64,000 bases of DNA, from NCBI RefSeq assembly GCF_003595175.1, contig NZ_CP032419.1, positions 3,782,001 to 3,846,000 of the forward strand, given 5' to 3'. The DNA comes from Pseudomonas cavernae (GTDB lineage: Bacteria > Pseudomonadota > Gammaproteobacteria > Pseudomonadales > Pseudomonadaceae). The notes beneath the pieces were generated by a model, which saw only the letters and a list, made by a program, of their open reading frames with translations, did not search any database and had not been told where the DNA came from. Every line of letters begins with the position of its first letter. Positions within the stretch are counted from its first letter, which is position 1. The position numbers and the translations under genes are program-made. Below are positions 1 to 64,000 of the stretch, piece by piece.

Positions 1-595
1 TCAGCGTTTCGGCCCACAGCGCGCGGCCTGCTTCGCCGCTGGCCAGGAGCGTCTCGGCGCCGGGCGTCCAGCTCACGCGGTAGAGGCGGCGCGAGGAATC
101 GATGCTCGGGTTGGCTTCGACGTCGACCTGCGCGCGCGACAGCGCATGCACCTCGTCGCCGTGGGCGAGAATCAGCAGATCGGCGAGCTGGGCATCGGAC
201 ACCAGCGGATTGACCGGGTGGCCGATGGCCAGGCGCACGCTGCCGGCGGCGATGCGCGGCAGCCAGGTTTCCCGTAGCGGGTTCCCAGCGGGCAAGCCGT
301 TGAGCAGGCCGGCCGCGACATAGGCGGTGTCGGCCAGGGAGTCGGGGATGCCGTAGTAGCCGAGTTCCTGGGTCATCAGCGCCCAGGCCACGTCGTCCAT
401 GCCCAGGCCGCCGAACTCCTCGGGCACCGACAAGGCGGTCAGGCCCTGTTCGGCGATCTTGTTGCGCAGGTCGGGCGAGCGCCCGGCGTCGGTTTCCCAA
501 ATCTCGCGGAGCATTTCCGGCGCTGCCTCAGTCATCAGAAAACGACTGATGGCCTCGCGGAACGTGAGCTGGTCATCGGTAAAGGTAAAGTCCAT
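1..595 (-). CDS. Acyl-CoA dehydrogenase, C-terminal part beyond window (partial)
   Basis: An open frame begins at an ATG whose first base is 595 and runs leftwards off the window (198 codons visible). The N-terminus (MDFTFTDDQLTFREAISRFL) and a later PEEFGGLGMDD stretch are typical of the acyl-CoA dehydrogenase N-terminal helical domain. It lies 10 bp after a FadE31-like dehydrogenase gene and is last in the visible hsaC-ipd operon. Paired FadE genes of this kind form alpha2beta2 heterotetramers in steroid degraders, so this is probably the partner subunit of its upstream neighbour, acting on a CoA-bound C/D-ring fragment. The catalytic and FAD-binding regions are mostly outside the window, so activity cannot be judged. 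Confidence 0.85.
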   Translation of the reverse strand, partial: MDFTFTDDQLTFREAISRFLMTEAAPEMLREIWETDAGRSPDLRNKIAEQGLTALSVPEEFGGLGMDDVAWALMTQELGYYGIPDSLADTAYVAAGLLNGLPAGNPLRETWLPRIAAGSVRLAIGHPVNPLVSDAQLADLLILAHGDEVHALSRAQVDVEANPSIDSSRRLYRVSWTPGAETLLASGEAGRALWAETL

Positions 596-605
596 GGCCC
601 GCTCC

Positions 606-1766
606 TTACTTCGGCAGGCCGAGCATCCGCTCGGCGATGATGTTGCGCTGGATCTCGTTGGTGCCGGCGTAGATCGGCCCGGCCTGGGCGAACAGGAAGC
701 CCTCCAGCCAACCGTCGCGGTCCGCCTCGGGGGCACTGGCCAGCAGCTCGCCGCGGGCCGCGAGGATACGCATGGCGGTTTCGTGCATCTTCAGGTCGAG
801 CTCCGACCAGATGATCTTGTTGGTGCTCGACTCGGCGCCGATCTGCGCGCCGCGGCTCAGCCGGCCCACCGTGTGGTAGGCGGACAGCGCGTAGGCTTCG
901 GTGCCCATCCAGGCCTCGAGCACCGCATCGCGGATGCTCGGGTCGCGGTCAGCGCTCTCGCGGTTGGCCTTGTACAGCTCCACCAGCTTGCGCGCGGTGG
1001 CCTGGAAACGCGCCGGCGAGCGCAGCAGCAGGCCGCGCTCGAAGCCGGCGGTGGCCATCGCCACATGCCAGCCCTGGCCTTCGTCGCCGATACGGTTGGC
1101 GACCGGCACGCGTACATCGTCGAAGAACACTTCGGCGAAGGCGTCCTGGCCGTTCAGCGCCTTGATCGGGCGAATGGTCACGCCCGGCGCATCCAGCGGC
1201 ACCATCAGGAACGACAGGCCGTGGTGACGAGTCGAGCCTGGATCGCTGCGGAACAGGCCGAAGGCCATGTCGGCGAAGCTAGCGCGGGTCGACCAGGTCT
1301 TCTGCCCGTTGAGCACGTAATGCTCGCCGTCGCGGATCGCCTTGGAGCTGATGGCAGCCATGTCGGAACCGGCATTGGGCTCGGACCAGCCCTGCGCCCA
1401 CATGATCTCGCTGGATGAGGTGCGCGGCAGGAAGTGGCGTTTCTGCGCCTCGGTGCCGAACTCCATCAGGGTCGGACCGAGTAGGTACTGGCCGTTCTGG
1501 TTGACGCGCATGGGCGCGCCGGCACCGTAGTACTCCTCCTCGAAGATCAGCCACTCGATCAGGTCGCAGCCGCGCCCGCCGAGGTGCTCCGGCCACATGA
1601 CCATGGAGTAGCGAGCCTCGAACAGCTTCGCCTCCCAGGCGCGGTGTTGCTCGAAGCCTTCACGGGTGTCGCAGTGGGCCAGCGGCTCGCGCGGCACGTT
1701 GGCCGCCAGCCAGGCACGTACTTCCTGGCGGAAGGCTTGCTGTTTCGGGGTGTAGGCTAGGTCCAT
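606..1766 (-). CDS. FadE31-like acyl-CoA dehydrogenase (steroid C/D-ring degradation)
   Basis: 386 residues, full length for an acyl-CoA dehydrogenase. Visible: the N-terminal helical domain; the WSEPNAGSD flavin-contact motif near 127-135; NGQKTWSTR near 153-161; a GFERG motif with Glu243 at the position that is catalytic in isovaleryl-CoA-dehydrogenase-like enzymes; and a C-terminal IYAGTNEIQRNIIAER motif in which Ala replaces the Glu used by medium-chain enzymes. From memory it closely resembles mycobacterial FadE31 of the KstR2 regulon, which acts late in cholesterol ring C/D breakdown. Its start is 9 bp after the echA20 stop, consistent with co-transcription. Inference: it oxidises a CoA ester formed after FadD3 or IpdAB; the exact substrate is not assignable here. 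Confidence 0.9.
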   Translation of the reverse strand: MDLAYTPKQQAFRQEVRAWLAANVPREPLAHCDTREGFEQHRAWEAKLFEARYSMVMWPEHLGGRGCDLIEWLIFEEEYYGAGAPMRVNQNGQYLLGPTLMEFGTEAQKRHFLPRTSSSEIMWAQGWSEPNAGSDMAAISSKAIRDGEHYVLNGQKTWSTRASFADMAFGLFRSDPGSTRHHGLSFLMVPLDAPGVTIRPIKALNGQDAFAEVFFDDVRVPVANRIGDEGQGWHVAMATAGFERGLLLRSPARFQATARKLVELYKANRESADRDPSIRDAVLEAWMGTEAYALSAYHTVGRLSRGAQIGAESSTNKIIWSELDLKMHETAMRILAARGELLASAPEADRDGWLEGFLFAQAGPIYAGTNEIQRNIIAERMLGLPK

Positions 1767-1775
1767 GGCGTTCTC

Positions 1776-2528
1776 TCAGAACTTCGCGTCGCGTTTTTCG
1801 ACGAAGGCACGGCGGGTTTCCGCGGAATCCGGACTGGTGTAGGCCTGCAGGGTGAAGCCCTGCTCCCAGCGGTATTTGTCTTCCAGGTTGCCGTCTTCGA
1901 TACCGTTCAGCGCTTCCTTGGCGATGCGGATCATCGACGGGCTCTTGGCGGCGATCTTGGCGGCGATTTCCAGCGCGGTTTCGCGCAGCTGTTCTTTCGG
2001 CACCACGCGCTCGATAAAACCGTATTGCGCCGCCTCGGGCGCGCCGATCTTGTCGCCGGTGAAGAACAGGTAACGGACCTTCTGTACCGGGAACAGGCGC
2101 TGCAGGTGCGCGCCGCCGCCCATGGCGCCACGGTCGACTTCCGGCAGGGCGAAGGTCGCGCACTCCGACGCGACGACGATGTCGGCGGCGCCGGTGATGC
2201 CGATGCCACCGCCGAGGACGAAGCCGTGCACGGCGACGATCACCGGCACCGGGTTGCGGTGCACGGCCTTGAAAGTCTCGTAGTTGCCGGCGTTGACCGC
2301 GACGATGCGCTCCGGATGGGCGTCCAGTTCCTTGATGTCGACGCCGGCGCAGAAGCCGCGGCCCTCGGCGCGGATGACGATGACCCGCACCTCGGGGTCG
2401 GCGCCCAGGGCGTCGATGTGCCGCGCCAGAGCCAGCCACTCATGGCTGTCCAGGGCGTTGACCGGTGGCTTGGCGAGCACCAGTTCAGCAATGCCCGCGT
2501 CGATCTGTGTAGTGAATGCTTGGCTCAT
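1776..2528 (-). CDS. echA20: EchA20-like ring-D hydrolase (crotonase family)
   Basis: 250 residues from an ATG at 2528 preceded by GGAGAGAG; an in-frame ATG five codons upstream overlaps this ribosome-binding site and is less likely. Crotonase fold: GFCAGVDIKE at about 58-67, then a GGG segment in which Gly110 sits where classical hydratases have the first catalytic Glu, and PEVDRGAMG with Glu130 at the second Glu position. This pattern matches mycobacterial EchA20, which hydrolytically opens steroid ring D in the CoA-activated indene intermediate, just before IpdAB opens ring C. The operon context (ipdA, ipdB and ipdC upstream) strongly supports that role. Cytoplasmic; co-transcribed with the following fadE genes. 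Confidence 0.9.
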   Translation of the reverse strand: MSQAFTTQIDAGIAELVLAKPPVNALDSHEWLALARHIDALGADPEVRVIVIRAEGRGFCAGVDIKELDAHPERIVAVNAGNYETFKAVHRNPVPVIVAVHGFVLGGGIGITGAADIVVASECATFALPEVDRGAMGGGAHLQRLFPVQKVRYLFFTGDKIGAPEAAQYGFIERVVPKEQLRETALEIAAKIAAKSPSMIRIAKEALNGIEDGNLEDKYRWEQGFTLQAYTSPDSAETRRAFVEKRDAKF

Positions 2529-2560
2529 GATTGCTCTCTCCAATACTCGGCAGGGGCGGC

Positions 2561-3667
2561 TCAGTTCAGTTGCTCGGCGCCCGCCTGGGACGCCGTACGG
2601 TTGCGCCGGGCGAGCAGCGCATCGAGGCAGTGCTCGGCCTCCTCGGCGATGTCCTCGATCACTTGCCGGCAGCTCTTCAGCTCGCCGATGGCCGCCGCCA
2701 CCTGGCCGCTGGGCAAGATGCCCTCGTCGGGGAAGCCATCGACCATCGAGCGCTGCAGCAGCACCGGCTGGTTAGCGGCCATCACGGTTTGCGACACGGC
2801 GCCGGGGTCTTCCTTCAGCGCCTGGCGGAACACGCCGAGCATGTGCCCGAGGCTCATGCCGGTCTGCTGCTTCCACTGCCAGGCGCTGCGCAGGGCGATG
2901 CGCAGACGACCAAACGGCCCGGCCTGCTCCAGACGGTTGATAAAGGGGTTTTCGATCATGCGGTGGCGCATGCCGTCGACCGCGAGGGTGACCCGCACCT
3001 GCTGCGGATCGGCGACTTTCAGGTAGCGCTCCAGGGTCGCCGCCGGGGTCGGCGATTCGCGGGTCATCAGAAACCGCGTGCCCATGGCGATCCCCGCCGC
3101 ACCGGCGGCCAGCGCACTGGCCAGGCCACGGCCGGTGGAGTAACCGCCGGCGGCGATCACCGGCACCGACACCGCCGCCAGCACCTGGGGCAGCAGGATC
3201 GAGCTGGGCACGCCGCCGGTGTGGCCGCCGCCCTCGCCGCCCTGGATGGTGATCAGGTCGGCGCCCAGTTCCACCGCCTTGAGGGCATGCTTGAGCGCGC
3301 CGACCGTGGGAATGCACAGCACCCCGGCGGCCTTGAAGCGGGCGATGGTCTGCTTGTCCGGGCCACGGCCGTAGCTGACGGCGCGCAGGCGGTACTGGAT
3401 CGCCAGGTCGACGCACTGCGCGGCGTTTTCCTGGAACATGTGGAAATTCAGACCGAAGTTGCTACCACCGGTGGCGGCGATGACCTTCTTGATCTCGCCT
3501 TCGATGGCGTCGGCGGCGATGGTCGCCCCGGCGAGGAAGCCGAAGCCCCCCGCCTGGGTGGTGGCGATCACCATATTGGCATCGGCGACCCAGCCCATGG
3601 CCGTCTGCACGATCGGGTAGCGGCAACCCAGCGCTTCGGTCAGCGGTGTGTTCAGCCAGCTGCTCAT
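2561..3667 (-). CDS. ipdC: IpdC-like flavin-dependent reductase (nitronate monooxygenase family)
   Basis: 368 residues. TIM-barrel flavoprotein of the 2-nitropropane dioxygenase family: PIVQTAMGWV at the N-terminus, GGEGGGHTG near 166-174, AAGGYSTGRGLA and GAAGIAMGTRFL for FMN phosphate binding. The C-terminal half (VDGMRHR, MAANQPVLL, ILPSGQVA) matches mycobacterial IpdC, which oxidises the 5-hydroxy group of the CoA-bound methylhexahydroindanone propionate during steroid ring C/D degradation. Its ATG overlaps the stop of the upstream crotonase gene by four bases (ATGA), indicating translational coupling. Cytoplasmic, FMN-dependent by family. Confidence 0.9.
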   Translation of the reverse strand: MSSWLNTPLTEALGCRYPIVQTAMGWVADANMVIATTQAGGFGFLAGATIAADAIEGEIKKVIAATGGSNFGLNFHMFQENAAQCVDLAIQYRLRAVSYGRGPDKQTIARFKAAGVLCIPTVGALKHALKAVELGADLITIQGGEGGGHTGGVPSSILLPQVLAAVSVPVIAAGGYSTGRGLASALAAGAAGIAMGTRFLMTRESPTPAATLERYLKVADPQQVRVTLAVDGMRHRMIENPFINRLEQAGPFGRLRIALRSAWQWKQQTGMSLGHMLGVFRQALKEDPGAVSQTVMAANQPVLLQRSMVDGFPDEGILPSGQVAAAIGELKSCRQVIEDIAEEAEHCLDALLARRNRTASQAGAEQLN

Positions 3668-4575
3668 GCCGGTTTCCCGTCGCCCGCAGCCTGCTTGTTG
3701 GCCTGGGCCATGCCCTTGGCATCGAAGCCGCCGAGCTTGTCGCCGGAGAGCAATTCGTTGTGGGCGTGGGCGAAGTGGTGCCAGGCGAATACCGCATCCA
3801 TCGCGGTACGTTTGCCGGCCAGATCCTCGACGTGATTGATCGCCTGCTTGGTCAGCGCCAGGCCCATGCGCGGCTGCTTGGCGACTTTCTCCGCGAGTGC
3901 GTAGGTGGTCGCCTCAAGCTCCTCGCGCGACACCACGCGGTTGACCATGCCGACCTCGTAGGCACGGGCCGCCGGCATACGGTCGCCGGTGAAGAGGAAT
4001 TCCTTGGCGATGCGCGGATCCATCTCGTAGGGATGGGCGAAGTACTCCACCCCCGGGATGCCCATGCGCACCACCGGGTCCTGGAAGAAGGCGTCGTCGC
4101 TGGCGACGATCAAGTCGCAGACCCAGGCCAGCATCAGCCCGCCGGCGATGCAGGCGCCCTGCACCATGGCGATGGTCGGCTTGGGCAGTTCGCGCCAGCG
4201 CCGGCACATGCCCAGGTACACCTCCTGCTCGCGGGCATACAGCTGCTCGCCGCCGGGCTTGTTGGTGTGGTCCCACCAGAGATGGGCGCGCTCGAACTCC
4301 TTGTTGATGTCGCGCCCCGGCGTGCCGATGTCATGGCCCGCCGAGAAATGCTTGCCCGCCCCGCGCAGCACGATGACCTTGACCGCATCATCGTTGACCG
4401 CCTGACGCAGCGCCGCATCCAGCGCATAGGTCATCTGCGAGTTCTGCGCGTTGTTGAAGCCTGGCCGGTTCATGGTCACCGTGGCGATACCGTCTGCCAC
4501 GCTGTACAGCACCGGTTCTTCGGTCTCGTAGACCGAGTTGTCCTCGCGGAGGACGAATTCGCTGTCGCTCATCAT
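3664..4575 (-). CDS. Enoyl-CoA hydratase/isomerase family protein, steroid cluster
   Basis: 303 residues (or 302 from the second of two adjacent ATGs; GAGGAAA lies just upstream). Crotonase family: NRPGFNNAQNSQM near 38-50, HFSAGHDIG forming the first oxyanion-hole segment, and GACIAGGLMLAWVCDLIVAS the second. A roughly 20-residue insertion (AHLWWDHTNKPGGEQLYARE) follows the first segment. It is distinct from EchA20 in the same operon and, from memory, closer to mycobacterial EchA13-type proteins. Neither classical catalytic Glu is obvious. It lies between ipdB and ipdC, so it probably hydrates or hydrolyses a ring C/D CoA intermediate, but the step cannot be named from sequence. Confidence 0.85.
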   Translation of the reverse strand: MMSDSEFVLREDNSVYETEEPVLYSVADGIATVTMNRPGFNNAQNSQMTYALDAALRQAVNDDAVKVIVLRGAGKHFSAGHDIGTPGRDINKEFERAHLWWDHTNKPGGEQLYAREQEVYLGMCRRWRELPKPTIAMVQGACIAGGLMLAWVCDLIVASDDAFFQDPVVRMGIPGVEYFAHPYEMDPRIAKEFLFTGDRMPAARAYEVGMVNRVVSREELEATTYALAEKVAKQPRMGLALTKQAINHVEDLAGKRTAMDAVFAWHHFAHAHNELLSGDKLGGFDAKGMAQANKQAAGDGKPA

Positions 4576-4588
4576 CGATTTCCTCGTC

Positions 4589-5386
4589 TCAAGCCGCGCG
4601 GATGCCGGCAGGGTTGCCCTTGATCGCCGCGCCGCGGTAATCGTGGGGGTCGAGCCGGCGGATCAGCGCCAGCTGCTCGGCGGTCGGGTGTGCGGTTTCT
4701 TTCAGTTGCGGCGACTTGAGCAGCGGGAAGCCGGTTTTTTCCTGCACTTCCTCGAAGCTCACGCCCGGGTGCAGGGAACGCACCTGCACGGCGCGCTCGG
4801 GGCCGTCGAAATCCATCACGCAGAGGTCGGTGACGATCAGGCGGATGTCCATCAGGTCGCGGCGCACGCCCTCCGGCCAGCGCTCGGCCTTGAAGCCGAC
4901 GCCGGAGACCATGTCCACCTCGCCGCTGACGAACACGCGGGTGTTGTGGTTCGGCACGAAGAACGAGTTGAGGTGGTTGATGCTGTTGCCCGGCAGGCCG
5001 CGCACGCCGAGGATCGCGGTCTTCGGCTTGTGGTAGTCGCCGACGCAGGACAGGTTGGTCTGGCCCCAGCGGTCGACCTGGGTCGGGCCGATCATGGCGT
5101 GGCGGCGACCGCCCCAGACGCACTCGAAGACCCGCTCGAAACTCAGGTAGCCGGAGTACTTGGGCACGTAATCGCCACGTGGGCCGAGCGGAATCGGCTC
5201 TTCGACCAGGAACGCCTCGCTGTCGGTCATCAGCAGTTCCGGGCTGTGGCTGAGCTTGGCCAGGCTGGCGCCCAGGCGCGGGATCACGCCCAGGCCCGAG
5301 GCGACCACTTCGCCGTTGCCGCGCCAGGCTTCGCTGGCGGCGACGATCATCAGTTCCGCGAGGGTGAAATCACAGGTAGCAGACAT
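4589..5386 (-). CDS. ipdB: Steroid ring-C CoA hydrolase, beta subunit (IpdB)
   Basis: 265 residues from an ATG at 5386 with AGGAGG seven bases upstream; a longer upstream frame inside ipdA is an artefact. Class I CoA-transferase beta-subunit fold, with NQ/TQVDRWGQTN, GVRGLPGNSINH and SLHPGVSFEEVQ motifs that match mycobacterial IpdB. IpdA and IpdB form a heteromeric hydrolase that opens the last steroid ring (ring C) of the CoA ester produced by EchA20; despite the family name it is not a CoA transferase. The start lies 11 bp after ipdA, so the two are translated together in equal amounts. Cytoplasmic. Confidence 0.93.
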   Translation of the reverse strand: MSATCDFTLAELMIVAASEAWRGNGEVVASGLGVIPRLGASLAKLSHSPELLMTDSEAFLVEEPIPLGPRGDYVPKYSGYLSFERVFECVWGGRRHAMIGPTQVDRWGQTNLSCVGDYHKPKTAILGVRGLPGNSINHLNSFFVPNHNTRVFVSGEVDMVSGVGFKAERWPEGVRRDLMDIRLIVTDLCVMDFDGPERAVQVRSLHPGVSFEEVQEKTGFPLLKSPQLKETAHPTAEQLALIRRLDPHDYRGAAIKGNPAGIRAA

Positions 5387-5397
5387 TTCCATCCTCC

Positions 5398-6273
5398 TCA
5401 GAACACCGGCATGGGCAGTTTGCCCAGGCGCTCGGCACCGCCGTTTTTGTCTTGGTAAGCCAGCTCGCCGGGGGCGACGAATTCGTCGACATAGGCCTGC
5501 CAGCCGCCCTCTTCGCCGGCACTGGCGACATACCGCTTGAAGTGGCTCATGTCCCAGCCGTAGTCGGACGGGCACGAAGTCGGGTGCGCACCGAACGGCG
5601 CATGCACCACACCGCTCACCAGGTAACGCTCGAAGGTGTTGCCGCGGGCCTGCTCGGCGGTCAGCTCGAGGCGTTCCTCAAGTTTTTCGCAGGACACGAA
5701 GCACTGCTGCGCGGCGCGGGCGAACAGGTGATCGAAATACGGGTCCGGGCCGGTCACCAGGGTGTTGCCCAGGCGGTCGGCGACGTTGACGTGGAGGAAG
5801 GCCACGTCCAGGTTCAGCGCCGGCATGGCCAGCAGCACTTCGCCGTCGTCGTAGGGCGACTGAATGGTCTTCAGCTCGGGATTGAGGCGGGTCACGTCGG
5901 TGGCCAGGCCACAGCGGGTCGGCAGGAACGGCAGGCGCATGCCGGCGGCGCGCAGGCCCCACTGGAACATGCCCTCGTCGACCTCCAGCAGCTCCAGCTC
6001 ACCGGCCTCGCGGGCCTTGCGGTAATAGGGTTCGAGCGGGATGGCGTCGAGCGTGGCGAAGCCGAACACCAGTTTCTTGACCTTGCCGGCGGCACACAGC
6101 ATGCCGACTTCCGGGCCGCCATAGGCGACCACGGTCAGGTCCTTGACGCTGGAACGCAGGATCTCGCGGACAATGGCCATCGGCTTGCGCCGCGGGCCCC
6201 AGCCGCCGAAGCCGATGGTCATGCCATCGCGCAGTTGGGCGACGGCATCGGCCGCCGTCAGTTGCTTATTCAT
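5398..6273 (-). CDS. ipdA: Steroid ring-C CoA hydrolase, alpha subunit (IpdA)
   Basis: 291 residues from an ATG at 6273 preceded by AAGGAG. Class I CoA-transferase alpha-subunit fold: DGMTIGFGGWGPRRKPMA near 20-37, TVVAYGGPEVGML near 51-63, EVDEGMFQWGLRAAGMRLPF, and DPYFDHLFARAAQ. These match mycobacterial IpdA closely. With IpdB it hydrolyses the final carbocycle of the steroid nucleus (ring C), giving a linear CoA ester for beta-oxidation. It begins 11 bp after hsaC and is followed by ipdB, so A/B-ring and C/D-ring functions share one transcript here. Cytoplasmic. Confidence 0.93.
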   Translation of the reverse strand: MNKQLTAADAVAQLRDGMTIGFGGWGPRRKPMAIVREILRSSVKDLTVVAYGGPEVGMLCAAGKVKKLVFGFATLDAIPLEPYYRKAREAGELELLEVDEGMFQWGLRAAGMRLPFLPTRCGLATDVTRLNPELKTIQSPYDDGEVLLAMPALNLDVAFLHVNVADRLGNTLVTGPDPYFDHLFARAAQQCFVSCEKLEERLELTAEQARGNTFERYLVSGVVHAPFGAHPTSCPSDYGWDMSHFKRYVASAGEEGGWQAYVDEFVAPGELAYQDKNGGAERLGKLPMPVF

Positions 6274-6284
6274 GGCGTTACTCC

Positions 6285-7175
6285 TTACTGCTGGCCGACC
6301 GAGAAGTCGTGCCCCCAAATGCTCACGCGGGTGAATTCGAATGCCGAATGCTCGGCCCAGTCGACTTGCAAACCGCCAAAGCCGTACTCCAGGTCGAAGC
6401 CCGACGGGGTCTTCATGTAGAACGAGGTCATCTGGTCATTCAGGTGCTGACCGAGCGTCGCCGACAGCTGGACGTTGTGCGCCAGCAGGCGATCGTGGGC
6501 GCGACCCACTTCGGTCATCGAGTCCACTTCCACCATCACATGCACGCAGCCGGATGGCGTCGGGTATTCAGCCAGCGCCAGGGAGTGATGACGGGCGTTG
6601 CGGCAATGCAGGAAGTGGATGCGGATCGGCGGCGCCGACGGGTCGGGACGGAAGTTGAAGATGTCCGACAGCTCGAAACCCAGCACATCCTTGGCGAACG
6701 CCAGGGTCGCGTCGAAGTTCGGTGCCGGCAGCACGGCGTGGCCGAGGCCCATGTCGCCGGTGAGGAAGCGCGGCACGCCCTGCGGCGAAACGAACGGCAG
6801 GCAGTCGGAACGATGGCCCCAGCTCAGCTCGTGGCGGTTGCCGGACGGATCGACCACCACCGCCAGCGCCTGCACGCCGCGCTGCTCGACTTGCGCCGCG
6901 GAGCCCGGCTCCCAGCTCACACCGGCCTGATCCAGCGCCTTGACGGCGGCCTGGAACGCGGTGTCGTTGGCCAGCTCCCAGCCGGACGCCAGGTAACGCT
7001 GCTCCGGGCCTTCGACGATCAGCATGCGGAACGGCCGCTCGTCCATCTTCACATACAGGCCACCACCCGGCGCCGGCGTCACCATCATGCCGAGCACGTC
7101 CTCGGCGTAGCGCTGCCATTCACTGAGGTTCTCGATTTGAGCGACGAAATAGCTCAACCCGCGGATATCGATCAT
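6285..7175 (-). CDS. hsaC: Extradiol dioxygenase for 3,4-DHSA (HsaC/TesB)
   Basis: 296 residues, two vicinal-oxygen-chelate domains as in BphC-type type I extradiol dioxygenases. The predicted Fe(II) ligands are all present: His146 in GLGHAVL, His212 in VHVMVEV and Glu263 in DLEYGFGG, the spacing known for BphC and HsaC. HsaC/TesB cleaves the catechol ring A of 3,4-dihydroxy-9,10-secoandrosta-triene-dione, giving the substrate of HsaD. Here it is first in the ipd operon rather than next to hsaA and hsaD, which lie at the right edge and at 39211. GGGAGCAGGAC precedes the ATG, and a shared promoter element lies 63 bp upstream. Confidence 0.93.
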   Translation of the reverse strand: MIDIRGLSYFVAQIENLSEWQRYAEDVLGMMVTPAPGGGLYVKMDERPFRMLIVEGPEQRYLASGWELANDTAFQAAVKALDQAGVSWEPGSAAQVEQRGVQALAVVVDPSGNRHELSWGHRSDCLPFVSPQGVPRFLTGDMGLGHAVLPAPNFDATLAFAKDVLGFELSDIFNFRPDPSAPPIRIHFLHCRNARHHSLALAEYPTPSGCVHVMVEVDSMTEVGRAHDRLLAHNVQLSATLGQHLNDQMTSFYMKTPSGFDLEYGFGGLQVDWAEHSAFEFTRVSIWGHDFSVGQQ

Positions 7176-7238
7176 GTCCTGCTCCCGAATGACTGGACCC
7201 TTGATGGCACCATTGTGCGAAGTGCGGGCCAGCCCCTC

Positions 7239-7257
7239 ATCGTCCGTTGAGACTAAG
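7239..7257 (-). promoter_or_regulatory. Candidate steroid-regulon element upstream of hsaC
   Basis: On the minus strand the sequence reads TTAGTCTCAACGGACGATG. It fits TAGTCT-N4-GGACGAT, found upstream of eight units in this window, always in the orientation of transcription. It is 63 bp from the hsaC start. The GTC-N6-GAC core is palindromic, so it may be a regulator-binding site; the regulator is unknown. Confidence 0.55.
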
Positions 7258-7295
7258 CAAATGGGGTGTCACGCCCCGCCCGATGGGCCGCAGCA

Positions 7296-7450
7296 GTCGT
7301 AGGGCGGGTGCAACCCGCGTGGCGCCCCTACCGGCGGGTTGCACCCGCCCTACCATGCCGATGTTCGGGTCGGCACCGCTGGTGGGTTACGCCGCTACGC
7401 GGCTAACCCACCCTACAAAAGCGGTGCGCAACACTTAACGGGTACATAGC
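7296..7450. repeat. Palindromic intergenic repeats (copy 1)
   Basis: 7299-7318 and 7334-7353 form a perfect 20-bp inverted repeat (GTAGGGCGGGTGCAACCCGC and its complement) with a 15-base loop. A second hairpin follows at 7381-7412 (GGTGGGTTA arms with GCCGC/GCGGC inner arms), then a tail ending AACACTTAACGGGTACATAGC. The second hairpin and tail recur at 40087-40226 and twice in 42814-43206. It separates the divergent hsaC and acyl-CoA dehydrogenase units. Confidence 0.8.
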
Positions 7451-7467
7451 CTTTTTCAACAGCCTGC

Positions 7468-7484
7468 TAGTCCGTTTCAATGAT
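7468..7484 (+). promoter_or_regulatory. Weak copy of the steroid-regulon element upstream of acyl-CoA dehydrogenase
   Basis: TAGTCCGTTTCAATGAT fits TAGTCT-N4-GGACGAT with four mismatches (one in TAGTCT, three in GGACGAT), in the direction of the downstream gene and 64 bp from its ATG. Weaker than the other copies; distance and orientation are the main support. Confidence 0.3.
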
Positions 7485-7548
7485 TCGACCCGGTTGCAGG
7501 TATTCCAAACTGCACGCACAACCAGACCGAGCCAAAGACGGGTGCCCC

Positions 7549-8721
7549 ATGGAGTTTGCTTTCAACGACGAACAACGGCTGATCCAGGAGACGGCCGCAC
7601 GCTTTCTCGCCGAAGTTTCCGACTCCGCCGCCGTGCGCGCGGCCATGGTCAGCGCACCGGGTTACGAACCTGCCGTGTGGGCGCGGATCGCCGAGGAGAT
7701 GTATTGGCCGGCCCTGCACATCCCCGAGCAGTACGGCGGAATGGGGCTGGGCCTCGTCGAGCTGAGCATCCTGCTGGAGCAAATGGGCCGCTACCTGCTC
7801 TGCGCGCCCTTCTATGCCACCGCCTGCCTGGCCACCCCGGCGCTGCTGCTCAGCGACAACCAACAACTGAAAGAACAGTGGCTGCCCGCCATCGCCGCCG
7901 GCACCAGCACCGCCACCCTGGCCTTCGCTGGCAATAACAGCTGGGATGCCGACAGCGTGCAGGCCGAGGTGCAGCCATGCGCCAATGGCTACCGCCTGAA
8001 CGGCGAGTACCTGCAGGTGGTCGACGGCGCCCAGGCCGAGCTGCTGATCGTCGCCGCCCGCAGCCCAGGCACGAGTGGCGAGGCCGGCATCAGCCTGTTC
8101 GCCCTGCCCGCCAGCACCCCTGGCGTGGCCCGCCACGCCCTGCCGACCCTGGACCAGACCCGGCGCCTCGCGCGCATCGAATTGCACAACGTCGAGCTGA
8201 GCGCCGCCGACCTGCTCGGCGCGTTCGGCGCAAGCGGGCCACTGCTGCGCGAGGTGCTGCAGATCGCCTGCATCGGCCTGGCCGCCGAGCAGGTCGGCGG
8301 CGCCCAGCAGGCGCTGGACCTGACCCTCGCCTACACCCGCGAGCGCCAGCAGTTCGGCCGCGCCATCGCCAGCTTCCAGGCGGTCAAACACCGCTGCGCC
8401 GACCTGATGCTGGAGCTCGAATGCGCCCGTTCGGCGGCCTATTACGCCGCCTGCGTGGCCCAGGAACGCCTCGACCCGCAGGGCGATGCGGCCGTGCGCA
8501 GCGAACTGGCGGTCGCCGCGGCGACGGCGAAGATCCATGCCTCGGAAGCCTTCTTCCACGGCGCCGCAGACGCCATCCAGCTGCATGGCGGCGTTGGCTT
8601 CACCTGGGAATACGACCCGCACCTGTATTTCAAACGCGCCCGCGCCAGCGAACAGTTCCTCGGCGCCCCGGCCGTGCACCGCGAGCGCCTGGCCGTCCAG
8701 ATCCTAGGAGAACAGCTATGA
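7549..8721 (+). CDS. Acyl-CoA dehydrogenase, probable non-catalytic small partner
   Basis: 390 residues from the ATG at 7549 (MEFAFNDEQRLIQETAARFL), the family's usual start; the upstream in-frame start at 7480 would add a sequence unlike the family. Acyl-CoA dehydrogenase fold with RERQQFGRAIASFQAVKH and a C-terminal HGGVGFTWEYDPHLYFKRA motif. The segment GLAAEQVGG replaces the G/H-ER motif carrying the catalytic Glu in the partner genes, so this may be the structural subunit of a heterotetramer. Its stop overlaps the start of the next dehydrogenase by four bases, supporting complex formation. Substrate unknown; probably a steroid side-chain or ring CoA ester. Confidence 0.88.
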   Translation: MEFAFNDEQRLIQETAARFLAEVSDSAAVRAAMVSAPGYEPAVWARIAEEMYWPALHIPEQYGGMGLGLVELSILLEQMGRYLLCAPFYATACLATPALLLSDNQQLKEQWLPAIAAGTSTATLAFAGNNSWDADSVQAEVQPCANGYRLNGEYLQVVDGAQAELLIVAARSPGTSGEAGISLFALPASTPGVARHALPTLDQTRRLARIELHNVELSAADLLGAFGASGPLLREVLQIACIGLAAEQVGGAQQALDLTLAYTRERQQFGRAIASFQAVKHRCADLMLELECARSAAYYAACVAQERLDPQGDAAVRSELAVAAATAKIHASEAFFHGAADAIQLHGGVGFTWEYDPHLYFKRARASEQFLGAPAVHRERLAVQILGEQL

Positions 8722-9911
8722 AAATCGGCTTCAGCGCGCAAGACGAGCAGTTCCGCAAGGAAATCGCCGACTGGATGAGCACCCATCTGCGCGGCGCCTT
8801 CGAGCCCCTGCGCTTTCGCGGCGGGCCCGGCGACGAACACATGTTCCCCAGCGAACGCAAAGCCTGGGAGCGCGAACTGGCCGCCGGCGGCTGGACCGGC
8901 GTCGGCTTGGCGCCCGAGCACGGCGGCCGTGGCCTGAGCATCAGCCAACAGGTGATCTTCAACGAGGAATACGCCCGCGCCGGCGGCCCCGGACGCATGG
9001 GCCACATCGGCGAAGGCCTGGTCGCCCCGACCCTGGCCGCGTTCGGCACCCCCGCCCAGCAGCAACGCTTCCTGCCCGGCATCCTCGCCGGCACGCAGTT
9101 CTGGTGCCAGGGCTACTCAGAACCCGGCGCCGGCTCCGACCTGGCCAACGTCAAGACCCGCGCGGCACTCAACGAGGCGGGCGATAGCTGGCTGATCAGC
9201 GGCCAGAAAGTCTGGACCTCCATGGCCCACGAGTCGGACTGGTGCTTCGTCCTCGCCCGTACCGAGCCCGGCAGCGTCGGCCATCACGGCCTGTCGTTTC
9301 TGCTGGTGCCGATGGCGCAGGCCAACATCAGCGTGCAGCCGATCCAGCAACTGACCGGCACCGCGGAATTCAACGAGGTGTTCTTCGACCAGGCGCAAAC
9401 CGCGGCGGACAACATGATCGGCCAGCCCGGCGACGGCTGGAAAATCGCCATGGCCCTGCTCGGCTTCGAGCGCGGCGTATCGACCCTCGGCCAGCAGATG
9501 CAGTTCCAGAACGAGCTGGAAGAGATCATCCGCATCGCCAAAAGCAACGGCGCCGCCCAGGACCCGATCCTGCGCCAGCGCCTGGCCCAGGCCTGGGCCG
9601 GCCTCAAAGTGCTGCGCTACAACTCGTTGCGCATGCTCTCCGGCAGCCAGGACGGCAGCCTGCGCCGCGAAGCGATGATCTACAAACTGGCCTGGTCCAC
9701 CTGGCACGCCGAGCTCGGCAAACTGGCCATGGACGTGCTCGGCGCCGCCGGCGAAATCCTCGAAGGCGCACACTACGAGCTGTCCCGCCTGCAGTCGCTG
9801 TTTCTCTTCACCCGCGCCGACACCATTTACGGCGGCAGCAACGAGATCCAGCGCAACATCATCGCCGAGCGCGCCCTCGGCATGCCCCGCGAACCCAGGG
9901 CACGGGCCTGA
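8718..9911 (+). CDS. Acyl-CoA dehydrogenase, catalytic large partner
   Basis: 397 residues; the ATG overlaps the preceding stop (ATGA) and has AGGAG upstream. Acyl-CoA dehydrogenase motifs: YSEPGAGSDLAN near 133-144, SGQKVWTSMAHESD near 161-174, GFERG with Glu251 at the isovaleryl-CoA-dehydrogenase-type catalytic position, and IYGGSNEIQRNIIAER at the C-terminus. With the upstream small subunit it probably forms an alpha2beta2 FAD enzyme that desaturates a steroid-derived CoA thioester. A strong terminator follows at 9934, so the pair is a two-gene unit. Cytoplasmic. Confidence 0.9.
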   Translation: MKIGFSAQDEQFRKEIADWMSTHLRGAFEPLRFRGGPGDEHMFPSERKAWERELAAGGWTGVGLAPEHGGRGLSISQQVIFNEEYARAGGPGRMGHIGEGLVAPTLAAFGTPAQQQRFLPGILAGTQFWCQGYSEPGAGSDLANVKTRAALNEAGDSWLISGQKVWTSMAHESDWCFVLARTEPGSVGHHGLSFLLVPMAQANISVQPIQQLTGTAEFNEVFFDQAQTAADNMIGQPGDGWKIAMALLGFERGVSTLGQQMQFQNELEEIIRIAKSNGAAQDPILRQRLAQAWAGLKVLRYNSLRMLSGSQDGSLRREAMIYKLAWSTWHAELGKLAMDVLGAAGEILEGAHYELSRLQSLFLFTRADTIYGGSNEIQRNIIAERALGMPREPRARA

Positions 9912-9933
9912 ACGCCCTTTGCCCGCTCCTCTT

Positions 9934-9961
9934 GACCGGCCTCTGGCCGGTCTTTTTTTTC
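9934..9961 (+). terminator. Rho-independent terminator after the dehydrogenase pair
   Basis: GACCGGCC (9934-9941), a three-base loop and GGCCGGTC (9945-9952), followed by a run of T residues. Strong intrinsic terminator; the next gene has its own ribosome-binding site (TTGGAG) 14 bp further on. Confidence 0.9.
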
Positions 9962-9974
9962 TTGGAGATTCACC

Positions 9975-10388
9975 ATGACCACTACGTTAGATGACCGCCT
10001 GGCGATCCAGGACCTGCTCTACCGCTATGCCCGCGCCGCCGACGACAAGGACACGGCCGCCTACCGCGCCTGCTTCTCCAGCAACGGTGTCGCCGTTAAC
10101 TGGGCGGATTTCGAGGTAAACGACGGCGCGACCATCATCGACTCGCTCAGCCAGTACCAGTGGACCATGCACAAGGTGTTCAACCATGCCTTCGAGGTCG
10201 AGGGCGATCGTGCCCGGGGCTACACCTACTGCCTGGCGACCCACGTAGCTGACGAGCAAGGGCAGCGCCGCAAGGAGGACTGGCACGTTCGCTACGACGA
10301 CGAACTGCTGCGCGAAAACGGCCAATGGCGCTTCCTGCGGCGCGAAGTGCAGGTCGGCCTGATCGAAAAAGTCGACCTGCCGGACTGA
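9975..10388 (+). CDS. NTF2/SnoaL-like small protein
   Basis: 137 residues, ATG preceded by CTTGGAGATTCACC. The N-terminal DDRLAIQDLLYRYARAADDKD and C-terminal ENGQWRFLRREVQVG are typical of SnoaL-like NTF2-fold proteins, the fold of ketosteroid isomerase. The canonical ketosteroid-isomerase Tyr/Asp pair cannot be assigned by eye, so catalysis is not claimed. It sits alone between the terminator of the dehydrogenase pair and the mobile element and may be read by readthrough. Three further NTF2-like genes lie at 21117, 22970 and 35442. Plausible roles are isomerisation or dehydration of a steroid intermediate. Confidence 0.75.
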   Translation: MTTTLDDRLAIQDLLYRYARAADDKDTAAYRACFSSNGVAVNWADFEVNDGATIIDSLSQYQWTMHKVFNHAFEVEGDRARGYTYCLATHVADEQGQRRKEDWHVRYDDELLRENGQWRFLRREVQVGLIEKVDLPD

Positions 10389-10460
10389 CAGACCGGCAAC
10401 CACGCCCCCGAGGTTTCGCAAGAACGAAGACAGCCCGCATCACGAAGCGAAACCCCACAA

Positions 10461-10489
10461 GGGCGGATAGCGCGGCGCGTTATCCGCCC
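10461..10489. repeat. Palindrome GGGCGGATA...TATCCGCCC
   Basis: Nine-base inverted repeat (10461-10469 and 10481-10489) 72 bp after the NTF2-like gene. It belongs to the intergenic palindromes common in this genome and may also end transcription, though no T-run follows. Confidence 0.6.
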
Positions 10490-10595
10490 TACCGCTCGCC
10501 ATCCAGCGAAACTTCCGCACACTCCGCAACGCCCCTGTCAGCAGGCCGAACGGAGTCGTTACGGAAGGGGCCAGGCGCGCAGCCACGAGCGTGCG

Positions 10596-10684
10596 TAATT
10601 GCATCGCATTTGACCGCCCAATTGCATTGCCACTGACCAGTCAACTTCATTCGTGTTGACCATCCTCTTGCATTCGGCTTGACC
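10596..10684. repeat. Left-end array of four 20-bp direct repeats, 23-bp period
   Basis: Units at 10596-10615, 10619-10638, 10642-10661 and 10665-10684, for example CAATTGCATTGCCACTGACC and CTCTTGCATTCGGCTTGACC. Each is close to cAATTGCATtcg...TTGACC, with 3-bp spacers. The mirror array is at 12984-13048. Confidence 0.8.
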
Positions 10685-10729
10685 AATACACGCCGCAGTG
10701 ACGACCGGCAGCACGCGGCCCATAACGGA

Positions 10730-10849
10730 CACTAACGCCCAAGGTAAGCGGCGGCGGAGGGAGCGCAACGAGTGGAGGGCACCAACCAGGGCCATGAAAA
10801 TGGCGAAGCCATGGCCCTGGCTGGTGTCCGCTTGACCGATAAGTTAGAC
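10730..10849 (-). other. attC-like recombination site (integron cassette)
   Basis: 120 bp with AAC/GTT cores at the ends: GTTAGAC at 10843-10849 and CACTAAC at 10730-10736. Outer arms GGTAAGCGG (10743) and CCGCTTGACC (10828) pair except for one extra base, the extrahelical-base feature of attC sites. The centre is a 17-bp palindrome, CACCAACCAGGGCCATG against 10810-10826 with one mismatch. Read on the minus strand it follows the nuclease-helicase gene, as expected for a gene cassette. Confidence 0.6.
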
Positions 10850-11015
10850 GCTGAATTTTGAGCCGGGTGCTGCATTTGCCGTGTGTGACCGCGCCCTGGT
10901 TTTTGACTTGGCGTTGTTTCTGTATGTGATTCCGCACGTTGCGTACACTTAATCAGCCTCTGGTTCTGAGACGATTGGTGTGCTGGCCGCTCATCTGTAA
11001 AAGTCTGCTAAATGG

Positions 11016-12491
11016 TTATTGCAAGATAGCGATGCATCTATTTAGCAATTCTTCATTGTCTATGATCACTAGATTCAATTTCTTTCTGGATCTTGTGATG
11101 TTTTGGAATAGCATCTTTGGCGGATCGTAGTACGCCCCACCTTTATAAATTAAATCGCCATTGCCAGCATAGGAGAAGAACTTATCAATCGTTATCGCTA
11201 CGCCGTCAAATTCTTGTCCGATTACTTGGTGCGAAGTTCTGCTGGATGCTTCTGAGTATTTCTCATGATGCTCTTTATTGTATTGTGATGGTGTGAATCT
11301 CAAAATTTCCCATTTGCTATCATCAAGCGCATCGAGGTAACTTTTTGCGTCTTCGGTGATGTTGAAATAATTTATTTCAATATTGCCATTGCTTGATATG
11401 GGCAGAGATCTTTTATTGTTGAATAGCATTTTTATGAATGCGGCGATTTCTTTGTTTGTTCTTATCTTCTCCGATAGTTTGTATCGGGTGATTGGGCTAA
11501 TTGAGCCAATCTTCGCGCTAACATCTCTCTTTTCTTCCCAGTTTGCTAGCGTTTGAAGTTTGTCGTGTGAGAAGATGCAGCAGCATTTTGCTAGCCTTGC
11601 TTTCTCAATGATGGTGTCTAGTTGGCTTGGGTAGATTCGTTGAGCCTCATCGATGATAACTAAATCATAATTTGCAAGATCGTGGTTACTGTAGTTTTTT
11701 ATTGGGGTAATCGCCCAGCCATTTTTTATCAACTCTGCGTGACCGTCATTTAGTTGTCCGCAGTGAATGATGAGCGGCTTTCTTTTACTTTCTATAAGAT
11801 GCTTTGCGATGTCGTATGTTAATAGGGTCTTTCCTGTTCCCGCGCTACCTATGATTGAAATGAATTTCGCTGCTTTGGGTGGTTTCAGGGAATCAATGAT
11901 TTGATTCTTCACATCTTCTTGCTGGTGCGTTAAAAAATATTCACCAGCCAAGAATTTTTTCGTAGAGTTGAAAGGTGAAACTAGATAATCCGATGGGCTG
12001 AATAGTGCATCCGGAACCTCCGTATCCTCTATATCCTGGTTGGTGAGTAATTCCGATAAATGGTCAAATTTGGTTTTTTCTAGTTGATCATCATCTCGCA
12101 GGAAGTGCAGCTCTTGGGATTCGGACACAAAGGTGAAGGCGTAAACTTTCCTCCCAATGAAACTCAAGTAGTATTTGTTTCGTATTAGTTGTTTCTTAAT
12201 TTTTTCTTCCGAGCAGCTATTCTTGAGCTCTATGTTTATGATGCATTTTCGGCCAAAGCGAAGCAAATCAAACTCTTTGCCTATCTGTGGAATTTTGTAA
12301 CCCACATAAAACCTGTCGAAGGTTCCTATGCTGCACCCAATGTCGCTCAGGGCCTTGGTTAGACTTCTTAGATCTTCAATTTCCGCGCCTTTGATTCCTA
12401 TGCCATAGTGCCTCAAGAACCCCTTGAATCCTTCTTCTTTCAATGAGTCTTTTGCTTGCAGTAGCGATTGGATGTTTACTCGTTTCAACAT
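11016..12491 (-). CDS. PD-(D/E)XK nuclease-SF1 helicase fusion (DUF2075-like); candidate defence protein
   Basis: 491 residues, AT-rich against its GC-rich neighbours. Residues 60-110 carry a nuclease-like signature: EFD with Asp75, then IELK with Glu88 and Lys90, followed by a Lys-rich helix. A superfamily 1 helicase/ATPase core follows: Walker A GSAGTGKT (215-222), Walker B LVIIDEAQ (277-284), a SHDKLQ motif III-like segment (308-313), IGQEFDGV (424-431) and NITRSRKKL (464-472). Single-gene nuclease-helicase fusions are known in phage defence (for example Nhi), and integron cassettes often carry defence genes. Here it is a lone gene between attC-like sites, about 70 bp from the upstream one. 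No clear Shine-Dalgarno is visible. Function inferred, not shown. Confidence 0.8.
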   Translation of the reverse strand: MLKRVNIQSLLQAKDSLKEEGFKGFLRHYGIGIKGAEIEDLRSLTKALSDIGCSIGTFDRFYVGYKIPQIGKEFDLLRFGRKCIINIELKNSCSEEKIKKQLIRNKYYLSFIGRKVYAFTFVSESQELHFLRDDDQLEKTKFDHLSELLTNQDIEDTEVPDALFSPSDYLVSPFNSTKKFLAGEYFLTHQQEDVKNQIIDSLKPPKAAKFISIIGSAGTGKTLLTYDIAKHLIESKRKPLIIHCGQLNDGHAELIKNGWAITPIKNYSNHDLANYDLVIIDEAQRIYPSQLDTIIEKARLAKCCCIFSHDKLQTLANWEEKRDVSAKIGSISPITRYKLSEKIRTNKEIAAFIKMLFNNKRSLPISSNGNIEINYFNITEDAKSYLDALDDSKWEILRFTPSQYNKEHHEKYSEASSRTSHQVIGQEFDGVAITIDKFFSYAGNGDLIYKGGAYYDPPKMLFQNITRSRKKLNLVIIDNEELLNRCIAILQ

Positions 12492-12563
12492 TTCTGTTTG
12501 TTTGTTCTTTTGAAGGTGGATCGATTAATCCGAGTGGATGGGCAAGTGGATCAATTAACATTG

Positions 12564-12640
12564 GCCTAACGATTAGGCTAACGGGCAGGCTTTTGCTTTC
12601 CAGCGAACGAAGTGAGCGAAAGTTGAGCGCATTGTTAGAT
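12564..12640 (-). other. Second attC-like site (weaker)
   Basis: GCCTAAC at 12564-12570 and GTTAGAT at 12634-12640 fit the RYYYAAC and GTTRRRY core boxes of attC sites. Between them CTTTC...GAAAG arms give a partial hairpin. It lies about 70 bp upstream of the nuclease-helicase start. The fold is less convincing than the site at 10730. Confidence 0.4.
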
Positions 12641-12983
12641 GGAACCTCCACGCTGGATGTATTGGCCAAGAGCGATACTAGCGACGAAAGCGATAAAGCA
12701 CATTACGCCGCCGCGTTGAATGCGACACTGGCTTGCGGGTAGAAGCTTTGGCGACAGGAACCACCATGGGCTTAATGATGCTGGCAGCCTGCGAGATGGA
12801 GTGTTTTCGCGCTCAACCATAGCAGCAAGGTAGCCTGGATAGGAATTGGTGGAAAACGCTGCGCGGTTTTCCACCCTACTCGAGCTCGAGGGCGGTGTAG
12901 GGTGGACAACGTTGACTTGTCCACCAGCTTTGCGATCGGCCGCTCTTGGCCGCTTTCTGCCGCTCACCCCTCCGGCGCGCACT

Positions 12984-13048
12984 GGTTAAACCTCATGCAA
13001 GAGGATGGTCAGTAGGAATGCAATTGGGTGGTCGAGTCAGTGCAATTA
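12984..13048. repeat. Right-end array of three 20-bp repeats, inverted relative to the left array
   Basis: Units at 12984-13003, 13007-13026 and 13030-13048 (the last 19 bp) with 3-bp spacers. On the minus strand they read, for example, CAATTGCATTCCTACTGACC, close to the left-end unit at 10619. The spacer ATC before the CTCTTGCAT unit is identical at both ends. Confidence 0.8.
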
Positions 13049-13183
13049 CGCCACGAGCGACATGAATGTCACGACGACTGCATGGATGCAGGGAAGCCAA
13101 AACCGAGAGCGTCGGTCAGGCCATGGGTGGCCTGATCGACAGAGGACGCCGGGCTCGTGCCCCGGCCCCGGCGCACTCAGGGC

Positions 13184-13948
13184 CTACAAGCCGCTGGCAT
13201 AGAAATGCGGGTTGTCCAGACCGTCCTTGCCATAGCGCAGCGCATCGCCGGCCAGGGTGCGGATCTGTCCACCGGCCGCGGCCAGCACCGCATGCCCGGC
13301 GGCGATATCCCACTCCATGGTGCGCCCCAGGCGCGGATAGAGATCCGCCTCGCCGGCGGCGACCAGACAGATCTTCAGCGATGAGCCGGCGCTTTTCAGC
13401 GAGCGTACCTTGCGCCCGTCGAGGAATTTATCCAGCGCTTCGGCATCGCCATGGGAGCGGCTGGCGACCACGTCCAGGCCCTCTTCCGACACCGCCCGGC
13501 AGTGGATGGCCTGGCGCTGCCCGGCCTGTTCGATAAAGGCTCCGCAACCACGGGCACCGGCGAACAGACGCTCCAGCGCGGGGGCCAGAACCACGCCGAG
13601 CACCGGTTCGCCGTTATCGATCAGGGCGATATTGACGGTGAACTCGCCATTGCGATTGATGAATTCCTTGGTGCCGTCCAGCGGGTCCACCAGCCAGAAG
13701 CGCTGACCCACCTCGGGTACCTGACCGGCGGCGGCGGCCTCTTCGGAGATCACCGGGATCTCCGGCGTGCGCGCCGCCAAGGCTTGCAGAATCAAGGCCT
13801 CGGCACGTTCGTCGGCCTCGGTCACCGGGGACGCATCCTCCTTGCCGCGCACCTCGAAATCCGAACGGTACACCGCCAACACCAGCTCGCCCGCTGCGCG
13901 AGTAATGCCGATGACGTCTTCGAGCAGAACAGCCATTGGCTCGTTCAT
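13184..13948 (-). CDS. cysQ: 3'(2'),5'-bisphosphate nucleotidase (CysQ)
   Basis: 254 residues, ATG with CAGGAGAGACCC upstream. Inositol-monophosphatase superfamily motifs: EEAAA for the first metal site, [16 protein letters not shown] for the metal-binding loop, and [15 protein letters not shown] at the C-terminus. CysQ hydrolyses 3'-phosphoadenosine 5'-phosphate (PAP), the by-product of sulfotransferases and PAPS reductase. Most Pseudomonas carry cysQ far from cysD/cysN, so its position facing cysD-cysNC and near a sulfotransferase operon suggests a dedicated PAP-recycling role. It is transcribed divergently from the helix-turn-helix/cysD unit. Cytoplasmic, Mg-dependent. Confidence 0.93.
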
Positions 13949-14071
13949 GGGTCTCTCCTGTTTTTTTGTTCGAGTAATCCATACGGCCTATGCGCCGTTT
14001 TCCGGATAGGAGAACAGTACCGACATCCACGGCATCGCCAATCAGCAAATGGATGTTTAACAGGAGCTCCT

Positions 14072-15085
14072 GTGTCCCACGGCAAGCAGTTATCCATTCC
14101 ACAGATCAACACGCTACGCCTGCGCGCCGTGCAATTGCGCATCGCCGGCAATACGCTCAAGGCGATCACCCAGGACACCGGCCTCTCACCGCCGACCATC
14201 ATCGCGGCCTACAAGGCCTGGCAAAGTGGCGGCTGGAATGCCGTCCCGGTGCGCGAGCGCGGGCGCAAACAAGGCGAAGGCCGCAGCCTCTCGGCGCAGC
14301 AAGAGCAGCACATTTACCAGTTGCTGGTCAGCTCGCCGCCGGAGCGGCACCAGTTGCCCTTCCTGCTCTGGCAGCTGGAGGCCATGCAAGCGCTGGTCAA
14401 GCGCCTGCACGATATCGACCTGCCGGAGCGCACCGCCGCCCATTACCTGCAACGCTGGCAGCTGAATGCCGAGCGCCCGGCCAAGCGCGTCGCCAATGCC
14501 GCGCCGGCGGTGCAGCGCTGGTACCGCGGCACCTACCAACAGATCCTCGCTCAGGCCCGCACGGAGAACGGCGAGATCCACTGGATCGACGACTTCGGCG
14601 CGCGCAACGCGCAGGGCAAGCTCAGTTACGGAGTGCTACGCGCGGTCAGCAACCGCGGCAAGGTGCTCTGGCTCCCTTACGAAGGCGGATTGCGCGCCCC
14701 CCACCTGGAAGAGTTCTTCGAGCGCCTGCAACGTTCGGCCGAACGCAAGGTGTTCGCCCTGCTCTCGGGCATGCACTGGCAGCGCGCCGCCACGTTCAGC
14801 ACCTGGGCCGGGGAACGCGCGGAGCGCCTGCAGCTGTTCCACCTGCCCGAAGCCAACGAGATGCTCAGCGGTGCCCGCGAGCTGGCGACGCACATCCGTC
14901 AACAGGCCGTCCGCGCCAGCAATGACGATGCGCTCGACAGCGCGCCCGATGCCGCCCCCAGCCTTCCCAGCAACCCCATGCTGCACATGTTGCGCCTGAT
15001 GTTAAAACATCAACTCGCGCATAAATCCGAGCGACAGGGGTTGTACGTTGAGAAACGACAACAACAAAGAGCGGAGAAAAAATCT
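14072..15085 (+). CDS. Domesticated IS630-type transposase-like protein, in frame with cysD and lacking its own stop
   Basis: A GTG at 14072 with AGGAG five bases upstream begins 338 codons that run in frame into cysD with no stop. N-terminal helix-turn-helix: residues 10-50 ([18 protein letters not shown]... and [14 protein letters not shown]), then a winged-helix-like linker. The C-terminal half has an RNase-H-like pattern of IS630 transposases: WIDDFG with Asp173/174, [11 protein letters not shown] where Ser232 stands in place of the second catalytic Asp, and a LPEANEML end motif. The altered residue suggests a domesticated DNA-binding protein, perhaps a regulator of the cys genes. Either CysD is also started internally at 15086 or a 637-residue fusion is made. 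Confidence 0.75.
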
Positions 15086-15985
15086 ATGACGCTTACTCAT
15101 CTACAACGCCTGGAAGCCGAGAGCATCCAGGCGATGCGCGAAGTGGTCGCCGAAGCCGACAACCCGGTCATGCTCTACTCCATCGGCAAGGACAGCGCAG
15201 TCATGCTGCACCTGGCGATGAAGGCCTTCTATCCGGCCAAGCCACCCTTTCCCTTGCTGCATGTCGACACCACCTGGAAGTTCCAGGACATGTATCGCTT
15301 CCGCGATCAGATGGTGTCCAAACTGGGCCTGGAGCTGCTGACCCACACCAACCCGGAAGGCCTTGAGATGGGCATCAGCCCGTTCAAGCACGGCTCGCAG
15401 ATCCACACCGAGATCATGAAGACCGAGGGTCTGAAACAGGCGTTGGATCACTACGGCTTCGACGCGGCCTTCGGCGGCGCACGCCGTGACGAGGAGAAAT
15501 CGCGGGCCAAGGAACGAATTTTCTCCTTCCGCTCCGACCAGCACCGCTGGGACCCGAAGAATCAGCGCCCGGAACTCTGGCACCTGTACAACACGCGCAA
15601 ACACAAGGGTGAGTCGATCCGCGTGTTCCCCCTGTCCAACTGGACCGAGCTGGACATCTGGCAATACATCCATCTGGAGAACATCCCGATCGTCCCGCTG
15701 TACTTCTCCGCGCCGCGCCCGGTGGTCGAGCGCGACGGCATGCTGATCATGGTCGATGACGAGCGCATGCCGCTCAACCCTGGCGAAGTGCCGATGATCC
15801 GCAACGTGCGCTTCCGCACCCTGGGTTGCTACCCACTCACCGGCGCCGTCGAATCCGATGCCGACACCCTGCCCAAGATCATTCAGGAAATGCTGCTGAC
15901 CCGCACTTCCGAGCGCCAGGGCCGCATGATCGACCACGACTCGGCGGCATCGATGGAGAAGAAAAAACAAGAGGGGTACTTCTAA
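15086..15985 (+). CDS. cysD: Sulfate adenylyltransferase subunit 2 (CysD)
   Basis: 299 residues from ATG 15086 with GCGGAG upstream. ATP-PPi-type fold with the PP-loop [10 protein letters not shown] (32-41), [26 protein letters not shown] and the C-terminal RTSERQGR motif, all typical of CysD. With the CysN GTPase it makes adenosine 5'-phosphosulfate from ATP and sulfate. Its stop overlaps the cysNC start (TAATG). It differs from memory of Pseudomonas aeruginosa CysD at many sites and is shorter before the final [16 protein letters not shown] segment, so it could be a second copy dedicated to sulfation, as NodP is in rhizobia. Whether a housekeeping copy exists elsewhere cannot be seen. Confidence 0.94.
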
Positions 15986-17898
15986 TGGCACACGTATCTG
16001 ACCTGATTGCCGAGGACATCGAGCAATACCTCAAAGCCCACGAGCACAAGAGCCTGCTGCGCTTCATCACCTGCGGCAGCGTGGACGACGGCAAGAGCAC
16101 CCTGATCGGACGCCTGCTGTACGACTCGAAAATGCTCTTCGAAGACCAGATGGAAGCACTGGAAGCCGACTCCAAGAAAGTCGGCACCCAGGGCGGCGAG
16201 CTGGACTTCGCCCTGCTGGTGGACGGCCTGGCCGCCGAGCGCGAGCAAGGCATCACCATCGACGTGGCCTACCGTTTCTTCTCCACCGATCAGCGCAAGT
16301 TCATCGTCGCCGACACCCCCGGCCACGAGCAGTACACCCGCAACATGGTCACCGGCGCCTCCACCGCGGACGTGGCGGTGGTGATGATCGATGCCCGCCG
16401 TGGCGTGCTGACCCAATCCAGGCGTCACAGCTTCCTGGCCTCGCTGATCGGCATTCGCAAGGTGGTGCTGGCCGTCAACAAGATGGACTTGATGGACTAC
16501 TCGGAGAAGGTCTTCAACGACATCGTTGACGACTACCGCGCCTTCGCCAAGCAGATCAATCTGCAAGATGTCACCGCCATCCCCATGTCGGCGCTACGCG
16601 GTGAAAACATCACCGAGCAGAGCGCGCACATGCCCTGGTACCGCGGCACCACGCTGATGGGCTACCTGGAAACCGTCGAGATCGACGAAGCGCACCAGCA
16701 GAAGCTGTCGTTCCGCATGCCGGTGCAGTGGGTCAACCGTCCCAACCTGGATTTCCGGGGTTTCACCGGCACCATCGCCAGCGGCGTGGTCCGCCCCGGT
16801 GACCGCGTACGGGTGTTGCCGGCCGGGCAAGAGAGCCATATCGCCCGCATCGTCACCCTCGACGGTGACCTGCAGCAGGCCGTGGCCGGACAGTCCATCA
16901 CCCTGACCCTGACCGACGAAGTCGATTGCAGTCGCGGCGACGTGCTGGCCACCGCAGAAGACCCGGCCAGCGTGGCCGACCAGTTCCAGGTCAGCCTGAT
17001 CTGGATGCACGAGCAGCCCATGCTCGGCGGTCGCCCCTACCTGATGAAGATCGGTGGCAAGACCCTGCCGGTGACCCTGGCGGCGCCCAAGTACAAGATC
17101 AACGTCAACACCATGGAGCACCTGGCGACCAAGGAACTGGCGCTGAACGAAATCGGCGTGTGCAACCTCTCCAGCAGCCAGCCGATCGCCTTCGACCCCT
17201 ACAAGGACAACCGCGAAACCGGCAGTTTCATCCTCATCGACCGCCTGACCAACGCCACCGTTGGTGCGGGCCTGATCGAGTTCTCCCTGCGCCGCTCGCA
17301 GAACATCCATATGCAGCACGTCGACGTGAGCAAGAAGGCGCGCGCCGAGCAGATGGGTCAGAAGCCGGCGCTGCTGTGGTTCACCGGCCTGTCCGGGGCC
17401 GGCAAGTCGGCCATCGCCAACCTGCTGGAAACCCGCCTGTACGCCCGCGGCCGGCATACCTATCTGCTCGACGGCGACAACGTGCGCCACGGCCTGAACC
17501 GCGACCTGGGCTTCACCGACGCCGACCGCGTGGAGAACATCCGCCGGGTGGCCGAGGTCGGCAAGCTGTTCGTCGACGCCGGCCTGATCGCCATCACCGC
17601 CTTCATCTCGCCCTTCCAGTCCGAGCGTGAAATGGCCCGCAAGCTGCTGGGTGAGAATGAGTTCCTCGAGATCTTCATTGACACGCCGCTGGCCGTGGCC
17701 GAAGAGCGCGATCCGAAGGGGCTGTACAAGAAGGTTCGCCGTGGTGAGTTGAAAAACTTCACCGGCATCGACTCGCCTTACGAGGCCCCGGCCGCCCCCG
17801 ACATCCACATCCAGACCACGCGGATGACGCCGGAGCAGGCGGTGGAGCGGATCATCGCCACGCTGATTGAGCGCGAAATCATCAGCCCGGATTACTGA
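15985..17898 (+). CDS. cysNC: Bifunctional sulfate adenylyltransferase subunit 1/APS kinase (CysNC)
   Basis: 637 residues from ATG 15985. N-terminal GTPase: GSVDDGKST (31-39), DTPGHEQY (from Asp110), NKMD (165-168), then EF-Tu-like beta-barrels. C-terminal APS kinase: P-loop GLSGAGKSA (468-476), [17 protein letters not shown], and [13 protein letters not shown]. The fusion makes both APS (with CysD) and PAPS, the sulfonate donor for sulfotransferases. It is the usual Pseudomonas type and length, and the counterpart of rhizobial NodQ. An in-frame start inside cysD gives a longer frame that is not the gene. Followed by a strong hairpin at 17910. Confidence 0.95.
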
Positions 17899-17909
17899 CA
17901 GACGCGCTC

Positions 17910-17942
17910 TGCCCCGCAATGGCGTCACGCCCTTGCGGGGCA
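17910..17942 (+). terminator. Hairpin after cysNC
   Basis: TGCCCCGCAA (17910-17919) pairs perfectly with TTGCGGGGCA (17933-17942). There is no T-run, so termination would be partial or factor-assisted. Confidence 0.6.
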
Positions 17943-17953
17943 AGCCGCGCGGC

Positions 17954-17970
17954 TAGTCCGTCTGGATGAG
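17954..17970 (+). promoter_or_regulatory. Candidate steroid-regulon element upstream of the DUF1214-sulfotransferase operon
   Basis: TAGTCCGTCTGGATGAG fits TAGTCT-N4-GGACGAT with three mismatches, in the direction of the operon and 99 bp before its first ATG. Similar in sequence to the weak copy at 7468. Confidence 0.4.
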
Positions 17971-18069
17971 GAAAACTTTTCTCGCTCGCCCTTACATTGA
18001 CCGACGCGCCATTCGCGCCGCCGCCCTGCGGCGGCCCCGAATGCCCGCTCGTTCAGGAGAGTCACAACA

Positions 18070-19179
18070 ATGACAACAAGCTCCATTGACGAAAAGCTGC
18101 TCAGCGGCCAGACCTGGTCCGAGTTCTGCGATCACCTGAAGCGCTGTGGCGAGCAGATTCTGCGCCCGGAAACGCCAGCCGATCCGGCCACCCGTGCCGA
18201 AGGTTTCCGCTACCTGACGCGCCTGCTGCGCATCGGCCTGGAGATGCACATCGAGTTCGCCGATCCGGCCTTCCCGAGCTTCTTCAAGACCTCCCACGAG
18301 ACCGCGAAGATCGGTGCCGACAACCCGGACAACCTCTACGAATACGCGCGCCTGGACGGCACCCTGGAATACCGCATCACAGGTCAGCGCGGCAGCGTCG
18401 CCTACCTGAGCTTCGGCACCCAGAAAGGCGGCTACGAAACCGGTGGCACCATGACCCAAACCGGTTTCATCGATGCCAGCCAGTTACAGGTCGATGCCCA
18501 GGGCAACTTCGAAATCATCCTCAGCCGCGAGCCGCAACCGGGCAACTGGCTGAAAATGGAAGACGCCAGCAACGCCCTGATCGTGCGCCAGACGTTTCTT
18601 GACCGTCGCAGCGAAGTGCCGGCCAAGCTGAGCATCGAGCGCATCGGCACCGACTCCAAGCCCAAGGCCCTCGACCCGGCGACCTTCCAGCAAGGCCTGG
18701 CGCGCGTATCCAGCTTCGTGGAAAACACCGCCAAGCTGTTTGCCGACTGGGCGCAAAGCTATCAGCCCCACAGCAACCAGCTGCCGCCGGCCGACCAGGC
18801 CGTGTGCCAGGCCGTGGGCGGCGACCCGAACATCTTCTACTACCACTCGCACTGGGCGCTGGCCGAGGACGAGGCGCTGGTCATCCACATCGACAAGGTG
18901 CCGGACTGCGACTTCTGGAACCTGCAGATCAACAACTACTGGATGGAGTCGCTGGACTACCGCTACCACCGCATCTGCTTCAACAAGCACCAGGCCCAGT
19001 ACGACGACAAGGGCGGCGTGACCCTGGTACTCAGCGAGCGTGATCCGGGCGTGGCCAACTGGCTGCAAACCGCCGGCGTACGCCAGGGCACCCTGTGCCT
19101 GCGCTGGGTCGGTGCCCAGGAGCAATGCCACCCCACCACCCAGGTCGTAAAAGTATCTGCAGTCGCGGAGGCCCTATGA
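18070..19179 (+). CDS. DUF1214 domain protein
   Basis: 369 residues, ATG with CAGGAGAGTCACAACA upstream. The C-terminal region (FYYHSHWALAEDEALVIHIDKVPDC and WNLQINNYWMESLDY) fits DUF1214, a family of unknown function found in catabolic and envelope-related contexts. No signal peptide or membrane segment is visible, so it is probably cytoplasmic. First gene of a seven-gene operon; its stop overlaps the sulfotransferase ATG. The tight coupling suggests it works with the sulfotransferase, but the reaction is unknown. Confidence 0.8.
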   Translation: MTTSSIDEKLLSGQTWSEFCDHLKRCGEQILRPETPADPATRAEGFRYLTRLLRIGLEMHIEFADPAFPSFFKTSHETAKIGADNPDNLYEYARLDGTLEYRITGQRGSVAYLSFGTQKGGYETGGTMTQTGFIDASQLQVDAQGNFEIILSREPQPGNWLKMEDASNALIVRQTFLDRRSEVPAKLSIERIGTDSKPKALDPATFQQGLARVSSFVENTAKLFADWAQSYQPHSNQLPPADQAVCQAVGGDPNIFYYHSHWALAEDEALVIHIDKVPDCDFWNLQINNYWMESLDYRYHRICFNKHQAQYDDKGGVTLVLSERDPGVANWLQTAGVRQGTLCLRWVGAQEQCHPTTQVVKVSAVAEAL

Positions 19180-20363
19180 ACGCGCACACCCGAATTCAAG
19201 ATTTGACCGTCGACAACCTGCTGGCTACCGCCATCGAGCGCGCCAAGGGCCTGAGCAATTTTGGCGATGACAACTATCGCCAGGCTCTGCAGGCGCTACT
19301 CGATGCCCTGGCTGGCGAAGCCGAGCTGTCGCAGACCGGCCTGTATCTGATGCAGGAAAGGCTGGTCGGGCAACTGGTCAACCGCCTGGTGATGGAGGAT
19401 TACCTGAGCCGCTATCCGGAAATCACCCAGATAGAGCTCGACGATCCGCTAGTCATCGTCGGTCTGCCACGCACCGGCACCACCATGTTGCAGCGCACCC
19501 TGGCCGTTGACCCACGGTTCTACTCGGCCGCCTGGTGGGAGACCCGCTATCCGGCACCGCTGGAAGACGAAACCCTGGCCGTGCCGGCCAAGCGCATCGC
19601 CCAGGCCAAGGCCGAGGTCGAGCTGATGGCCGAGGCCATCCCGCAGATCCTCGCCATCCACCCGCTGGATGCCGTGCTCTGCGACGAAGAGTTCATGCTC
19701 ATGGAACACTCCTTCCTGTGCGCCATGGATGCCTACGCCAACGTGCCCAGCTATACCCGCTGGCTGGATCAGCAAGATCAGCGCCCGGTCTACACCCAGT
19801 TGAAAAGAATGCTGCAGTTCCTGCAGTGGCAGAAGAACCAGCGTGGCGAGCCTGCTGGCCAACGCTGGCTGCTGAAAGCCCCCCAGCACCTGCACACCTT
19901 GCACCTGTTGCTGGATGTTTTCCCCAAGGCGCAGGTCATTTTGACCCACCGCGAACCTGCCCAGACCATCCCCTCGATGGCCAGCATGGCCCACACCCTG
20001 TGGCAGATGTACAGCGACAACCCGGACCCGAAAGCCGCCGGCACCCAGTGGAACAGCCGCATGGCGCGAGGCATCCGGCACACCATGCAGGTCCGCGACC
20101 AGCACGCTGCCGAGCGCTTCCTCGACATCAACTTCGCCGACACCGTGGCCAAGCCGATGGAGGTGCTGGAAACGGTTTACGCCTTCGCCAATCTGCCGTT
20201 CACCGACAAGGCCCGCGCCGACGCACAGGTCTGGCTATCGCAAAACAGCCGGGAAAAACGCGCCAGCCACGACTACAGCCTGGAGCGCTTCGGTCTGAAC
20301 GAAGCACAGATGACCCAGGACTACATGGAATATCGCGCCCGTCATCTGAGCGCCAATCACTAA
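19176..20363 (+). CDS. PAPS-dependent sulfotransferase family protein
   Basis: 395 residues; the ATG overlaps the DUF1214 stop. Sulfotransferase-family P-loop-like 5'-phosphosulfate-binding motif VGLPRTGTTMLQRTL (95-109) and a 3'-phosphate-binding HREPAQTIPSMASM segment further on. Bacterial members of this large-subunit class transfer sulfonate from PAPS to small molecules, including sterol-like alcohols; many have never been assayed. CysNC and CysD, which make PAPS, end 1.3 kb upstream, and CysQ, which removes PAP, is next to them. Inference: it sulfonates a steroid or other hydroxylated compound. Cytoplasmic. Confidence 0.85.
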   Translation: MNAHTRIQDLTVDNLLATAIERAKGLSNFGDDNYRQALQALLDALAGEAELSQTGLYLMQERLVGQLVNRLVMEDYLSRYPEITQIELDDPLVIVGLPRTGTTMLQRTLAVDPRFYSAAWWETRYPAPLEDETLAVPAKRIAQAKAEVELMAEAIPQILAIHPLDAVLCDEEFMLMEHSFLCAMDAYANVPSYTRWLDQQDQRPVYTQLKRMLQFLQWQKNQRGEPAGQRWLLKAPQHLHTLHLLLDVFPKAQVILTHREPAQTIPSMASMAHTLWQMYSDNPDPKAAGTQWNSRMARGIRHTMQVRDQHAAERFLDINFADTVAKPMEVLETVYAFANLPFTDKARADAQVWLSQNSREKRASHDYSLERFGLNEAQMTQDYMEYRARHLSANH

Positions 20364-20381
20364 ACGCAGGCTGGAGGAATC

Positions 20382-21098
20382 ATGGAAAAACTCATGTTGA
20401 GCTTGTGGAAACAACCACAACACAGCGCCGAGCAATGGCGCCAAGCCTTGCTCGGCCTGCACGACGAGCTGACGGCCGTCGGTGCACAAAACATCCGCGT
20501 AATGGTGGTCGATGAGGCGGTGGCCGCCGCGGCCGAGCAGCGCATCACCAATAGCGCCGTCCCCCTGGACGGGATGCTCTCGCTGTGGCTGGACAGTGCC
20601 TTGCAACTGCCCTCCATCCAGAAGCTTCTGACACCTTTGACCAGCCGCCTGGATGCGTATCTGGTTTCGGAATCCGAGCCCTACCCCGAGGAGCGCGAGG
20701 CGCGCGCAGCCAAATACCGGGTGCCGCTTGGCCAGCGCACCCCCGGCATGAATCAGGTGGTGCTGCTGCGCAAGCCGGATCGGATGAGCTACGAGCAGTG
20801 GTACGACGCCTGGCGCAATGAACACGGGCCTCAGGCCTACCCGCTGCAGTCGATCTTCGGCTACCGCCAGAACACCGTGGTACGCGCGCTCACCTCCGGG
20901 GCGCCGGAGTTGCACGCCATCGTCGAAGAACTCTTCCCGCCCGAGGCGATTGGCAATCAGCAAGGCTTCTTCGACGCCCTGGGCGATCCGGACAAATGCG
21001 CGCAGCGGCGGCAGGCCATGTACGAATCGACCAGCCACTTTATCGACTTCAAGCAGATCGACTGCATCCTCACCAGCGAATACCAGCTCAGTGTCTAA
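20382..21098 (+). CDS. EthD-like dimeric alpha-beta barrel protein
   Basis: 238 residues, ATG with TGGAGGAATC upstream, 18 bp after the sulfotransferase gene. Residues about 128-155 (LLRKPDRMSYEQWYDAWRNEHGPQA) match the EthD-type ferredoxin-like motif, and the N-terminal half looks like a degenerate second copy, so a two-domain barrel is likely. EthD-like proteins are small oxygenase or dehydratase-like partners of unclear chemistry. No signal or membrane segments. Its role in the operon is unknown. Confidence 0.75.
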   Translation: MEKLMLSLWKQPQHSAEQWRQALLGLHDELTAVGAQNIRVMVVDEAVAAAAEQRITNSAVPLDGMLSLWLDSALQLPSIQKLLTPLTSRLDAYLVSESEPYPEEREARAAKYRVPLGQRTPGMNQVVLLRKPDRMSYEQWYDAWRNEHGPQAYPLQSIFGYRQNTVVRALTSGAPELHAIVEELFPPEAIGNQQGFFDALGDPDKCAQRRQAMYESTSHFIDFKQIDCILTSEYQLSV

Positions 21099-21116
21099 GA
21101 GCACAGGAGGCTTCCC

Positions 21117-21572
21117 ATGTTGGATCTAGAAGCAATCGAGCTGATCAAGCAGCTCAAGGCGCGCTATTTCCGCGCCATCGACACCTGCAACATTGAGCTG
21201 CTGCAGGGCATGCTCACCGAAGACATCGCCCTGTCGTTCAAGAGCCCTGCCTACCAGTTCCACGTCAACGGCCTGGGCGATGCGCTGGACTTCTACCGCA
21301 CCTCGTTCACCAAGACCCGCCTGGCCACCCACAACGGTCACACCCCGGAAATCGAAGTCGATGGCGACCAAGCCAAGGCCCTTTGGTACCTGAGCTACGT
21401 GTTCATCAACCTCGAGGAAAACACCCACATGCACGGCAGCGCGATCTACCAGGATCGCTACGTCAAGCGCGAGGGCCGCTGGATGATCGCCGAGACGGGC
21501 TACGAAACCCTGCTGGAGACCATCCAGCCGTTGAGCGCACAGCTGCAGATCACCTCCAAGCCCATCAACTGA
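21117..21572 (+). CDS. NTF2/SnoaL-like protein (first of two paralogues)
   Basis: 151 residues, ATG with AGGAGGCTTCCC upstream. Starts MLDLEAIELIKQLKARYFRAID and has the cone-shaped NTF2-fold layout. It is the same length as, and about 60 percent identical by eye to, the protein at 22970, so the operon contains a duplicated gene. Conserved segments shared by both are NGHTPEI, FINL and GSAIY. The fold is that of ketosteroid isomerase and scytalone dehydratase; catalytic residues cannot be assigned. Confidence 0.82.
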   Translation: MLDLEAIELIKQLKARYFRAIDTCNIELLQGMLTEDIALSFKSPAYQFHVNGLGDALDFYRTSFTKTRLATHNGHTPEIEVDGDQAKALWYLSYVFINLEENTHMHGSAIYQDRYVKREGRWMIAETGYETLLETIQPLSAQLQITSKPIN

Positions 21573-21586
21573 AACAGGAGCGAGTC

Positions 21587-22054
21587 ATGGCCAAGGCTGA
21601 AAACATCGTTACGTCGATCAAGGTTGAAATCAACGCACCCGCCAGCCTGGTCTGGGAAGTGCTCACCGATCTGGACAACTATGCGCAGTGGAACAGCTTC
21701 TGCCCCAGCATCCGCTGCGGCATGCAGCTCGGCGACGAGGTACATATGCAGGTACTTACCCCCGATACCGGCGAAACCGTTCCAGTCTTCGAATACCTGG
21801 TGGCCTGCGATCCCGAGCAGCTGTTGTCCTGGGAGCAGCGCCCCGTCCCGGAAAACATGGACGCCGCTCGCCGCGATCAGTACATCAAGGCCATCGATGC
21901 CAATCGCTGCAGCTACTTCACCACCGACATTTTCCTGGGCCTGAACCAGGACACCATCATGAGTGAACACGGTGCCTGGGTGAAAAAAGGCTTCGACCAG
22001 GTCGCCCTGGATCTGAAACGGCGCGCCGAAGAACTGCACGCCAGCCGCGCCTGA
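21587..22054 (+). CDS. SRPBCC-family ligand-binding protein
   Basis: 155 residues from ATG 21587 with ACAGGAGCGAGTC upstream. N-terminal SIKVEINAPASLVWEVLTDLDNYAQWNSFCPS is the standard start of the polyketide-cyclase/START-like (SRPBCC) fold, which encloses a hydrophobic ligand. Such proteins bind lipids, sterols or polyketides, and some act as cyclases. Located between two NTF2-like genes and an SDR. Inference: binds a steroid intermediate. Cytoplasmic. Confidence 0.82.
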   Translation: MAKAENIVTSIKVEINAPASLVWEVLTDLDNYAQWNSFCPSIRCGMQLGDEVHMQVLTPDTGETVPVFEYLVACDPEQLLSWEQRPVPENMDAARRDQYIKAIDANRCSYFTTDIFLGLNQDTIMSEHGAWVKKGFDQVALDLKRRAEELHASRA

Positions 22055-22094
22055 GCGGCCCATTCGCCATCACAAGAACAAGAAGGTAATTGCC

Positions 22095-22886
22095 ATGTTG
22101 CTGAAAGATAAAGTTGTCATCATTTCCGGTATCGGTCCTGGCCTGGGCATCAAGTTGGCCGTACGCGCCGCCGAATACCAGGCCAAGGCCGTGGTGTTGG
22201 CCACTCGCACCCCGGCCAAGCTGGACCAGGCCGAACAGGCCATCCGCGACGCCGGCTACAGCACTCCGGTGCTGAAGGTTCCCACCGACATTGCCCAGGT
22301 CGAGCAGTGCCAGAAGCTCGCCGAACTCACCGTCGAGCACTTCGGCCAGATCGACGCCCTGATCAACTCCGCCTATGCCCATGGCGCTTGGGGCAGCTCC
22401 GGCGAGTCGTCAATGGACGACTGGCGCAAGGCCATGGACGTCAACCTGTTCGGCACCATGCAGATGACCCACGCCGTACTGCCGCAGATGAAGAAGCAGA
22501 AGTCGGGCAGCATCGTGATGATCAACACCATGGCCACCCGCGTCCCCAACCAACTGGAATCCGGCTATGCCGTCTCCAAGGGCGCGTTGAAAACCGCCGT
22601 GCAGTACCTGGCCCAGGATCTCGGCCCGTTCGGCATCCGCGTCAACTCCACCTTCATGGGCTGGATGTGGGGTGCACCGGTGGCTGGCTACTTCAAGAGC
22701 GAAGCCAAGCGCCTGGGCGTGCCGATGGAGTCGCTGGTCGACCAGGTCGCCCAGCAGATTGCCCTGCGCAAGATCCCCGAAGACAGCGACTGCGCCATGG
22801 CCGCCCTGTACCTGGCCAGCGACTTCGCCAAGGTCGTTACCGGCGCGCAACTGGACGTCAACGGCGGCCACTTCCTGCCCTACTAA
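22095..22886 (+). CDS. Short-chain dehydrogenase/reductase with variant active site
   Basis: 263 residues, ATG preceded by AGAAGGTAATTGCC. Rossmann fold with a variant dinucleotide motif SGIGPGLG (11-18) and active-site YAVSK. The residue 13 before the Tyr, normally the catalytic Ser, is Thr (MINTMATR). C-terminal VTGAQLDVNGGHFLPY is typical of classical SDRs. It probably oxidises or reduces a hydroxyl/keto group of the operon's substrate. The Thr substitution may keep activity. Separated by 40 bp from the SRPBCC gene and 83 bp from the last gene. Confidence 0.85.
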   Translation: MLLKDKVVIISGIGPGLGIKLAVRAAEYQAKAVVLATRTPAKLDQAEQAIRDAGYSTPVLKVPTDIAQVEQCQKLAELTVEHFGQIDALINSAYAHGAWGSSGESSMDDWRKAMDVNLFGTMQMTHAVLPQMKKQKSGSIVMINTMATRVPNQLESGYAVSKGALKTAVQYLAQDLGPFGIRVNSTFMGWMWGAPVAGYFKSEAKRLGVPMESLVDQVAQQIALRKIPEDSDCAMAALYLASDFAKVVTGAQLDVNGGHFLPY

Positions 22887-22969
22887 GCACTTAAGGCGAC
22901 AGGGACGTCGCCCTTGCCCGCGGCCGCGCCAACCTGGCCCCGCTACGCCCGCATCTGGAGACGTCGACC

Positions 22970-23425
22970 ATGTTGGATCTAGTTGCCATCGAGCAGATCA
23001 AACAGCTCAAGGCCCGTTATTTCCGCGGCATCGATACCTGCAACCTCGAACTGCTGCGTAGCATCCTCGCACCCGACGTGAAGATCAGCTTCGACAGCCC
23101 GACCTACCAGTTCGAGCTCAACGGACTGGATCAGGCCATCGAGTTCTACCGCAGCAGCTTCACCAACCGCCGTTTCGGCATGCACAACGGCCACACCCCG
23201 GAAATCACCGTCAACGGCGATGAAGCCACTGGCCTCTGGTACCTCAACGACCTGTTCATCAACCTCGACGAGCAGACCCTGCTCAACGGCAGCGCCATCT
23301 ACGAGGATCACTACGTCAAACTGCAGGGCGAGTGGCGCATCCTTCGGACCGGCTACAAGCGGCTGCTGGAGATGATCGGACCGCTGGACGCGCAGTGGCG
23401 GATCACCTCCCGGCCGATCGACTGA
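22970..23425 (+). CDS. NTF2/SnoaL-like protein (second paralogue)
   Basis: 151 residues, begins MLDLVAIEQIKQLKARYFRGID; a clear paralogue of the protein at 21117, ending in the same RITSRPI(D/N) tail. ATG preceded by CTGGAGACGTCGACC. Last gene of the DUF1214-sulfotransferase operon, ahead of a weak terminator. Retention of two diverged copies in one operon suggests a heterodimer or two related substrates. Catalytic residues are not assignable. Confidence 0.82.
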   Translation: MLDLVAIEQIKQLKARYFRGIDTCNLELLRSILAPDVKISFDSPTYQFELNGLDQAIEFYRSSFTNRRFGMHNGHTPEITVNGDEATGLWYLNDLFINLDEQTLLNGSAIYEDHYVKLQGEWRILRTGYKRLLEMIGPLDAQWRITSRPID

Positions 23426-23457
23426 CCGGCCGTTGCCGCCGGTGCAGCGCAAAAGGC

Positions 23458-23479
23458 CCGCATCACGCGGTTTTTTTTT
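23458..23479 (+). terminator. Weak intrinsic terminator at operon end
   Basis: CCGC (23458-23461) and GCGG (23467-23470) form a short stem followed directly by nine T residues. The position, 33 bp after the last gene of the operon, supports termination here. Confidence 0.55.
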
Positions 23480-23495
23480 GCGCTCTGGCCAGGGC

Positions 23496-23597
23496 CTAGC
23501 GGTAGACCTTGACCAGCTCGTTGAGCGCATTGCGCACCTCGCCGCAGCGGTTGCCGGCGGCGTCGAAGAACAACTGGAAGTACTGGAACGTCTGCCA
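23496..23597 (-). pseudogene. C-terminal gene remnant
   Basis: On the minus strand a 33-codon run (from a TGG at 23597: WQTFQYFQLFFDAAGN, ending ALNELVKVYR and TAG at 23496) has normal GC-rich codon use and reads like a protein tail, but no start, domain or upstream continuation exists because the TetR gene ends at 23611. Probably the end of a deleted gene. Parent family not recognised. Confidence 0.3.
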
Positions 23598-23610
23598 GCG
23601 TGATCGCCTG

Positions 23611-24291
23611 TCAGTCGGACGCCGGCGGACGCAGGCAACCGACAGCCATGGCGACCAGGCTGTCGAGCAAGGCCGAGGATTCCAGCTGCGTCGGAATGTC
23701 TTCCAGTACCGAGCGGATCACGCTGCGTAATCCCTGCCCGAGCAAATACGCCGCCAAGGCGGGGTGTTGCGTGGTGATCTCATGCTCGTACATGCGCAGG
23801 AGCGGCAGCCAGGTCGCTTCGATGAATTCACCTGCCGTGCGGTAAGGGCCGCGCCACATCCCCAGGTGAAGGGCGGAGTGGTAACGCAAGTGAAAGGCCT
23901 TGTTCAATTTGAACAGCCGTGTTTCGACACGAATGATGTTGGCCAGAATGTCCCGCAGCGCCGGTTTCAACGGCACGCCAACCAGCCTTTCGCGCACCCT
24001 CAGTAGCTGTTCGGATTCCTCGTCGAGAACACGCTCATACAGCAAGGAAACGATGGCGTCCTTGTTGGGGAAATATTGATAGATCGAGCCGACCGCAACC
24101 CCGGATACCTCCGCAATGCGGGCGACGGTCAGCGCCTCCTCGCCTGCTTCATCCAGTATCCGCAGGCACGCTTGTTCCACGGCGTCGACCAGTGCACGAG
24201 AGCGTGATTGCATCGGGCGTTTGCGTAACGCGGGAAGCTGCTCCGAGGTTGGCCAAGAGCCCATTGTGGGTTCACTGCCTTTCTTGTTCAT
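23611..24291 (-). CDS. TetR-family transcriptional regulator
   Basis: 226 residues. N-terminal TetR DNA-binding domain at about 30-75: SRALVDAVEQACLRILDEAG, then LTVARIAEVSGVAVGSIYQYFPNKDAIVSLL, the helix-turn-helix with its usual YQYF/NK end. The rest is an all-helical ligand-binding domain. ATG may be at 24291 or at an inner Met (residue 10). Divergent from the dioxygenase gene across a 214-bp AT-rich region, so it probably represses the dioxygenase-aldolase pair and itself. Ligand unknown; a steroid or aromatic acid is possible. Confidence 0.88.
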   Translation of the reverse strand: MNKKGSEPTMGSWPTSEQLPALRKRPMQSRSRALVDAVEQACLRILDEAGEEALTVARIAEVSGVAVGSIYQYFPNKDAIVSLLYERVLDEESEQLLRVRERLVGVPLKPALRDILANIIRVETRLFKLNKAFHLRYHSALHLGMWRGPYRTAGEFIEATWLPLLRMYEHEITTQHPALAAYLLGQGLRSVIRSVLEDIPTQLESSALLDSLVAMAVGCLRPPASD

Positions 24292-24505
24292 GGGAATCCG
24301 AGTGTCGTTATTGGCGGCGCGCCAACAATTCTATTTTTATTATATAAATCAATTATTTATGAAGATATTGAGCGGCATTGAAATGCGAATATCTCGGCAC
24401 TTGCGACGTCAGTATGATCGTTTCCGTCGATCAGACAACCTCAAACCGTGCGTAGTGAATGCGCCAAAAAAGATCGGAAGTTCCAAGCCCACCGGGAGAT
24501 TGTCC
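24292..24505. promoter_or_regulatory. Divergent promoter region between TetR and dioxygenase genes
   Basis: An AT-rich core (24326-24359, ATTTTTATTATATAAATCAA) stands out from the GC-rich surroundings and probably holds both promoters. GATCG and CGATC half-sites at 24416-24432 form a partial palindrome that could be an operator. The general steroid element is absent here. Confidence 0.4.
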
Positions 24506-25345
24506 ATGTCGTCATCTTTCACTGTCCGCCCCCTCGGCATCAGCATCGGCGCCGAAGTGCTTGACCTGGATCCTGCCTCAGTATTTTTGCCAGAAACGTT
24601 GGCCGCGCTCGAGGCGGCACTCGTCAAGCATGAAGCCATCGTGCTGCACGTTCCTGACTTACGACCCGAGCAACAGCTGGCGATTGCCCGGTATTTCGGC
24701 GAACCGGAAGTTCACACCTTCTATCCCAACCTGGGCGAGGGTTTTGAGCAGATCACCGTGATCGACTCCAAGCTGGGCGATCGGGCCGATATGTGGCACC
24801 ACGACGAGAGCTTTCTGCCCAGCCCGCCGATTGTCACCATGACTCATGCGCAGATCCTGCCGCCGTGTGGCGGCGACACCTGCTGGATCAGCATGACCAC
24901 GGCCTACGACGCATTGTCCGAGCGCATGAAGCACTACCTCGAAGGTCTCAGCGCCTGGCACGACATGAACGGGCCGATGACGGCCGCCCTGCGCCAGAAC
25001 GTGGTGACGCACGAGCGCTATCTCGAGGTCATCAGCATGAACCGACGGCACTTGCATCCGCTGGTCATTCAGCACCCGGTGACAGGCCGCAAGGCGCTGT
25101 ATCTGAGCCCGACCTACACCACCCATATCGACGGCCTGGCCATCCCCGAAAGCGATGCGATCCTCGCCTACCTGCACACCCATTGCCAACACGTTCACTT
25201 CGGGTTCCGCCATCGCTGGCGCGTCGGTGACATGGTGCTCTGGGACAACCGTAGCGTGCTCCACAACGCCATCCTGGACTATCAACCGCACCAACGGCGC
25301 ATGCAGCGCACCTCGGTATTCGCTCGCGGCCCTTTCCACGCGTGA
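24506..25345 (+). CDS. TauD/TfdA-family Fe(II)/2-oxoglutarate dioxygenase
   Basis: 279 residues from ATG 24506 with CGGGAGATTGTCC upstream; the much longer in-frame extension overlaps the TetR gene and promoter and is not used. Fe(II) ligands: His98 and Asp100 in MWHHDESF, and His253 in NRSVLHNAI; an Arg cluster (264-268) is placed to bind 2-oxoglutarate. Family members hydroxylate taurine, aryloxyacids or alkyl sulfates, releasing the group. With a class II aldolase next to it and a TetR gene opposite, this is a small catabolic unit. The substrate cannot be read from sequence. Confidence 0.88.
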   Translation: MSSSFTVRPLGISIGAEVLDLDPASVFLPETLAALEAALVKHEAIVLHVPDLRPEQQLAIARYFGEPEVHTFYPNLGEGFEQITVIDSKLGDRADMWHHDESFLPSPPIVTMTHAQILPPCGGDTCWISMTTAYDALSERMKHYLEGLSAWHDMNGPMTAALRQNVVTHERYLEVISMNRRHLHPLVIQHPVTGRKALYLSPTYTTHIDGLAIPESDAILAYLHTHCQHVHFGFRHRWRVGDMVLWDNRSVLHNAILDYQPHQRRMQRTSVFARGPFHA

Positions 25346-25397
25346 TTCGTTGATGGACTGATCACCGTTTACAACAGTTGCTCAAGAGGAAACAGCC

Positions 25398-26168
25398 ATG
25401 TTGAAGGATGAGCTGAACTACGATTTGCTGGCCCGTTACATTCCCAGGCCAGGTCGCCATGCGCTGCTGCCCGAACTGACACCGCGCCAGAGCGTGGCGT
25501 TGCTGTGCCGGGTGTTGTCCCGCGAAGGCTATAACGACCACATCGCCGGCCACATCACCGTTCGCCAGGACGACGGCACTTACCTGGCCAACCCGTGGGA
25601 ACTCACCTGGGGTGAAGTGACCGCCTCGGATATCGTGCGCCTAGATCAGCAAGGCAAGGTGATCGAGGGTGAATGGAACATCACCCCGGCCATCAACCTG
25701 CACATTGACGTACACGCCGCCCGGCATGATGTCGGCGTGGTGATCCACAATCATCCGCAATGGGGATCGGTATGGTCGGCGGTCGGGCGCATTCCGCCGA
25801 TCTACGACCAGACCTCCGCCCTGGTCGACACCGACCCGGTGCTCTATGACGAGTACCGCGGCACGGTCGAAGACACCGAACTGGGCCGCGCCGTCGTGGA
25901 CGCACTGGGTACGCAGAAATGGGCATTGCTGGCCAATCACGGTGTGCTGGTGGTGGCCAACGGCATCCGCCAGGCGCACTTGCGCGCCATCACCCTGGAG
26001 TGGCGTAGCCGCCTGGCCTGGCGTGTCGAAGCGCTTGGCGGCGGCTCACCCCTGCCCGCCAGCGTCGCCCGTGCGACCGGTGAGCGCACCGACGCCAATG
26101 GGTTCCCATTCCTGTGGGAAGCCATGGCTCGGGAGGAAATCCGGCGCGATCCAACCGTTCTGGAATAA
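25398..26168 (+). CDS. Class II aldolase/adducin-family protein
   Basis: 256 residues, ATG with AAGAGGAAACAGCC upstream. Zn-site pattern HNHPQWG (about 117-123) and LLANHGVLV (about 178-186), plus the early EGYNDHIAGHIT segment, fit fuculose-phosphate-aldolase-type enzymes; many members are decarboxylases or aldolases of non-sugar substrates. It follows the dioxygenase by 52 bp and ends 135 bp before a convergent SDR gene. Together the three suggest a short oxidation and C-C cleavage route. Confidence 0.85.
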   Translation: MLKDELNYDLLARYIPRPGRHALLPELTPRQSVALLCRVLSREGYNDHIAGHITVRQDDGTYLANPWELTWGEVTASDIVRLDQQGKVIEGEWNITPAINLHIDVHAARHDVGVVIHNHPQWGSVWSAVGRIPPIYDQTSALVDTDPVLYDEYRGTVEDTELGRAVVDALGTQKWALLANHGVLVVANGIRQAHLRAITLEWRSRLAWRVEALGGGSPLPASVARATGERTDANGFPFLWEAMAREEIRRDPTVLE

Positions 26169-26303
26169 GTCTTTTGCACCGCTGGACGGCGGCAGGGCAG
26201 ACGCCCATGCCGCCGGCACTTGGCGAGTGCGATTGAAGAGCAAGAGCTCAATTTACATGACAGGCTCAAAGCCTTGGCAGCGGCTACAGAGACGAAGGGG
26301 CAC

Positions 26304-27047
26304 TCAAGCCACCAGGCTGCCGCCGTTGACCGGCAATACTTGGCCGTTCACCCATTCGGCTTCGATCGAAGCAAGATAAGCGACTGCGGCACCGACGTCT
26401 TGCGGACTGCCTGCGCGTTTTACCGAAGCACTTTTCCTGGCGATGGCATCGGAGCCTTCCCAGTTGTTCATGGTGCCGAGCGAAAGGCCATTGACGGTGA
26501 CGCCGTGCGGGCCGACTTCACCGGAGAGGTTGCGCAGAAAGCCGAGTGCACCGGCTTTGGCAGCACCGTAGGCGCACAGGCCCATGCCGGTCGCCGTGCG
26601 CGCCGCATCGGAGTTGATGGCGATAATCCGCCCCCAGCCGCGCTCCATCATCGATGGCAGGATCGCCTGGCAGCTGTGCATCAAGCCATGCAGGTTCAAC
26701 TGCAGCCAGCTATCCCACTGCTCCGGGGTCGACTGCATGAACTGCACGTAATCCCAGCCCAGGGCGGGCACCCCGGCGTTATGGACAAAGATATCTATCG
26801 CGCCAATCTCGCCCTGCACCTTCTCTACCATGGCAAAAATAGCCTGGCGATCAGTCATGTCCGTCGCCACCGGGTGCGCCTGCAGCCCTTCTGCACGCAA
26901 GGCTTCTGCAGCCTCTTGGGCGCGCTCGAGAAAGAAGTCGTTGATCACCACGGTAGCGCCCTGACGTGCCAGCGTCTGGGCAATACCAAAGCCCATGCCG
27001 CGGCCGGCACCGGTTACCAGTGCAACTTTTCCTGTTAGTTGAAACAT
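26304..27047 (-). CDS. Short-chain dehydrogenase/reductase
   Basis: 247 residues from ATG 27047 (MFQLTGKVALVTGAG), preceded by GAGGAGTCCCTTGGAC; two upstream ATGs (27065-27068) are possible. Classical SDR: TGAGRGMG nucleotide loop, NNAGV-like segment HNAGVP, active-site YGAAK, and VNGGSLVA C-terminus. Convergent with the aldolase gene, so probably a separate unit. NAD(P)-dependent oxidation or reduction of a steroid or its fragment is likely; the substrate is unknown. Confidence 0.85.
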   Translation of the reverse strand: MFQLTGKVALVTGAGRGMGFGIAQTLARQGATVVINDFFLERAQEAAEALRAEGLQAHPVATDMTDRQAIFAMVEKVQGEIGAIDIFVHNAGVPALGWDYVQFMQSTPEQWDSWLQLNLHGLMHSCQAILPSMMERGWGRIIAINSDAARTATGMGLCAYGAAKAGALGFLRNLSGEVGPHGVTVNGLSLGTMNNWEGSDAIARKSASVKRAGSPQDVGAAVAYLASIEAEWVNGQVLPVNGGSLVA

Positions 27048-27114
27048 GTCCAAGGGACTCCTCATCATCTACAGGGGTTGTGCCTATCCGTTGCGGGCAG
27101 GCACAAATGGCTTA

Positions 27115-27254
27115 GAACCTGCCTCGGATCTGCTGCGCGTCGGAAAAACTGCGTTGAAAACGGCTTCGGAATGCTCATTTACAACTCGTAAACTCCGCTT
27201 CCTCAGCCGTTTTCGCCTTGTTTTTCTCTAGCTCGCGAGATCCGAAACAGGTTC
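27115..27254. repeat. MITE-like repeat with 17-bp terminal inverted repeats
   Basis: GAACCTGCCTCGGATCT (27115-27131) is inverted at 27238-27254 with two mismatches; the 140-bp interior has further symmetry (AAAACGGCTTCGGAATGC against CAGCCGTTTTCGCC). Its right end touches the stop codon of the DUF35-MaoC gene at 27255. From memory this sequence type recurs in Pseudomonas genomes. Confidence 0.65.
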
Positions 27255-28211
27255 TTACATGTACAGAATCACCAGTTCGTTGATCACCGATGGCCGTTCG
27301 TTGCCGACCACATGGATATTCAACTCCAGGGTCAGCTGCGTGCCGCTTTTGACCCGCTCCACGCTTTTGACCCGTGCCCGCGAATGGATGCGCGAGCCGG
27401 CGGATACCGGCGCCGGGAAGCGCAGGCGGTCGGAGCCGTAGTTGACCATGTTGGTGAAACCGGTGATCTCGAAGCCCAGCGGCACTTTCAGGCGCGACTG
27501 CAGCACTTGCACCAGGGCGCCATGGGCGATGGTGCCGCCGAACGGGCTTTCCTTGCGCGCGCGCTCCGGATCGGTGTGGATCCAGTAGTCGTCGCCGGAC
27601 AACTCGGCGAAGGCATTGATCAATGCCTGATCGACTACGATCTGATTACTCCAGGCCGAGAACTCCTCGCTCACCAGCGACTGCAGCGCGGCCTCGTCGT
27701 CCAGCGCGATCCGGCGTGCCGGCGGCGTCGACTCGGTACTTTCGGCCTCTGGCTCGGCCAGGGTTGGCAGCCGCTTCAGGCTGTCGACATCGCTGTCCAT
27801 GCCGGTGAAGCGCAGCAGGCGCGAGCCTTTGTCATCGACCTCGGCGAACACCGGCTGCAAACGCATGCCGATGCGGATTTCATCTTCCTCAAGACCGACC
27901 AGGTTGGTGTTGATCCGCACCCCTTCGTCGAGTTCGACGACCGCCAGTTTCTGCGGCATTTCATCGGCGAAATCCGGCAGCGTGGCGATCCGCGTCACCG
28001 TGAAGCTGTACAGCTTGGCGTTACCGCTGACCTCACGCCAGGACAGGTCATGGGCCAGGCAGCTCGGGCAGTGCCGGCGCGGGTAAAACACCCAGTGCTG
28101 GCAGGCATTGCACTGCTGGATCAACAGGCGCTCGGCCTTGAGGCCTTCCCAGAACGGCGCGGAAATCTCGGTCGGCGCCGGCATTGGTTTGTTGTTCGAC
28201 ATGTTCGTCAT
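27255..28211 (-). CDS. DUF35 OB-fold/MaoC hydratase fusion (aldolase partner)
   Basis: 318 residues. N-terminal rubredoxin-like Zn ribbon CNAC...CPSC (about 34-51) and OB fold (DUF35), then a MaoC-like hot-dog hydratase with AELSGDDYWIHTDPERA holding the Asp and His catalytic dyad. ChsH2 of mycobacteria has the same two domains in the opposite order (MaoC then DUF35), as does the protein at 53628. The start ATG overlaps the upstream thiolase-like gene stop (ATGA), so hydratase and aldolase are probably made as one complex that hydrates an enoyl-CoA steroid side chain and passes it to the aldolase. Confidence 0.88.
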   Translation of the reverse strand: MTNMSNNKPMPAPTEISAPFWEGLKAERLLIQQCNACQHWVFYPRRHCPSCLAHDLSWREVSGNAKLYSFTVTRIATLPDFADEMPQKLAVVELDEGVRINTNLVGLEEDEIRIGMRLQPVFAEVDDKGSRLLRFTGMDSDVDSLKRLPTLAEPEAESTESTPPARRIALDDEAALQSLVSEEFSAWSNQIVVDQALINAFAELSGDDYWIHTDPERARKESPFGGTIAHGALVQVLQSRLKVPLGFEITGFTNMVNYGSDRLRFPAPVSAGSRIHSRARVKSVERVKSGTQLTLELNIHVVGNERPSVINELVILYM

Positions 28212-29419
28212 GCTCCCTGGAGAATCAACGCGCCCTGCTCACTCATCACGCCGCCGGTACCGGAGACGTAGACGCTATCGCAGCGCTTGAGCTGACGTTC
28301 ACCGGCTTCACCGGCAATTTGGGTCACTGCTTCGATGATCTGCGACATGCCACCGGCCGCGCCGGCCTGACCGAAGCTGAGCTGGCCGCCGTGGGTGTTC
28401 ATGGGGAAATCGCCGCGCCAGGTCAGGTCGTGCTCGCGGACAAAACTCATGCCCTCGCCCTTGGCGCAGAAACCGGCATCTTCCAGAGTCAGCAAGGCGG
28501 TGATGGTGTAGCAATCGTAGATCTGTGCGGCATCCACATCGGTCGGCTTCAACCCGGCCATCGCGAAGGCGCGCTGCGAGGCTGGACCAATCGGGGTGTG
28601 GATCATGTCATCGGCGTAAGACGGAGACTTGAACGCCAGGTGCTCGCCGAAGCCGGTGATGAACGCCGGACGTTTGCGCGCACGGGCGGCCACTTCCTTG
28701 GAGGCGATGATCAGCGCCGCGCCACCCGCCACCGGCATGACGATTTCGAGGACATGCAGCGGGTCGGCGACCATTTTGCTCGCCAGCACCTGCTCGACGG
28801 TCAGCGGCTGGCCGTAGAACATCGCCTGCGGGTTGGCCAGGGCATTGGTGCGCTGGTCCACGGCAATCTTGGCCATGGCCACCGGGTCGTAGTCGTACTG
28901 TGCCGCATAACGCTGGGCGATCATGGCATAGCCGGTGTTCTGGCCCATGTGCCCGTAAGGCAGGTCGAACTCCGCTTCCGGAGCGCCGAAGGCCGTGCTG
29001 TGGCCACCATAACGCATGCCACGGGCCATCGCGCCGACGTCCTCGTCGCGCCCCATGGGCGCCATCCGCGCGGGCATCACGCACAGCACCGCCTGGCAAA
29101 GGCCCAGCTCGATGGCCGCAGCCGCCCGCCAGACCATACCGACGCCGGTACAACCGCCGAGATCGACCACTTCGGCGAAATTGACTTTGAGACCCAGATA
29201 CTCGGCGGCCATGGCCGGCACGAACACCGAAGCCTCGTGGAAATGCGGGCCGTTAATCACCAGACCATCGAGGTCCTCGGCGCGCAGCCCGGCATCCTGC
29301 AGCGCCTGCGCCGCCAGATCGGCGACCTGCTCCAGGTGGAACATCCGCGGCGCCGTGGCGTATTTTTCCGGCTTGTATTGAGCGGCGCCTATGATCGCCG
29401 CGTTACCTTTCAGACCCAT
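28208..29419 (-). CDS. Thiolase-fold side-chain aldolase (Ltp2/Sal-like)
   Basis: 403 residues from ATG 29419 (MGLKGNAAIIGAAQ), GGGGAACCC upstream. Thiolase superfamily, non-condensing SCP2/lipid-transfer type: ATAPRMFHLE, DGLVINGPHFHE, then AAQIYDCYTITALLTLEDAGF and THGGQLSFGQAGAAGG. Such proteins (Ltp2, Sal1/Sal2) perform retro-aldol cleavage of beta-hydroxyacyl-CoA side chains on the steroid D ring. This is the second such aldolase in the window (the other at 50897), which fits two side-chain cleavage steps, for instance a C5 bile-acid chain followed by a C3 chain. A promoter element lies 65 bp upstream. Confidence 0.88.
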   Translation of the reverse strand: MGLKGNAAIIGAAQYKPEKYATAPRMFHLEQVADLAAQALQDAGLRAEDLDGLVINGPHFHEASVFVPAMAAEYLGLKVNFAEVVDLGGCTGVGMVWRAAAAIELGLCQAVLCVMPARMAPMGRDEDVGAMARGMRYGGHSTAFGAPEAEFDLPYGHMGQNTGYAMIAQRYAAQYDYDPVAMAKIAVDQRTNALANPQAMFYGQPLTVEQVLASKMVADPLHVLEIVMPVAGGAALIIASKEVAARARKRPAFITGFGEHLAFKSPSYADDMIHTPIGPASQRAFAMAGLKPTDVDAAQIYDCYTITALLTLEDAGFCAKGEGMSFVREHDLTWRGDFPMNTHGGQLSFGQAGAAGGMSQIIEAVTQIAGEAGERQLKRCDSVYVSGTGGVMSEQGALILQGA

Positions 29420-29484
29420 GGGTTCCCCACTCGAAGTCAGGTTTTTGTCGTACACCAACCTTTCCACATCCAGGTCGGCAGATA

Positions 29485-29503
29485 ATCGTCCAAACTGACT
29501 AGA
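29485..29503 (-). promoter_or_regulatory. Candidate steroid-regulon element upstream of the thiolase-like aldolase
   Basis: On the minus strand: TCTAGTCAGTTTGGACGAT. Fits TAGTCT-N4-GGACGAT with one mismatch; 65 bp from the start codon and in the gene's orientation. Confidence 0.5.
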
Positions 29504-29563
29504 CAACTAAATCGAGTCGCCCGCCAGGGTTTAATTCGATGCCGGCGCAAGTACCCGGATCGG

Positions 29564-29595
29564 AAAAAAGAAGGGAGCCCGCAGGCTCCCTTCTT
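29564..29595 (-). terminator. Rho-independent terminator for the DUF1302 operon
   Basis: AAGAAGGGAGCC (29568-29579) and GGCTCCCTTCTT (29584-29595) form a 12-bp stem with a four-base loop. Read on the minus strand it is followed by a run of T residues. It lies 18 bp after the DUF1302 stop. Confidence 0.9.
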
Positions 29596-29613
29596 CATTG
29601 CCGAACGAGTCGG

Positions 29614-31323
29614 TTAGAAGGTGTATTTCATCGCCAGGGTGGCGTAGTCACGATCCGCCAACTGCCGCTTGACCGGATCCGCCTCACCCAGGTAACCGAT
29701 GACTCGCAGCGCGACTTCAAAGTTACCGAGGTACTTGAAGGTGGTGCCGGCGCTGAAGCGACGGTCACCCTCCGCCCCGGAAATGGTCCCCGACATCGGC
29801 GAAGCGCCGCTGAACACGTTGGAGAAGTTGAGCGGCACCTCCAGGTCCCAGCCTTCGAATACCCCCGGATAGCTGAACGAGGCGCCCACGGTGAAGGCAC
29901 TGGCATCCTGGCTGCGCCAGCTGTTGGCGGTCTTGAAGGTGTAGTTATCGGACTCCTGCACCAGCGGCCTAAACTGTGGAATCAGGCGATTGCCCAATGC
30001 CAGCAGGTTCGGTGCCGCCGAGGTGTCTTCGACGCTGTCGACGCGCTGATGGACGATCTCGGCGGTTAGCGTGGTCTGGCTGGCCCATGGCCGGTCACCG
30101 AGGATGCGGATGGCCGAGATTTGCATCTGCTGACCCTTGCCACGCGCCGGCGTCGGACCGAGTCCGGTATTGACCAACACCGGTACGCCGTCACGGTAGG
30201 ACCACTCGGCACCGACCTGGACATCGCCAAACTTGGTCGAGGCACTGAGCCCGGTCAGCTTGATGTCTTCGAAGTAGGTCACCCGATAGCCGGTCGGGAC
30301 GCCGGCGAATGCACCGCCACCGACGGGTTGGGCCCGGAATTGGGTAACAGCGGAGGCCGGGTTCTTGTCGTGGTAGTTGACGTGGAACAGCGCGAGTTCC
30401 CATGCCGGCACAGGCCGATAACGCACCTGAACCCCCCACTGACCGTCGTCACGTGGCTCGTCGGTGCCAGCCTTGTTGATCCGGGTGCCGTTGGCGTTGA
30501 GGATAAACTCATTGCCTGGACCCGTCACATCACTGGTGGACAGGTAACTGCCCACCGGCGGCAATTCGGTGCCCTTCCACTCGTACTGGTAATAGGCGCT
30601 GAAACCGATTTGCGGGTTGAAACGGTAGGACGCGGAAAACTGCCCGACCGGCAACAGCACTTCCTTGACCTCGACCCCAGGCTGCGCCGCCTTGACCGCG
30701 TCGGACGGGCTCTGCACGCCACTGACGCCCGGGTAGAACAGGCTCTCGCCCCAGGACTCGACGTGCCGCCCGGCCTTAGCGTCAAGCATGGAGCCGTTGT
30801 CGAAACGCCAGCCGCCGAAGACATAGGCATCCAGGAACTTGCTGCGCCCACCGCTGAAATACTTGGTGGAACTGGTGAACTCATCATGGGCGCCGGTCTT
30901 GTTCACCGTCAGGGGCGAGTCGTTGTCGTTGGACTGGTGATAGACATCGTCGTAGAAGGTACTGGCCCGCACCACGGCACCGTAGTTGTCCTTGCGCACG
31001 ATCATCTCGGCCAGGGCGCCAACGCGGTTGGTGGTGAGGCTGCCCTTGTCGAAGTTTTGATTACCGTCGTCGCCGTTGAACGCCCCCACCAGCTGCCCAT
31101 TGCTGTTGACCGCCCCCAACAGCGCATCGTCCTGATCGCTCAGGCGCACCCCCAGGCCGTAGCTGGTGGTCACGTTCCAGTCGATGGTGGTGCCATTGTC
31201 AAACTCGATGGTTTCGCCCGACCAGGCCGGGGTAGAAACCAGTGCGATGGCGACCGCCAGACTCGCGACCTGAAAACTCTGCAGGCCAGAACCAGTACCA
31301 TATTTGTTGTTTTTATTGATCAC
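29614..31323 (-). CDS. DUF1302 outer-membrane porin-like protein
   Basis: 569 residues from a GTG at 31323 with AGGAG upstream; the longer frame upstream is not used. A signal peptide (hydrophobic VASLAVAIALVSTPAWS, about 18-34) precedes a beta-rich body with alternating aromatic residues and a C-terminal YATLAMKYTF strand ending in Phe, typical of outer-membrane barrels. DUF1302 proteins co-occur with DUF1329 and efflux-type carriers in steroid and aromatic degradation clusters; a role in uptake of hydrophobic substrates is inferred. It is the last gene of the SDR-to-DUF1302 operon and has its own terminator. Confidence 0.88.
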   Translation of the reverse strand: MINKNNKYGTGSGLQSFQVASLAVAIALVSTPAWSGETIEFDNGTTIDWNVTTSYGLGVRLSDQDDALLGAVNSNGQLVGAFNGDDGNQNFDKGSLTTNRVGALAEMIVRKDNYGAVVRASTFYDDVYHQSNDNDSPLTVNKTGAHDEFTSSTKYFSGGRSKFLDAYVFGGWRFDNGSMLDAKAGRHVESWGESLFYPGVSGVQSPSDAVKAAQPGVEVKEVLLPVGQFSASYRFNPQIGFSAYYQYEWKGTELPPVGSYLSTSDVTGPGNEFILNANGTRINKAGTDEPRDDGQWGVQVRYRPVPAWELALFHVNYHDKNPASAVTQFRAQPVGGGAFAGVPTGYRVTYFEDIKLTGLSASTKFGDVQVGAEWSYRDGVPVLVNTGLGPTPARGKGQQMQISAIRILGDRPWASQTTLTAEIVHQRVDSVEDTSAAPNLLALGNRLIPQFRPLVQESDNYTFKTANSWRSQDASAFTVGASFSYPGVFEGWDLEVPLNFSNVFSGASPMSGTISGAEGDRRFSAGTTFKYLGNFEVALRVIGYLGEADPVKRQLADRDYATLAMKYTF

Positions 31324-31379
31324 ACTGCCTCTCCTGATTAACGGCCACCTGGCCGCATGAAATGCTCGAACAGTGCTCA

Positions 31380-32477
31380 TCACCAATCAGCTCGGAGTTG
31401 CCCGAGCGGGTTGCCCCCCGACGCACCCGCAGGGGTACGCCGATAGCGATGCACTGCAGCTTCTTCCTCACGCACGAGCGCCCCCTCGGCAATGAGGTAG
31501 TTGGCATGCGCCAACGTTTCGCCGACGGCCATCAGTACGTCGAAACGACTTTTGGCCCTCGGAAACAGCGCGGCCATCAGCTCAAGCGCGCTACGCGGCT
31601 CTTCACAGACGGCCAGCAATTGCTCCAGATGCACCTGGTGATGGGCCCGCAATTGGTCCAGTCGGTGGTGCAAATTGAAAAACGGACGCTCGTGCGCCGG
31701 CAGCACCAACAGGCTGTCAGGCAACTCGCGCAGCCGCTCGATCGATTCTAGCCAGTCGCGCAACGGATCGGCATCGGGCTCGGTAACCTGAACGTTGACC
31801 GTGGAGGTGATCCGCGGCAGCACCTGATCGCCGGAAATCAGCAGGCCGTCTTGCTCGGCATACAGACAGGCATGCTCGGGGGAATGGCCGCGACCGATAA
31901 CCACCTGCCAACGGCGACCGCCGATGTCCAGCACGCTGCCTTCACTGAGGCGATGGAAGCTGGTCGGCAGGATCGGGCGGAAGTGCTCGACCTGCAGCAT
32001 CGGTAGAAAGGTCTCGGCCTGCCCGCTGGCGAACCCGGCCTTCTGGTAGAAGTCGAGGAACGCCCAGCTCGGCTTGGGATCTGCTGGCGCCCCCAGGTGC
32101 AGCCACTGAAACTCACCGGCAGTCATATACACCGGGCAGCGGAAGCGCTCGGCCAGCCAGCCGAGCACCCCGCCATGGTCGGAATGAAAGTGCGTGCAGA
32201 TCACCCCGCGCAGCGGCAGGCCGGCCATCGCCTCGACGAACACCTCCTCCCACACTTCGCGGGTTTGTTCGCTGTTCAGGCCGGTATCGACCGCCACCCA
32301 GCCGTCGCCATGGCGCAGCAGGTAGAGGTTGATGTGGTCCAACCCGAACGGCAGCGGCATGCGCAGCCAGAGCACGCCCGGCGCGACCTCCTGCACCTGC
32401 CCGTTGGCCGGCGGCTGCGGCCAGGGGAAGCGCAGGCCGTCACGCCATTCGTGGCCCTGGGCGTCGAGCTCAGCCAC
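31380..32477 (-). CDS. Metallo-beta-lactamase-fold hydrolase with C-terminal winged helix
   Basis: 365 residues from a GTG at 32477 (VAELDAQGHEW); a GTG at 32486 is also possible. No ATG fits, and the start overlaps the end of the CoA-ligase gene. Metal-binding motif THFHSDHGG (95-103), later GHSPEHACLY and ISGDQVLP supplying further ligands, and a C-terminal region (RSALELMAALFP...GETLAHANYLIAEG) like the winged helix of LACTB2-type enzymes. Family reactions include thioester, lactone and phosphodiester hydrolysis; a thioesterase or lactonase acting on a steroid-CoA or lactone is plausible. Cytoplasmic. Confidence 0.82.
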   Translation of the reverse strand: MAELDAQGHEWRDGLRFPWPQPPANGQVQEVAPGVLWLRMPLPFGLDHINLYLLRHGDGWVAVDTGLNSEQTREVWEEVFVEAMAGLPLRGVICTHFHSDHGGVLGWLAERFRCPVYMTAGEFQWLHLGAPADPKPSWAFLDFYQKAGFASGQAETFLPMLQVEHFRPILPTSFHRLSEGSVLDIGGRRWQVVIGRGHSPEHACLYAEQDGLLISGDQVLPRITSTVNVQVTEPDADPLRDWLESIERLRELPDSLLVLPAHERPFFNLHHRLDQLRAHHQVHLEQLLAVCEEPRSALELMAALFPRAKSRFDVLMAVGETLAHANYLIAEGALVREEEAAVHRYRRTPAGASGGNPLGQLRADW

Positions 32478-34332
32478 GGGAGTCACCGGCGAAGGCCGGC
32501 AGACCGACGCGGGCCAGCAACTCGGCCGAGTACGGCTGATAGCTGCGGCTGCTTTCATCGCGGATGTACAGTGGATCGTCGAAGGCCGTCGGGGCATAGC
32601 CCTGGCGCTGCAAGTCGACCTTGCGCAGCTTGAAGGTACTGGTCAGATCGGCCGCCGCCGACACGCGCACGAACACCGGCGCGGCATAGCGCGGCAAGCG
32701 TTCCTCGGTCAGTGCGTAGAACGCCTCGGGGTCGAAGCTGTGGCCCTCCTGCATCAACACCGCCGCCATGCCGGCGCGGCCCTCATGCCCAGGCACCTGC
32801 ACACCGTAGATATTGATCAGCTCCAGCCCTGGGAAATCACTCAGGCCATCGGCGACTTCCTGGGTCGAAACGTTCTCGCTCTTCCAGCGGAAGGTATCGC
32901 CGATGCGATCGACGAAGTACAAGTAGCCGTCCTCGTCGTAGCGCAGCAGGTCACCCGAGCTCCAGAACGAATCGTCCTGGCTGAAGACATTGCGGCGAAT
33001 CTTGCTTTCGGTGGCCTCGGCCGAGGTGTAGCCCTCGAAGCGACCGCCGCCGATTTGCGGATGATTGACGATAAAGCCCATGGCTTCGCCGATCTCGCCG
33101 ACCTCGCACAGGCGGTAGAAGCCCTGCTCGTCGCGCGGATGGCTTTCGCTATCGACGTCGTAACGCACCAGGCGCAGGTTGGTCTTTTCCCAGAACGGCA
33201 CGCGACCGCAGGAGCCTGGGTAGTTGTCCACGTTGATCGCTGTGGTGTTGGCCTCGGTGGCGCCCCAGCCCTCGAAAATCTGGATCGGACCGAAACGCTC
33301 CACCCAGCGCTGCCAGGTCTCCGGGCTCAGGCCGGCGCCGAGCATGCAGCGCAGGCTGTGCTCGCGCTCACCCGCCACCACCGGCTGGTTGAGCAGGTAG
33401 CGGCAGATTTCACCGATGTACTGGAACACGCTGATGTCGTGGCGATTCACGTCTTTCCAGAACTCGCGCACGCTGAACTTGCGGCGCACCACGATGCTCG
33501 CCCCAGCGCGCAGCGCAGTGGAGGTCACCGAGGTGGCCGCCGCGCCGTGGTACAGCGGCAGGCAGCAGTAAAAGACATCCTCGGGCGTGACTTGCAGGGT
33601 TTCTTCCATCACATCGCCGGAAGACATCCAGCGCATATGGCTGTAGCGCGCAGCTTTCGGCAGACCGGTGGTACCGGAGGTGAAAATCAGCAGGCCCGCT
33701 GTCTCGGCCGGCAGGTCCGCGCGCAAGTCGCGCGGGAACGCCGTGCGCGGTGCGCTGGCAACGGTTTCGCAGAAACCGGCATCGACCCTGGCGCGCAACT
33801 CCTCGCTGGCGGGGTTCTCGGCGTCCGGCACCAGCCACCAGGGCAGATCCGGCAGGCCTTCGGTCGCCAGCAGATTGGCCAGGCATTCCTCGCCCACCAC
33901 CACGGCCTTGGCTCCCGTGGATTCCAGCGCATGCACCAGTGGCCGGCCGTTGACCTGGGTATTGATGAAGGCCGCCACCACACCCAGCTTGGCCAGGCCG
34001 AACCAGCTGCAGAAAAATTCCGGACGGTTCTCCATGGCGATGGCGCAGACATCGCCCGGGCGCAAGCCACGGGCCTGGAAGGCATGGGCCAGCTGGTTGG
34101 CGCGCGCGTCCACCTCGGCATAGCTCAGGCACTGCTCGCCATAGATGAGGAACGGACGCTCGGGAAAACGCCGCGCCTGCTCTTCCACTCGGTCGGCGAT
34201 GGTGTAGCGATCCGCCGGTTTGATCTGCCCGCTGGCCACTGAGCGGCGATCCAGGAGGGCCTGGGTCTGCTCGCGGGGCACAGGCTTGCTGCCGACACTC
34301 GACAGTTGACTCAGTTCGTTCAAATTGTTCAT
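32470..34332 (-). CDS. Long-chain/steroid acyl-CoA ligase (FATP/FadD17-19 type)
   Basis: 620 residues from ATG 34332, which has a perfect GGAGGT four bases upstream; an upstream ATG at 34362 overlaps the previous stop and is weaker. Adenylate-forming domain: P-loop IFTSGTTGLPK (217-227), GWGATEAN, and a C-terminal lid. Its length and motif spacing are those of the fatty-acid-transport-protein-like ligases (FadD6/FadD17/FadD19), which activate sterol or bile-acid side chains. It sits between an old-yellow enzyme and a metallo-beta-lactamase-fold gene. Probable reaction: steroid side-chain carboxylate plus CoA and ATP. Membrane-associated by family. Confidence 0.88.
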   Translation of the reverse strand: MNNLNELSQLSSVGSKPVPREQTQALLDRRSVASGQIKPADRYTIADRVEEQARRFPERPFLIYGEQCLSYAEVDARANQLAHAFQARGLRPGDVCAIAMENRPEFFCSWFGLAKLGVVAAFINTQVNGRPLVHALESTGAKAVVVGEECLANLLATEGLPDLPWWLVPDAENPASEELRARVDAGFCETVASAPRTAFPRDLRADLPAETAGLLIFTSGTTGLPKAARYSHMRWMSSGDVMEETLQVTPEDVFYCCLPLYHGAAATSVTSTALRAGASIVVRRKFSVREFWKDVNRHDISVFQYIGEICRYLLNQPVVAGEREHSLRCMLGAGLSPETWQRWVERFGPIQIFEGWGATEANTTAINVDNYPGSCGRVPFWEKTNLRLVRYDVDSESHPRDEQGFYRLCEVGEIGEAMGFIVNHPQIGGGRFEGYTSAEATESKIRRNVFSQDDSFWSSGDLLRYDEDGYLYFVDRIGDTFRWKSENVSTQEVADGLSDFPGLELINIYGVQVPGHEGRAGMAAVLMQEGHSFDPEAFYALTEERLPRYAAPVFVRVSAAADLTSTFKLRKVDLQRQGYAPTAFDDPLYIRDESSRSYQPYSAELLARVGLPAFAGDSRG

Positions 34333-34358
34333 CCCTACCTCCGCAGAAAACTCGCCAT

Positions 34359-35432
34359 TCATGCCAACGCCCTCGCCCCGTTCGGGTAATCCGAATAACC
34401 GTGGGCACCTGGGGAGTACAGGGTCTTGCGATCGAAACCGGACAGCGGCAGCCCCGCACGCAGGCGCTCGACCAAATCCGGATTGCCGATGAAATGCCGG
34501 GCGAACGACACCGCTTCACCCTGCCCGGCCTCCAGCGCCGCCGTTGCCGACGGGCCATCGAAGCCGTCATTGAGGATCAGCCCACTGCTGCTGTACTGAT
34601 GCGCCAGGGCAAAGGCATCCAACTCGGCCAGCGGCGAACGCATGATATGCAGGTAGGCCAGGCCCAGCGGCTCGACCACCGTGCACAACGCTGCCGCCGT
34701 GGCGGCCGGGTTGGCGTCGCTGATGTCGTTGTACGAGTTGCCCGGGCACAGGCGGAACCCCACGCGCCCGGCACCGATGGCCGTGGCCATGGCGCCCAGC
34801 ACTTCGGCCGGGAAGCGCACGCGGTTCTCGGTGTTGCCGCCATAGCGGTCATCGCGCAGGTTGCTACCCGAGGCCATGAACTGCATCGGCAGATAACCGC
34901 TGGTGCAATGCAGCTCGACGCCGTCGAAGCCAGCTTCGCGGGCATTCAGCGCGGCGCGGCGATATTCCTCGATCACCGTATCGATCTCGTCCAGAGCCAG
35001 TGCTTGCGGCTCGTCGGTATCGACCAGGCCGGCGACATCGCTGAACACCTGGGTGTTCGCGCGCAGCGCGGAGGGCGCCACGCTCAGCGCACCGGCCGGC
35101 TTGTTGTAATGGCTGGCCGCCCGGCCGACGTGCATCAGTTGCAGGACGATCCGCCCGCCGGCGTCATGCACCGCGCGAGTCACCTTGCGCCAGGCAGCGA
35201 TCTGCTCGGTGCTGTAGATCGCCGGGGTGCGGCAGTAGCCCAGGCCATTGGCCGAGGGCGCGGTGCCCTCGGCGACAATCAGCCCGGCGCTCGCGCGCTG
35301 GCGGTAGTAGTCGACCATTTCCGCGGTCGGCACCGCACGGGCATCGGCACGGCTACGGGTCATCGGCGCCATGACGATGCGGTTGGCCAATTCCAGCTCG
35401 CCCAAGCGTACCGGCTCAAACAAGATGCTCAT
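34359..35432 (-). CDS. Old-yellow-enzyme family ene-reductase
   Basis: 357 residues, FMN TIM-barrel. Motifs: VMAPMTRSRA at the N-terminus, ELHCTSGYLPMQFM with the substrate-binding His, NLRDDRYGGNTENRVRF, and ARHFIGNPDLVERL near the C-terminus, all as in N-ethylmaleimide reductase/xenobiotic reductases. Such enzymes reduce activated C=C bonds of enones using NAD(P)H. In this operon it may reduce a double bond of a steroid enone or a degradation intermediate. Its stop is 26 bp upstream of the CoA-ligase start at 34332. Cytoplasmic. Confidence 0.9.
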   Translation of the reverse strand: MSILFEPVRLGELELANRIVMAPMTRSRADARAVPTAEMVDYYRQRASAGLIVAEGTAPSANGLGYCRTPAIYSTEQIAAWRKVTRAVHDAGGRIVLQLMHVGRAASHYNKPAGALSVAPSALRANTQVFSDVAGLVDTDEPQALALDEIDTVIEEYRRAALNAREAGFDGVELHCTSGYLPMQFMASGSNLRDDRYGGNTENRVRFPAEVLGAMATAIGAGRVGFRLCPGNSYNDISDANPAATAAALCTVVEPLGLAYLHIMRSPLAELDAFALAHQYSSSGLILNDGFDGPSATAALEAGQGEAVSFARHFIGNPDLVERLRAGLPLSGFDRKTLYSPGAHGYSDYPNGARALA

Positions 35433-35441
35433 ATCGGCTCC

Positions 35442-36077
35442 TCAGCGCACACGAATCTTAGGCGCCTGGGTGGAACGGCGCAGCGTGGTAAGGAATTGTT
35501 CCAGGGGCGCCGCCGGGGCGACTTGCGGCAAGCAGTCCTTGTCCGGGCGATTGGCCCAGAACTCGGCCCAGGACGGGAACAGATCGTGGAACGTGCCGAA
35601 ATACGGTTCACGTCCCGGCCAGCGCATTTTCCGCTCGCCAATCGGTGGCTTGTTCAGGTCGCTGGCGTACCAGTAGCAAGGCAGGCGCCGGCGGAAGTAC
35701 CAGCGCCCGTCGATGCGCTCGTAGTCGTCCCAATAGAGCATCTGCATGGTCACCCACTCCGGGCCGGTCTCATGCTCGTTCTTCGAGTACACGACACCCA
35801 CCGCGTGGTCGGCGTCGACAAACTCGATGATGTGCTGACCCAGGTGGTGCGAGGTGCCGCTGAACTGGTCGCGCAGGGTCGAGTCGACCCAGGCTTTCAG
35901 ATGAGCGCGACCGGTCTTCTCACGGCCGACGCGGATGTCCGCGGCGAACAGGTTGACGTGCGCATCGAGGTCACGCATGTCCAGCGACAATGAATACTTG
36001 CCGGCCAGTTGGCGAATTTCCTCGATCGACTCGAGGCGATCGATACGCGCCAGCAATGCGCTCTGCTCCATGCTCAT
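35442..36077 (-). CDS. NTF2/SnoaL-like protein
   Basis: 211 residues from ATG 36077, which shares one base with the preceding SDR stop (TGATG). Begins MSMEQSALLARIDRLESIEEIRQLAGKYSLSLDMRD, the standard SnoaL-like N-terminal helix; longer than the other NTF2-like proteins here because of a C-terminal extension (KPPIGERKMRWPGREPYFG and a proline-rich tail). May isomerise or dehydrate a ring intermediate. Catalytic residues not assignable. Confidence 0.82.
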   Translation of the reverse strand: MSMEQSALLARIDRLESIEEIRQLAGKYSLSLDMRDLDAHVNLFAADIRVGREKTGRAHLKAWVDSTLRDQFSGTSHHLGQHIIEFVDADHAVGVVYSKNEHETGPEWVTMQMLYWDDYERIDGRWYFRRRLPCYWYASDLNKPPIGERKMRWPGREPYFGTFHDLFPSWAEFWANRPDKDCLPQVAPAAPLEQFLTTLRRSTQAPKIRVR

Positions 36078-36853
36078 CACTCCAGCACCGTATAGAGCTC
36101 CGAGCTGCGCCCGCCATCCACCGGCAGGCAAGCACCGGTGATGTAGGAAGCTTCGTCGGAGGCCAGGAAGAGGATCGCGTTAGCCAGCTCCTGCGGCTGT
36201 CCGACACGGCGCAGCGGGATCAGCTTTTCGGTGTTGGCGCGGGCCTTGTCGTCGGCCAGCATGCCGGCGGTGGCCGGGGTATCGACGACGCCAGGGATCA
36301 CCACGTTGCAGCGGATCTTGCTGCTCGCGCCTTCCGAGGCGGCGGCGCGGCTGAAGTTCATCACCGCCGCCTTGGCGGCCGAGTAACCGGCCATCCACGG
36401 TGTGCCGAACAAGCCGCAGATCGAGGCGATGTTGACGATGGCGCCACCGCCGCCCTGGGCTTTCATCAGGGTCATGGCCGTGCGCGTGCCCCAGAAGGTA
36501 CCGTCAACGGTGGTGGCGAAATTCGAGTGCCAGTCGGCGGTTGAGGTGCTGTCGATGGCGCCCCAGCTGTAGGCCATGGCGTTGTTGACCAGAATATCCA
36601 GGCGCCCGTGCTGCTTGGCAGCCGCCTCGATGGCGGCGACGAATACCTGCTCGTTGCTGACATCGGCCACGGTCCATTCGGCCTTGCCACCGGCATCGCG
36701 GATGGCCGAGGCCACCGCTTGCAGCGGCTCTTTAGTGCGACCACACAGCACCACGGTCGCGCCCTCTTCGGCGAAACGTTTGGCCGTGGCGGCACCGATG
36801 CCCGAACCGGCACCGGTGATAAACGCGATTTTTCCCTGCAGACGTGCGCTCAT
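36077..36853 (-). CDS. Short-chain dehydrogenase/reductase
   Basis: 258 residues, classical SDR: TGAGSGIG nucleotide loop (14-21), NNAMAYSWG after beta4, Ser in NIASICG and YSAAK active site, C-terminal LPVDGGRSS. Second gene of the operon, 14 bp after another SDR gene. Two consecutive SDRs suggest successive oxidations, for example at different hydroxyls of a bile acid or of ring-opened products. Specific substrate unknown. Confidence 0.88.
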   Translation of the reverse strand: MSARLQGKIAFITGAGSGIGAATAKRFAEEGATVVLCGRTKEPLQAVASAIRDAGGKAEWTVADVSNEQVFVAAIEAAAKQHGRLDILVNNAMAYSWGAIDSTSTADWHSNFATTVDGTFWGTRTAMTLMKAQGGGGAIVNIASICGLFGTPWMAGYSAAKAAVMNFSRAAASEGASSKIRCNVVIPGVVDTPATAGMLADDKARANTEKLIPLRRVGQPQELANAILFLASDEASYITGACLPVDGGRSSELYTVLE

Positions 36854-36867
36854 GGCGTGCTCCCGGC

Positions 36868-37602
36868 TTAGATGAAGGCCATGCCGCCGTTGACGGCGAG
36901 GTTCTGACCGGTGATGAAGCCGGCGTCTTCGCTGGCGAGGAATACCGCTACCTTGGCGATCTCGTCGGTTTCGCCCATGCGGCCGAGGGGAATGCCCTTG
37001 AGCATGCTTTGCATCCAGTCATCCGGGATGCCGGCCATCATTGGCGTGTTGGTCGGACCAGGAACGATGGTGTTGACGCGGATGCCGCCGGCGGCCAGTT
37101 CGCGCGCCATGCTGCGGGTCAGCCCCATCACCCCGGCCTTGGCCGCGCAGTAATGGCTCGGGCCTTCGCCAGTCACGGCCGAGGTGCTGGAGATATTGAT
37201 CACCGTGCCCTTGGTGCCGGTCTTGTGCATCAGGCGCACAGCTTCACGGCTGCACAGGAAGACCCCGGTGAGGTTGACGCCGATGACCCGCTGCCAGTTC
37301 TCGTCGGGGGTCTCGACGAAGGCATCGACCGAACCGACACCGGCATTGTTGACCAGGATGTCGACACGACCGAAACGCGCCTCGACCGCGGCCATGGCGG
37401 CAGCCACCGACGCGCTGTCGGCGACATTGCACACCAGCGCCAGAGTGTCTTCGCCCAGGCCGGCGATGGTCTGCTGCGCAGCCTCCAGATTGATATCGGC
37501 GGCCACCACCAGCGCGCCGGCTTCGGCAAAGCCCTTGACGATAGCCCGACCCATGCCTTGGCCGGCACCGGTAACGAACGCCACCTTGTTCGATAACTTC
37601 AT
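36868..37602 (-). CDS. Short-chain dehydrogenase/reductase (first gene of operon)
   Basis: 244 residues from ATG 37602 (MKLSNKVAFVTGAGQGMG), CGGAGAACAACAAGA upstream; the longer frame upstream lacks a ribosome-binding site. Classical SDR with NNAGVG, NISSTSA and YCAAK, and LAVNGGMAF at the end. Head gene of the SDR-SDR-NTF2-OYE-ligase-MBL-DUF1302 operon, behind a good copy of the shared promoter element at 37704. Likely hydroxysteroid dehydrogenase-like role. Confidence 0.88.
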   Translation of the reverse strand: MKLSNKVAFVTGAGQGMGRAIVKGFAEAGALVVAADINLEAAQQTIAGLGEDTLALVCNVADSASVAAAMAAVEARFGRVDILVNNAGVGSVDAFVETPDENWQRVIGVNLTGVFLCSREAVRLMHKTGTKGTVINISSTSAVTGEGPSHYCAAKAGVMGLTRSMARELAAGGIRVNTIVPGPTNTPMMAGIPDDWMQSMLKGIPLGRMGETDEIAKVAVFLASEDAGFITGQNLAVNGGMAFI

Positions 37603-37703
37603 TCTTGTTGTTCTCCGCAGCTCGTATCCATTCCGACCCACCAGTGCTGGACGCCTGACGGTCGGGTACGGAACGAATAATTAACCCTGCCCGGAAGAAC
37701 AAC

Positions 37704-37722
37704 ATCGTCCGATAAGACTAAG
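37704..37722 (-). promoter_or_regulatory. Candidate steroid-regulon element upstream of the SDR-to-DUF1302 operon
   Basis: On the minus strand: CTTAGTCTTATCGGACGAT, a perfect match to TAGTCT-N4-GGACGAT, 101 bp from the SDR start and oriented with it. Confidence 0.55.
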
Positions 37723-37774
37723 AAATGCAGGACGAGCCCATGGGCATCGGGCGAATGTCCGCACTTGAGCGTAT

Positions 37775-37792
37775 GTGGTCTGAATGGACGAT
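37775..37792 (+). promoter_or_regulatory. Candidate steroid-regulon element upstream of the MFS-hsaD unit
   Basis: GTGGTCTGAATGGACGAT: GGTCT-N4-GGACGAT, oriented with the transporter gene and 66 bp from its GTG. The intergenic region therefore has two copies facing away from each other, one for each divergent unit. Confidence 0.5.
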
Positions 37793-37858
37793 GCCGAAGC
37801 CTTCAACCAGAGGGACGATCCCGCTGACTAGAACAAGACAAGATCGGGAGCACTCGCT

Positions 37859-39193
37859 GTGAACTCACCCATCCGCACCACCTGGCGCACGCACTACGCA
37901 TTATTCGTGCTGGCCATCATTTACGTTTTCAACTACATCGACCGGCAGTTGATGGCGATTCTGATCGAGCCGGTAAAAGCCGAGTTCGGCATTTCCGACA
38001 CCGGCATCGGCTTGCTCTCGGGGGTGACGTTCGCGATCTTCTATACCTTCTTCGGCTTCCCGCTTGGGCGCCTGTCCGACCGCATCGGCCGCAAGCCGGT
38101 AATCGCCGTGTGCTGCATCGCCTGGAGCGTGATGACCATGGCCTGCGGCCTGGCCACCAGCTTCCTGATGCTGGTGCTGGCGCGGATCGGCGTGGCCGTC
38201 GGCGAAGCCGGCGGCACCGCGCCGTCGGTGGCAATGGTCTCCGAGCTGTACCCGCCAGAGCGCCGATCCACGGCCCTGTCGATCCTGATGCTCGGCTCCA
38301 GCCTCGGTGCGATCGTGGGCCTGGGTTTCGGTGGCTGGGTCGCCCAGCATTACGGCTGGCGCTTCGCCTTCCTGATCATCGGTGCCCCGGGCATCTTCCT
38401 CGGCCTGTTGTTGTGGCTCACCGTGCGCACCCCGGCTGCGGCACCGGCGCCCAAACAACTGATGCAGACGCCGCAGGAAGGCTGGGCCAAGACCCTGCGC
38501 CTGCTGTTCCAGACCCCGTCCTTTGTATGGATCGCGCTTACCGGCGGCGCCTGGGCTATCGCCGGTTATGCCATTGGCACCTGGAGCCCGAGCTTCCTGA
38601 TCCGCTCCCACGGCCTGAGCCTGCAGGAAGCCGGCTTCCTCGTCGGCGTAGTCGGCGGAATCAGCGCCACCATCGGCACCCTGGTCTGCGGCATGCTCAC
38701 CGACCGCATGGCCCGCCGCGACGCTGGCTGGCAGATGGGCGTGCCCTTGCTCGGCACGCTGATCAGCATCCCGTGCGCCCTGGCGTACTTCCTCTGGCCA
38801 GCCGGCATTGCCTTCCATATCGGCAGCATTCAGGTGCCGACAGCGTTCATTTTCTACAGCGTGTTCGGCTTCTTCGGCACCTGGTGGGCAACACCCTGCC
38901 TGGGCGCGATCACTCACCTGTTCCCCGCCACCCGCATGGCCCAGGCCACCGCCATTTTCGTCATGTCCATGACCATGTTCGGCGTCGGTCTCGGCCCGCT
39001 GCTCACCGGCATGCTCAGCGACTACCTCACGCCGAGCCTGGGGGGTGAAGCGCTGCGCTATGCGCTGGCGGCGTCGACCTTGATGCTGGTGCTCGCCGCC
39101 GTGTTCCTCGCGATGGCCCTGCCACGCTATCGCGCTCAACTGGCCCAACCGACCGTGACCCTCGCCGAGCCGGCGAACGCGGTCATTGCCTGA
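37859..39193 (+). CDS. MFS transporter (Spinster-like)
   Basis: 444 residues from GTG 37859 with CGGGAG upstream. Twelve hydrophobic segments; cytoplasmic-loop motif GRLSDRIGRKPVI between helices 2 and 3, and FNYIDRQLMAILIEP early in helix 1, as in Spinster-type carriers. The second half repeats the loop (GMLTDRMARRD). Inner-membrane secondary carrier, likely importing a steroid or bile acid, or exporting an intermediate. It shares a transcript with hsaD (17 bp gap). A broken relative of its middle part lies at 42529. Confidence 0.9.
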   Translation: MNSPIRTTWRTHYALFVLAIIYVFNYIDRQLMAILIEPVKAEFGISDTGIGLLSGVTFAIFYTFFGFPLGRLSDRIGRKPVIAVCCIAWSVMTMACGLATSFLMLVLARIGVAVGEAGGTAPSVAMVSELYPPERRSTALSILMLGSSLGAIVGLGFGGWVAQHYGWRFAFLIIGAPGIFLGLLLWLTVRTPAAAPAPKQLMQTPQEGWAKTLRLLFQTPSFVWIALTGGAWAIAGYAIGTWSPSFLIRSHGLSLQEAGFLVGVVGGISATIGTLVCGMLTDRMARRDAGWQMGVPLLGTLISIPCALAYFLWPAGIAFHIGSIQVPTAFIFYSVFGFFGTWWATPCLGAITHLFPATRMAQATAIFVMSMTMFGVGLGPLLTGMLSDYLTPSLGGEALRYALAASTLMLVLAAVFLAMALPRYRAQLAQPTVTLAEPANAVIA

Positions 39194-39210
39194 TTCCTGG
39201 AGATTCGTTT

Positions 39211-40041
39211 ATGTCTGAACAAGACCTGCCACTGCCCATCGGTCACTTCGTCACCCTGAACGACGGCCTGCGCCTGCACTATCTCGATGAAGGCAACGGC
39301 CCCGTGGTTCTCTGGCTGCATGGCAGCGGTCCGGGCGCCAGCGGCTTCAGCAACTTCAAGGGCAACTACCCGGAGTTCGTCGCCGCCGGCTACCGCAACC
39401 TGATCCTCGACCTGCCGGGCTTCGGCCGCTCGGACAAACCCGAGGACGCCCAGTACAACCTGGAGTTTTTCGTCAAGGCAGTGTCCGCTTTCCTCAAGGC
39501 CATCGACGTGCAGCGCTGCACCCTGCTCGGCAATTCCTTGGGCGGCGCCATCGCCCTGGGCCTGGCCCTGGCCGAGCCGAAGACTGTCGAGACGCTGATC
39601 CTGATGGCTCCGGGCGGAGTCGAAGAACGCGAGACCTACTTCCAGATGCCCGGCATCCAGCGCATGGTCGGGCTGTACAACCAAGGCCCGCTGGACATCG
39701 AACAAATGCGCCAGATCATGAGCCTGCAACTGTTCGACGCCTCGCAACTGCCGGACAGCCTGCTGGCCGAACGCGTGGCCGTGGCAGTGCATCAGCCGCG
39801 CAACCTGTTCACCACCATGCTGGTGCCGAACATGACCGAACGCCTGGGTGAACTGCGTATGCCGATCCTCGGCTTCTGGGGCACCAACGACAACTTCAAC
39901 CCGGTCAGCGGCACGATGAAAGTGCTCGATAACGCTCCACATGCGCGCTTTATCCTGCTCAACCGCTGCGGGCACTGGGTCCAGGTCGAACATCGCGAGC
40001 TGTTCAACCGTTCCTGCATCGATTTCCTGCGCGAACAATAA
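39211..40041 (+). CDS. hsaD: 4,5:9,10-DSHA hydrolase (HsaD/TesD)
   Basis: 276 residues, alpha/beta hydrolase of the meta-cleavage-product class: LHGSGPGASGFSNF (37-50) for the oxyanion region, nucleophile Ser109 in GNSLGGA, Asp227 in GTNDNFNP and His255 in CGHWVQ. HsaD cleaves the C-C bond of the ring-opened product made by HsaC, yielding 2-hydroxyhexadienoate and the C/D-ring propionate HIP (the FadD3 substrate). It is transcribed with the transporter rather than with hsaC. Cytoplasmic. Confidence 0.92.
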   Translation: MSEQDLPLPIGHFVTLNDGLRLHYLDEGNGPVVLWLHGSGPGASGFSNFKGNYPEFVAAGYRNLILDLPGFGRSDKPEDAQYNLEFFVKAVSAFLKAIDVQRCTLLGNSLGGAIALGLALAEPKTVETLILMAPGGVEERETYFQMPGIQRMVGLYNQGPLDIEQMRQIMSLQLFDASQLPDSLLAERVAVAVHQPRNLFTTMLVPNMTERLGELRMPILGFWGTNDNFNPVSGTMKVLDNAPHARFILLNRCGHWVQVEHRELFNRSCIDFLREQ

Positions 40042-40086
40042 GCCACCTGCGCCAGCGGCAACCTCGCCGCTGGCGCATACAGATCC

Positions 40087-40226
40087 GTAGGGTGGGTTAG
40101 CCGTAGGCGTAACCCACCGACCAGGCTGGACGCCAGTGTTCCGGGCGCTGCCGCTGGTGGGTTACGCCGCTACGCGGCTAACCCACCCTACAAAAGCGCT
40201 GCGCAAGACTTAACGGGCACATAGCC
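40087..40226. repeat. Palindromic intergenic repeat (copy 2)
   Basis: Two GTAGGGTGGGTTA-type hairpins in a row followed by AAAAGCGCTGCGCAAGACTTAACGGGCACATAGCC. The second half matches 7381-7450 almost base for base. It occupies most of the 243-bp gap between hsaD and the flavoenzyme gene. Confidence 0.8.
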
Positions 40227-40284
40227 AACAATAAGCACCTGCCGCTGGCGCAGCGACAGGCCACCAGCAAGGGCTGAGATAACA

Positions 40285-42414
40285 ATGACAACCTTCTCCC
40301 ATTTGCTTGCCCCGGGCCGCATCGGGTCGCTCGAACTGCGTAACCGCATCGTCCTGGCGCCCATGGGCGACAGCTTTGCCGAAACCGACGGGCACTGCAG
40401 CGAACGCATCCAGGCTTACTACGAGGCTCGCGCCGCTGGCGGTGCCGGCCTGTTGATCATGGGGGTGTGCGCCGTCGCCTTCCCCGCGGGCACCAACGAA
40501 CCGCATCAAGTCGGGGTGTCGTCCGATGAGTTCATTCCCGGCCTGAGCCGCGTGGCCGAACGCGTGCACAAGCACGGCGCCAAGATCGCCATGCAGTTGC
40601 AGCACGCCGGCAAAACCGCCGTGCGCGACATGGCCGAAGGCCGTCCACTGTGGGTGCCGTCGATTCCGCCAGCGATGCAAACCGACATGATGGCCGCCCT
40701 CACCCCCGAGGAGCTTGCCAGCTTTGTCAGCTCCTCGCGCCGCCGCGAAGGCGGGGTGCAACTCAAGGTGATGGACCAGGACGATATCGCCCAGATGGTC
40801 GAGTGGTTCGCCGCGGGGGCCGATCGCGCCAAGCGGGCGGGCTTCGATGGCGTGGAAATCCATGCCGGCCACAGCTACATCATCGCCGGCTTCCTCTCGG
40901 CGTATTACAACAAGCGCGAGGACAACTACGGCGGCTCGCTGGAGAACCGCGCGCGTCTGCTGCTCGAAATACTGGCCGCCGTGCGCGCGCGCGTGGGCAA
41001 TGAGTTTGCCGTCTGGCTGCGCCTGGACGCAGAGGAGATGTTCACCCCTGGCGGCATCACCCTGGCCGACGCCCAGGCCGTGGCGCGCATGGCCGAGGCG
41101 GCCGGCGCCGATGCGGTCAGCGTTTCGGCCTATGCCGCCATCACCCGTGGCGTGAACTTCACCGAAGCACCGCTGGTGCAGAAGCCGGCCGCCTTTCTCG
41201 ACTGGGCCACGGCGATCAAGCAGCAGCTGTCGATCCCGGTGATCGCCGTCGGCCGCCTGGAACCGGAGGTCGGCGATAGCGCCATCGCCCGCAACCAGTG
41301 CGACTTCATCGCCATGGGCCGCAAGCTGCTGGCCGACCCCGAGCTGCCGAACAAGCTGATCAGCGGCCAGCCGCAGGCGATCCGCCCGTGCATCTACTGC
41401 TACGTGTGCGTCAGCCAGATTTTCGTCAACCAACATGTCAAGTGCGCAGTCAACCCGCAGACCGGACACGAAGCCGAGTACGTCATCAGCCCGGCCGCTG
41501 CCGCGCAGCATGTGGTGGTGGTCGGCGGCGGCCCGGCCGGTCTCGAAGCGGCCCGTGTCGCGGCTTTGCGCGGCCACCGGGTCACCCTGCTGGAGCGCAG
41601 CGACCGCTTGGGCGGCACGCTGTTCTTCGCCGCCCTCGCCTACCCGGAGAACGGCAAGCTGCTCGACAACCTGCTGTATCAGGTGCGCAACCTGCCCATC
41701 GAGGTGCGCCTGAACACCGAGGTCAACGCTGCCCTGCTGCGCGACATGGGTGCCGAGCGGGTGATAGTCGCCACCGGCGCCCAGCGTGCCGCACCGGACA
41801 TTCCCGGCGCCAACCAGAATCACGTCTGGAGCGGTGACGAACTGCGCCGCTTGATGACCGGCGACCGCGCCGATGAAATCGCCAAGCGCAAGCTGTCGCT
41901 GACCCAGCGCACGCTGATGAAAGCCGGCAGCCTGATCGGCGTCACCGACAGCACCGAGGCCATGCAGAAGCTGTCCCACGTGTGGATGCCCCTGGGCAAA
42001 CGCGTCACCATCATTGGCGGCGGTCTGGTCGGCCTGGAACTGGCGGAGTTCCTCATCGAGCGCGGGCGTCAAGTCTGCGTGCTGGAGAGCGGCAGCCACC
42101 TGGGCCGCGAGCTAGCCATCGTGCGCCGTTGGCGGGTGCTGCACGGCATCCAGGAGCATGGCGGGCAGCTGTTGACCGGGGTAACGGTCAGCGCCATCGA
42201 AGGCGACCGCGTGCGCTATCAAACGGCAGACGGCCAGGCCGCTGAGATCCGTGGCGACTCGGTGGTGCTGGCCAGCGGCGCAATGCCCGACACGCGCCTA
42301 GGCGATGCCCTGACCAGCGCCGGGCTGAATGTCACCAGCATCGGTGACTGCCAGAGCCTCGGCTACATCGAAGGCGCCATCGCCGCCGGCCACCGCGCCG
42401 GACGCGAAGCCTGA
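40285..42414 (+). CDS. BaiCD/2,4-dienoyl-CoA reductase-like Fe-S flavoenzyme
   Basis: 709 residues in three parts: an FMN TIM barrel of the old-yellow type (RNRIVLAPMG, QLQHAGKT, HAGHSYIIAGFLS, YGGSLENRARLLLEI), a 4Fe-4S site (Cys369, 372, 375 and 387; one residue shorter between the second and third Cys than in E. coli FadH), then a FAD/NAD(P)H domain (VVVVGGGPAGLEAA and TIIGGGLVGLELAEF). This is the BaiCD/BaiH and FadH architecture; the Bai proteins oxidise or reduce the Delta4 bond of bile-acid CoA esters. In an aerobic steroid cluster it probably acts on a steroid enone or dienoyl-CoA. Monocistronic, ATG after GGGCTGAGATAACA. Confidence 0.88.
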   Translation: MTTFSHLLAPGRIGSLELRNRIVLAPMGDSFAETDGHCSERIQAYYEARAAGGAGLLIMGVCAVAFPAGTNEPHQVGVSSDEFIPGLSRVAERVHKHGAKIAMQLQHAGKTAVRDMAEGRPLWVPSIPPAMQTDMMAALTPEELASFVSSSRRREGGVQLKVMDQDDIAQMVEWFAAGADRAKRAGFDGVEIHAGHSYIIAGFLSAYYNKREDNYGGSLENRARLLLEILAAVRARVGNEFAVWLRLDAEEMFTPGGITLADAQAVARMAEAAGADAVSVSAYAAITRGVNFTEAPLVQKPAAFLDWATAIKQQLSIPVIAVGRLEPEVGDSAIARNQCDFIAMGRKLLADPELPNKLISGQPQAIRPCIYCYVCVSQIFVNQHVKCAVNPQTGHEAEYVISPAAAAQHVVVVGGGPAGLEAARVAALRGHRVTLLERSDRLGGTLFFAALAYPENGKLLDNLLYQVRNLPIEVRLNTEVNAALLRDMGAERVIVATGAQRAAPDIPGANQNHVWSGDELRRLMTGDRADEIAKRKLSLTQRTLMKAGSLIGVTDSTEAMQKLSHVWMPLGKRVTIIGGGLVGLELAEFLIERGRQVCVLESGSHLGRELAIVRRWRVLHGIQEHGGQLLTGVTVSAIEGDRVRYQTADGQAAEIRGDSVVLASGAMPDTRLGDALTSAGLNVTSIGDCQSLGYIEGAIAAGHRAGREA

Positions 42415-42420
42415 GCCTGC

Positions 42421-42446
42421 GCTGGGGCGGCTCACGCCGCCCCAGC
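42421..42446 (+). terminator. Hairpin after the flavoenzyme gene
   Basis: GCTGGGGCGG (42421-42430) and CCGCCCCAGC (42437-42446), perfect 10-bp stem. No T-run directly after; C-rich 9-bp repeats (CGCACCCCC) follow to about 42484. Confidence 0.6.
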
Positions 42447-42528
42447 CTCCCCTCCCGCACCCCCGCACCCCCGCACCCCCGCACATTTTTGTCGGCGGCG
42501 AACGCTGCCCCCGATAGCAGCGACTCGA

Positions 42529-42651
42529 ATGCAAACTCCGCCGGTCCATTCCGATTGGGCGCTGCAGCAAGCCGGTATTCTGGTCGGTGTCGGCGGAGGA
42601 CTCATGTCAACCATTGGCACACTCATGTGCGGCACTCTTACCGACCGCTAA
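42529..42651 (+). pseudogene. Remnant of an MFS transporter gene
   Basis: A 40-codon frame (ATG 42529 to TAA 42649-42651) reads LQQAGILVGVGGGLMSTIGT and continues to CGTLTDR, then stops. It aligns with LQEAGFLVGVVGGISATIGT of the transporter at 37859. It is a short internal fragment of a related gene, not a functional protein; its flanks are repeats. Confidence 0.7.
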
Positions 42652-42813
42652 TCCCTGAAACTTTCAGGGAGCAATCCCCACCCCGCCTAGCTTGTTTGAA
42701 GCGCCCGCTGCACTGCATCGGGCGTTTTGCATTGCAACGACTGACCGCATCCATCAGACCCTCCTGAAAATAAGGCCAAACCCGCCAGCCTTGTTCAGGC
42801 CGAATCAACCGGC

Positions 42814-43206
42814 AAAAAAGGGGGATGTCCCAATAACGTGTTGAGGCGTGCAGGCCCGGTAGGTGATGCCTGAGGCGATGATTCGTAGGGTGGGGCCGTA
42901 GGCGTAACCCACCGAGCAGGCTGGACGCATGTGTCCAGGGCGGCGCCGGTGGGTTACGCCCCACCCTGCAAAAGCGCTGCGCAACACTTAACCGGTACGT
43001 AGCAAAAAAAGGCGATGCCCCAATTACGTGCTGAGGCGTGCAGGTCCGGTAGGTGATGCCTGAGGCGATGATTCGTAGGGTGGGTTAGCCGTAGGCGTAA
43101 CCCACCGATCAGGCTGGACGCCGGTGTCCATGGCGGCGCTGGTGGGTTACGCCGCTTCGCGGCTAACCCACAAAAGCGCTGCGCAACACTTAACCGGTAC
43201 ATAGCC
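42814..43206. repeat. Tandem pair of about 190-bp palindromic repeats (copies 3 and 4)
   Basis: Two adjacent copies begin at 42814 and 43004 (AAAAAAGGGGGATGTCCCAA and AAAAAAAGGCGATGCCCCAA), share GTTGAGGCGTGCAGG-like and GGTGATGCCTGAGGCGATGA blocks, then the GTAGGGTGGG hairpins and an AACACTTAACCGGTAC tail. The tail matches copies 1 and 2. The interval 42415-43267 otherwise holds only the transporter remnant. Confidence 0.8.
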
Positions 43207-43238
43207 CAAAAAAAAGCCTCGCCGTTATCCGGCGAGGC
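43207..43238 (-). terminator. Rho-independent terminator for the DUF1329 gene
   Basis: GCCTCGCCG (43216-43224) and CGGCGAGGC (43230-43238) form a 9-bp stem. On the minus strand it is followed by nine T residues, 30 bp after the DUF1329 stop. Confidence 0.9.
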
Positions 43239-43267
43239 CTTGCTTGTAGCTCGTATTGCCTAAGGGG

Positions 43268-44650
43268 TTAACGCCCGTTCGCCCGCGCCGCATCGGCGGT
43301 GTACATATCCGGGGTGAACTTGCCTTCGTTGAGAATCGGGCCTTTCTTCGATTCGTTGCTCATGCCGTAGCCGGTGTACTGGCCCGAGTTGAGGTCCATG
43401 AAGAACTGCGAACCGGCCTGCCAGGCGCTCATGTCCGGGTGGTAGTAGTAGTTGATCATGGCGTGTTTCCACAGTTCGCCACGGGTGTCGTAGTTGTCCG
43501 ACATGACCGCATGCCAGGTGTCCTCGTCGAGAAACAGCACGCGTTTGCCATAGACGTGGCGATAGCTTTCTTTCAGATCGGCCTCCACGACCCAGACACG
43601 ACGCAGCTCATAACGCATGAACTCGGGGTTGGGGTGGTTTGGCGTGAGCATGTCGGCATACTTGATATCAGCCGAGTTAGGCTTGAAGGCATTGGCCGGG
43701 ATATAGATTTCACGCTTGCCGATCAGTTTCCAGTTGTAGCGCTCCGGCGCGCCGTTGAACAAACGGTCCTCATCGATGGTCATGGTGCCGTTGGTGCCGA
43801 TCATCGGCTGGTCGTAACCGTAACCGGGCAACTGGCGCACACGACGGGTCGAGGGGTTGTAGCTCCAGGCCTGACGAGCGCTGGCCTGGTAGTTGTAGGG
43901 TTCGTGCGCGATGCTCATGGTGCCGTTGTCGCGAGCGGGCTTCAAGGTGGTGTTCCAGCTCATGGCGCTGATGCCGCCTTCGGTCTTCGGCTCGACAGTC
44001 GGCGAGTTGGCCTGGGCCAAGTTACGCGCAAAGGCGCGCCCCCAACCGATGCTGCCGGTGGGCAATACCGATGCCAGATCGGTGACCTTTTCTTCGGTCC
44101 AGGCACGCGCCGGCAGTAGGTTGTTCCACAGCGCTTCGATGCCGCTTTTCGGGATCGGGAACGCAATCTGGCCGATCCCCTCAAAACCCATGCCATCATC
44201 GACCAGCTTGGCACTCTGCGCATTTTTCAGCACCCGGTCACAGACATAGTCCGGGTAGCGGAAATCGCGGTGGCCTGGGTAGACGTTCATCTTGTAGGTG
44301 GTCGGGTAACGCTTGAACAGCGCCTTCTGGCCTTCGGTCAGCTGAGCTTCGTACTGGCTCATGTTCTGCGCGGTGATCACCAGGATCGGCTTCTCGGCGG
44401 CGTATGGGTCAACCGGATGACTACCGGAAAACTTCACGTGGTTCCAGCCCGGCACCTCGCCCAGATACTTGCCGGTGTATTCGGGGATGGTGCCCTCGGC
44501 ATTACCGGCTTTCTCGGCGCCGACACAGGTCAGCTCCTTGCCGAGCTTTGCCGCTTCGTCAGGCGACACTTGCGCCAATGCACTGCCTGCCAAGCCAACA
44601 TTGACAACCATTGCAGTTACTAGCATTACGCCTGTTGTTCTTGTTTTCAT
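43268..44650 (-). CDS. DUF1329 periplasmic/outer-membrane protein
   Basis: 460 residues from ATG 44650 with AAGGAGGCAGTAC upstream. Signal peptide: MKTR, hydrophobic stretch VMLVTAMVVNVGLAGSALA, likely cleaved after ALA. The body contains DUF1329 features: EYTGKYLGEVPGWNHV, FAYPDYVCD-like RYPDYVCDRVL, FPIPKSGIEALWNNLL, and a late GKRVLFLDEDTWHAVMSDNYD. DUF1329 proteins have a LolB-like fold and accompany DUF1302 proteins and carriers; a role in moving hydrophobic substrates across the envelope is inferred. Monocistronic with its own promoter element and terminator. Confidence 0.9.
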   Translation of the reverse strand: MKTRTTGVMLVTAMVVNVGLAGSALAQVSPDEAAKLGKELTCVGAEKAGNAEGTIPEYTGKYLGEVPGWNHVKFSGSHPVDPYAAEKPILVITAQNMSQYEAQLTEGQKALFKRYPTTYKMNVYPGHRDFRYPDYVCDRVLKNAQSAKLVDDGMGFEGIGQIAFPIPKSGIEALWNNLLPARAWTEEKVTDLASVLPTGSIGWGRAFARNLAQANSPTVEPKTEGGISAMSWNTTLKPARDNGTMSIAHEPYNYQASARQAWSYNPSTRRVRQLPGYGYDQPMIGTNGTMTIDEDRLFNGAPERYNWKLIGKREIYIPANAFKPNSADIKYADMLTPNHPNPEFMRYELRRVWVVEADLKESYRHVYGKRVLFLDEDTWHAVMSDNYDTRGELWKHAMINYYYHPDMSAWQAGSQFFMDLNSGQYTGYGMSNESKKGPILNEGKFTPDMYTADAARANGR

Positions 44651-44720
44651 GTACTGCCTCCTTCGCTGGTAAGCGATTTCTGGGGTGTGACTCCATTCTT
44701 CCCGTTCTGGCGGGAAGAAC

Positions 44721-44739
44721 ATCGTCCGGAAAGACTACT
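44721..44739 (-). promoter_or_regulatory. Candidate steroid-regulon element upstream of DUF1329
   Basis: On the minus strand: AGTAGTCTTTCCGGACGAT, a perfect TAGTCT-N4-GGACGAT, 70 bp from the start codon. It is also only 3 bp from the end of the CoA-ligase gene at 44743. GGAAGAACA next to it also flanks the copy at 37704. Confidence 0.55.
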
Positions 44740-44742
44740 TAG

Positions 44743-46431
44743 TCAGCGATTGACCAAGAATTCCTTTAGCTCGCCCTTGAGCACCTTGCCCGAAGCATTG
44801 CGCGGCAAGGGCTCACGCTGGATATGAACCTGCGCAGGCACCTTGTAGGCCGCCAGGCGCTGGCCGATGAACGCGCAGATCTGTTCGCCCGACGGAGCCG
44901 GATCAGCCTCACTGCGGACGATCAACACCAGGCGCTCGCCCAGGGTTTCATCGGCGATGGCAATGGCGGCCGCCTCGATCACCCCCGGCATTTCGCAGGC
45001 ACAGGACTCGACTTCGCCGGCGGATATTTTTTCGCCGCCGCGGTTGATCAGATCCTTGGCCCGGTCGGTGATGTAGAGGAAACCCTCGCCGTCCAGATGG
45101 CCGATATCGCCGGTGTCCAGCCAGCCATCCTGCAGGGTCTCGGCACTCGCCTGAGGCAAGTTCCAGTACGCGCTCATCAGGGTCGGCGAACGCAGCCAGA
45201 TCAAGCCCTCCTGCCCTTGTGGCAGTGGCTCATGCGGGCTATCGCCGATGCGCACCTCGACAATCGGCAACGGCCAACCAACCGAGCCAGGCTTGTAGAC
45301 AAACTGGTCGCCACCGATGGCAGCGCCGATGCCATTGCTTTCGGTCAGGCCGAAACCGGCGCCAGCGATGGCCTCTGGCTTGCGCTCACGCAGGTGCGCC
45401 AGCAGGCTGCTGGTGGCCGCCGCGCCGCCCAGGCCGAGGGCGAACAGGCTGGCGGTGTCGGCGCCGCCGAAGCGCGGCGAGGTCAGCAACTGCTGCATCA
45501 TCACCGGCGCGCCGTTGAACTGGGTGCAACGCTCATCGCGGATCAGGTCGAAGGCCTTGTCCACATCCCACTTGTACATCATCACCACCCGGCGCCCGCC
45601 GCGCAGGGCCAGCAGGAATTGGGCATGCAGCCCGCTGACATGGAACAGCGGGACCGCCATCAGGCTGGTCGGAGCAAAGCCGCTTTTCATCATCGCACCG
45701 ATGCGCTCGGGCGAACTCATGGCGCCGAACATGCCCTGGAACTCCAGGGCGGTCAGCGCCTGGCACACCGCGCGATGGCTGGACAACACGCCCTTGGCGC
45801 GACTGGTGGTACCCGAGGTGTAGAGAATCAGCGCCGGGTCATCGGCCTCGATGCGCACCGCCGGAACGTCCAGCGGCGGCTCCTGCAGCAGGGTTTCGTA
45901 GCGCTGGCACAACGGCGGCACTGCCTGCCCGTCACTCAGGCCGACCACGATGCTCGGCAGCTCCAGGGTGCGCAGGTCATCGGCGAGCAGTTGCAGACGC
46001 GGTTCATCGCACAGCAGCACCGTCGCGCCACTGTCCTGCAGGCCATGGAACAACTCGTCGCGCAGGCCCCAGCTGTTGAGCGGTACGCCAACGGCGGCAC
46101 AGCGCTGGATGGCGACGAAGGCCACCAGCCAGGCCGGCTGATTGCGCATGGCAATCGCCACCCGATCGCCCTGGCGCACGCCAAAACGCTGGACCAGTTG
46201 CCCGGCCAGCCGATCGACCTGGGCGAAAAACTCGGTGAAGGTCAGGCGTTGCTGCTCCCACACCAGAAACTCGCGATCGCCGTGCTGGCGAGCGACGTCG
46301 ATCGCCTCGAGCAGGTTGGCTGCGGCATTGCGAAAGTACGCCGGCCCACCCTCGGCCGGGGTCACCACTTCAAAAGGTGCGCCCGGGGCAATCAATTGCT
46401 GCCAGGCACTCTGCCACTGTTCAAGCTTCAT
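44743..46431 (-). CDS. Acyl-CoA synthetase (AMP-forming)
   Basis: 562 residues from ATG 46431 (MKLEQWQSAWQQL) with TTTGGAG upstream; a TTG five codons earlier is an alternative. Adenylate-forming motifs: LILYTSGTTSRAKG (201-214), GFGLTESNGIG, LHTGD-type WLDTGDIGHLDGEG, and KVLKGELKEF near the end with the catalytic Lys. Last gene of the side-chain operon that encodes the Ltp2/ChsH proteins, so it probably activates a steroid side-chain acid (for example a C22 or C24 carboxylate). It differs clearly from the FadD3-like ligase at 56474. Confidence 0.87.
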   Translation of the reverse strand: MKLEQWQSAWQQLIAPGAPFEVVTPAEGGPAYFRNAAANLLEAIDVARQHGDREFLVWEQQRLTFTEFFAQVDRLAGQLVQRFGVRQGDRVAIAMRNQPAWLVAFVAIQRCAAVGVPLNSWGLRDELFHGLQDSGATVLLCDEPRLQLLADDLRTLELPSIVVGLSDGQAVPPLCQRYETLLQEPPLDVPAVRIEADDPALILYTSGTTSRAKGVLSSHRAVCQALTALEFQGMFGAMSSPERIGAMMKSGFAPTSLMAVPLFHVSGLHAQFLLALRGGRRVVMMYKWDVDKAFDLIRDERCTQFNGAPVMMQQLLTSPRFGGADTASLFALGLGGAAATSSLLAHLRERKPEAIAGAGFGLTESNGIGAAIGGDQFVYKPGSVGWPLPIVEVRIGDSPHEPLPQGQEGLIWLRSPTLMSAYWNLPQASAETLQDGWLDTGDIGHLDGEGFLYITDRAKDLINRGGEKISAGEVESCACEMPGVIEAAAIAIADETLGERLVLIVRSEADPAPSGEQICAFIGQRLAAYKVPAQVHIQREPLPRNASGKVLKGELKEFLVNR

Positions 46432-46461
46432 TTTCTTATTCTCCAAAGCATAGTCCGGGCT

Positions 46462-47256
46462 TTACACCGTCTGACGGGCCGGCGGCTGCCAGGCCACGCC
46501 GTTGATATGCGAACCACCATCGACAAACAAGGTATCGCCGGTCATGTAGCGTGACGCCTCGCTTGCCAGGAAACAGGCCACGCTGCCGATATCCAGTTCC
46601 GGGTCGCCCATACGCCCCATAGGGTTTTGTTGCAGCATCAGCGCGGCGTTTTCTGGCGCCAACGCGGCATAGCGCTCATAAGCTGGCGTGCGCGCCCCCG
46701 GGCAGATGGCGTTGACGGTGATGCCATGCACGGCCCATTCGCGCGCGGCGCTACGCGTCAGGCAGCGCAAGGCTTCCTTGCTGACGTTGTAGTCGGCCGA
46801 ATGCTGGTGGGCGTTGACCCCGTTCAGCGAGCAAAGGTTGATAATCCGCCCCCATTGTTGACGGCGCATATGCGGGAAAGCGCGCTGCATTGCCGCCAAC
46901 GGCGCGTACAAGCTGCCTCGCAAGGCACGCTCGAAGTCGGCCACGGATTTGTCTTCGAGAGCCGCCGGCTTATTGCCGAGGTAGGCGTTGTTGACCAGGA
47001 TATGCAGCGCCCCGAATTGCTCTATCACCTGATCCACCAGCGCTTGCACGCTCTGCTCTTCGGCGATGTCGCAAGGGATCACCACGGCCTTGCCGCTGCG
47101 GGCGTGGATCAATGCCTGGGTCTCGACGCTGGTTTCCGGGTTGATATCGGCGACCACCACCGTGGCGCCACTGGCCGCGTAGGCCAGGGCAATGCCGCGG
47201 CCAATCCCCTGGCCGGCGCCGGTGACAATGGCGATTTTTCCTTCGAGTGAGTGCAT
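46462..47256 (-). CDS. Short-chain dehydrogenase/reductase
   Basis: 264 residues, ATG with AAGGAGCAGCTAG upstream. Classical SDR: TGAGQGIGRG (12-21), NNAYLGN, NLCSLNG with the active-site Ser, YNVSK, and TLFVDGGSHINGV at the C-terminus. In the side-chain operon between an acyl-CoA dehydrogenase and a CoA ligase. It could oxidise a 3-hydroxyacyl-CoA or a ring hydroxyl; the substrate is not readable from sequence. Confidence 0.88.
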   Translation of the reverse strand: MHSLEGKIAIVTGAGQGIGRGIALAYAASGATVVVADINPETSVETQALIHARSGKAVVIPCDIAEEQSVQALVDQVIEQFGALHILVNNAYLGNKPAALEDKSVADFERALRGSLYAPLAAMQRAFPHMRRQQWGRIINLCSLNGVNAHQHSADYNVSKEALRCLTRSAAREWAVHGITVNAICPGARTPAYERYAALAPENAALMLQQNPMGRMGDPELDIGSVACFLASEASRYMTGDTLFVDGGSHINGVAWQPPARQTV

Positions 47257-47307
47257 CTAGCTGCTCCTTGAGAGGCTGGCAGAACCCTGCGCAGGCATGA
47301 CCCGTGG

Positions 47308-48462
47308 TCAGGCGTGCGCCTCGTCGAGTGCCGCGTAGCGCTCACAGTGAAAATCACTGTCTCCCAGGCACGCCTGGGCCACCCGTATCCGCTTGAGATA
47401 CAGGCCGACATCCAGCTCGTCGGTGACACCAATCCCGCCGTGCATCTGCACCGCTTCGTTGCTGACACGGGTGGCGGTCTCGCCGGTTTTCCACTTGGCC
47501 AGGCTGACCAGCCGTCCGCGCTCGGCAGCGCTCAGGCTGCTGTCGTCCAGCGCTGCCAGCGCCGCCATCAGCGTGCTACGGGCCAACACCAGCTCGACAT
47601 GCAAACGCGCCGCGCGGTGCTGCAAGGCCTGGAACGAACCGATCGGCGCATCGAACTGCACCCGGGTCTTGAGGTAATCGAGGGTGCTGGCGAACAGTTG
47701 CTCGGAGGCGCCAAGCAGCTCGGCGGCCAGGCACACCCGGCCGCGATCCAGCACCATATCCAGTGCCGGCCAGGCGGCTCCGGCAGCACCGAGCAGGGCA
47801 TCGCCACCCAGCTGCACGCCGTCGAACTGCAGACGTGCGCAGTTGCGCGAGTCAATCAACGACAGCGCGCTGACCTTCAGCCCCGGCGCTGTCGCCGGCA
47901 CCAGAAACACGCTGATGCCCTGCTCGTCCCCGGCCTGCCCGGAGGTGCGGGCAGCCACCAGGTAGGCATCCGCGCCCAGGCCATCGATGACGAAGCCCTT
48001 CTCGCCGTCGAGGCGAAAGCCCGCGCCGTCGGCCGTCGCGGTCAGGGCCGTGTGCAGCGGTGCATGCCGCGGCTGCTCCTCCAGCGCCAGGGCCAGACGT
48101 CGCTCGCCGCCGATCAGCGCCGTCAGCCACTGGTCCTGCTGCGCAGGCGTGCCGGCCAGGTGCAGCAACGAACCGCTGAGCACCACATTGGAGAGCAGCG
48201 GCGACGCCGAGAGGTTCTTGCCGATCTCCTCGAAAATCGGCCCCAGGCCCATGCAACCAAAATCCAGCCCGCCGAAGGCTTCCGGAAACGGAATCGCGCT
48301 CCAGCCCAGCTCCACCGCGTCCTGCCACAGCTGCGGGTCGTAACCCAGCTCGCTGGCCTCGTCGCGCAAACGACGCTGGGCAGCCACCGGGCTGCGCGCG
48401 GCGAGAAAGTCGCGGGCGCTGTCGGCCAGCAGGCTCTGTTCTTCGCTATATACCAGACTCAT
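47308..48462 (-). CDS. Acyl-CoA dehydrogenase, probable small partner subunit
   Basis: 384 residues from ATG 48462 with AAGGGGAG upstream. Acyl-CoA dehydrogenase fold with KTRVQFDAPIGSFQALQH and HGGIGVTDELDVGLYLKRI. The segment that carries the catalytic Glu in the large partner reads GRVCLAAELLGA here, without the ER motif. It follows a large-type dehydrogenase gene by 13 bp, so the two probably form one heteromeric FAD enzyme. Substrate: a steroid side-chain or ring CoA ester. Confidence 0.87.
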   Translation of the reverse strand: MSLVYSEEQSLLADSARDFLAARSPVAAQRRLRDEASELGYDPQLWQDAVELGWSAIPFPEAFGGLDFGCMGLGPIFEEIGKNLSASPLLSNVVLSGSLLHLAGTPAQQDQWLTALIGGERRLALALEEQPRHAPLHTALTATADGAGFRLDGEKGFVIDGLGADAYLVAARTSGQAGDEQGISVFLVPATAPGLKVSALSLIDSRNCARLQFDGVQLGGDALLGAAGAAWPALDMVLDRGRVCLAAELLGASEQLFASTLDYLKTRVQFDAPIGSFQALQHRAARLHVELVLARSTLMAALAALDDSSLSAAERGRLVSLAKWKTGETATRVSNEAVQMHGGIGVTDELDVGLYLKRIRVAQACLGDSDFHCERYAALDEAHA

Positions 48463-48475
48463 CGTCAAACTCCCC

Positions 48476-49663
<1,188 letters not shown>

Positions 49664-49716
49664 TCGTTCACCTAAAAGGGACGTCATTGTTGTTTTGGCT
49701 GAGTGGTTCAGACCAC

Positions 49717-50886
49717 TCAGCGCTGCGTACGTGGCATTCCCAGGCCGAACTGGGCGATCAGCTCGCGCTGGATTTCATTGGTGCCACCGCCGAACGTCAA
49801 CGTCACCGAGGCCCGCACTTCGTATTCCAGCTCGCCGAGCAGCGAGGCCGCTGCCGATCCGGCACGCACCAGGCCGCCGGCACCGACAATTGCCGAGAGC
49901 TTGCGCAGGATCTCGATGGCCGATTCCGAACCGTAGACCTTGGTAGTCGAGGCCAGTGCCACATCCATGCGGCCCTGTTCGAGGTCAGCGGCGATGCGGA
50001 AGTTGATCATCCGCATGGCCTCCAGGCGTGCATAGCACTCGGCCAGTTCGCGGCGCACCCAGGCCTTGTCGGTGGCACGGTGGCCCTGTTCATCGGCACT
50101 GCGTGCCCACATATAAACCCGGCGGAACAACCCGACCACTTTGTCCGACCAGGCACCCAGGCCCAGGCGTTCGTGGTTGAGCTGGGCGGTGATCAGTTTC
50201 CAGCCGCCATGCAGCTCACCGACCAGCATCTCACGCGGCACCCGTACGTTGTCGTAGTAGGTGGCGGCGGTGGGGTTGCTGGTGGTCGGGATCACGGTGC
50301 TGGAGAAACCCTCGGCCGTGGTGTCGAGGATCATGATCGACACGCCTTTGTGCCGTGGCCGCTCAGGATCGGTGCGCGCCGCCAGCCAGATGTAGTCGGC
50401 CGCTTCGGCTCCCGAGGTCCAGAGTTTGCTGCCATTGACCACGAAGCCGTCAGCGTCCTCGCGGGCCGTGGTTTTCAGCACTGCCAGGTCGCTGCCGGCG
50501 CCAGCTTCGGAGTAACCGATGGCGAAAATGACTTCACCGGCGGCGATCCCTGGCAGGAACTTTTCCTTCTGCAGCGCCGAGCCATGGGCCATCAAGGCCG
50601 GGCCCACGGTGCTGATGGTCACGAACGGCAGCGGTGCACCGGCGATGTTGGCTTCTTCGAAGAAGATCAACTGCTCGGTAGCGGCATAGCCCTGACCGCC
50701 GTGCTCCTTGGGCCAGCCAACGGCCAGCCAGCCGTCACGGCCCATCTTGGCGATGGTGTTGCGGTACAGCTCGCCGCCTTCCTTGCCGCGCAATTGCTGG
50801 CGCAGCTCGGGGGTCATCAGGTTCTGGAAATAGTCTCGAACCTTGAGGCGCAGAGCATGCTGTTCGGGGGTGAGATCGACGAACAT
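49717..50886 (-). CDS. FadE29-like acyl-CoA dehydrogenase (ChsE large subunit)
   Basis: 389 residues. From memory closely resembles mycobacterial FadE29/FadE26: MFVDLTPEQHAL start, GRDGWLAVGWPKEHGGQG, GYSEAGAGSDLAVLKT, NGSKLWTSGAEAADYIWLAARTDP, ATYYDNVRVP, then QLNHERLGLG with Glu239 in the catalytic position, and LTFGGGTNEIQRELIA. ChsE1-ChsE2 is an alpha2beta2 enzyme that desaturates the three-carbon side chain of C22 steroid CoA esters. The FadE28-like partner is three genes upstream at 52486. Start lies 10 bp after the aldolase gene. Confidence 0.9.
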   Translation of the reverse strand: MFVDLTPEQHALRLKVRDYFQNLMTPELRQQLRGKEGGELYRNTIAKMGRDGWLAVGWPKEHGGQGYAATEQLIFFEEANIAGAPLPFVTISTVGPALMAHGSALQKEKFLPGIAAGEVIFAIGYSEAGAGSDLAVLKTTAREDADGFVVNGSKLWTSGAEAADYIWLAARTDPERPRHKGVSIMILDTTAEGFSSTVIPTTSNPTAATYYDNVRVPREMLVGELHGGWKLITAQLNHERLGLGAWSDKVVGLFRRVYMWARSADEQGHRATDKAWVRRELAECYARLEAMRMINFRIAADLEQGRMDVALASTTKVYGSESAIEILRKLSAIVGAGGLVRAGSAAASLLGELEYEVRASVTLTFGGGTNEIQRELIAQFGLGMPRTQR

Positions 50887-50896
50887 GAGCCGCTCC

Positions 50897-52075
50897 TTAT
50901 GCCGAGCCGAGAATCAGGCCGCTGGTAGGCACGCCGGTCCCGGCGGTTACCAGCACGTTTTCGACATCCGCGACCTGGTTCACCGCCGCGCCACGTACCT
51001 GGCGCACCGCTTCGGCAATGCCGTTCATGCCGTGGATATAGGCCTCGCCCAACTGCCCGCCGTGGGTGTTGATCGGCAGCTTGCCGCCGCGTGCATGGTG
51101 GCCGGCGCGGATGAACTCCTTGGCCTCGCCGCGTTTGACGAAACCGAACTCTTCCAGTTGCGGCAACACGAACGGGGTGAAGTGGTCGTAGATCACCGCG
51201 GTCTGGAACGCATCAGGGCCCAGGCCCGACTGGCCGTACAGCTCCTTGGCGACCACGCCCATCTCCGGCAGGCCGGTGATGTCGTCACGGTAGAACGAGG
51301 TCATGCTCTGCTGGCCATCGCTGATGCCCTGGGCGCCAGCCTTGATCACCACCGGCTTCTGGCGCAGGTCCTTGGCGCGCTCGGCCGAGGTAATGACCAT
51401 GGCCACCGCGCCATCGGATTCCTGGCAGCAATCGAGCAGGTGCAGCGGCTCGCAGATCCAGCGCGAAGCCTGGTGCTCTTCGAGGGTGATCGGCTTGCCA
51501 TAGAAGAACGCCGCCGGGTTGGTCGCGGCGAAGTCGCGCACGGCCACGGCCACTCGGCCGAAGTCCTCGGAGGTGGCGCCGTAGCGGTGCATGTAGCGCT
51601 GGGCGAACATCCCGACCCAGGAGGCCGGGGTGTGCAAGCCGTGGGGCATGTACCAGCCGTAGTTGACGTTGTCGAAGAACGGCGTCGCGCCGAAGCCGTA
51701 GCTGCCAGTGCCGAAGCGATACCAGGAACGCTCGTTCATCGCCCGGTAGACCACCACCACCTTGGCCACGCCGGTGGCCACGGCCATCGCCGCGTGCATC
51801 ACCGGGGCGCAGGCCGCGCCGCCGCCGTGGGGCACCTGGGAGAAGAACTTGACGTCCTTGCAGCCCAGCAGGCGGGCGATCTCGTACTCCGGCACCTTGT
51901 CCACCGAGTAGGAGCTGAAGCCCTCAACCTCGGACGGATCGATGCCGGCATCCTTCAGTGCCGCCAGCGTCGCTTCCATGGCCAGGCGCAGTTCGGTGCG
52001 CCCGGAGTTCTTGGAAAACTCGGTCGCGCCCAGCCCAACAATGGCGGCGCGCCCGGAAATCGACGAATTCGTCAT
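50897..52075 (-). CDS. ltp2: Thiolase-fold side-chain aldolase (Ltp2-like)
   Basis: 392 residues. Non-condensing thiolase fold: ISGRAAIVGLGATEFSK at the N-terminus, FSSYSVDKVPEYE, VIYDHFTPFVLPQLEEFGF, and THGGQLGEAYIHGMNGI. Ltp2 makes the final retro-aldol cut of the three-carbon steroid side chain, releasing propionyl-CoA and a 17-keto steroid, in a complex with the DUF35 domain of ChsH2. Both ChsH genes are in the same operon, so the assignment is well supported by neighbours. It differs from the second aldolase at 28208. Confidence 0.9.
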   Translation of the reverse strand: MTNSSISGRAAIVGLGATEFSKNSGRTELRLAMEATLAALKDAGIDPSEVEGFSSYSVDKVPEYEIARLLGCKDVKFFSQVPHGGGAACAPVMHAAMAVATGVAKVVVVYRAMNERSWYRFGTGSYGFGATPFFDNVNYGWYMPHGLHTPASWVGMFAQRYMHRYGATSEDFGRVAVAVRDFAATNPAAFFYGKPITLEEHQASRWICEPLHLLDCCQESDGAVAMVITSAERAKDLRQKPVVIKAGAQGISDGQQSMTSFYRDDITGLPEMGVVAKELYGQSGLGPDAFQTAVIYDHFTPFVLPQLEEFGFVKRGEAKEFIRAGHHARGGKLPINTHGGQLGEAYIHGMNGIAEAVRQVRGAAVNQVADVENVLVTAGTGVPTSGLILGSA

Positions 52076-52094
52076 CTGTTCTGTCTCCCGCGAC

Positions 52095-52514
52095 TTAGGG
52101 CAGAACCAGCGCGACCGTACCGGTCACGTGGTTGCCCATGGAATTTTTGCCCTTGAGGGTCACTTCCAGGCTGCGCGTGGCGGCATCCTGATGGGTCACT
52201 TCGCCACTGAAGGTCATGCAGTCACCCGGGTAGTTCGGTGCTCCGAGCTTGATTTTCAGCGACAGGAAACGCGCCTCCGGGCCTGCCCACTCTTCGACGA
52301 AGCGCTGGACCAGGCCGTTGGTGGTGAGGATGTTCATGAAAATATGCGGTGAGCCGAGCTCGCGCGCCGCCTCCAGGTCATGGTGACCGGGGAAGTAATC
52401 GCGGGTGGCGATCGCGCCCCCGGTGATCAGGCTGACAGTGATCGGGATCGCCAGCTCCGGCAGCACTTCGCCGGGGCGCACGTCTTCAAAGCGCTTGGTG
52501 TTCTTCGAGGTCAT
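52095..52514 (-). CDS. chsH1: MaoC-like hydratase subunit (ChsH1-like)
   Basis: 139 residues, single hot-dog domain. TRDYFPGHHDLEAARELGSPHIFMN resembles the MaoC active-site region, and LGAPNYPGDCMTFSGEV the beta-strand core. ChsH1 pairs with the MaoC domain of ChsH2 to hydrate the enoyl-CoA side chain. The start overlaps the FadE28-like gene by 29 bases, so translation is coupled. Its small size compared with full hydratase-2 enzymes fits a partner subunit. Confidence 0.88.
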   Translation of the reverse strand: MTSKNTKRFEDVRPGEVLPELAIPITVSLITGGAIATRDYFPGHHDLEAARELGSPHIFMNILTTNGLVQRFVEEWAGPEARFLSLKIKLGAPNYPGDCMTFSGEVTHQDAATRSLEVTLKGKNSMGNHVTGTVALVLP

Positions 52515-53619
52515 ATTTCCATCCCAACGTGTCGTTATCGCTCAGCCAATCGCCGAGACGTTCCAAGCTCGCCGCCGAGCCACCCAAGGCACTGCTCAGG
52601 GCGCGGCTCCAGTAGAGAAAGCGGTGTATCGGGTAGGTCAGGTCGACGCCGATGCCGCCGTGCACATGCTGTGCGACGTGGCCGATCCGGTGCCCGGCCT
52701 CGCAGGCCAGCCAAGCCGTGGCCAAGGCCTCGGAAGGTGCCGCCAAGCCGGCGTCCAGGCGGTAGCACAATTGCCACAGCGCACCGCGCAGGGCTTCGAG
52801 GGCCACATGCGCGTCGGCCATGCTCATCTGCACGGCCTGAAAACTGCCGATGCGGCGATCGAACTGCTCGCGCTCGCTGACGTACGCGACGGTGCGCTGG
52901 ATCTGTTCGGCGCTGACGCCCAACTGCAAGGCCGCCAGGGCGGCGATGGCGCGGGCTTCGAGCCAGGCCAGCGCGGCTTGCGGCAACACCTGGCAGGCGC
53001 CGAGCGTGACGCCCTGCACCTGCAGGTCGGCCAGCGCTTCGCCGTGGGTCATCACCCCCGGCACGGTGGTGATGCCGGCGTGGCTCAGATCCAGCAAGAC
53101 CAGCCGGGGCTGGCCCTCGAGCTGCGCCACCACCAATGCCGCGGCCGATTGCTCGGCCAGGGCCACGGCCGCGACCCGTCCGTCCAGACGCCAGCCGTCG
53201 GCGTCGGGCTGCGCCTGCAGTTCGATGCCATGGGCGCTGCTCAGGCCATCGAGCGACAGGCTCAACAGCGCGCTGGCGCTGGCCGCTTGCTCGGCCCAGG
53301 GCGCCAGCTCAGCGCCGCCGAACTGTGCCAGGGTCGCCGCCGCCAGTTGGTGGCGCCACAACGGCACCTGGCCGAGGGCACGACCCTGGGCTTCGAGCAG
53401 CAACATCAATTCGGTCATGCCCAGCCCGCTGCCGCCGGCCGCTTCCGGGATGGCCAAGGCTTGCAGGCCGGTTTCCACGCACGCCGTCCACAGGCCCTGC
53501 ATGTACGGCTGGCCCGCCACGTCCCACTCGCGCAGACGGTCGTCGGTGCAGTAGTCGCTCATCAGGCTGCCGGCCATTTCGGCAATGGCGCGCTGGTCTT
53601 CGCTGAATTCGAAATTCAT
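52486..53619 (-). CDS. FadE28-like acyl-CoA dehydrogenase (ChsE small subunit)
   Basis: 377 residues, ATG with GGGGGCGGC upstream. Matches mycobacterial FadE28 in layout: MNFEFSEDQRAIAEMAGSLM, YVSEREQFDRRIGSFQAVQ, and HVHGGIGVDLTYPIHRFLYWS near the C-terminus. The region aligned with the partner's catalytic Glu reads EARAIAALAALQLG, without ER, so it is likely the non-catalytic half of the ChsE heterotetramer with 49717. It lies between the chsH2 and chsH1 genes. Cytoplasmic. Confidence 0.89.
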   Translation of the reverse strand: MNFEFSEDQRAIAEMAGSLMSDYCTDDRLREWDVAGQPYMQGLWTACVETGLQALAIPEAAGGSGLGMTELMLLLEAQGRALGQVPLWRHQLAAATLAQFGGAELAPWAEQAASASALLSLSLDGLSSAHGIELQAQPDADGWRLDGRVAAVALAEQSAAALVVAQLEGQPRLVLLDLSHAGITTVPGVMTHGEALADLQVQGVTLGACQVLPQAALAWLEARAIAALAALQLGVSAEQIQRTVAYVSEREQFDRRIGSFQAVQMSMADAHVALEALRGALWQLCYRLDAGLAAPSEALATAWLACEAGHRIGHVAQHVHGGIGVDLTYPIHRFLYWSRALSSALGGSAASLERLGDWLSDNDTLGWKYDLEEHQAL

Positions 53620-53627
53620 GCCGCCCC

Positions 53628-54599
53628 CTACTCTGCCAACGGCCGGAACATCGGCAGCGCCAGATCACCGTCGAAGGTCTGGAACTCGACCTGCAGGCGT
53701 TGGCCGATGCTGATGTCTTCGCGTTTGACGCCAACCAGGCCGGCGACCAGGCGCACGCCTTCGTCCAGCTCGATCAAGCCGATCGGGTTGGGATGATCGA
53801 AGGGCGCCACTTCCGGGTAGTGCATCACCACGAAGGAATACAGGCTGGCCTTGCCGCTGGCCTGCAGGGTGTCCCAGTCGAAGCTGTGGCACTCGATGCA
53901 CACCGGTGCCGGCGGATGCCGCAGGGTCGCGCACTGGGTGCAACGCTGGATCAGCAGCTTGCCTTCGGTGCAGCCGTCCCAGAAGAAACGGGAGTCATCG
54001 CTCACACCCGGCTTCGGCCGCTTGGCCGCTGCCGGGACTTCCGGCGCTGCGGCCGCCGGCTTCTGCACATGAGCCGGACGGAACTTGAAGACGCGGAACA
54101 GCAGTTCGCCGACCTTCTCGTCGCCAGCGGCCTGCTCGCTGAAGTAGCTCATGATCAGGGTGACGAAGAAGCCGGTGCCCAGGCCCGTGGTCTTCTCGTC
54201 GCCGACCGCGTCCAGGCGCGTGGTGTAGTAGAGCTTCTCGCCGGGGCGCACGTTGCGCTCGAAGGTCAGCTCGGAGTTCACCGCCACCACCGCCGGGTAG
54301 CCGTAACTCTCGATGAGCTTGAGCACCTCGTAGGGGTTCTCGGTGGTCGAGCCGGGCGGATAGTTGTTCGCGTGAAGGCCTTCCATGCACCAGACCTGGA
54401 GCATCGATGCCGGGGCCACCAACCCGTCGTTGCTGCTCTTGGCAGCCAACTGCGGGTTGCTGTAGAGCGGGTTGTCCAGGCCCATGACTTCGCACCACTG
54501 GCGAATCATCGGCGCATTGACTTCGTCCCAGGCATTCACGCGACCGTACTCGCGCCCCACTAGGGCGCGCACTTTGGATTGCAATTCTGGATCAGCCAA
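53628..54599 (-). CDS. chsH2: MaoC-DUF35 hydratase/aldolase-partner protein (ChsH2-like)
   Basis: 323 residues from a TTG at 54599 with AGGAG six bases upstream; an ATG at 54641 would add 14 residues but has no ribosome-binding site. N-terminal MaoC/FAS1-type hot-dog domain (LVGREYGRVNAWDEVN, then VNSELTFERNVRPGEKLYYTT), linker rich in Ala/Pro, and a C-terminal DUF35 domain with Zn ribbon CTQC...CIEC and OB fold. Domain order is that of mycobacterial ChsH2. The MaoC part hydrates with ChsH1; the DUF35 part holds Ltp2. Second gene of the operon. Confidence 0.9.
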   Translation of the reverse strand: MADPELQSKVRALVGREYGRVNAWDEVNAPMIRQWCEVMGLDNPLYSNPQLAAKSSNDGLVAPASMLQVWCMEGLHANNYPPGSTTENPYEVLKLIESYGYPAVVAVNSELTFERNVRPGEKLYYTTRLDAVGDEKTTGLGTGFFVTLIMSYFSEQAAGDEKVGELLFRVFKFRPAHVQKPAAAAPEVPAAAKRPKPGVSDDSRFFWDGCTEGKLLIQRCTQCATLRHPPAPVCIECHSFDWDTLQASGKASLYSFVVMHYPEVAPFDHPNPIGLIELDEGVRLVAGLVGVKREDISIGQRLQVEFQTFDGDLALPMFRPLAE

Positions 54600-54656
54600 G
54601 TTCGTCTCCTGCGTGTTGAGAACGGCGCCCGAATCCGGCACGCCGCCATGGGTCGA

Positions 54657-55442
54657 TCAGTTGGGCGCAACCTGCGCGGCGGCGAGGAACGTCGGACGTT
54701 CGCCACCGCCATTCAGCAGCAGGTTGCAGCCGCTGGCGTAACCGGCCAGCGGTGAAGCGATGTACAGGCAGGCATTGCCGATGTCTTCCGGCACGGCCAT
54801 GCGCCCAGCCGGAATACCCGCGCTGACCGCCGCGATGCCGGCCTCGTCGCCGTAGTGCAGATGGGACAGCTCGGTGCGAACCAGGCCGGGGCTGACTGCC
54901 ACCACCCGCACCTTGGGCGCCCACTCCACCGCCAGCGACTGCACCAGGGCCAAGACCCCGGCCTTGGCCGCGCCATAGGCGGCGGTACCCGGGGATGCGC
55001 GCAGGGCACTGATGCTGCCGATAAAGACGATGCAACCGCCATCCGCCTGCTCCTGCATCAGCAGGTTGGCCTGCTGCGCGACATTCAGCGGCGCGATCAA
55101 GTTGAGGCGGATGATCCCTTCGTGAAAGCGCGGCGATGCCGTGGCGGCTTCCGCCGCCGGGCTGCCGCCGGCATTGTTGATCAGCACGTCGAGGCGGCCG
55201 TAGTCGGCGCGCACCGTGTCGAACAAGGCCCGCAGCGAATCCTGGTCGCGCACGTCGGCCGCGATGAACGCCGCACGGGCCTCGCCCACGCTCGGCAACT
55301 CCTCGGGAGCCGTGCGCCCGCAGACGATGACCCGGGCATTGGCCGCCAGAAAGCTGCGGGCGATACCCGCGCCTATGCCTTTGGTGCCGCCGGTGATCAG
55401 CACCACCTTACCGTTGTAATCCAGCCCCGAGTGACCACTCAT
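54657..55442 (-). CDS. Short-chain dehydrogenase/reductase (first gene of the side-chain operon)
   Basis: 261 residues, ATG with AAGGAGCGCC upstream. Classical SDR: TGGTKGIG (17-24), NNAGGSP, FIGSISALRASPGTAAYGAAK with Ser and Tyr/Lys, C-terminal LLNGGGERPTFL. Heads the ten-gene operon reaching to 44743 and faces the enoyl-CoA hydratase gene across a 176-bp region with the shared promoter element. Possibly a 3-hydroxyacyl-CoA or hydroxysteroid dehydrogenase. Confidence 0.88.
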   Translation of the reverse strand: MSGHSGLDYNGKVVLITGGTKGIGAGIARSFLAANARVIVCGRTAPEELPSVGEARAAFIAADVRDQDSLRALFDTVRADYGRLDVLINNAGGSPAAEAATASPRFHEGIIRLNLIAPLNVAQQANLLMQEQADGGCIVFIGSISALRASPGTAAYGAAKAGVLALVQSLAVEWAPKVRVVAVSPGLVRTELSHLHYGDEAGIAAVSAGIPAGRMAVPEDIGNACLYIASPLAGYASGCNLLLNGGGERPTFLAAAQVAPN

Positions 55443-55500
55443 GGCGCGCTCCTTATTTCTGTAATGACTGGCACTCTAAGGACAAAGCCGCGCGCCAACT

Positions 55501-55517
55501 TCGTCTAAATGGACGAT
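55501..55517 (+). promoter_or_regulatory. Candidate steroid-regulon element between SDR and enoyl-CoA hydratase genes
   Basis: TCGTCTAAATGGACGAT fits TAGTCT-N4-GGACGAT with one mismatch, 101 bp before the hydratase ATG. Here the flanks extend the symmetry (CTTCGTC...GACGATGAAG, 55498-55520), so it could also serve the divergent ten-gene operon 58 bp away. Confidence 0.5.
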
Positions 55518-55618
55518 GAAGGGCAAACGCCTGGCCGCAACAATCCAGAACATAGCCGCCGTCCCTGCGACGGAGCCCGATGGAGCGGCCATCCGGCGCT
55601 GACAGAATGAGGAAGCCC

Positions 55619-56404
55619 ATGCCTGATCCACTGGTTCCACCGGTATTGCTGGAATTCCCGGCCCCCGGCGTCGCCCTGCTGCGGCTCAACCGCCCGCAGG
55701 CGACCAATGCCCTGAGCCTGGAACTGCAGGCGCTGCTCTCGCAGCACTTCAGCGCGCTGGGCGCCGACCCCGAGGTGCGCTGCATCCTGCTGACCGGCGG
55801 CGACAAGGTGTTCGCCGCCGGCGGCGACATCAACAGCATGGCCGGGGTCGGCCCGATCGATATCTACCAGCGCCACACCGAGCGGGTCTGGGCACCGATC
55901 CAGCATTGCCCGAAACCGGTGATCGCCGCCGTCTGCGGTTACGCCTATGGCGGCGGCTGCGAGCTGGCCATGCTCGCCGACATCATCGTCGCCGGGCACG
56001 GCGCGCGCTTCTGCCAGCCGGAAATCCGCATCGGCATCATGCCCGGCATCGGCGGCACCCAGCGCCTGGTGCGCGCGGTGGGCAAGGCCAAGGCCATGCG
56101 CATGGCGTTGACCGGCCAGCCGATCACCGCCGAGGAAGCCTGGATCTCCGGGCTGGTCAGCGAAGTGGTGGCCGACGATCAGGTGCAGGCCCATGCCCTG
56201 CAGATGGCGCAACTGATTGCGGCGATGCCGCCGCTGGCCGCCGAGCAGATCAAGGAAGTCATCCTCGCCGGCATGGACGCGCCGCTGGAAGCCGGCCTGG
56301 CCCTGGAGCGCAAGGCCAATGCCCTACTGTTCGCCTCGCGCGACCAGAAGGAAGGCATGCAGGCCTTTATCGACAAGCGCCCGCCGCAGTTCGAAGGTCG
56401 CTGA
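55619..56404 (+). CDS. Enoyl-CoA hydratase
   Basis: 261 residues from ATG 55619 with AATGAGGAAGCCC upstream; a longer upstream start at 55580 is possible. Full classical crotonase: oxyanion AAGGDIN (66-72), GGGCELAM with catalytic Glu115, and PEIRIGIMPGIGGTQRL with catalytic Glu135, the two glutamates of mitochondrial enoyl-CoA hydratase. Unlike EchA20 and the 3664 crotonase it should be a normal hydratase. Stands alone, convergent with fadD3; probably hydrates a fatty or side-chain enoyl-CoA. Confidence 0.9.
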   Translation: MPDPLVPPVLLEFPAPGVALLRLNRPQATNALSLELQALLSQHFSALGADPEVRCILLTGGDKVFAAGGDINSMAGVGPIDIYQRHTERVWAPIQHCPKPVIAAVCGYAYGGGCELAMLADIIVAGHGARFCQPEIRIGIMPGIGGTQRLVRAVGKAKAMRMALTGQPITAEEAWISGLVSEVVADDQVQAHALQMAQLIAAMPPLAAEQIKEVILAGMDAPLEAGLALERKANALLFASRDQKEGMQAFIDKRPPQFEGR

Positions 56405-56473
56405 TGACCCTGACTTCGGCGTTGCAACGCCCAGCCACCCGCCACGGACACTCGGCCCATGGCGGGATGGCTG

Positions 56474-58087
56474 CTAGCCGGCCAGCGCCGCCCGCAGCTC
56501 GTTCTTGACCACCTTGTTCGAAGCATTCACCGGCAGCGCCTGGAAGAAGCGCACCTGGCGCGGCACCTTGTAGTTGGCCATGCGCTCGCGGGCCCAGGCG
56601 ATCAGGGCCGGCTCATCCAGTTGCTGGCCGTGACGCAGCACCACGCAGGCGCACCCGACTTCGCCCATGCGCTCGTCCGGAATGCCGATCACCGCCACCT
56701 GGGCGATGGCCGGGTGCTCGAGCAAGCCGGCTTCGATCTCCGCCGGGTAGCAGTTGAAGCCGCCGACGATGAACATGTCCTTGAGCCGGTCGGTGATTCT
56801 CAGGTTGCCGCGCGCATCGAGGTTGCCGACGTCGCCGGTGTGCAGCCAGCCCTCGGCGTCGATGGTCTCGGCGGTGGCGGCCGGGTCGTTGAAATAGCCC
56901 TGCATCACATGGAAGCCGCGCAGACAGATTTCCCCCGACTCGCCCGCGCCCAGCGGCTGGTTGTCCGCCGAGCGAATGCTCACCTCGGTCCCGACAATCG
57001 CCTGGCCGCTGGTGCCGGCGATGATGTCCGCCGGGTCATCCGGGTTGCAGATGGTCGCCAGGCCGCCGCACTCGGTCAGGCCATAGGCCGTGGTGACCAC
57101 CGCAAAACCCAGCTCGTTGCGCATCCGCTCGATCAGCACCGGCGGAATGGTCGCCGCGCCGGTCACGGCGATGCGCAGGCTCGACAGATCGGTCTCGGCC
57201 AGGCGCGGGTGAGCCAGCATCGACAGGTACAGGGTCGGCGGCCCCGGCAGCACGCTGATGCGCTCGGCGGCAATGCGCTGGAACACCGCCTCGGCGTCGA
57301 ACACCGGCTGCGGCAGGATGGTCGCCCCGGCCAGCAGGCAAGTCAGCCACCCGGCCTTGTAGCCGAAGGAATGGAAGAACGGATTGACGATCAGGTAACG
57401 GTCGCCGGGCTGCAGGCCGATGACCTTGACGTACTCGTTGAAGGCCCGCAGGTTTTGCCCGTGGGCGCTCATCACGCCCTTGGGTTTGCCGGTGGTGCCG
57501 GAGGTGAACAACAAATCGGACAAATCCTCCGGGCCCACCGCCGCCGCCCGTTCGCGGGCGTCCGCGGCACTGACCTGCGCGCCTTTGCCGAGGAACCCGG
57601 ACCAGCCCAGATCGCCGGCCTGCTGCGGTTCTGCCGTGCCGAACAGCACCAGGTGTTCGAGGCTGGCCGGGCGTTGCGGCGCCAGCTGTGCCTGGTAGTC
57701 GACGCCGAGAAACTCGCCCTGGACGAACAGCACCCGTGCCTGGCTGCGCAGCAGGATATCCGCCGCCTCGCCGCCCTTCATGCGGGTGTTGAGCGGCACC
57801 AACACCGCTCCGGCGCAATGCACGCCCAGCGCGGCGACAATCCAGTCGCGGCAGTTCGGCGCCCAGATCGCCACCCGGTCGCCAGGCGCAATGCCCAACG
57901 CCATCAGACTGCGACTGACCCCCAGGGCCAGCTCCGGCAAGTCACGGTAATCGGTGGCGACCCCGTCTTCCTCGATGGCCGCCCGCCCGGCATAGCGCTC
58001 GGCGGCAGCGGACAACAGGGCGGGAATCGACAGGGGCAGCGGATTCCAGGCAGCGCAGGTGTCTGGTGATGCGGAAAATGCAGTCAT
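56474..58087 (-). CDS. fadD3: HIP-CoA ligase (FadD3/ScdA-like)
   Basis: 537 residues from ATG 58087; no strong Shine-Dalgarno, but the N-terminus fits. Adenylate-forming: LLFTSGTTGKPKG (192-204), NPFFHSFGYKAGWL, VLPGPPTLY, VTGAATIPPVLIERM, YGLTECGG, and ITDRLKDMFIVGGFN. Many of these blocks match mycobacterial FadD3, which activates the C/D-ring propionate HIP left after HsaD cleavage; the Comamonas counterpart is ScdA. This links the ring-opening genes to the ipd operon. It is the last visible gene of the KSTD-Ksh operon, 22 bp after kshB. Confidence 0.9.
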   Translation of the reverse strand: MTAFSASPDTCAAWNPLPLSIPALLSAAAERYAGRAAIEEDGVATDYRDLPELALGVSRSLMALGIAPGDRVAIWAPNCRDWIVAALGVHCAGAVLVPLNTRMKGGEAADILLRSQARVLFVQGEFLGVDYQAQLAPQRPASLEHLVLFGTAEPQQAGDLGWSGFLGKGAQVSAADARERAAAVGPEDLSDLLFTSGTTGKPKGVMSAHGQNLRAFNEYVKVIGLQPGDRYLIVNPFFHSFGYKAGWLTCLLAGATILPQPVFDAEAVFQRIAAERISVLPGPPTLYLSMLAHPRLAETDLSSLRIAVTGAATIPPVLIERMRNELGFAVVTTAYGLTECGGLATICNPDDPADIIAGTSGQAIVGTEVSIRSADNQPLGAGESGEICLRGFHVMQGYFNDPAATAETIDAEGWLHTGDVGNLDARGNLRITDRLKDMFIVGGFNCYPAEIEAGLLEHPAIAQVAVIGIPDERMGEVGCACVVLRHGQQLDEPALIAWARERMANYKVPRQVRFFQALPVNASNKVVKNELRAALAG

Positions 58088-58109
58088 GGTGACGGACTCG
58101 GCAAACGGA

Positions 58110-59141
58110 TCATTCAGGGAAGCGCACCCGCAGGTGCTCACTACGGGCCAGCGACTGGCAGGCCAGGGTCCAGCCTTCGTTAATTTCCTGCTGGTCGAGG
58201 GCTTCGTTGCGCAGCATTTCCACCGTGCCGCTTTCGACCGTGCACATGCAGGTCGCGCAAGAGCCGACCAGACACGAACTCGGCGGTTTCAGGCCGGCCC
58301 GCTGCATGGCTTCGAGCAGGGTTTCACCTTCGGCGCAGGGCATCTCGAACTCTTCACCGTCCAGGCGCACCGACAGCTGGCTGCACACCTGGGCGGTATC
58401 GACCGGCGCATGCGGCGTCACCGAGCCCTCTTCCGGCAGGGACACGAAGCGCTCGACATGCACCCGCGCAGACGGCATGCCGAGGCTGTGCAAGGCGCTG
58501 ACCGCCGCATCCATAAACGGCCCGGGGCCGCAGATGAAGGCCTCGGCCGCCGCGAATGGGCGGGCCAGTTCGGCCAGTTGGCTGACCGCCGGGATGCCTT
58601 GCACCGAATCCAGCCAGTGGATCACCTGCAGGCGCTGCGGGTGCTCGCTGGCCAGGGCCTTGAGCTCATCACGGAAGATCACCGAGGCTTCGTCGCGGTT
58701 GGCGTAGATCAGCAGGATGCGCCCGCTGCCGGCCAGCAAGGCCGAGCGCAGGATCGACAGCACCGGCGTGACCCCGCTGCCGCCACCGAACAGCAGCAGG
58801 TCGGTGTCCAGATTACGCGGCACGAATATCCCGGCCGGCACCAGCACTTGCAGGCTGTCACCGGCCTGCACCGCGTCGCACAGCCAGTTCGAGGCCCGCC
58901 CGTCACGCACCCGCTTGACGGTGACCCGCAGCGGCTCATCGAGCAACGGCGTGCTCGACAGCGAATAGCAGCGCGGCAACCAGCCGCCTTCGAACGGCAC
59001 GCGCAGGGTCAGGAACTGTCCCGGCCGGTAGCTAAAACGTTCGGCCAGCCCAGCCGGCAGCTCGAACTCCAGCGAACGGCTGTCGAAGGTTTCTTCGATC
59101 ACCCGCGCAACGCTTAGGGTGAGATAGTCCTGAATGCTCAT
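58110..59141 (-). CDS. kshB: 3-ketosteroid 9alpha-hydroxylase reductase (KshB-like)
   Basis: 343 residues in class IA order: FAD-binding barrel with RCYSLSS near 57-63, NAD domain with GGGSGVTPVLSILR and AFICGPGPFM, and a C-terminal plant-type [2Fe-2S] domain with Cys-x4-Cys-x2-Cys (SSCLVGSCATC) and a later Cys. KshB passes electrons from NADH to the KshA Rieske oxygenase, which 9alpha-hydroxylates the steroid so that ring B opens. KshA is not in the window. Paa-type reductases look similar, but the HSD/KSTD context favours KshB. Start lies 1 bp after the HSD stop. Confidence 0.87.
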   Translation of the reverse strand: MSIQDYLTLSVARVIEETFDSRSLEFELPAGLAERFSYRPGQFLTLRVPFEGGWLPRCYSLSSTPLLDEPLRVTVKRVRDGRASNWLCDAVQAGDSLQVLVPAGIFVPRNLDTDLLLFGGGSGVTPVLSILRSALLAGSGRILLIYANRDEASVIFRDELKALASEHPQRLQVIHWLDSVQGIPAVSQLAELARPFAAAEAFICGPGPFMDAAVSALHSLGMPSARVHVERFVSLPEEGSVTPHAPVDTAQVCSQLSVRLDGEEFEMPCAEGETLLEAMQRAGLKPPSSCLVGSCATCMCTVESGTVEMLRNEALDQQEINEGWTLACQSLARSEHLRVRFPE

Positions 59142-59142
59142 A

Positions 59143-59904
59143 TCAGATACTCATCACAAACTGGCCACTGTCGACACGCAGCTCGACCCCGTTGATCGCC
59201 CGCGAGTCGTCGCAGGCGAGGAACAGCACGCTGGCAGCCACGTCTTCCGGCAAGCACATGCGGTTCATCGGGTCGCTGTCGATGGTGAACTTGCGCGGGT
59301 CGACGCCCGCCGGATACTGGGCATTGGTCATGGGCGTCAGCACGCCGTCCGGGTGCAGCGAGTTGCAGCGGATGCGGTACTTGCTGCGTCGGCAATGGGC
59401 CGCGACCGCACGGGTCAAGGCCGCCACCGAACCCTTGGAGGCGCTGTAGGCGGCATAGTCATCACGCCCGGCGAGGGCCGCCAGGGACGAGATGTTGATA
59501 ATCGAGCCGCCCGCGCCTTCCTTCATCAGCGCGATACCGGCACGGCAGCCGAGAAACACGCTGTCGGAGTTGATCCGCTGCAGGCGATGCCAATCATCCA
59601 GGCTGGTCTCCTCGATGGAGCCCTTGAGCAGGATGCCGGCGTTGTTGACCAGGATATCGAGGCGCCCGTGACGCGCGCGCAGTGCCTCGATGACCGCGTT
59701 CCAATCCGACTCGCTGGCCGCATCATGGCGAATGAAACTCGCCGCGGCACCGATCTCGGCGACCAGCGCCTGGCCGGCTTCGACATTGATGTCGCTGATC
59801 AGCACCTGCGCACCTTCACGCGCCAGCAGCAGAGCAGTCTCACGCCCGACGCCACTGGCGCCACCGGTGACCAGCGCCACCTTGCCTTGAACTCGTCCCG
59901 CCAT
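59143..59904 (-). CDS. 3beta/17beta-hydroxysteroid dehydrogenase
   Basis: 253 residues, ATG with AAGGAGACAACCAAC upstream. SDR with VQGKVALVTGGASGVG start, RHDAASESDW, NNAGILLKG, RINSDSVFLGCRAGIALMKE, SIINISSLAALAG, YSASK and IRCNSLHPDGVLTPM. These match the Comamonas testosteroni 3beta/17beta-HSD over nearly the whole length, including NxxSVFxGC and SxHPDG. The enzyme oxidises 3beta- and 17beta-hydroxyls with NAD, feeding the ketosteroid dehydrogenases encoded just upstream. Active in the cytoplasm. Confidence 0.88.
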   Translation of the reverse strand: MAGRVQGKVALVTGGASGVGRETALLLAREGAQVLISDINVEAGQALVAEIGAAASFIRHDAASESDWNAVIEALRARHGRLDILVNNAGILLKGSIEETSLDDWHRLQRINSDSVFLGCRAGIALMKEGAGGSIINISSLAALAGRDDYAAYSASKGSVAALTRAVAAHCRRSKYRIRCNSLHPDGVLTPMTNAQYPAGVDPRKFTIDSDPMNRMCLPEDVAASVLFLACDDSRAINGVELRVDSGQFVMSI

Positions 59905-59928
59905 GTTGGTTGTCTCCTTTGACAGAAA

Positions 59929-61626
59929 TTAATACGCCTGCGCCAGCGCTTCGGCCGCGGCCGGCGTCGCGGAGGCGGCCACGGCCTGCCCGGCACGCCG
60001 CCCGGAAAACACGCAGTCGGCCAACGACAGGCCACTGATGTACAGATGTGAAGGAATGCCGATGGCTGTGCGCCCGGCGGCGAACAGGCCGGGAATCGGC
60101 CGGCCATTGCCGTCCAGCAGCGCGCCGCTGTCTTCATCGACCTTGAGCCCGCCGAGGGTCAGCGCCCCCAGCGGAAACGCCTTGTTGTCGACCGAAATGT
60201 CGCAGGCGTAGAACGGCCCCTGATCGAGCACCTGGCGGCTCTTGGGCGATTTGCCGAAGGCGTCCGCCGCCTCGCCACGCGCCGCGGCGTTATAGGCCTG
60301 CAACGAACTGCGCAGCACATCGGCGCGCATCCCGGTGGCGCCGGCCAGTTGTTCGATGCTTTGGCCCTTGCGCACCCCCAGCAGCATCAAGGCCAGCGCG
60401 GGCACGCTCTGGAACCACCAGTAACCACCGAACAGCGCCTGCTTGATCGCCTGCTTGCGCAGCCGCGCATCCAGTACCAGCCAGGCCTTGCCGCCCTGCT
60501 CTTCGCACAGCGGCTGGCCCAGCGTCGCGCCGTAGACCTCTTCGTTGACGAAGCGCTGGCCACGGGTGTTGACCACAATGCCTTTCGGCCAGCACAGCGG
60601 CGGGTTGAGAAAGCGCCAGGCCGAGACGCGCTCCAGGCGATCACTCACCGCCCCGGCGGTCAGCCCCAGGCGCACGCCGCTGCCATCGCAACCGGTGGCG
60701 CCGACCTTGAAATTGCGGCGGAATTTCGGCGCATGCTCGGCGAGCATCTCGCGATTGAAGATAAAGCCGCCGGTGCTGAGGATCACCCCACGCTGGGCAC
60801 GGACCAGCCGTGGCCTGGCGAAGTCGCGCTCGAGCTGGCTGACCCGGCGCCGCAGGCTGTCGCAATAACCCGGGGCGAAGTTCTGCAGGCGCTCGGCGCG
60901 CGCCGCCAGCTTGGCGTGCAGCTGCGCCTGCTGACTACCGGCCGGCAGGCACCAGAGTTCGACGCCAAGCACCCGCCCAGCGGCGTCGAGCACCAGCCGC
61001 CGGGCCGCCGCTTGCAACTGGGCACGCACGCCGTTACGCAGGCAGGCGGCCTTGAGGTGCGCATACAGCACCGCGCCGCCCTGGCCCTTGCCGACCGTGC
61101 GGTGACCGCGCGGGGCGGGCGGCAGGCTGTCGGTGTGCGAGGGCACCAACTCATTGCCCGAGTAGTAGAGGAAGTAGCCATCCGATGGATAGGAGGTCTT
61201 GCCGCCGCCCGGCGGCATGCTGTGGGCGTAAGGTGCGCCGTGGCTTTCCAGCCAGGCCAGGTTGGCCACGCTGTCGGCGCAAAAACGCTGCAGGGTCTCG
61301 TCGCGGATCACGCCCTCAGTTTCGTGCTTGAGGTAATCGAACATCGCCTCGGGCGTGTCCGTGAAGCCGGCCGCCTGCTGGTGCCGAGTGCCGCCTCCGG
61401 CGTAGACCACGCCACCACTCTTGGCGCTGGCGCCGCCGCCGGTGAACCGATCGGCCACCAGCACGTCGGCGCCATTGGCGCGGGCTTCGAGGGCGGCGCA
61501 GGCACCCGCCGCGCCCCAGCCGATCACCAGGACATCACAACGGTCATCCCATTGCAGCGCATCGGCGTCGGCAACCCGCAGCGCGGGCTGGATATCGGTG
61601 CAGGTCGTGCTGACTGGAGCTGGCAT
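59929..61626 (-). CDS. 3-ketosteroid Delta4-(5alpha)-dehydrogenase (TesI/KstD-like)
   Basis: 565 residues, FAD flavoprotein of the fumarate-reductase/KSTD superfamily: VLVIGWGAAGACAALEA (32-48), GGASAKSGGVVYAGGG, VILSTGGFIFN, VVNTRGQRFVNEE, and a C-terminal FAAGRTAIG FAD motif. Tyr529-x-Ser531 (HLYISGLSLADC) matches the Tyr466/Ser468 pair described for Rhodococcus Delta4-KSTD, and the YPGAG motif of Delta1 enzymes is absent. So it probably introduces the Delta4 double bond in 5alpha-3-ketosteroids (TesI role). Follows the Delta1-KSTD gene by 9 bp, the tesH-tesI order of Comamonas. Confidence 0.82.
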   Translation of the reverse strand: MPAPVSTTCTDIQPALRVADADALQWDDRCDVLVIGWGAAGACAALEARANGADVLVADRFTGGGASAKSGGVVYAGGGTRHQQAAGFTDTPEAMFDYLKHETEGVIRDETLQRFCADSVANLAWLESHGAPYAHSMPPGGGKTSYPSDGYFLYYSGNELVPSHTDSLPPAPRGHRTVGKGQGGAVLYAHLKAACLRNGVRAQLQAAARRLVLDAAGRVLGVELWCLPAGSQQAQLHAKLAARAERLQNFAPGYCDSLRRRVSQLERDFARPRLVRAQRGVILSTGGFIFNREMLAEHAPKFRRNFKVGATGCDGSGVRLGLTAGAVSDRLERVSAWRFLNPPLCWPKGIVVNTRGQRFVNEEVYGATLGQPLCEEQGGKAWLVLDARLRKQAIKQALFGGYWWFQSVPALALMLLGVRKGQSIEQLAGATGMRADVLRSSLQAYNAAARGEAADAFGKSPKSRQVLDQGPFYACDISVDNKAFPLGALTLGGLKVDEDSGALLDGNGRPIPGLFAAGRTAIGIPSHLYISGLSLADCVFSGRRAGQAVAASATPAAAEALAQAY

Positions 61627-61635
61627 GGCGACTCC

Positions 61636-63345
61636 TTATGGGTTGCCGGCAATGTGGTTGGCGGCGATGTAGCCGAAGGTCATGGCCGGACCGAGGGTGC
61701 CACCGGCGCCCGGATAGCTGGTGCCCATCACCGACGCCGAGCAGTTGCCGATGGCATACAGACCGGGAATCGGTTGACCGTCTTCACTCACCACCTGGGC
61801 GTGCTCGTTGGTCAACAGGCCACCCTTGGTGCCGATATCGCCGGCGTCCAGGCGCATGGCGTAATACGGGCCCTTCTTCAAAGGCGCCAGGCACGGGTTG
61901 GGTTTGACATTGCTGTCGCCGTAGTAGCGGTCGAACACGTTGCCACCGCGGCCGAATTCCACATCGACCCCCGTGCGGGCGTATTCATTGACGGTCTGCA
62001 CGGTGCTCTCCAGGCCGTCGGCATCGACGCCGATCTGCCCGGCCAGTTCCGCCAGGCTGTCGGCCTTCCAGTACACGCTGTTGAGCCAGGCCTTGCGCAG
62101 GCGGCTGTCGGGCGCCACCTGCGCCGGCATCAACGGGCCCATGGCGTAGTGGAAACGGAAATGCCCATCGAAGATCACCCAGGCCGGGGTCGACTTGCCG
62201 CCGCTGCTCTGGTTGTCGCGGTACATGGCGTCGACGAACTCCAGGTACGGCGCGGCTTCGTTGACGAAGCGCCGACCCAGACCGTTGACCACGATGGCCC
62301 CAGGGAAGGCGCGCTCGGCGAAGACTCCGCGCGGCTTATCCTCGCCCGGCACGGCGATGGTTGGTGCCCACCAGGCCCAGTCCAGCAGCGACGTCGCGGC
62401 GCCCAGTGCCATGCCGGCTTCCAGCGCCGCGCCAGTGTTGTTGCCCGGCGGCGTGGCGCTCCACTCGCGACGGGTCGGCTGCGGCAGGTACTTCTCGCGC
62501 AGCTCTTGATTCTGTTCGAAGCCGCCGGAGCCGAAAATCACCCCGCGGCGGGCGTGGAGCTCCAGCTCCTTGCCGCCCTGCTGCACCCGCACGCCAGTGA
62601 CCCGGCCCTGCTCGGTGAGCAGCTCACGAAAATCGGTGTTCAGCCACAGCGGCACATTGCGGTCCATCAGGGAGCGGCGCAGCGAGGCCACCAGCGAACT
62701 GCCCAAGGAGGCACGGCGGTCGATCTTGCTCTTGCGCCGCCACTTGAAGTCCAGCTTGTAGCGCACCATCAACCCGAGAATCAGCAGGCGCCAGCCGAAC
62801 TCGCGGGACATGACCTTGTGCGCATGCCGTGCGGTCCAGGCGATACAGCCCATCAACAGGGTCGAAGGCGAAGGTTTGCGCAGGTTGTCCAGTTCATCGC
62901 CGAGCAGGCTGGTGTCGAACAGCTCGGGGTCCAGCGAGCGCCCGCCCGGCAGAGAGCCCGGCAGCTGCTGGTAATAGTCCGGGTACTTTTCCGCCACGGC
63001 ATAACGCACCCGGCTGTTGGTCTCGAGCGCGTGGATCATCTGCGGGGCGTTGTTCAGGTAGGCCCGCAGGCGCACTTCGTCGCCGTGCTCGCCGGTGGCG
63101 GCCTTGAGGTACTGCAGGGCCAGTTCGAAACTGTCCTTGCCGCCCTTTTCGGCGAAATAGTGGTTATTGGGAATCCAGATACCACCGCCGGAAATCGCCG
63201 ATGTACCGCCGTACTTGTCGCTTTTCTCGACAATCAGCACGGAAAGACCCTGGTCGGCGGCGAATAGCGCCGAAGTCATCGCACCTGCGCCGGAGCCGAC
63301 GACGATCACGTCGTAGCTGGTCTGAGACTGAACTTGAGCCGTCAT
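61636..63345 (-). CDS. kstD: 3-ketosteroid Delta1-dehydrogenase (KstD/TesH)
   Basis: 569 residues. FAD-binding VVGSGAGAMTSA (15-26) and ADQGLSVLIVEKSDKYGGTSA, substrate-loop Tyr124/125 in KYPDYYQQLPG, a GDIGTKGG segment (502-509), and YPGAG (544-548) where Tyr and Gly are spaced as Tyr487 and Gly491 of Rhodococcus KstD1. A hydrophobic VRYKLDFKW stretch may be a surface patch. KSTD introduces the Delta1 bond, which with 9alpha-hydroxylation opens ring B. First gene of the operon after the hsaA region; ATG at 63345. Confidence 0.92.
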   Translation of the reverse strand: MTAQVQSQTSYDVIVVGSGAGAMTSALFAADQGLSVLIVEKSDKYGGTSAISGGGIWIPNNHYFAEKGGKDSFELALQYLKAATGEHGDEVRLRAYLNNAPQMIHALETNSRVRYAVAEKYPDYYQQLPGSLPGGRSLDPELFDTSLLGDELDNLRKPSPSTLLMGCIAWTARHAHKVMSREFGWRLLILGLMVRYKLDFKWRRKSKIDRRASLGSSLVASLRRSLMDRNVPLWLNTDFRELLTEQGRVTGVRVQQGGKELELHARRGVIFGSGGFEQNQELREKYLPQPTRREWSATPPGNNTGAALEAGMALGAATSLLDWAWWAPTIAVPGEDKPRGVFAERAFPGAIVVNGLGRRFVNEAAPYLEFVDAMYRDNQSSGGKSTPAWVIFDGHFRFHYAMGPLMPAQVAPDSRLRKAWLNSVYWKADSLAELAGQIGVDADGLESTVQTVNEYARTGVDVEFGRGGNVFDRYYGDSNVKPNPCLAPLKKGPYYAMRLDAGDIGTKGGLLTNEHAQVVSEDGQPIPGLYAIGNCSASVMGTSYPGAGGTLGPAMTFGYIAANHIAGNP

Positions 63346-63378
63346 TGTGGTTATGCCATTAGCTGTGATCAGAGGGTT

Positions 63379-63396
63379 CCCGGCCCGCAGGCCGGG
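63379..63396 (-). terminator. Hairpin between hsaA-like and kstD genes
   Basis: CCCGGCC (63379-63385) and GGCCGGG (63390-63396) with a four-base loop. No T-run; may attenuate or mark an mRNA processing point in the 99-bp gap. Confidence 0.35.
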
Positions 63397-63444
63397 GATT
63401 CGGGTGCCAGGCCGACCGCAGTTGCAGGTCGGCCCGGGCCACCA

Positions 63445-64000
63445 TCACACGTAAGGATCCGGGTTGGGCAGGCCCAGTTGCACCGCGCCGAGGCTGCGGC
63501 TGTAGGCCATGTAGTTGTTGGCGATGTGCCCGCGCGCCTGGTGCAGGTCGCGGAACAGTCGCGCTACCGGATTGGTGTTGTACAGACCGGATGCCGCCAT
63601 GCAGCGCAGCAGCTCGTTGACCTTCTCGGCACAGACGTTGGTCACATAGGACGACTGGTAGCGATACAGCAGACGGGTTTCCACATCCGGATATTCCCCG
63701 GCCTTGGCCAGGGCGAGCAGGTGCGCGTAGTTGCGGTCGAGCACCAGACGCAGGCTGTCGACGATGATCGACGCCTCCGCCACCGTGGTTTGCGCCACCG
63801 GATCGTCGGCGGTCTTGATGCCGTGCTTGCCGATGTGCGCCGCCGCGTTGGCGCAGAACTCGTTGATCGCCCCCTGCAGCGCACCGATGGCCGACGTGGA
63901 CACCGCGCGGGAGAACACCTGGGCGAACGGAATGGCGTAGATCGGGTTGGTGTTGACCAAGCGTCCCGGCGTCGCCTCGAGGGTGCAGTTGTTGGTGCGT
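63445..64000 (-). CDS. hsaA: HsaA-like flavin-dependent monooxygenase, C-terminal part (partial)
   Basis: Open from the right window edge to a stop at 63445 (about 185 codons). The internal TTG at 63960 is not a start: the frame continues upstream as a coherent protein. The acyl-CoA-dehydrogenase-like C-terminal helical domain (LYRYQSSYVTNVCAEKVNELLRCMAASGLYNTNPVARLFRDLHQARGHIANN is abbreviated here to its motifs ALxxAG, LxRxFRDLxQARGH) is that of HsaA/HpaB-type two-component monooxygenases. HsaA hydroxylates 3-HSA to the catechol used by HsaC. The active-site half is outside the window. Confidence 0.78.
   Translation of the reverse strand, partial: RTNNCTLEATPGRLVNTNPIYAIPFAQVFSRAVSTSAIGALQGAINEFCANAAAHIGKHGIKTADDPVAQTTVAEASIIVDSLRLVLDRNYAHLLALAKAGEYPDVETRLLYRYQSSYVTNVCAEKVNELLRCMAASGLYNTNPVARLFRDLHQARGHIANNYMAYSRSLGAVQLGLPNPDPYV

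Follow-up and report, generated by a model that had tools for sequence, protein, structure and literature searches.

Which kind of mobile DNA carries inverted repeat arrays at both ends and no transposase gene between them? This question is raised by a 2461-bp element at positions 10592–13052 of the window, the 64,000-bp stretch of the Pseudomonas cavernae genome analyzed here. The initial annotation had described a 9-bp direct repeat, an 11-bp inverted end, and inverted arrays of four units on the left and three on the right, with no transposase inside; all of this was confirmed. The 11-bp end, GCGTAATTGCA, is common to both termini. Eleven of the 12 terminal bases agree between the left 12-mer, TGCGTAATTGCA (10592–10603, plus strand), and the right 12-mer, GGCGTAATTGCA (13052–13041, minus strand, read inward), for which the consensus starts with T. 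When the termini were checked for TG...CA, the left end showed TG and the right end, read inward, GG.

The arrays consist of units of ~23 bp. On the left, four predicted IstA-binding-like units (10597–10687, plus strand) start at 10597, 10620, 10643, and 10666, and here the strict 23-bp period reported earlier is exact. The right array (12981–13047, minus strand) deviates from it: units at 12981–13002 and 13004–13025 are joined by a third, found by eye at 13026–13047, which has diverged and is one base shorter, giving a period of 23 by its GACC box and of 22 by its AATTGCA box. Using a second unit weight matrix, which like an earlier one was built partly from the element's own units, we obtained five matches with a score of at least 14 in the 64-kb window, all inside the arrays; 30 mononucleotide-shuffled versions of the window together gave six. 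This matrix leaves two of the three right-hand units under that threshold, and the earlier one gave a single extra match outside the arrays, at 44057. Inward of the left array lies a conserved subterminal stretch (ACACGCCGCAGTGACGACCGGCAGC..., 10688–10728, plus strand) that is common to other carriers and to G325, the genome of a related species with the same insertion, the same ends, and a different cargo. A right subterminal stretch (12824–12980, no strand assigned) is likewise common to G325. An Rfam search of positions 9900–14000 gave no match. The flank of the element holds further short repeats.

The cargo gene (11016–12491, minus strand) encodes a 491-aa protein with full-length PADLOC matches to AbiO (E = 5.9e-193, positions 2–468 of 468) and Nhi (E = 1.7e-189, positions 2–470 of 470) and a Schlafen-group-3 helicase domain (Pfam SLFN-g3_helicase). 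It is predicted to be an anti-phage gene of the AbiO/Nhi type, and judging from its sequence the product would have a defense activity. Two attC-like sites, both on the minus strand, flank the gene. The 3' site (10730–10849; R'' GTCTAAC, R' GTTAGTG) folds better as DNA than its shuffles (z = −3.87), and its R' is one base off the strict GTTRRRY; the 5' site (12564–12640; R'' ATCTAAC, R' GTTAGGC) folds no better than shuffles. They were the only sites in the 64-kb window detected by a custom, relaxed finder that required R''/R' and L''/L' pairing and an extrahelical base, features by which the gene qualifies as an integron-type cassette under this relaxed search. The finder recovered four sites at the host's own integron as a positive control and none in 14.1 kb and 11.0 kb elsewhere. 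It also gave no attC at C1:1113745-1113860 of the same genome, a stretch that blastn aligns to the first site at 74%.

The cargo might thus have been inserted as a cassette by an integron integrase into a pre-existing carrier, a route that would complement the explanation favored below and that we consider doubtful. The two flanking sites speak for it, as do the integron integrase of the host and the position of the left limit of the G325-shared part (10728), which adjoins the attC-like site at 10730. However, on the right that part stops (at 12824) away from any attC-like site, no attC was seen by inspection in the G325 cargo, and the four attC of the host's own integron, 75–79 bp long, do not resemble the window sites. 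Integron gene cassettes that lie outside integrons are called CALIN-like. The element resembles them in having a gene between attC-like sites and no integron integrase; it differs in that transposon ends and a target duplication surround the cassette.

Arrays of the same type bound IS21-family transposons of Pseudomonas whose products are IstA, IstB, and an uncharacterized third protein of ~346 aa, here called ORF3. They adjoin istB in three of 30 fetched IstB loci (L070–L072), and the gene order is array-istB-istA-ORF3-array in L076 and L077. IstA and IstB of the array-bearing relatives match the NCBIfam models NF033546 and NF038214, and their IstA is ~41–42% identical to the ISPpu7/IS1491 type. 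ORF3 had no match in Pfam, NCBIfam, or PADLOC and no sequence match in the PDB; its predicted structure would be mainly helical (mean pLDDT 89.3, pTM 0.89). In an ungapped comparison with five array ends per side, the left end of the window element matched best the istB-side array of a P. frederiksbergensis plasmid element (L087; 81% identity over 74 bp), and the right end the cargo-side end of the pD4A-46 IS21-like transposon (76% over 74 bp); the other eight values were 31–66%. For the left end, the best of 2000 shuffles reached 0.43–0.47. It counts against the explanation favored below that L087, the best match to the left end, begins with TTCG and that its duplication is not demonstrated. 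One P. frederiksbergensis plasmid carries both this istA-istB relative and a transposase-less carrier (L028). Three plasmid copies of the transposons have target duplications of 5–6 bp, namely GGTTCC for the one on pD4A-46 (122543–136183) and GCTTAG and GTTTT for copies B and A on pPma4326F.

According to PMC10122671, IS21 has repeats 23 bp apart, terminal CA, and 5-bp repeats. The window element shares the first trait, direct repeats spaced 23 bp within its ends (22–23 for the outermost right unit). What ties the element to the IS21 family (IS21, IS5376, ISPpu7, IS1491) is that IstA/IstB relatives occur with the same arrays. The Pseudomonas relatives differ from this family in having up to eight units per array, some with 19-bp spacing, and the third gene ORF3; in those on pD4A-46 and pPma4326F, cargo extends for kilobases past an internal array. 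The 19-bp spacing occurs on the istB side, with eight units at this spacing in L075 and 23-bp followed by 19-bp spacing in L076, L077, and L083. The istB-side array is internal in pD4A-46 and pPma4326F, and its role as a boundary is putative in L076, L077, and L083.

The initial annotation had compared the ends with those of Tn7- or Tn5053-like elements. Tn7 and Tn5053/Tn402 have several transposase-binding sites per end, a partner ATPase, and cargo, and multimeric terminal sites are known in Tn7-, Tn5053-, and Mu-like families in general. PMC10122671 also describes the IS21 transposase as structurally resembling TnsB and MuA. Nevertheless, transposases with window-type ends match the NCBIfam IS21 models, the repeats of IS21 are spaced by 23 bp, and among the annotated genes lying between the arrays of pD4A-46 and pPma4326F none is named as TnsA, TnsC, TniQ, or TniR. 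A derivative of Tn7, Tn5053/Tn402, or another Mu-like DDE transposon is therefore very improbable, the separation being made by transposase family, and the earlier likening to Tn7 or Tn5053 gives way to IS21-family istA-istB transposons bounded by the same arrays.

To see how widely such ends occur, 149 Pseudomonas genomes were screened. A pattern of the terminus plus one unit (at most one mismatch) was found at 70 places, counted by hand, in 49 of these genomes, compared with three matches for the reversed control pattern; a strict three-unit pattern matched nothing in the 149. We fetched 60 of the places. The others comprise two in the P. cavernae genome itself, two with istA and ORF3 (L077 in G037 and L076 in G070:C45), one nested (G141), and five more. 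Two of the 60, L150 and L151 (both G136), hold ORF3 and part of istA, cut by contig ends, and L173 holds an istA relative at 40%. A facing array or right terminus was judged to be present in 25 of the 60; three were dropped since no right terminus could be named (L152, L155, L158), and 22 were tested together with five pairs whose ends were already known when they were added (the window element, L014, L015, L028, L036). An exact in-register duplication of at least 5 bp was present in 16 of these 27 transposase-less pairs and in two of 702 mismatched pairings, with the right termini picked by eye from the sequence (L139 one base short), which may favor repeats. L122, L130, and L036 represent one site, so that the 16 cases amount to 14 independent ones, and the two matches among the mismatched pairings are probably those of L122 with L130. 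Considering only the 22 pairs not seen beforehand, 11 had an exact duplication. The 11 of 27 pairs lacking one, which count against the explanation favored below, comprise eight with a one-mismatch repeat (the control covers exact repeats) and three with none (L159, L162, L171). Inverted arrays at clean insertion boundaries, for which the initial annotation had proposed to look in other genomes, thus exist there. In plasmid Rms139 an array has integrase genes next to it, which led us to consider an origin from strand-biased circularizing elements (SE); this was dropped, as the array is part of a distinct carrier (L124) that has boundaries and a 6-bp duplication of its own.

Could the window element be a chance grouping of common intergenic repeats close to a defense gene gained by horizontal transfer? 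The other short repeats in the flank would suit such a reading, but it is refuted by the counts, that is, the unit matches relative to shuffles, the 70 versus three pattern matches, and the duplications in 16 of 27 versus two of 702 pairings.

At the window element itself, the 9-bp direct repeat CCACGAGCG (10583–10591 and 13051–13059, plus strand) is perfect. Seven of its bases, ACGAGCG (10585–10591 and 13053–13059), adjoin the 12-bp termini, and all nine would do so with termini of 10 bp. The 9-bp duplication proposed earlier therefore stands as a repeat, with 7 bp in register, and these point to a short target duplication. Since comparable elements show 5–6 bp, the outer CC may be a coincidence or an altered terminal base. 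No empty insertion site was found among 398 Pseudomonas genomes, the P. cavernae genome included; both flanks are kept in just one other of them, G325, where the site is occupied. The duplication of the window copy is thus putative.

None of istA, istB, and ORF3 was detected in the window element (tblastn, 1e-8), nor in any of the 27 pairs that could be bounded, to which this statement applies. The host genome yielded no intact cognate istA and no ORF3; it holds a 75-aa IstA fragment at 57%, a match at 25% that belongs to a different IS21 element, and several solo or degenerate arrays. It counts against the explanation favored below that the host has a distant IS21 element with a full-length IstB (C1:2220134-2220841); no such arrays occur at its locus (L052). 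The IstA fragment and the solo or degenerate arrays would fit an IS21-like transposon in decay, deprived of istA, istB, and ORF3 by deletion and immobile ever since it took its present form, as would the diverged outermost right unit and terminal base. Some carriers do look like deletion products, because a 36-aa piece of ORF3 (67%) remains next to the left array of L158 and a 67-aa piece of IstB (82%) close to the array of L166. However, G325 holds other cargo at the same site between the same ends, and clean duplications flank many transposase-less pairs located at different sites, so that in-place deletion would have been needed repeatedly, with new cargo each time. We regard decay as unlikely.

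Lacking istA, istB, and ORF3 in a genome without an intact cognate IstA, the element is therefore a non-autonomous carrier. We conclude, with a probability of roughly 0.88, that it is a non-autonomous mobile insertion cassette (MIC) of an IS21-like transposon family. This conclusion builds on the anatomy of the element, the likeness of its ends to istA-istB elements, the duplications in the family, and the lack of transposase genes in the tested carriers and of an intact cognate istA in this genome, all directly observed. The non-canonical base at the right terminus and a repeat of 7 or 9 bp, longer than the 5–6 bp of comparable elements, count against it. MICs consist of IS ends around passenger genes, MIC231 being an IS4-type example. 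The window element resembles them in its ends of the autonomous-IS21 type, its passenger gene, and its lack of a transposase gene; istA plus istB, which define an autonomous IS21, are present in its same-ended relatives. It belongs to a group that differs from MICs in its large membership, variable cargo, and recurrent defense genes, and the window copy has attC-like sites. MICs have no transposase of their own and can be activated by the transposase of an intact related IS, according to PMC3129680. We found no description of IS21-family MICs or IS21-type carriers in our open-access searches, and the undescribed class considered initially becomes a carrier type not found described for IS21. 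The P. syringae MITEs in PMC3189936 are of other types (possibly IS5, and one of unknown type with ends like the Tn3 family) and do not belong to this family.

Transposition would start with IstA binding to the several units spaced ~23 bp apart at the ends. IstA and the IstB ATPase, perhaps with ORF3, would be supplied in trans by a complete relative, and IstA would pair both ends and insert them at a target whose strands are cut ~5–7 bp apart, yielding the duplication. The AbiO/Nhi-type gene between attC-like sites would be an integron-type cassette caught between two such ends, and cargo may be swapped between fixed ends by recombination. The initial suggestion of a passenger that moves in trans and has multimeric transposase-binding ends is well supported; its movement we infer, and presumably it is now stranded.

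At least ten of the 27 transposase-less pairs contain a PADLOC defense match, including AbiO/Nhi, Avs3, Mokosh, Thoeris ThsB, and a DRT-type reverse transcriptase. A broader proposal, to which we give somewhat less than even odds, is that Pseudomonas harbors a two-part system of IS21-like transposons with ORF3 and many transposase-less carriers with the same multimeric ends. These carriers would serve as interchangeable slots for defense and other genes, filled from several sources including integron cassettes. They would move in trans and be refilled in place when the conserved ends recombine. Defense genes are often seen without a visible route of movement. The end sequence, the duplication, and a candidate cognate transposase family together provide a testable vehicle for single defense genes or operons, and further cargo, uncharacterized genes included, can be sought with the end pattern. 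The finding also draws attention to an IS21 clade with a third, so far unstudied protein and suggests that enclosure in transposon ends may offer integron cassettes a second route of mobility.

The element extends over 2461 bp (10592–13052) and is AT-rich, with a G+C content of 0.458 (0.402 in its cargo gene and 0.64 in the window). It is bounded by a 9-bp direct repeat, CCACGAGCG (10583–10591 and 13051–13059), as originally reported; read in register with the 12-bp termini, it amounts to 7 bp, ACGAGCG. The inverted termini are near-identical (TGCGTAATTGCA and GGCGTAATTGCA), and the inverted arrays comprise four units on the left and three on the right. The units are spaced 23 bp apart, as described in the initial annotation, but the period is not strict, since the outermost right unit is shorter by one base. 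A search of the element confirmed that it contains no transposase gene. Its single cargo gene (11016–12491, minus strand) matched the PADLOC models AbiO (E 5.9e-193) and Nhi (1.7e-189) over their full length, and the protein contains a Schlafen-group-3 helicase domain. The start of the right flank (13060–13092, ACATGAATGTCACGACGACTGCATGGATGCAGG) has five short matches in genome G008 and one in G012; thus, the element lies in or beside a short dispersed repeat. The gene at 13184–13948 (minus strand), which we take to be CysQ-like, has a second related place in the same genome (C1:4622539–4622985).

A search for elements with the same ends, some of them with a transposase, had been suggested, and istA–istB were indeed present between such arrays in loci L076 and L077 and in pD4A-46. 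Both loci show the order array, istB, istA, a third gene of 346 aa (ORF3), array; in L076, IstA matched NCBIfam NF033546 (E 3.1e-74) and IstB NF038214 (1.1e-68). Among 30 fetched Pseudomonas IstB loci, three (L070–L072) had arrays near IstB, and L054 and L064 had single units only. The pD4A-46 transposon (122543–136183, 13.6 kb, duplication GGTTCC) contains ORF3, istA, istB, an internal array, cargo including a restriction endonuclease and a HEPN protein, and a terminal array. pPma4326F harbors two copies of a shorter transposon: copy B (8708 bp) with the duplication GCTTAG, and copy A, with an annotated IS5-family transposase inside, with GTTTT. Over 74 bp, the left end of the window element shares 81% identity with the istB-side array of L087, a relative located on a plasmid of P. 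frederiksbergensis; the right end shares 76% with the cargo-side end of the transposon on pD4A-46. The other eight end pairings reached 31–66%. L087 begins with TTCG, lacks a demonstrated duplication, and shares its plasmid with the transposase-less carrier L028.

According to PMC10122671, IS21 has end repeats 23 bp apart, requires two complete end repeats for integration, terminates in CA, and makes 5-bp repeats. The spacing of the window element is the same, whereas the istB-side arrays of L075, L076, L077, and L083 are partly spaced at 19 bp. In L075, an eight-unit array adjoining istB (7448–7602) has alternating unit types at 19 bp, compared with 23 bp in the outer ends. The likeness to Tn7 or Tn5053 ends proposed earlier did not hold, because relatives with these arrays carry IS21-type IstA and IstB and the spacing is that of IS21. 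Overall, the evidence places the ends with IS21. The nearest known concept for IS21-type carriers is the mobile insertion cassette (PMC3129680); our searches of an open-access library returned no published account of such carriers or of ORF3. ORF3 had no match in Pfam, NCBIfam, or PADLOC, but 53 homologues at E ≤ 1e-3, most of those named being from Pseudomonas, and relatives in 9 of 72,556 plasmid records (seven covering 80% or more of the protein). Its predicted structure is well-defined and mainly helical (mean pLDDT 89.3). That ORF3 acts in end binding, target choice, or regulation is conjecture.

The left end of the window element gave 12 blastn places in its own genome, two being the window's own arrays. 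Further arrays, facing or solo, occur at C1:119381–122863, 775138–776457, and 2968052–2968999, some with a variant unit ending in TGAACACC. A terminal-plus-one-unit pattern (at most one mismatch) had 70 matches, distributed over 49 of 149 Pseudomonas genomes, compared with three matches for the reversed pattern. Among plasmid records, 225 matched a consensus end (114 from Klebsiella and 87 from Pseudomonas), only 12 of them covering 80% or more of it. In the one Klebsiella record opened, pSZP4-9-2-tmexCD, the terminal 12-mer TGCGCAATTGCA and further units adjoin the tmexCD1–toprJ1 efflux cluster (L039, ~5981–6055). On pMPC6-47K (L013, 8000–8410), facing arrays only ~0.4 kb apart resemble a MITE of this end family; inspection of the ends revealed no clear duplication.

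We assembled 27 end pairs, 22 from 60 fetched places and five from elements seen earlier, with L036, L122, and L130 representing one single site. An exact in-register direct repeat, 5 bp or longer, was present in 16 of the 27, compared with 2 of 702 mismatched pairings, and in 11 of 22 when the five pre-seen elements were omitted. Eight further pairs had one mismatch in 5–7 bp, the 702-pairing control referring to exact repeats only, and three had no direct repeat. None of the 27 carriers, a set defined without the gene-bearing places L076, L077, L150, and L151, matched istA, istB, or ORF3 (tblastn, E 1e-8). One carrier with a PDC-S06-type gene is shared by plasmid Rms139 (L044, 5996–8663) and a Pseudomonas genome (L124) at 100% identity over 2668 bp. 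On Rms139, it stands after an integrase–hypothetical–integrase–hypothetical gene set, presumably, from its gene order, a strand-biased circularising element.

The joined flanks matched 12 of 398 Pseudomonas genomes, own genome included, and both flanks were kept only there and in G325. No empty site was thus encountered; the G325 site is occupied, with CCACGAGCG on both sides and different cargo. This cargo is a 278-codon open frame, nuclease-like by eye; translated from its first ATG (269 aa), it had no PADLOC match. The DNA common to both genomes covers window positions 9901–10644, 10675–10728, 12824–13119, and 13179–14100. Three different cargos likewise occupy the L036/L122/L130 site. Such a site is most simply explained by a single insertion whose interior was later exchanged between conserved ends; alternatively, the same site may have been hit independently. 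In several Pseudomonas species (L031, L035, L036, L122, L130), arrays lie near a gene that is integrase-like by eye, beside a dehydrogenase gene, with varying cargo (restriction-like, HEC-06, reverse transcriptase, GT4-conflict); this setting looks like a defence hotspot.

Two attC-like sites flank the cargo gene (12640–12564 and 10849–10730, minus strand). They were the only ones detected in the 64-kb window by a purpose-written, relaxed finder tuned on these very sites, which gave four beside the host's own integron integrase and none in two further regions (14.1 and 11.0 kb). The site at 10730 deviates from strict GTTRRRY, and just one of the pair shows better folding than its shuffles. The host chromosomal integron (G000:C1:1500346–1505029, L198) comprises an integrase (C1:1504088–1505029, E 9.2e-152, above the cut-off of its family) with the four attC sites, 75–79 bp long, next to it. 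Since the window sites are unlike these, the cassette probably came from another integron.

In the 27 carriers, 59 ORFs reach 140 aa or more; 13 of these, spread over 10 elements, matched PADLOC individually at 1e-8. One more is implied by two members matching PDC-S31, one of them read singly, so that at least 14 of 59 match, a minimum because only 28 of the 59 ORFs were read singly and the family results cover the first 25 of 88 families. The matches are AbiO/Nhi, DRT UG5-nitrilase, PDC-S06, MkoA, MkoB, PDC-M38A and B, PDC-S31 (two), Avs3a, Avs3b, PDC-S15, ThsB1, and a weak PbeA, whose bearer, L162, has no duplication. L122 and L141 had no PADLOC match despite their GT4-conflict and HD-CE Pfam domains, which we read as conflict-type. 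The remaining cargo either has no defence character (LysE, globin, lipase, oxidoreductases, GNAT, eCIS core) or is without any match. The 75 neighbouring ORFs gave 21 PADLOC families with one member each, perhaps three to four proteins. Fisher's test of 13/59 against 4/75 yielded p = 0.007; defence enrichment is suggestive only, because the neighbour count is estimated, both ORF sets are mechanical and include unlikely genes, and the elements are non-independent. On P. aeruginosa 2021CK-01161 'plasmid unnamed2' (L041, 1906–6508), a CBASS-like operon (DncV-like nucleotidyltransferase, ThiF, Mov34, SAVED) lies between a family-type end and the contig end, which reads TGCGTAATTGCA inward.

When the genome that carries the window element was searched with IstA of this family, the sole matches were a fragment of 75 aa at 57% and one match at 25%; for IstB, there was a 63-aa fragment at 40%. 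ORF3 had no match there, an empty answer that shows little, as the search had no positive control. A distant IS21 element with full-length IstB (C1:2220134–2220841) has no such arrays at its locus. As no intact cognate IstA or ORF3 was found, the window element is probably stranded for as long as no cognate relative enters. By analogy with IS21, IstA would bind the units and pair both ends, and IstA and IstB together would join them to a target cleaved with a stagger of 5–7 bp. Complete elements would supply IstA, IstB, and ORF3, and carriers would contribute ends and cargo only.
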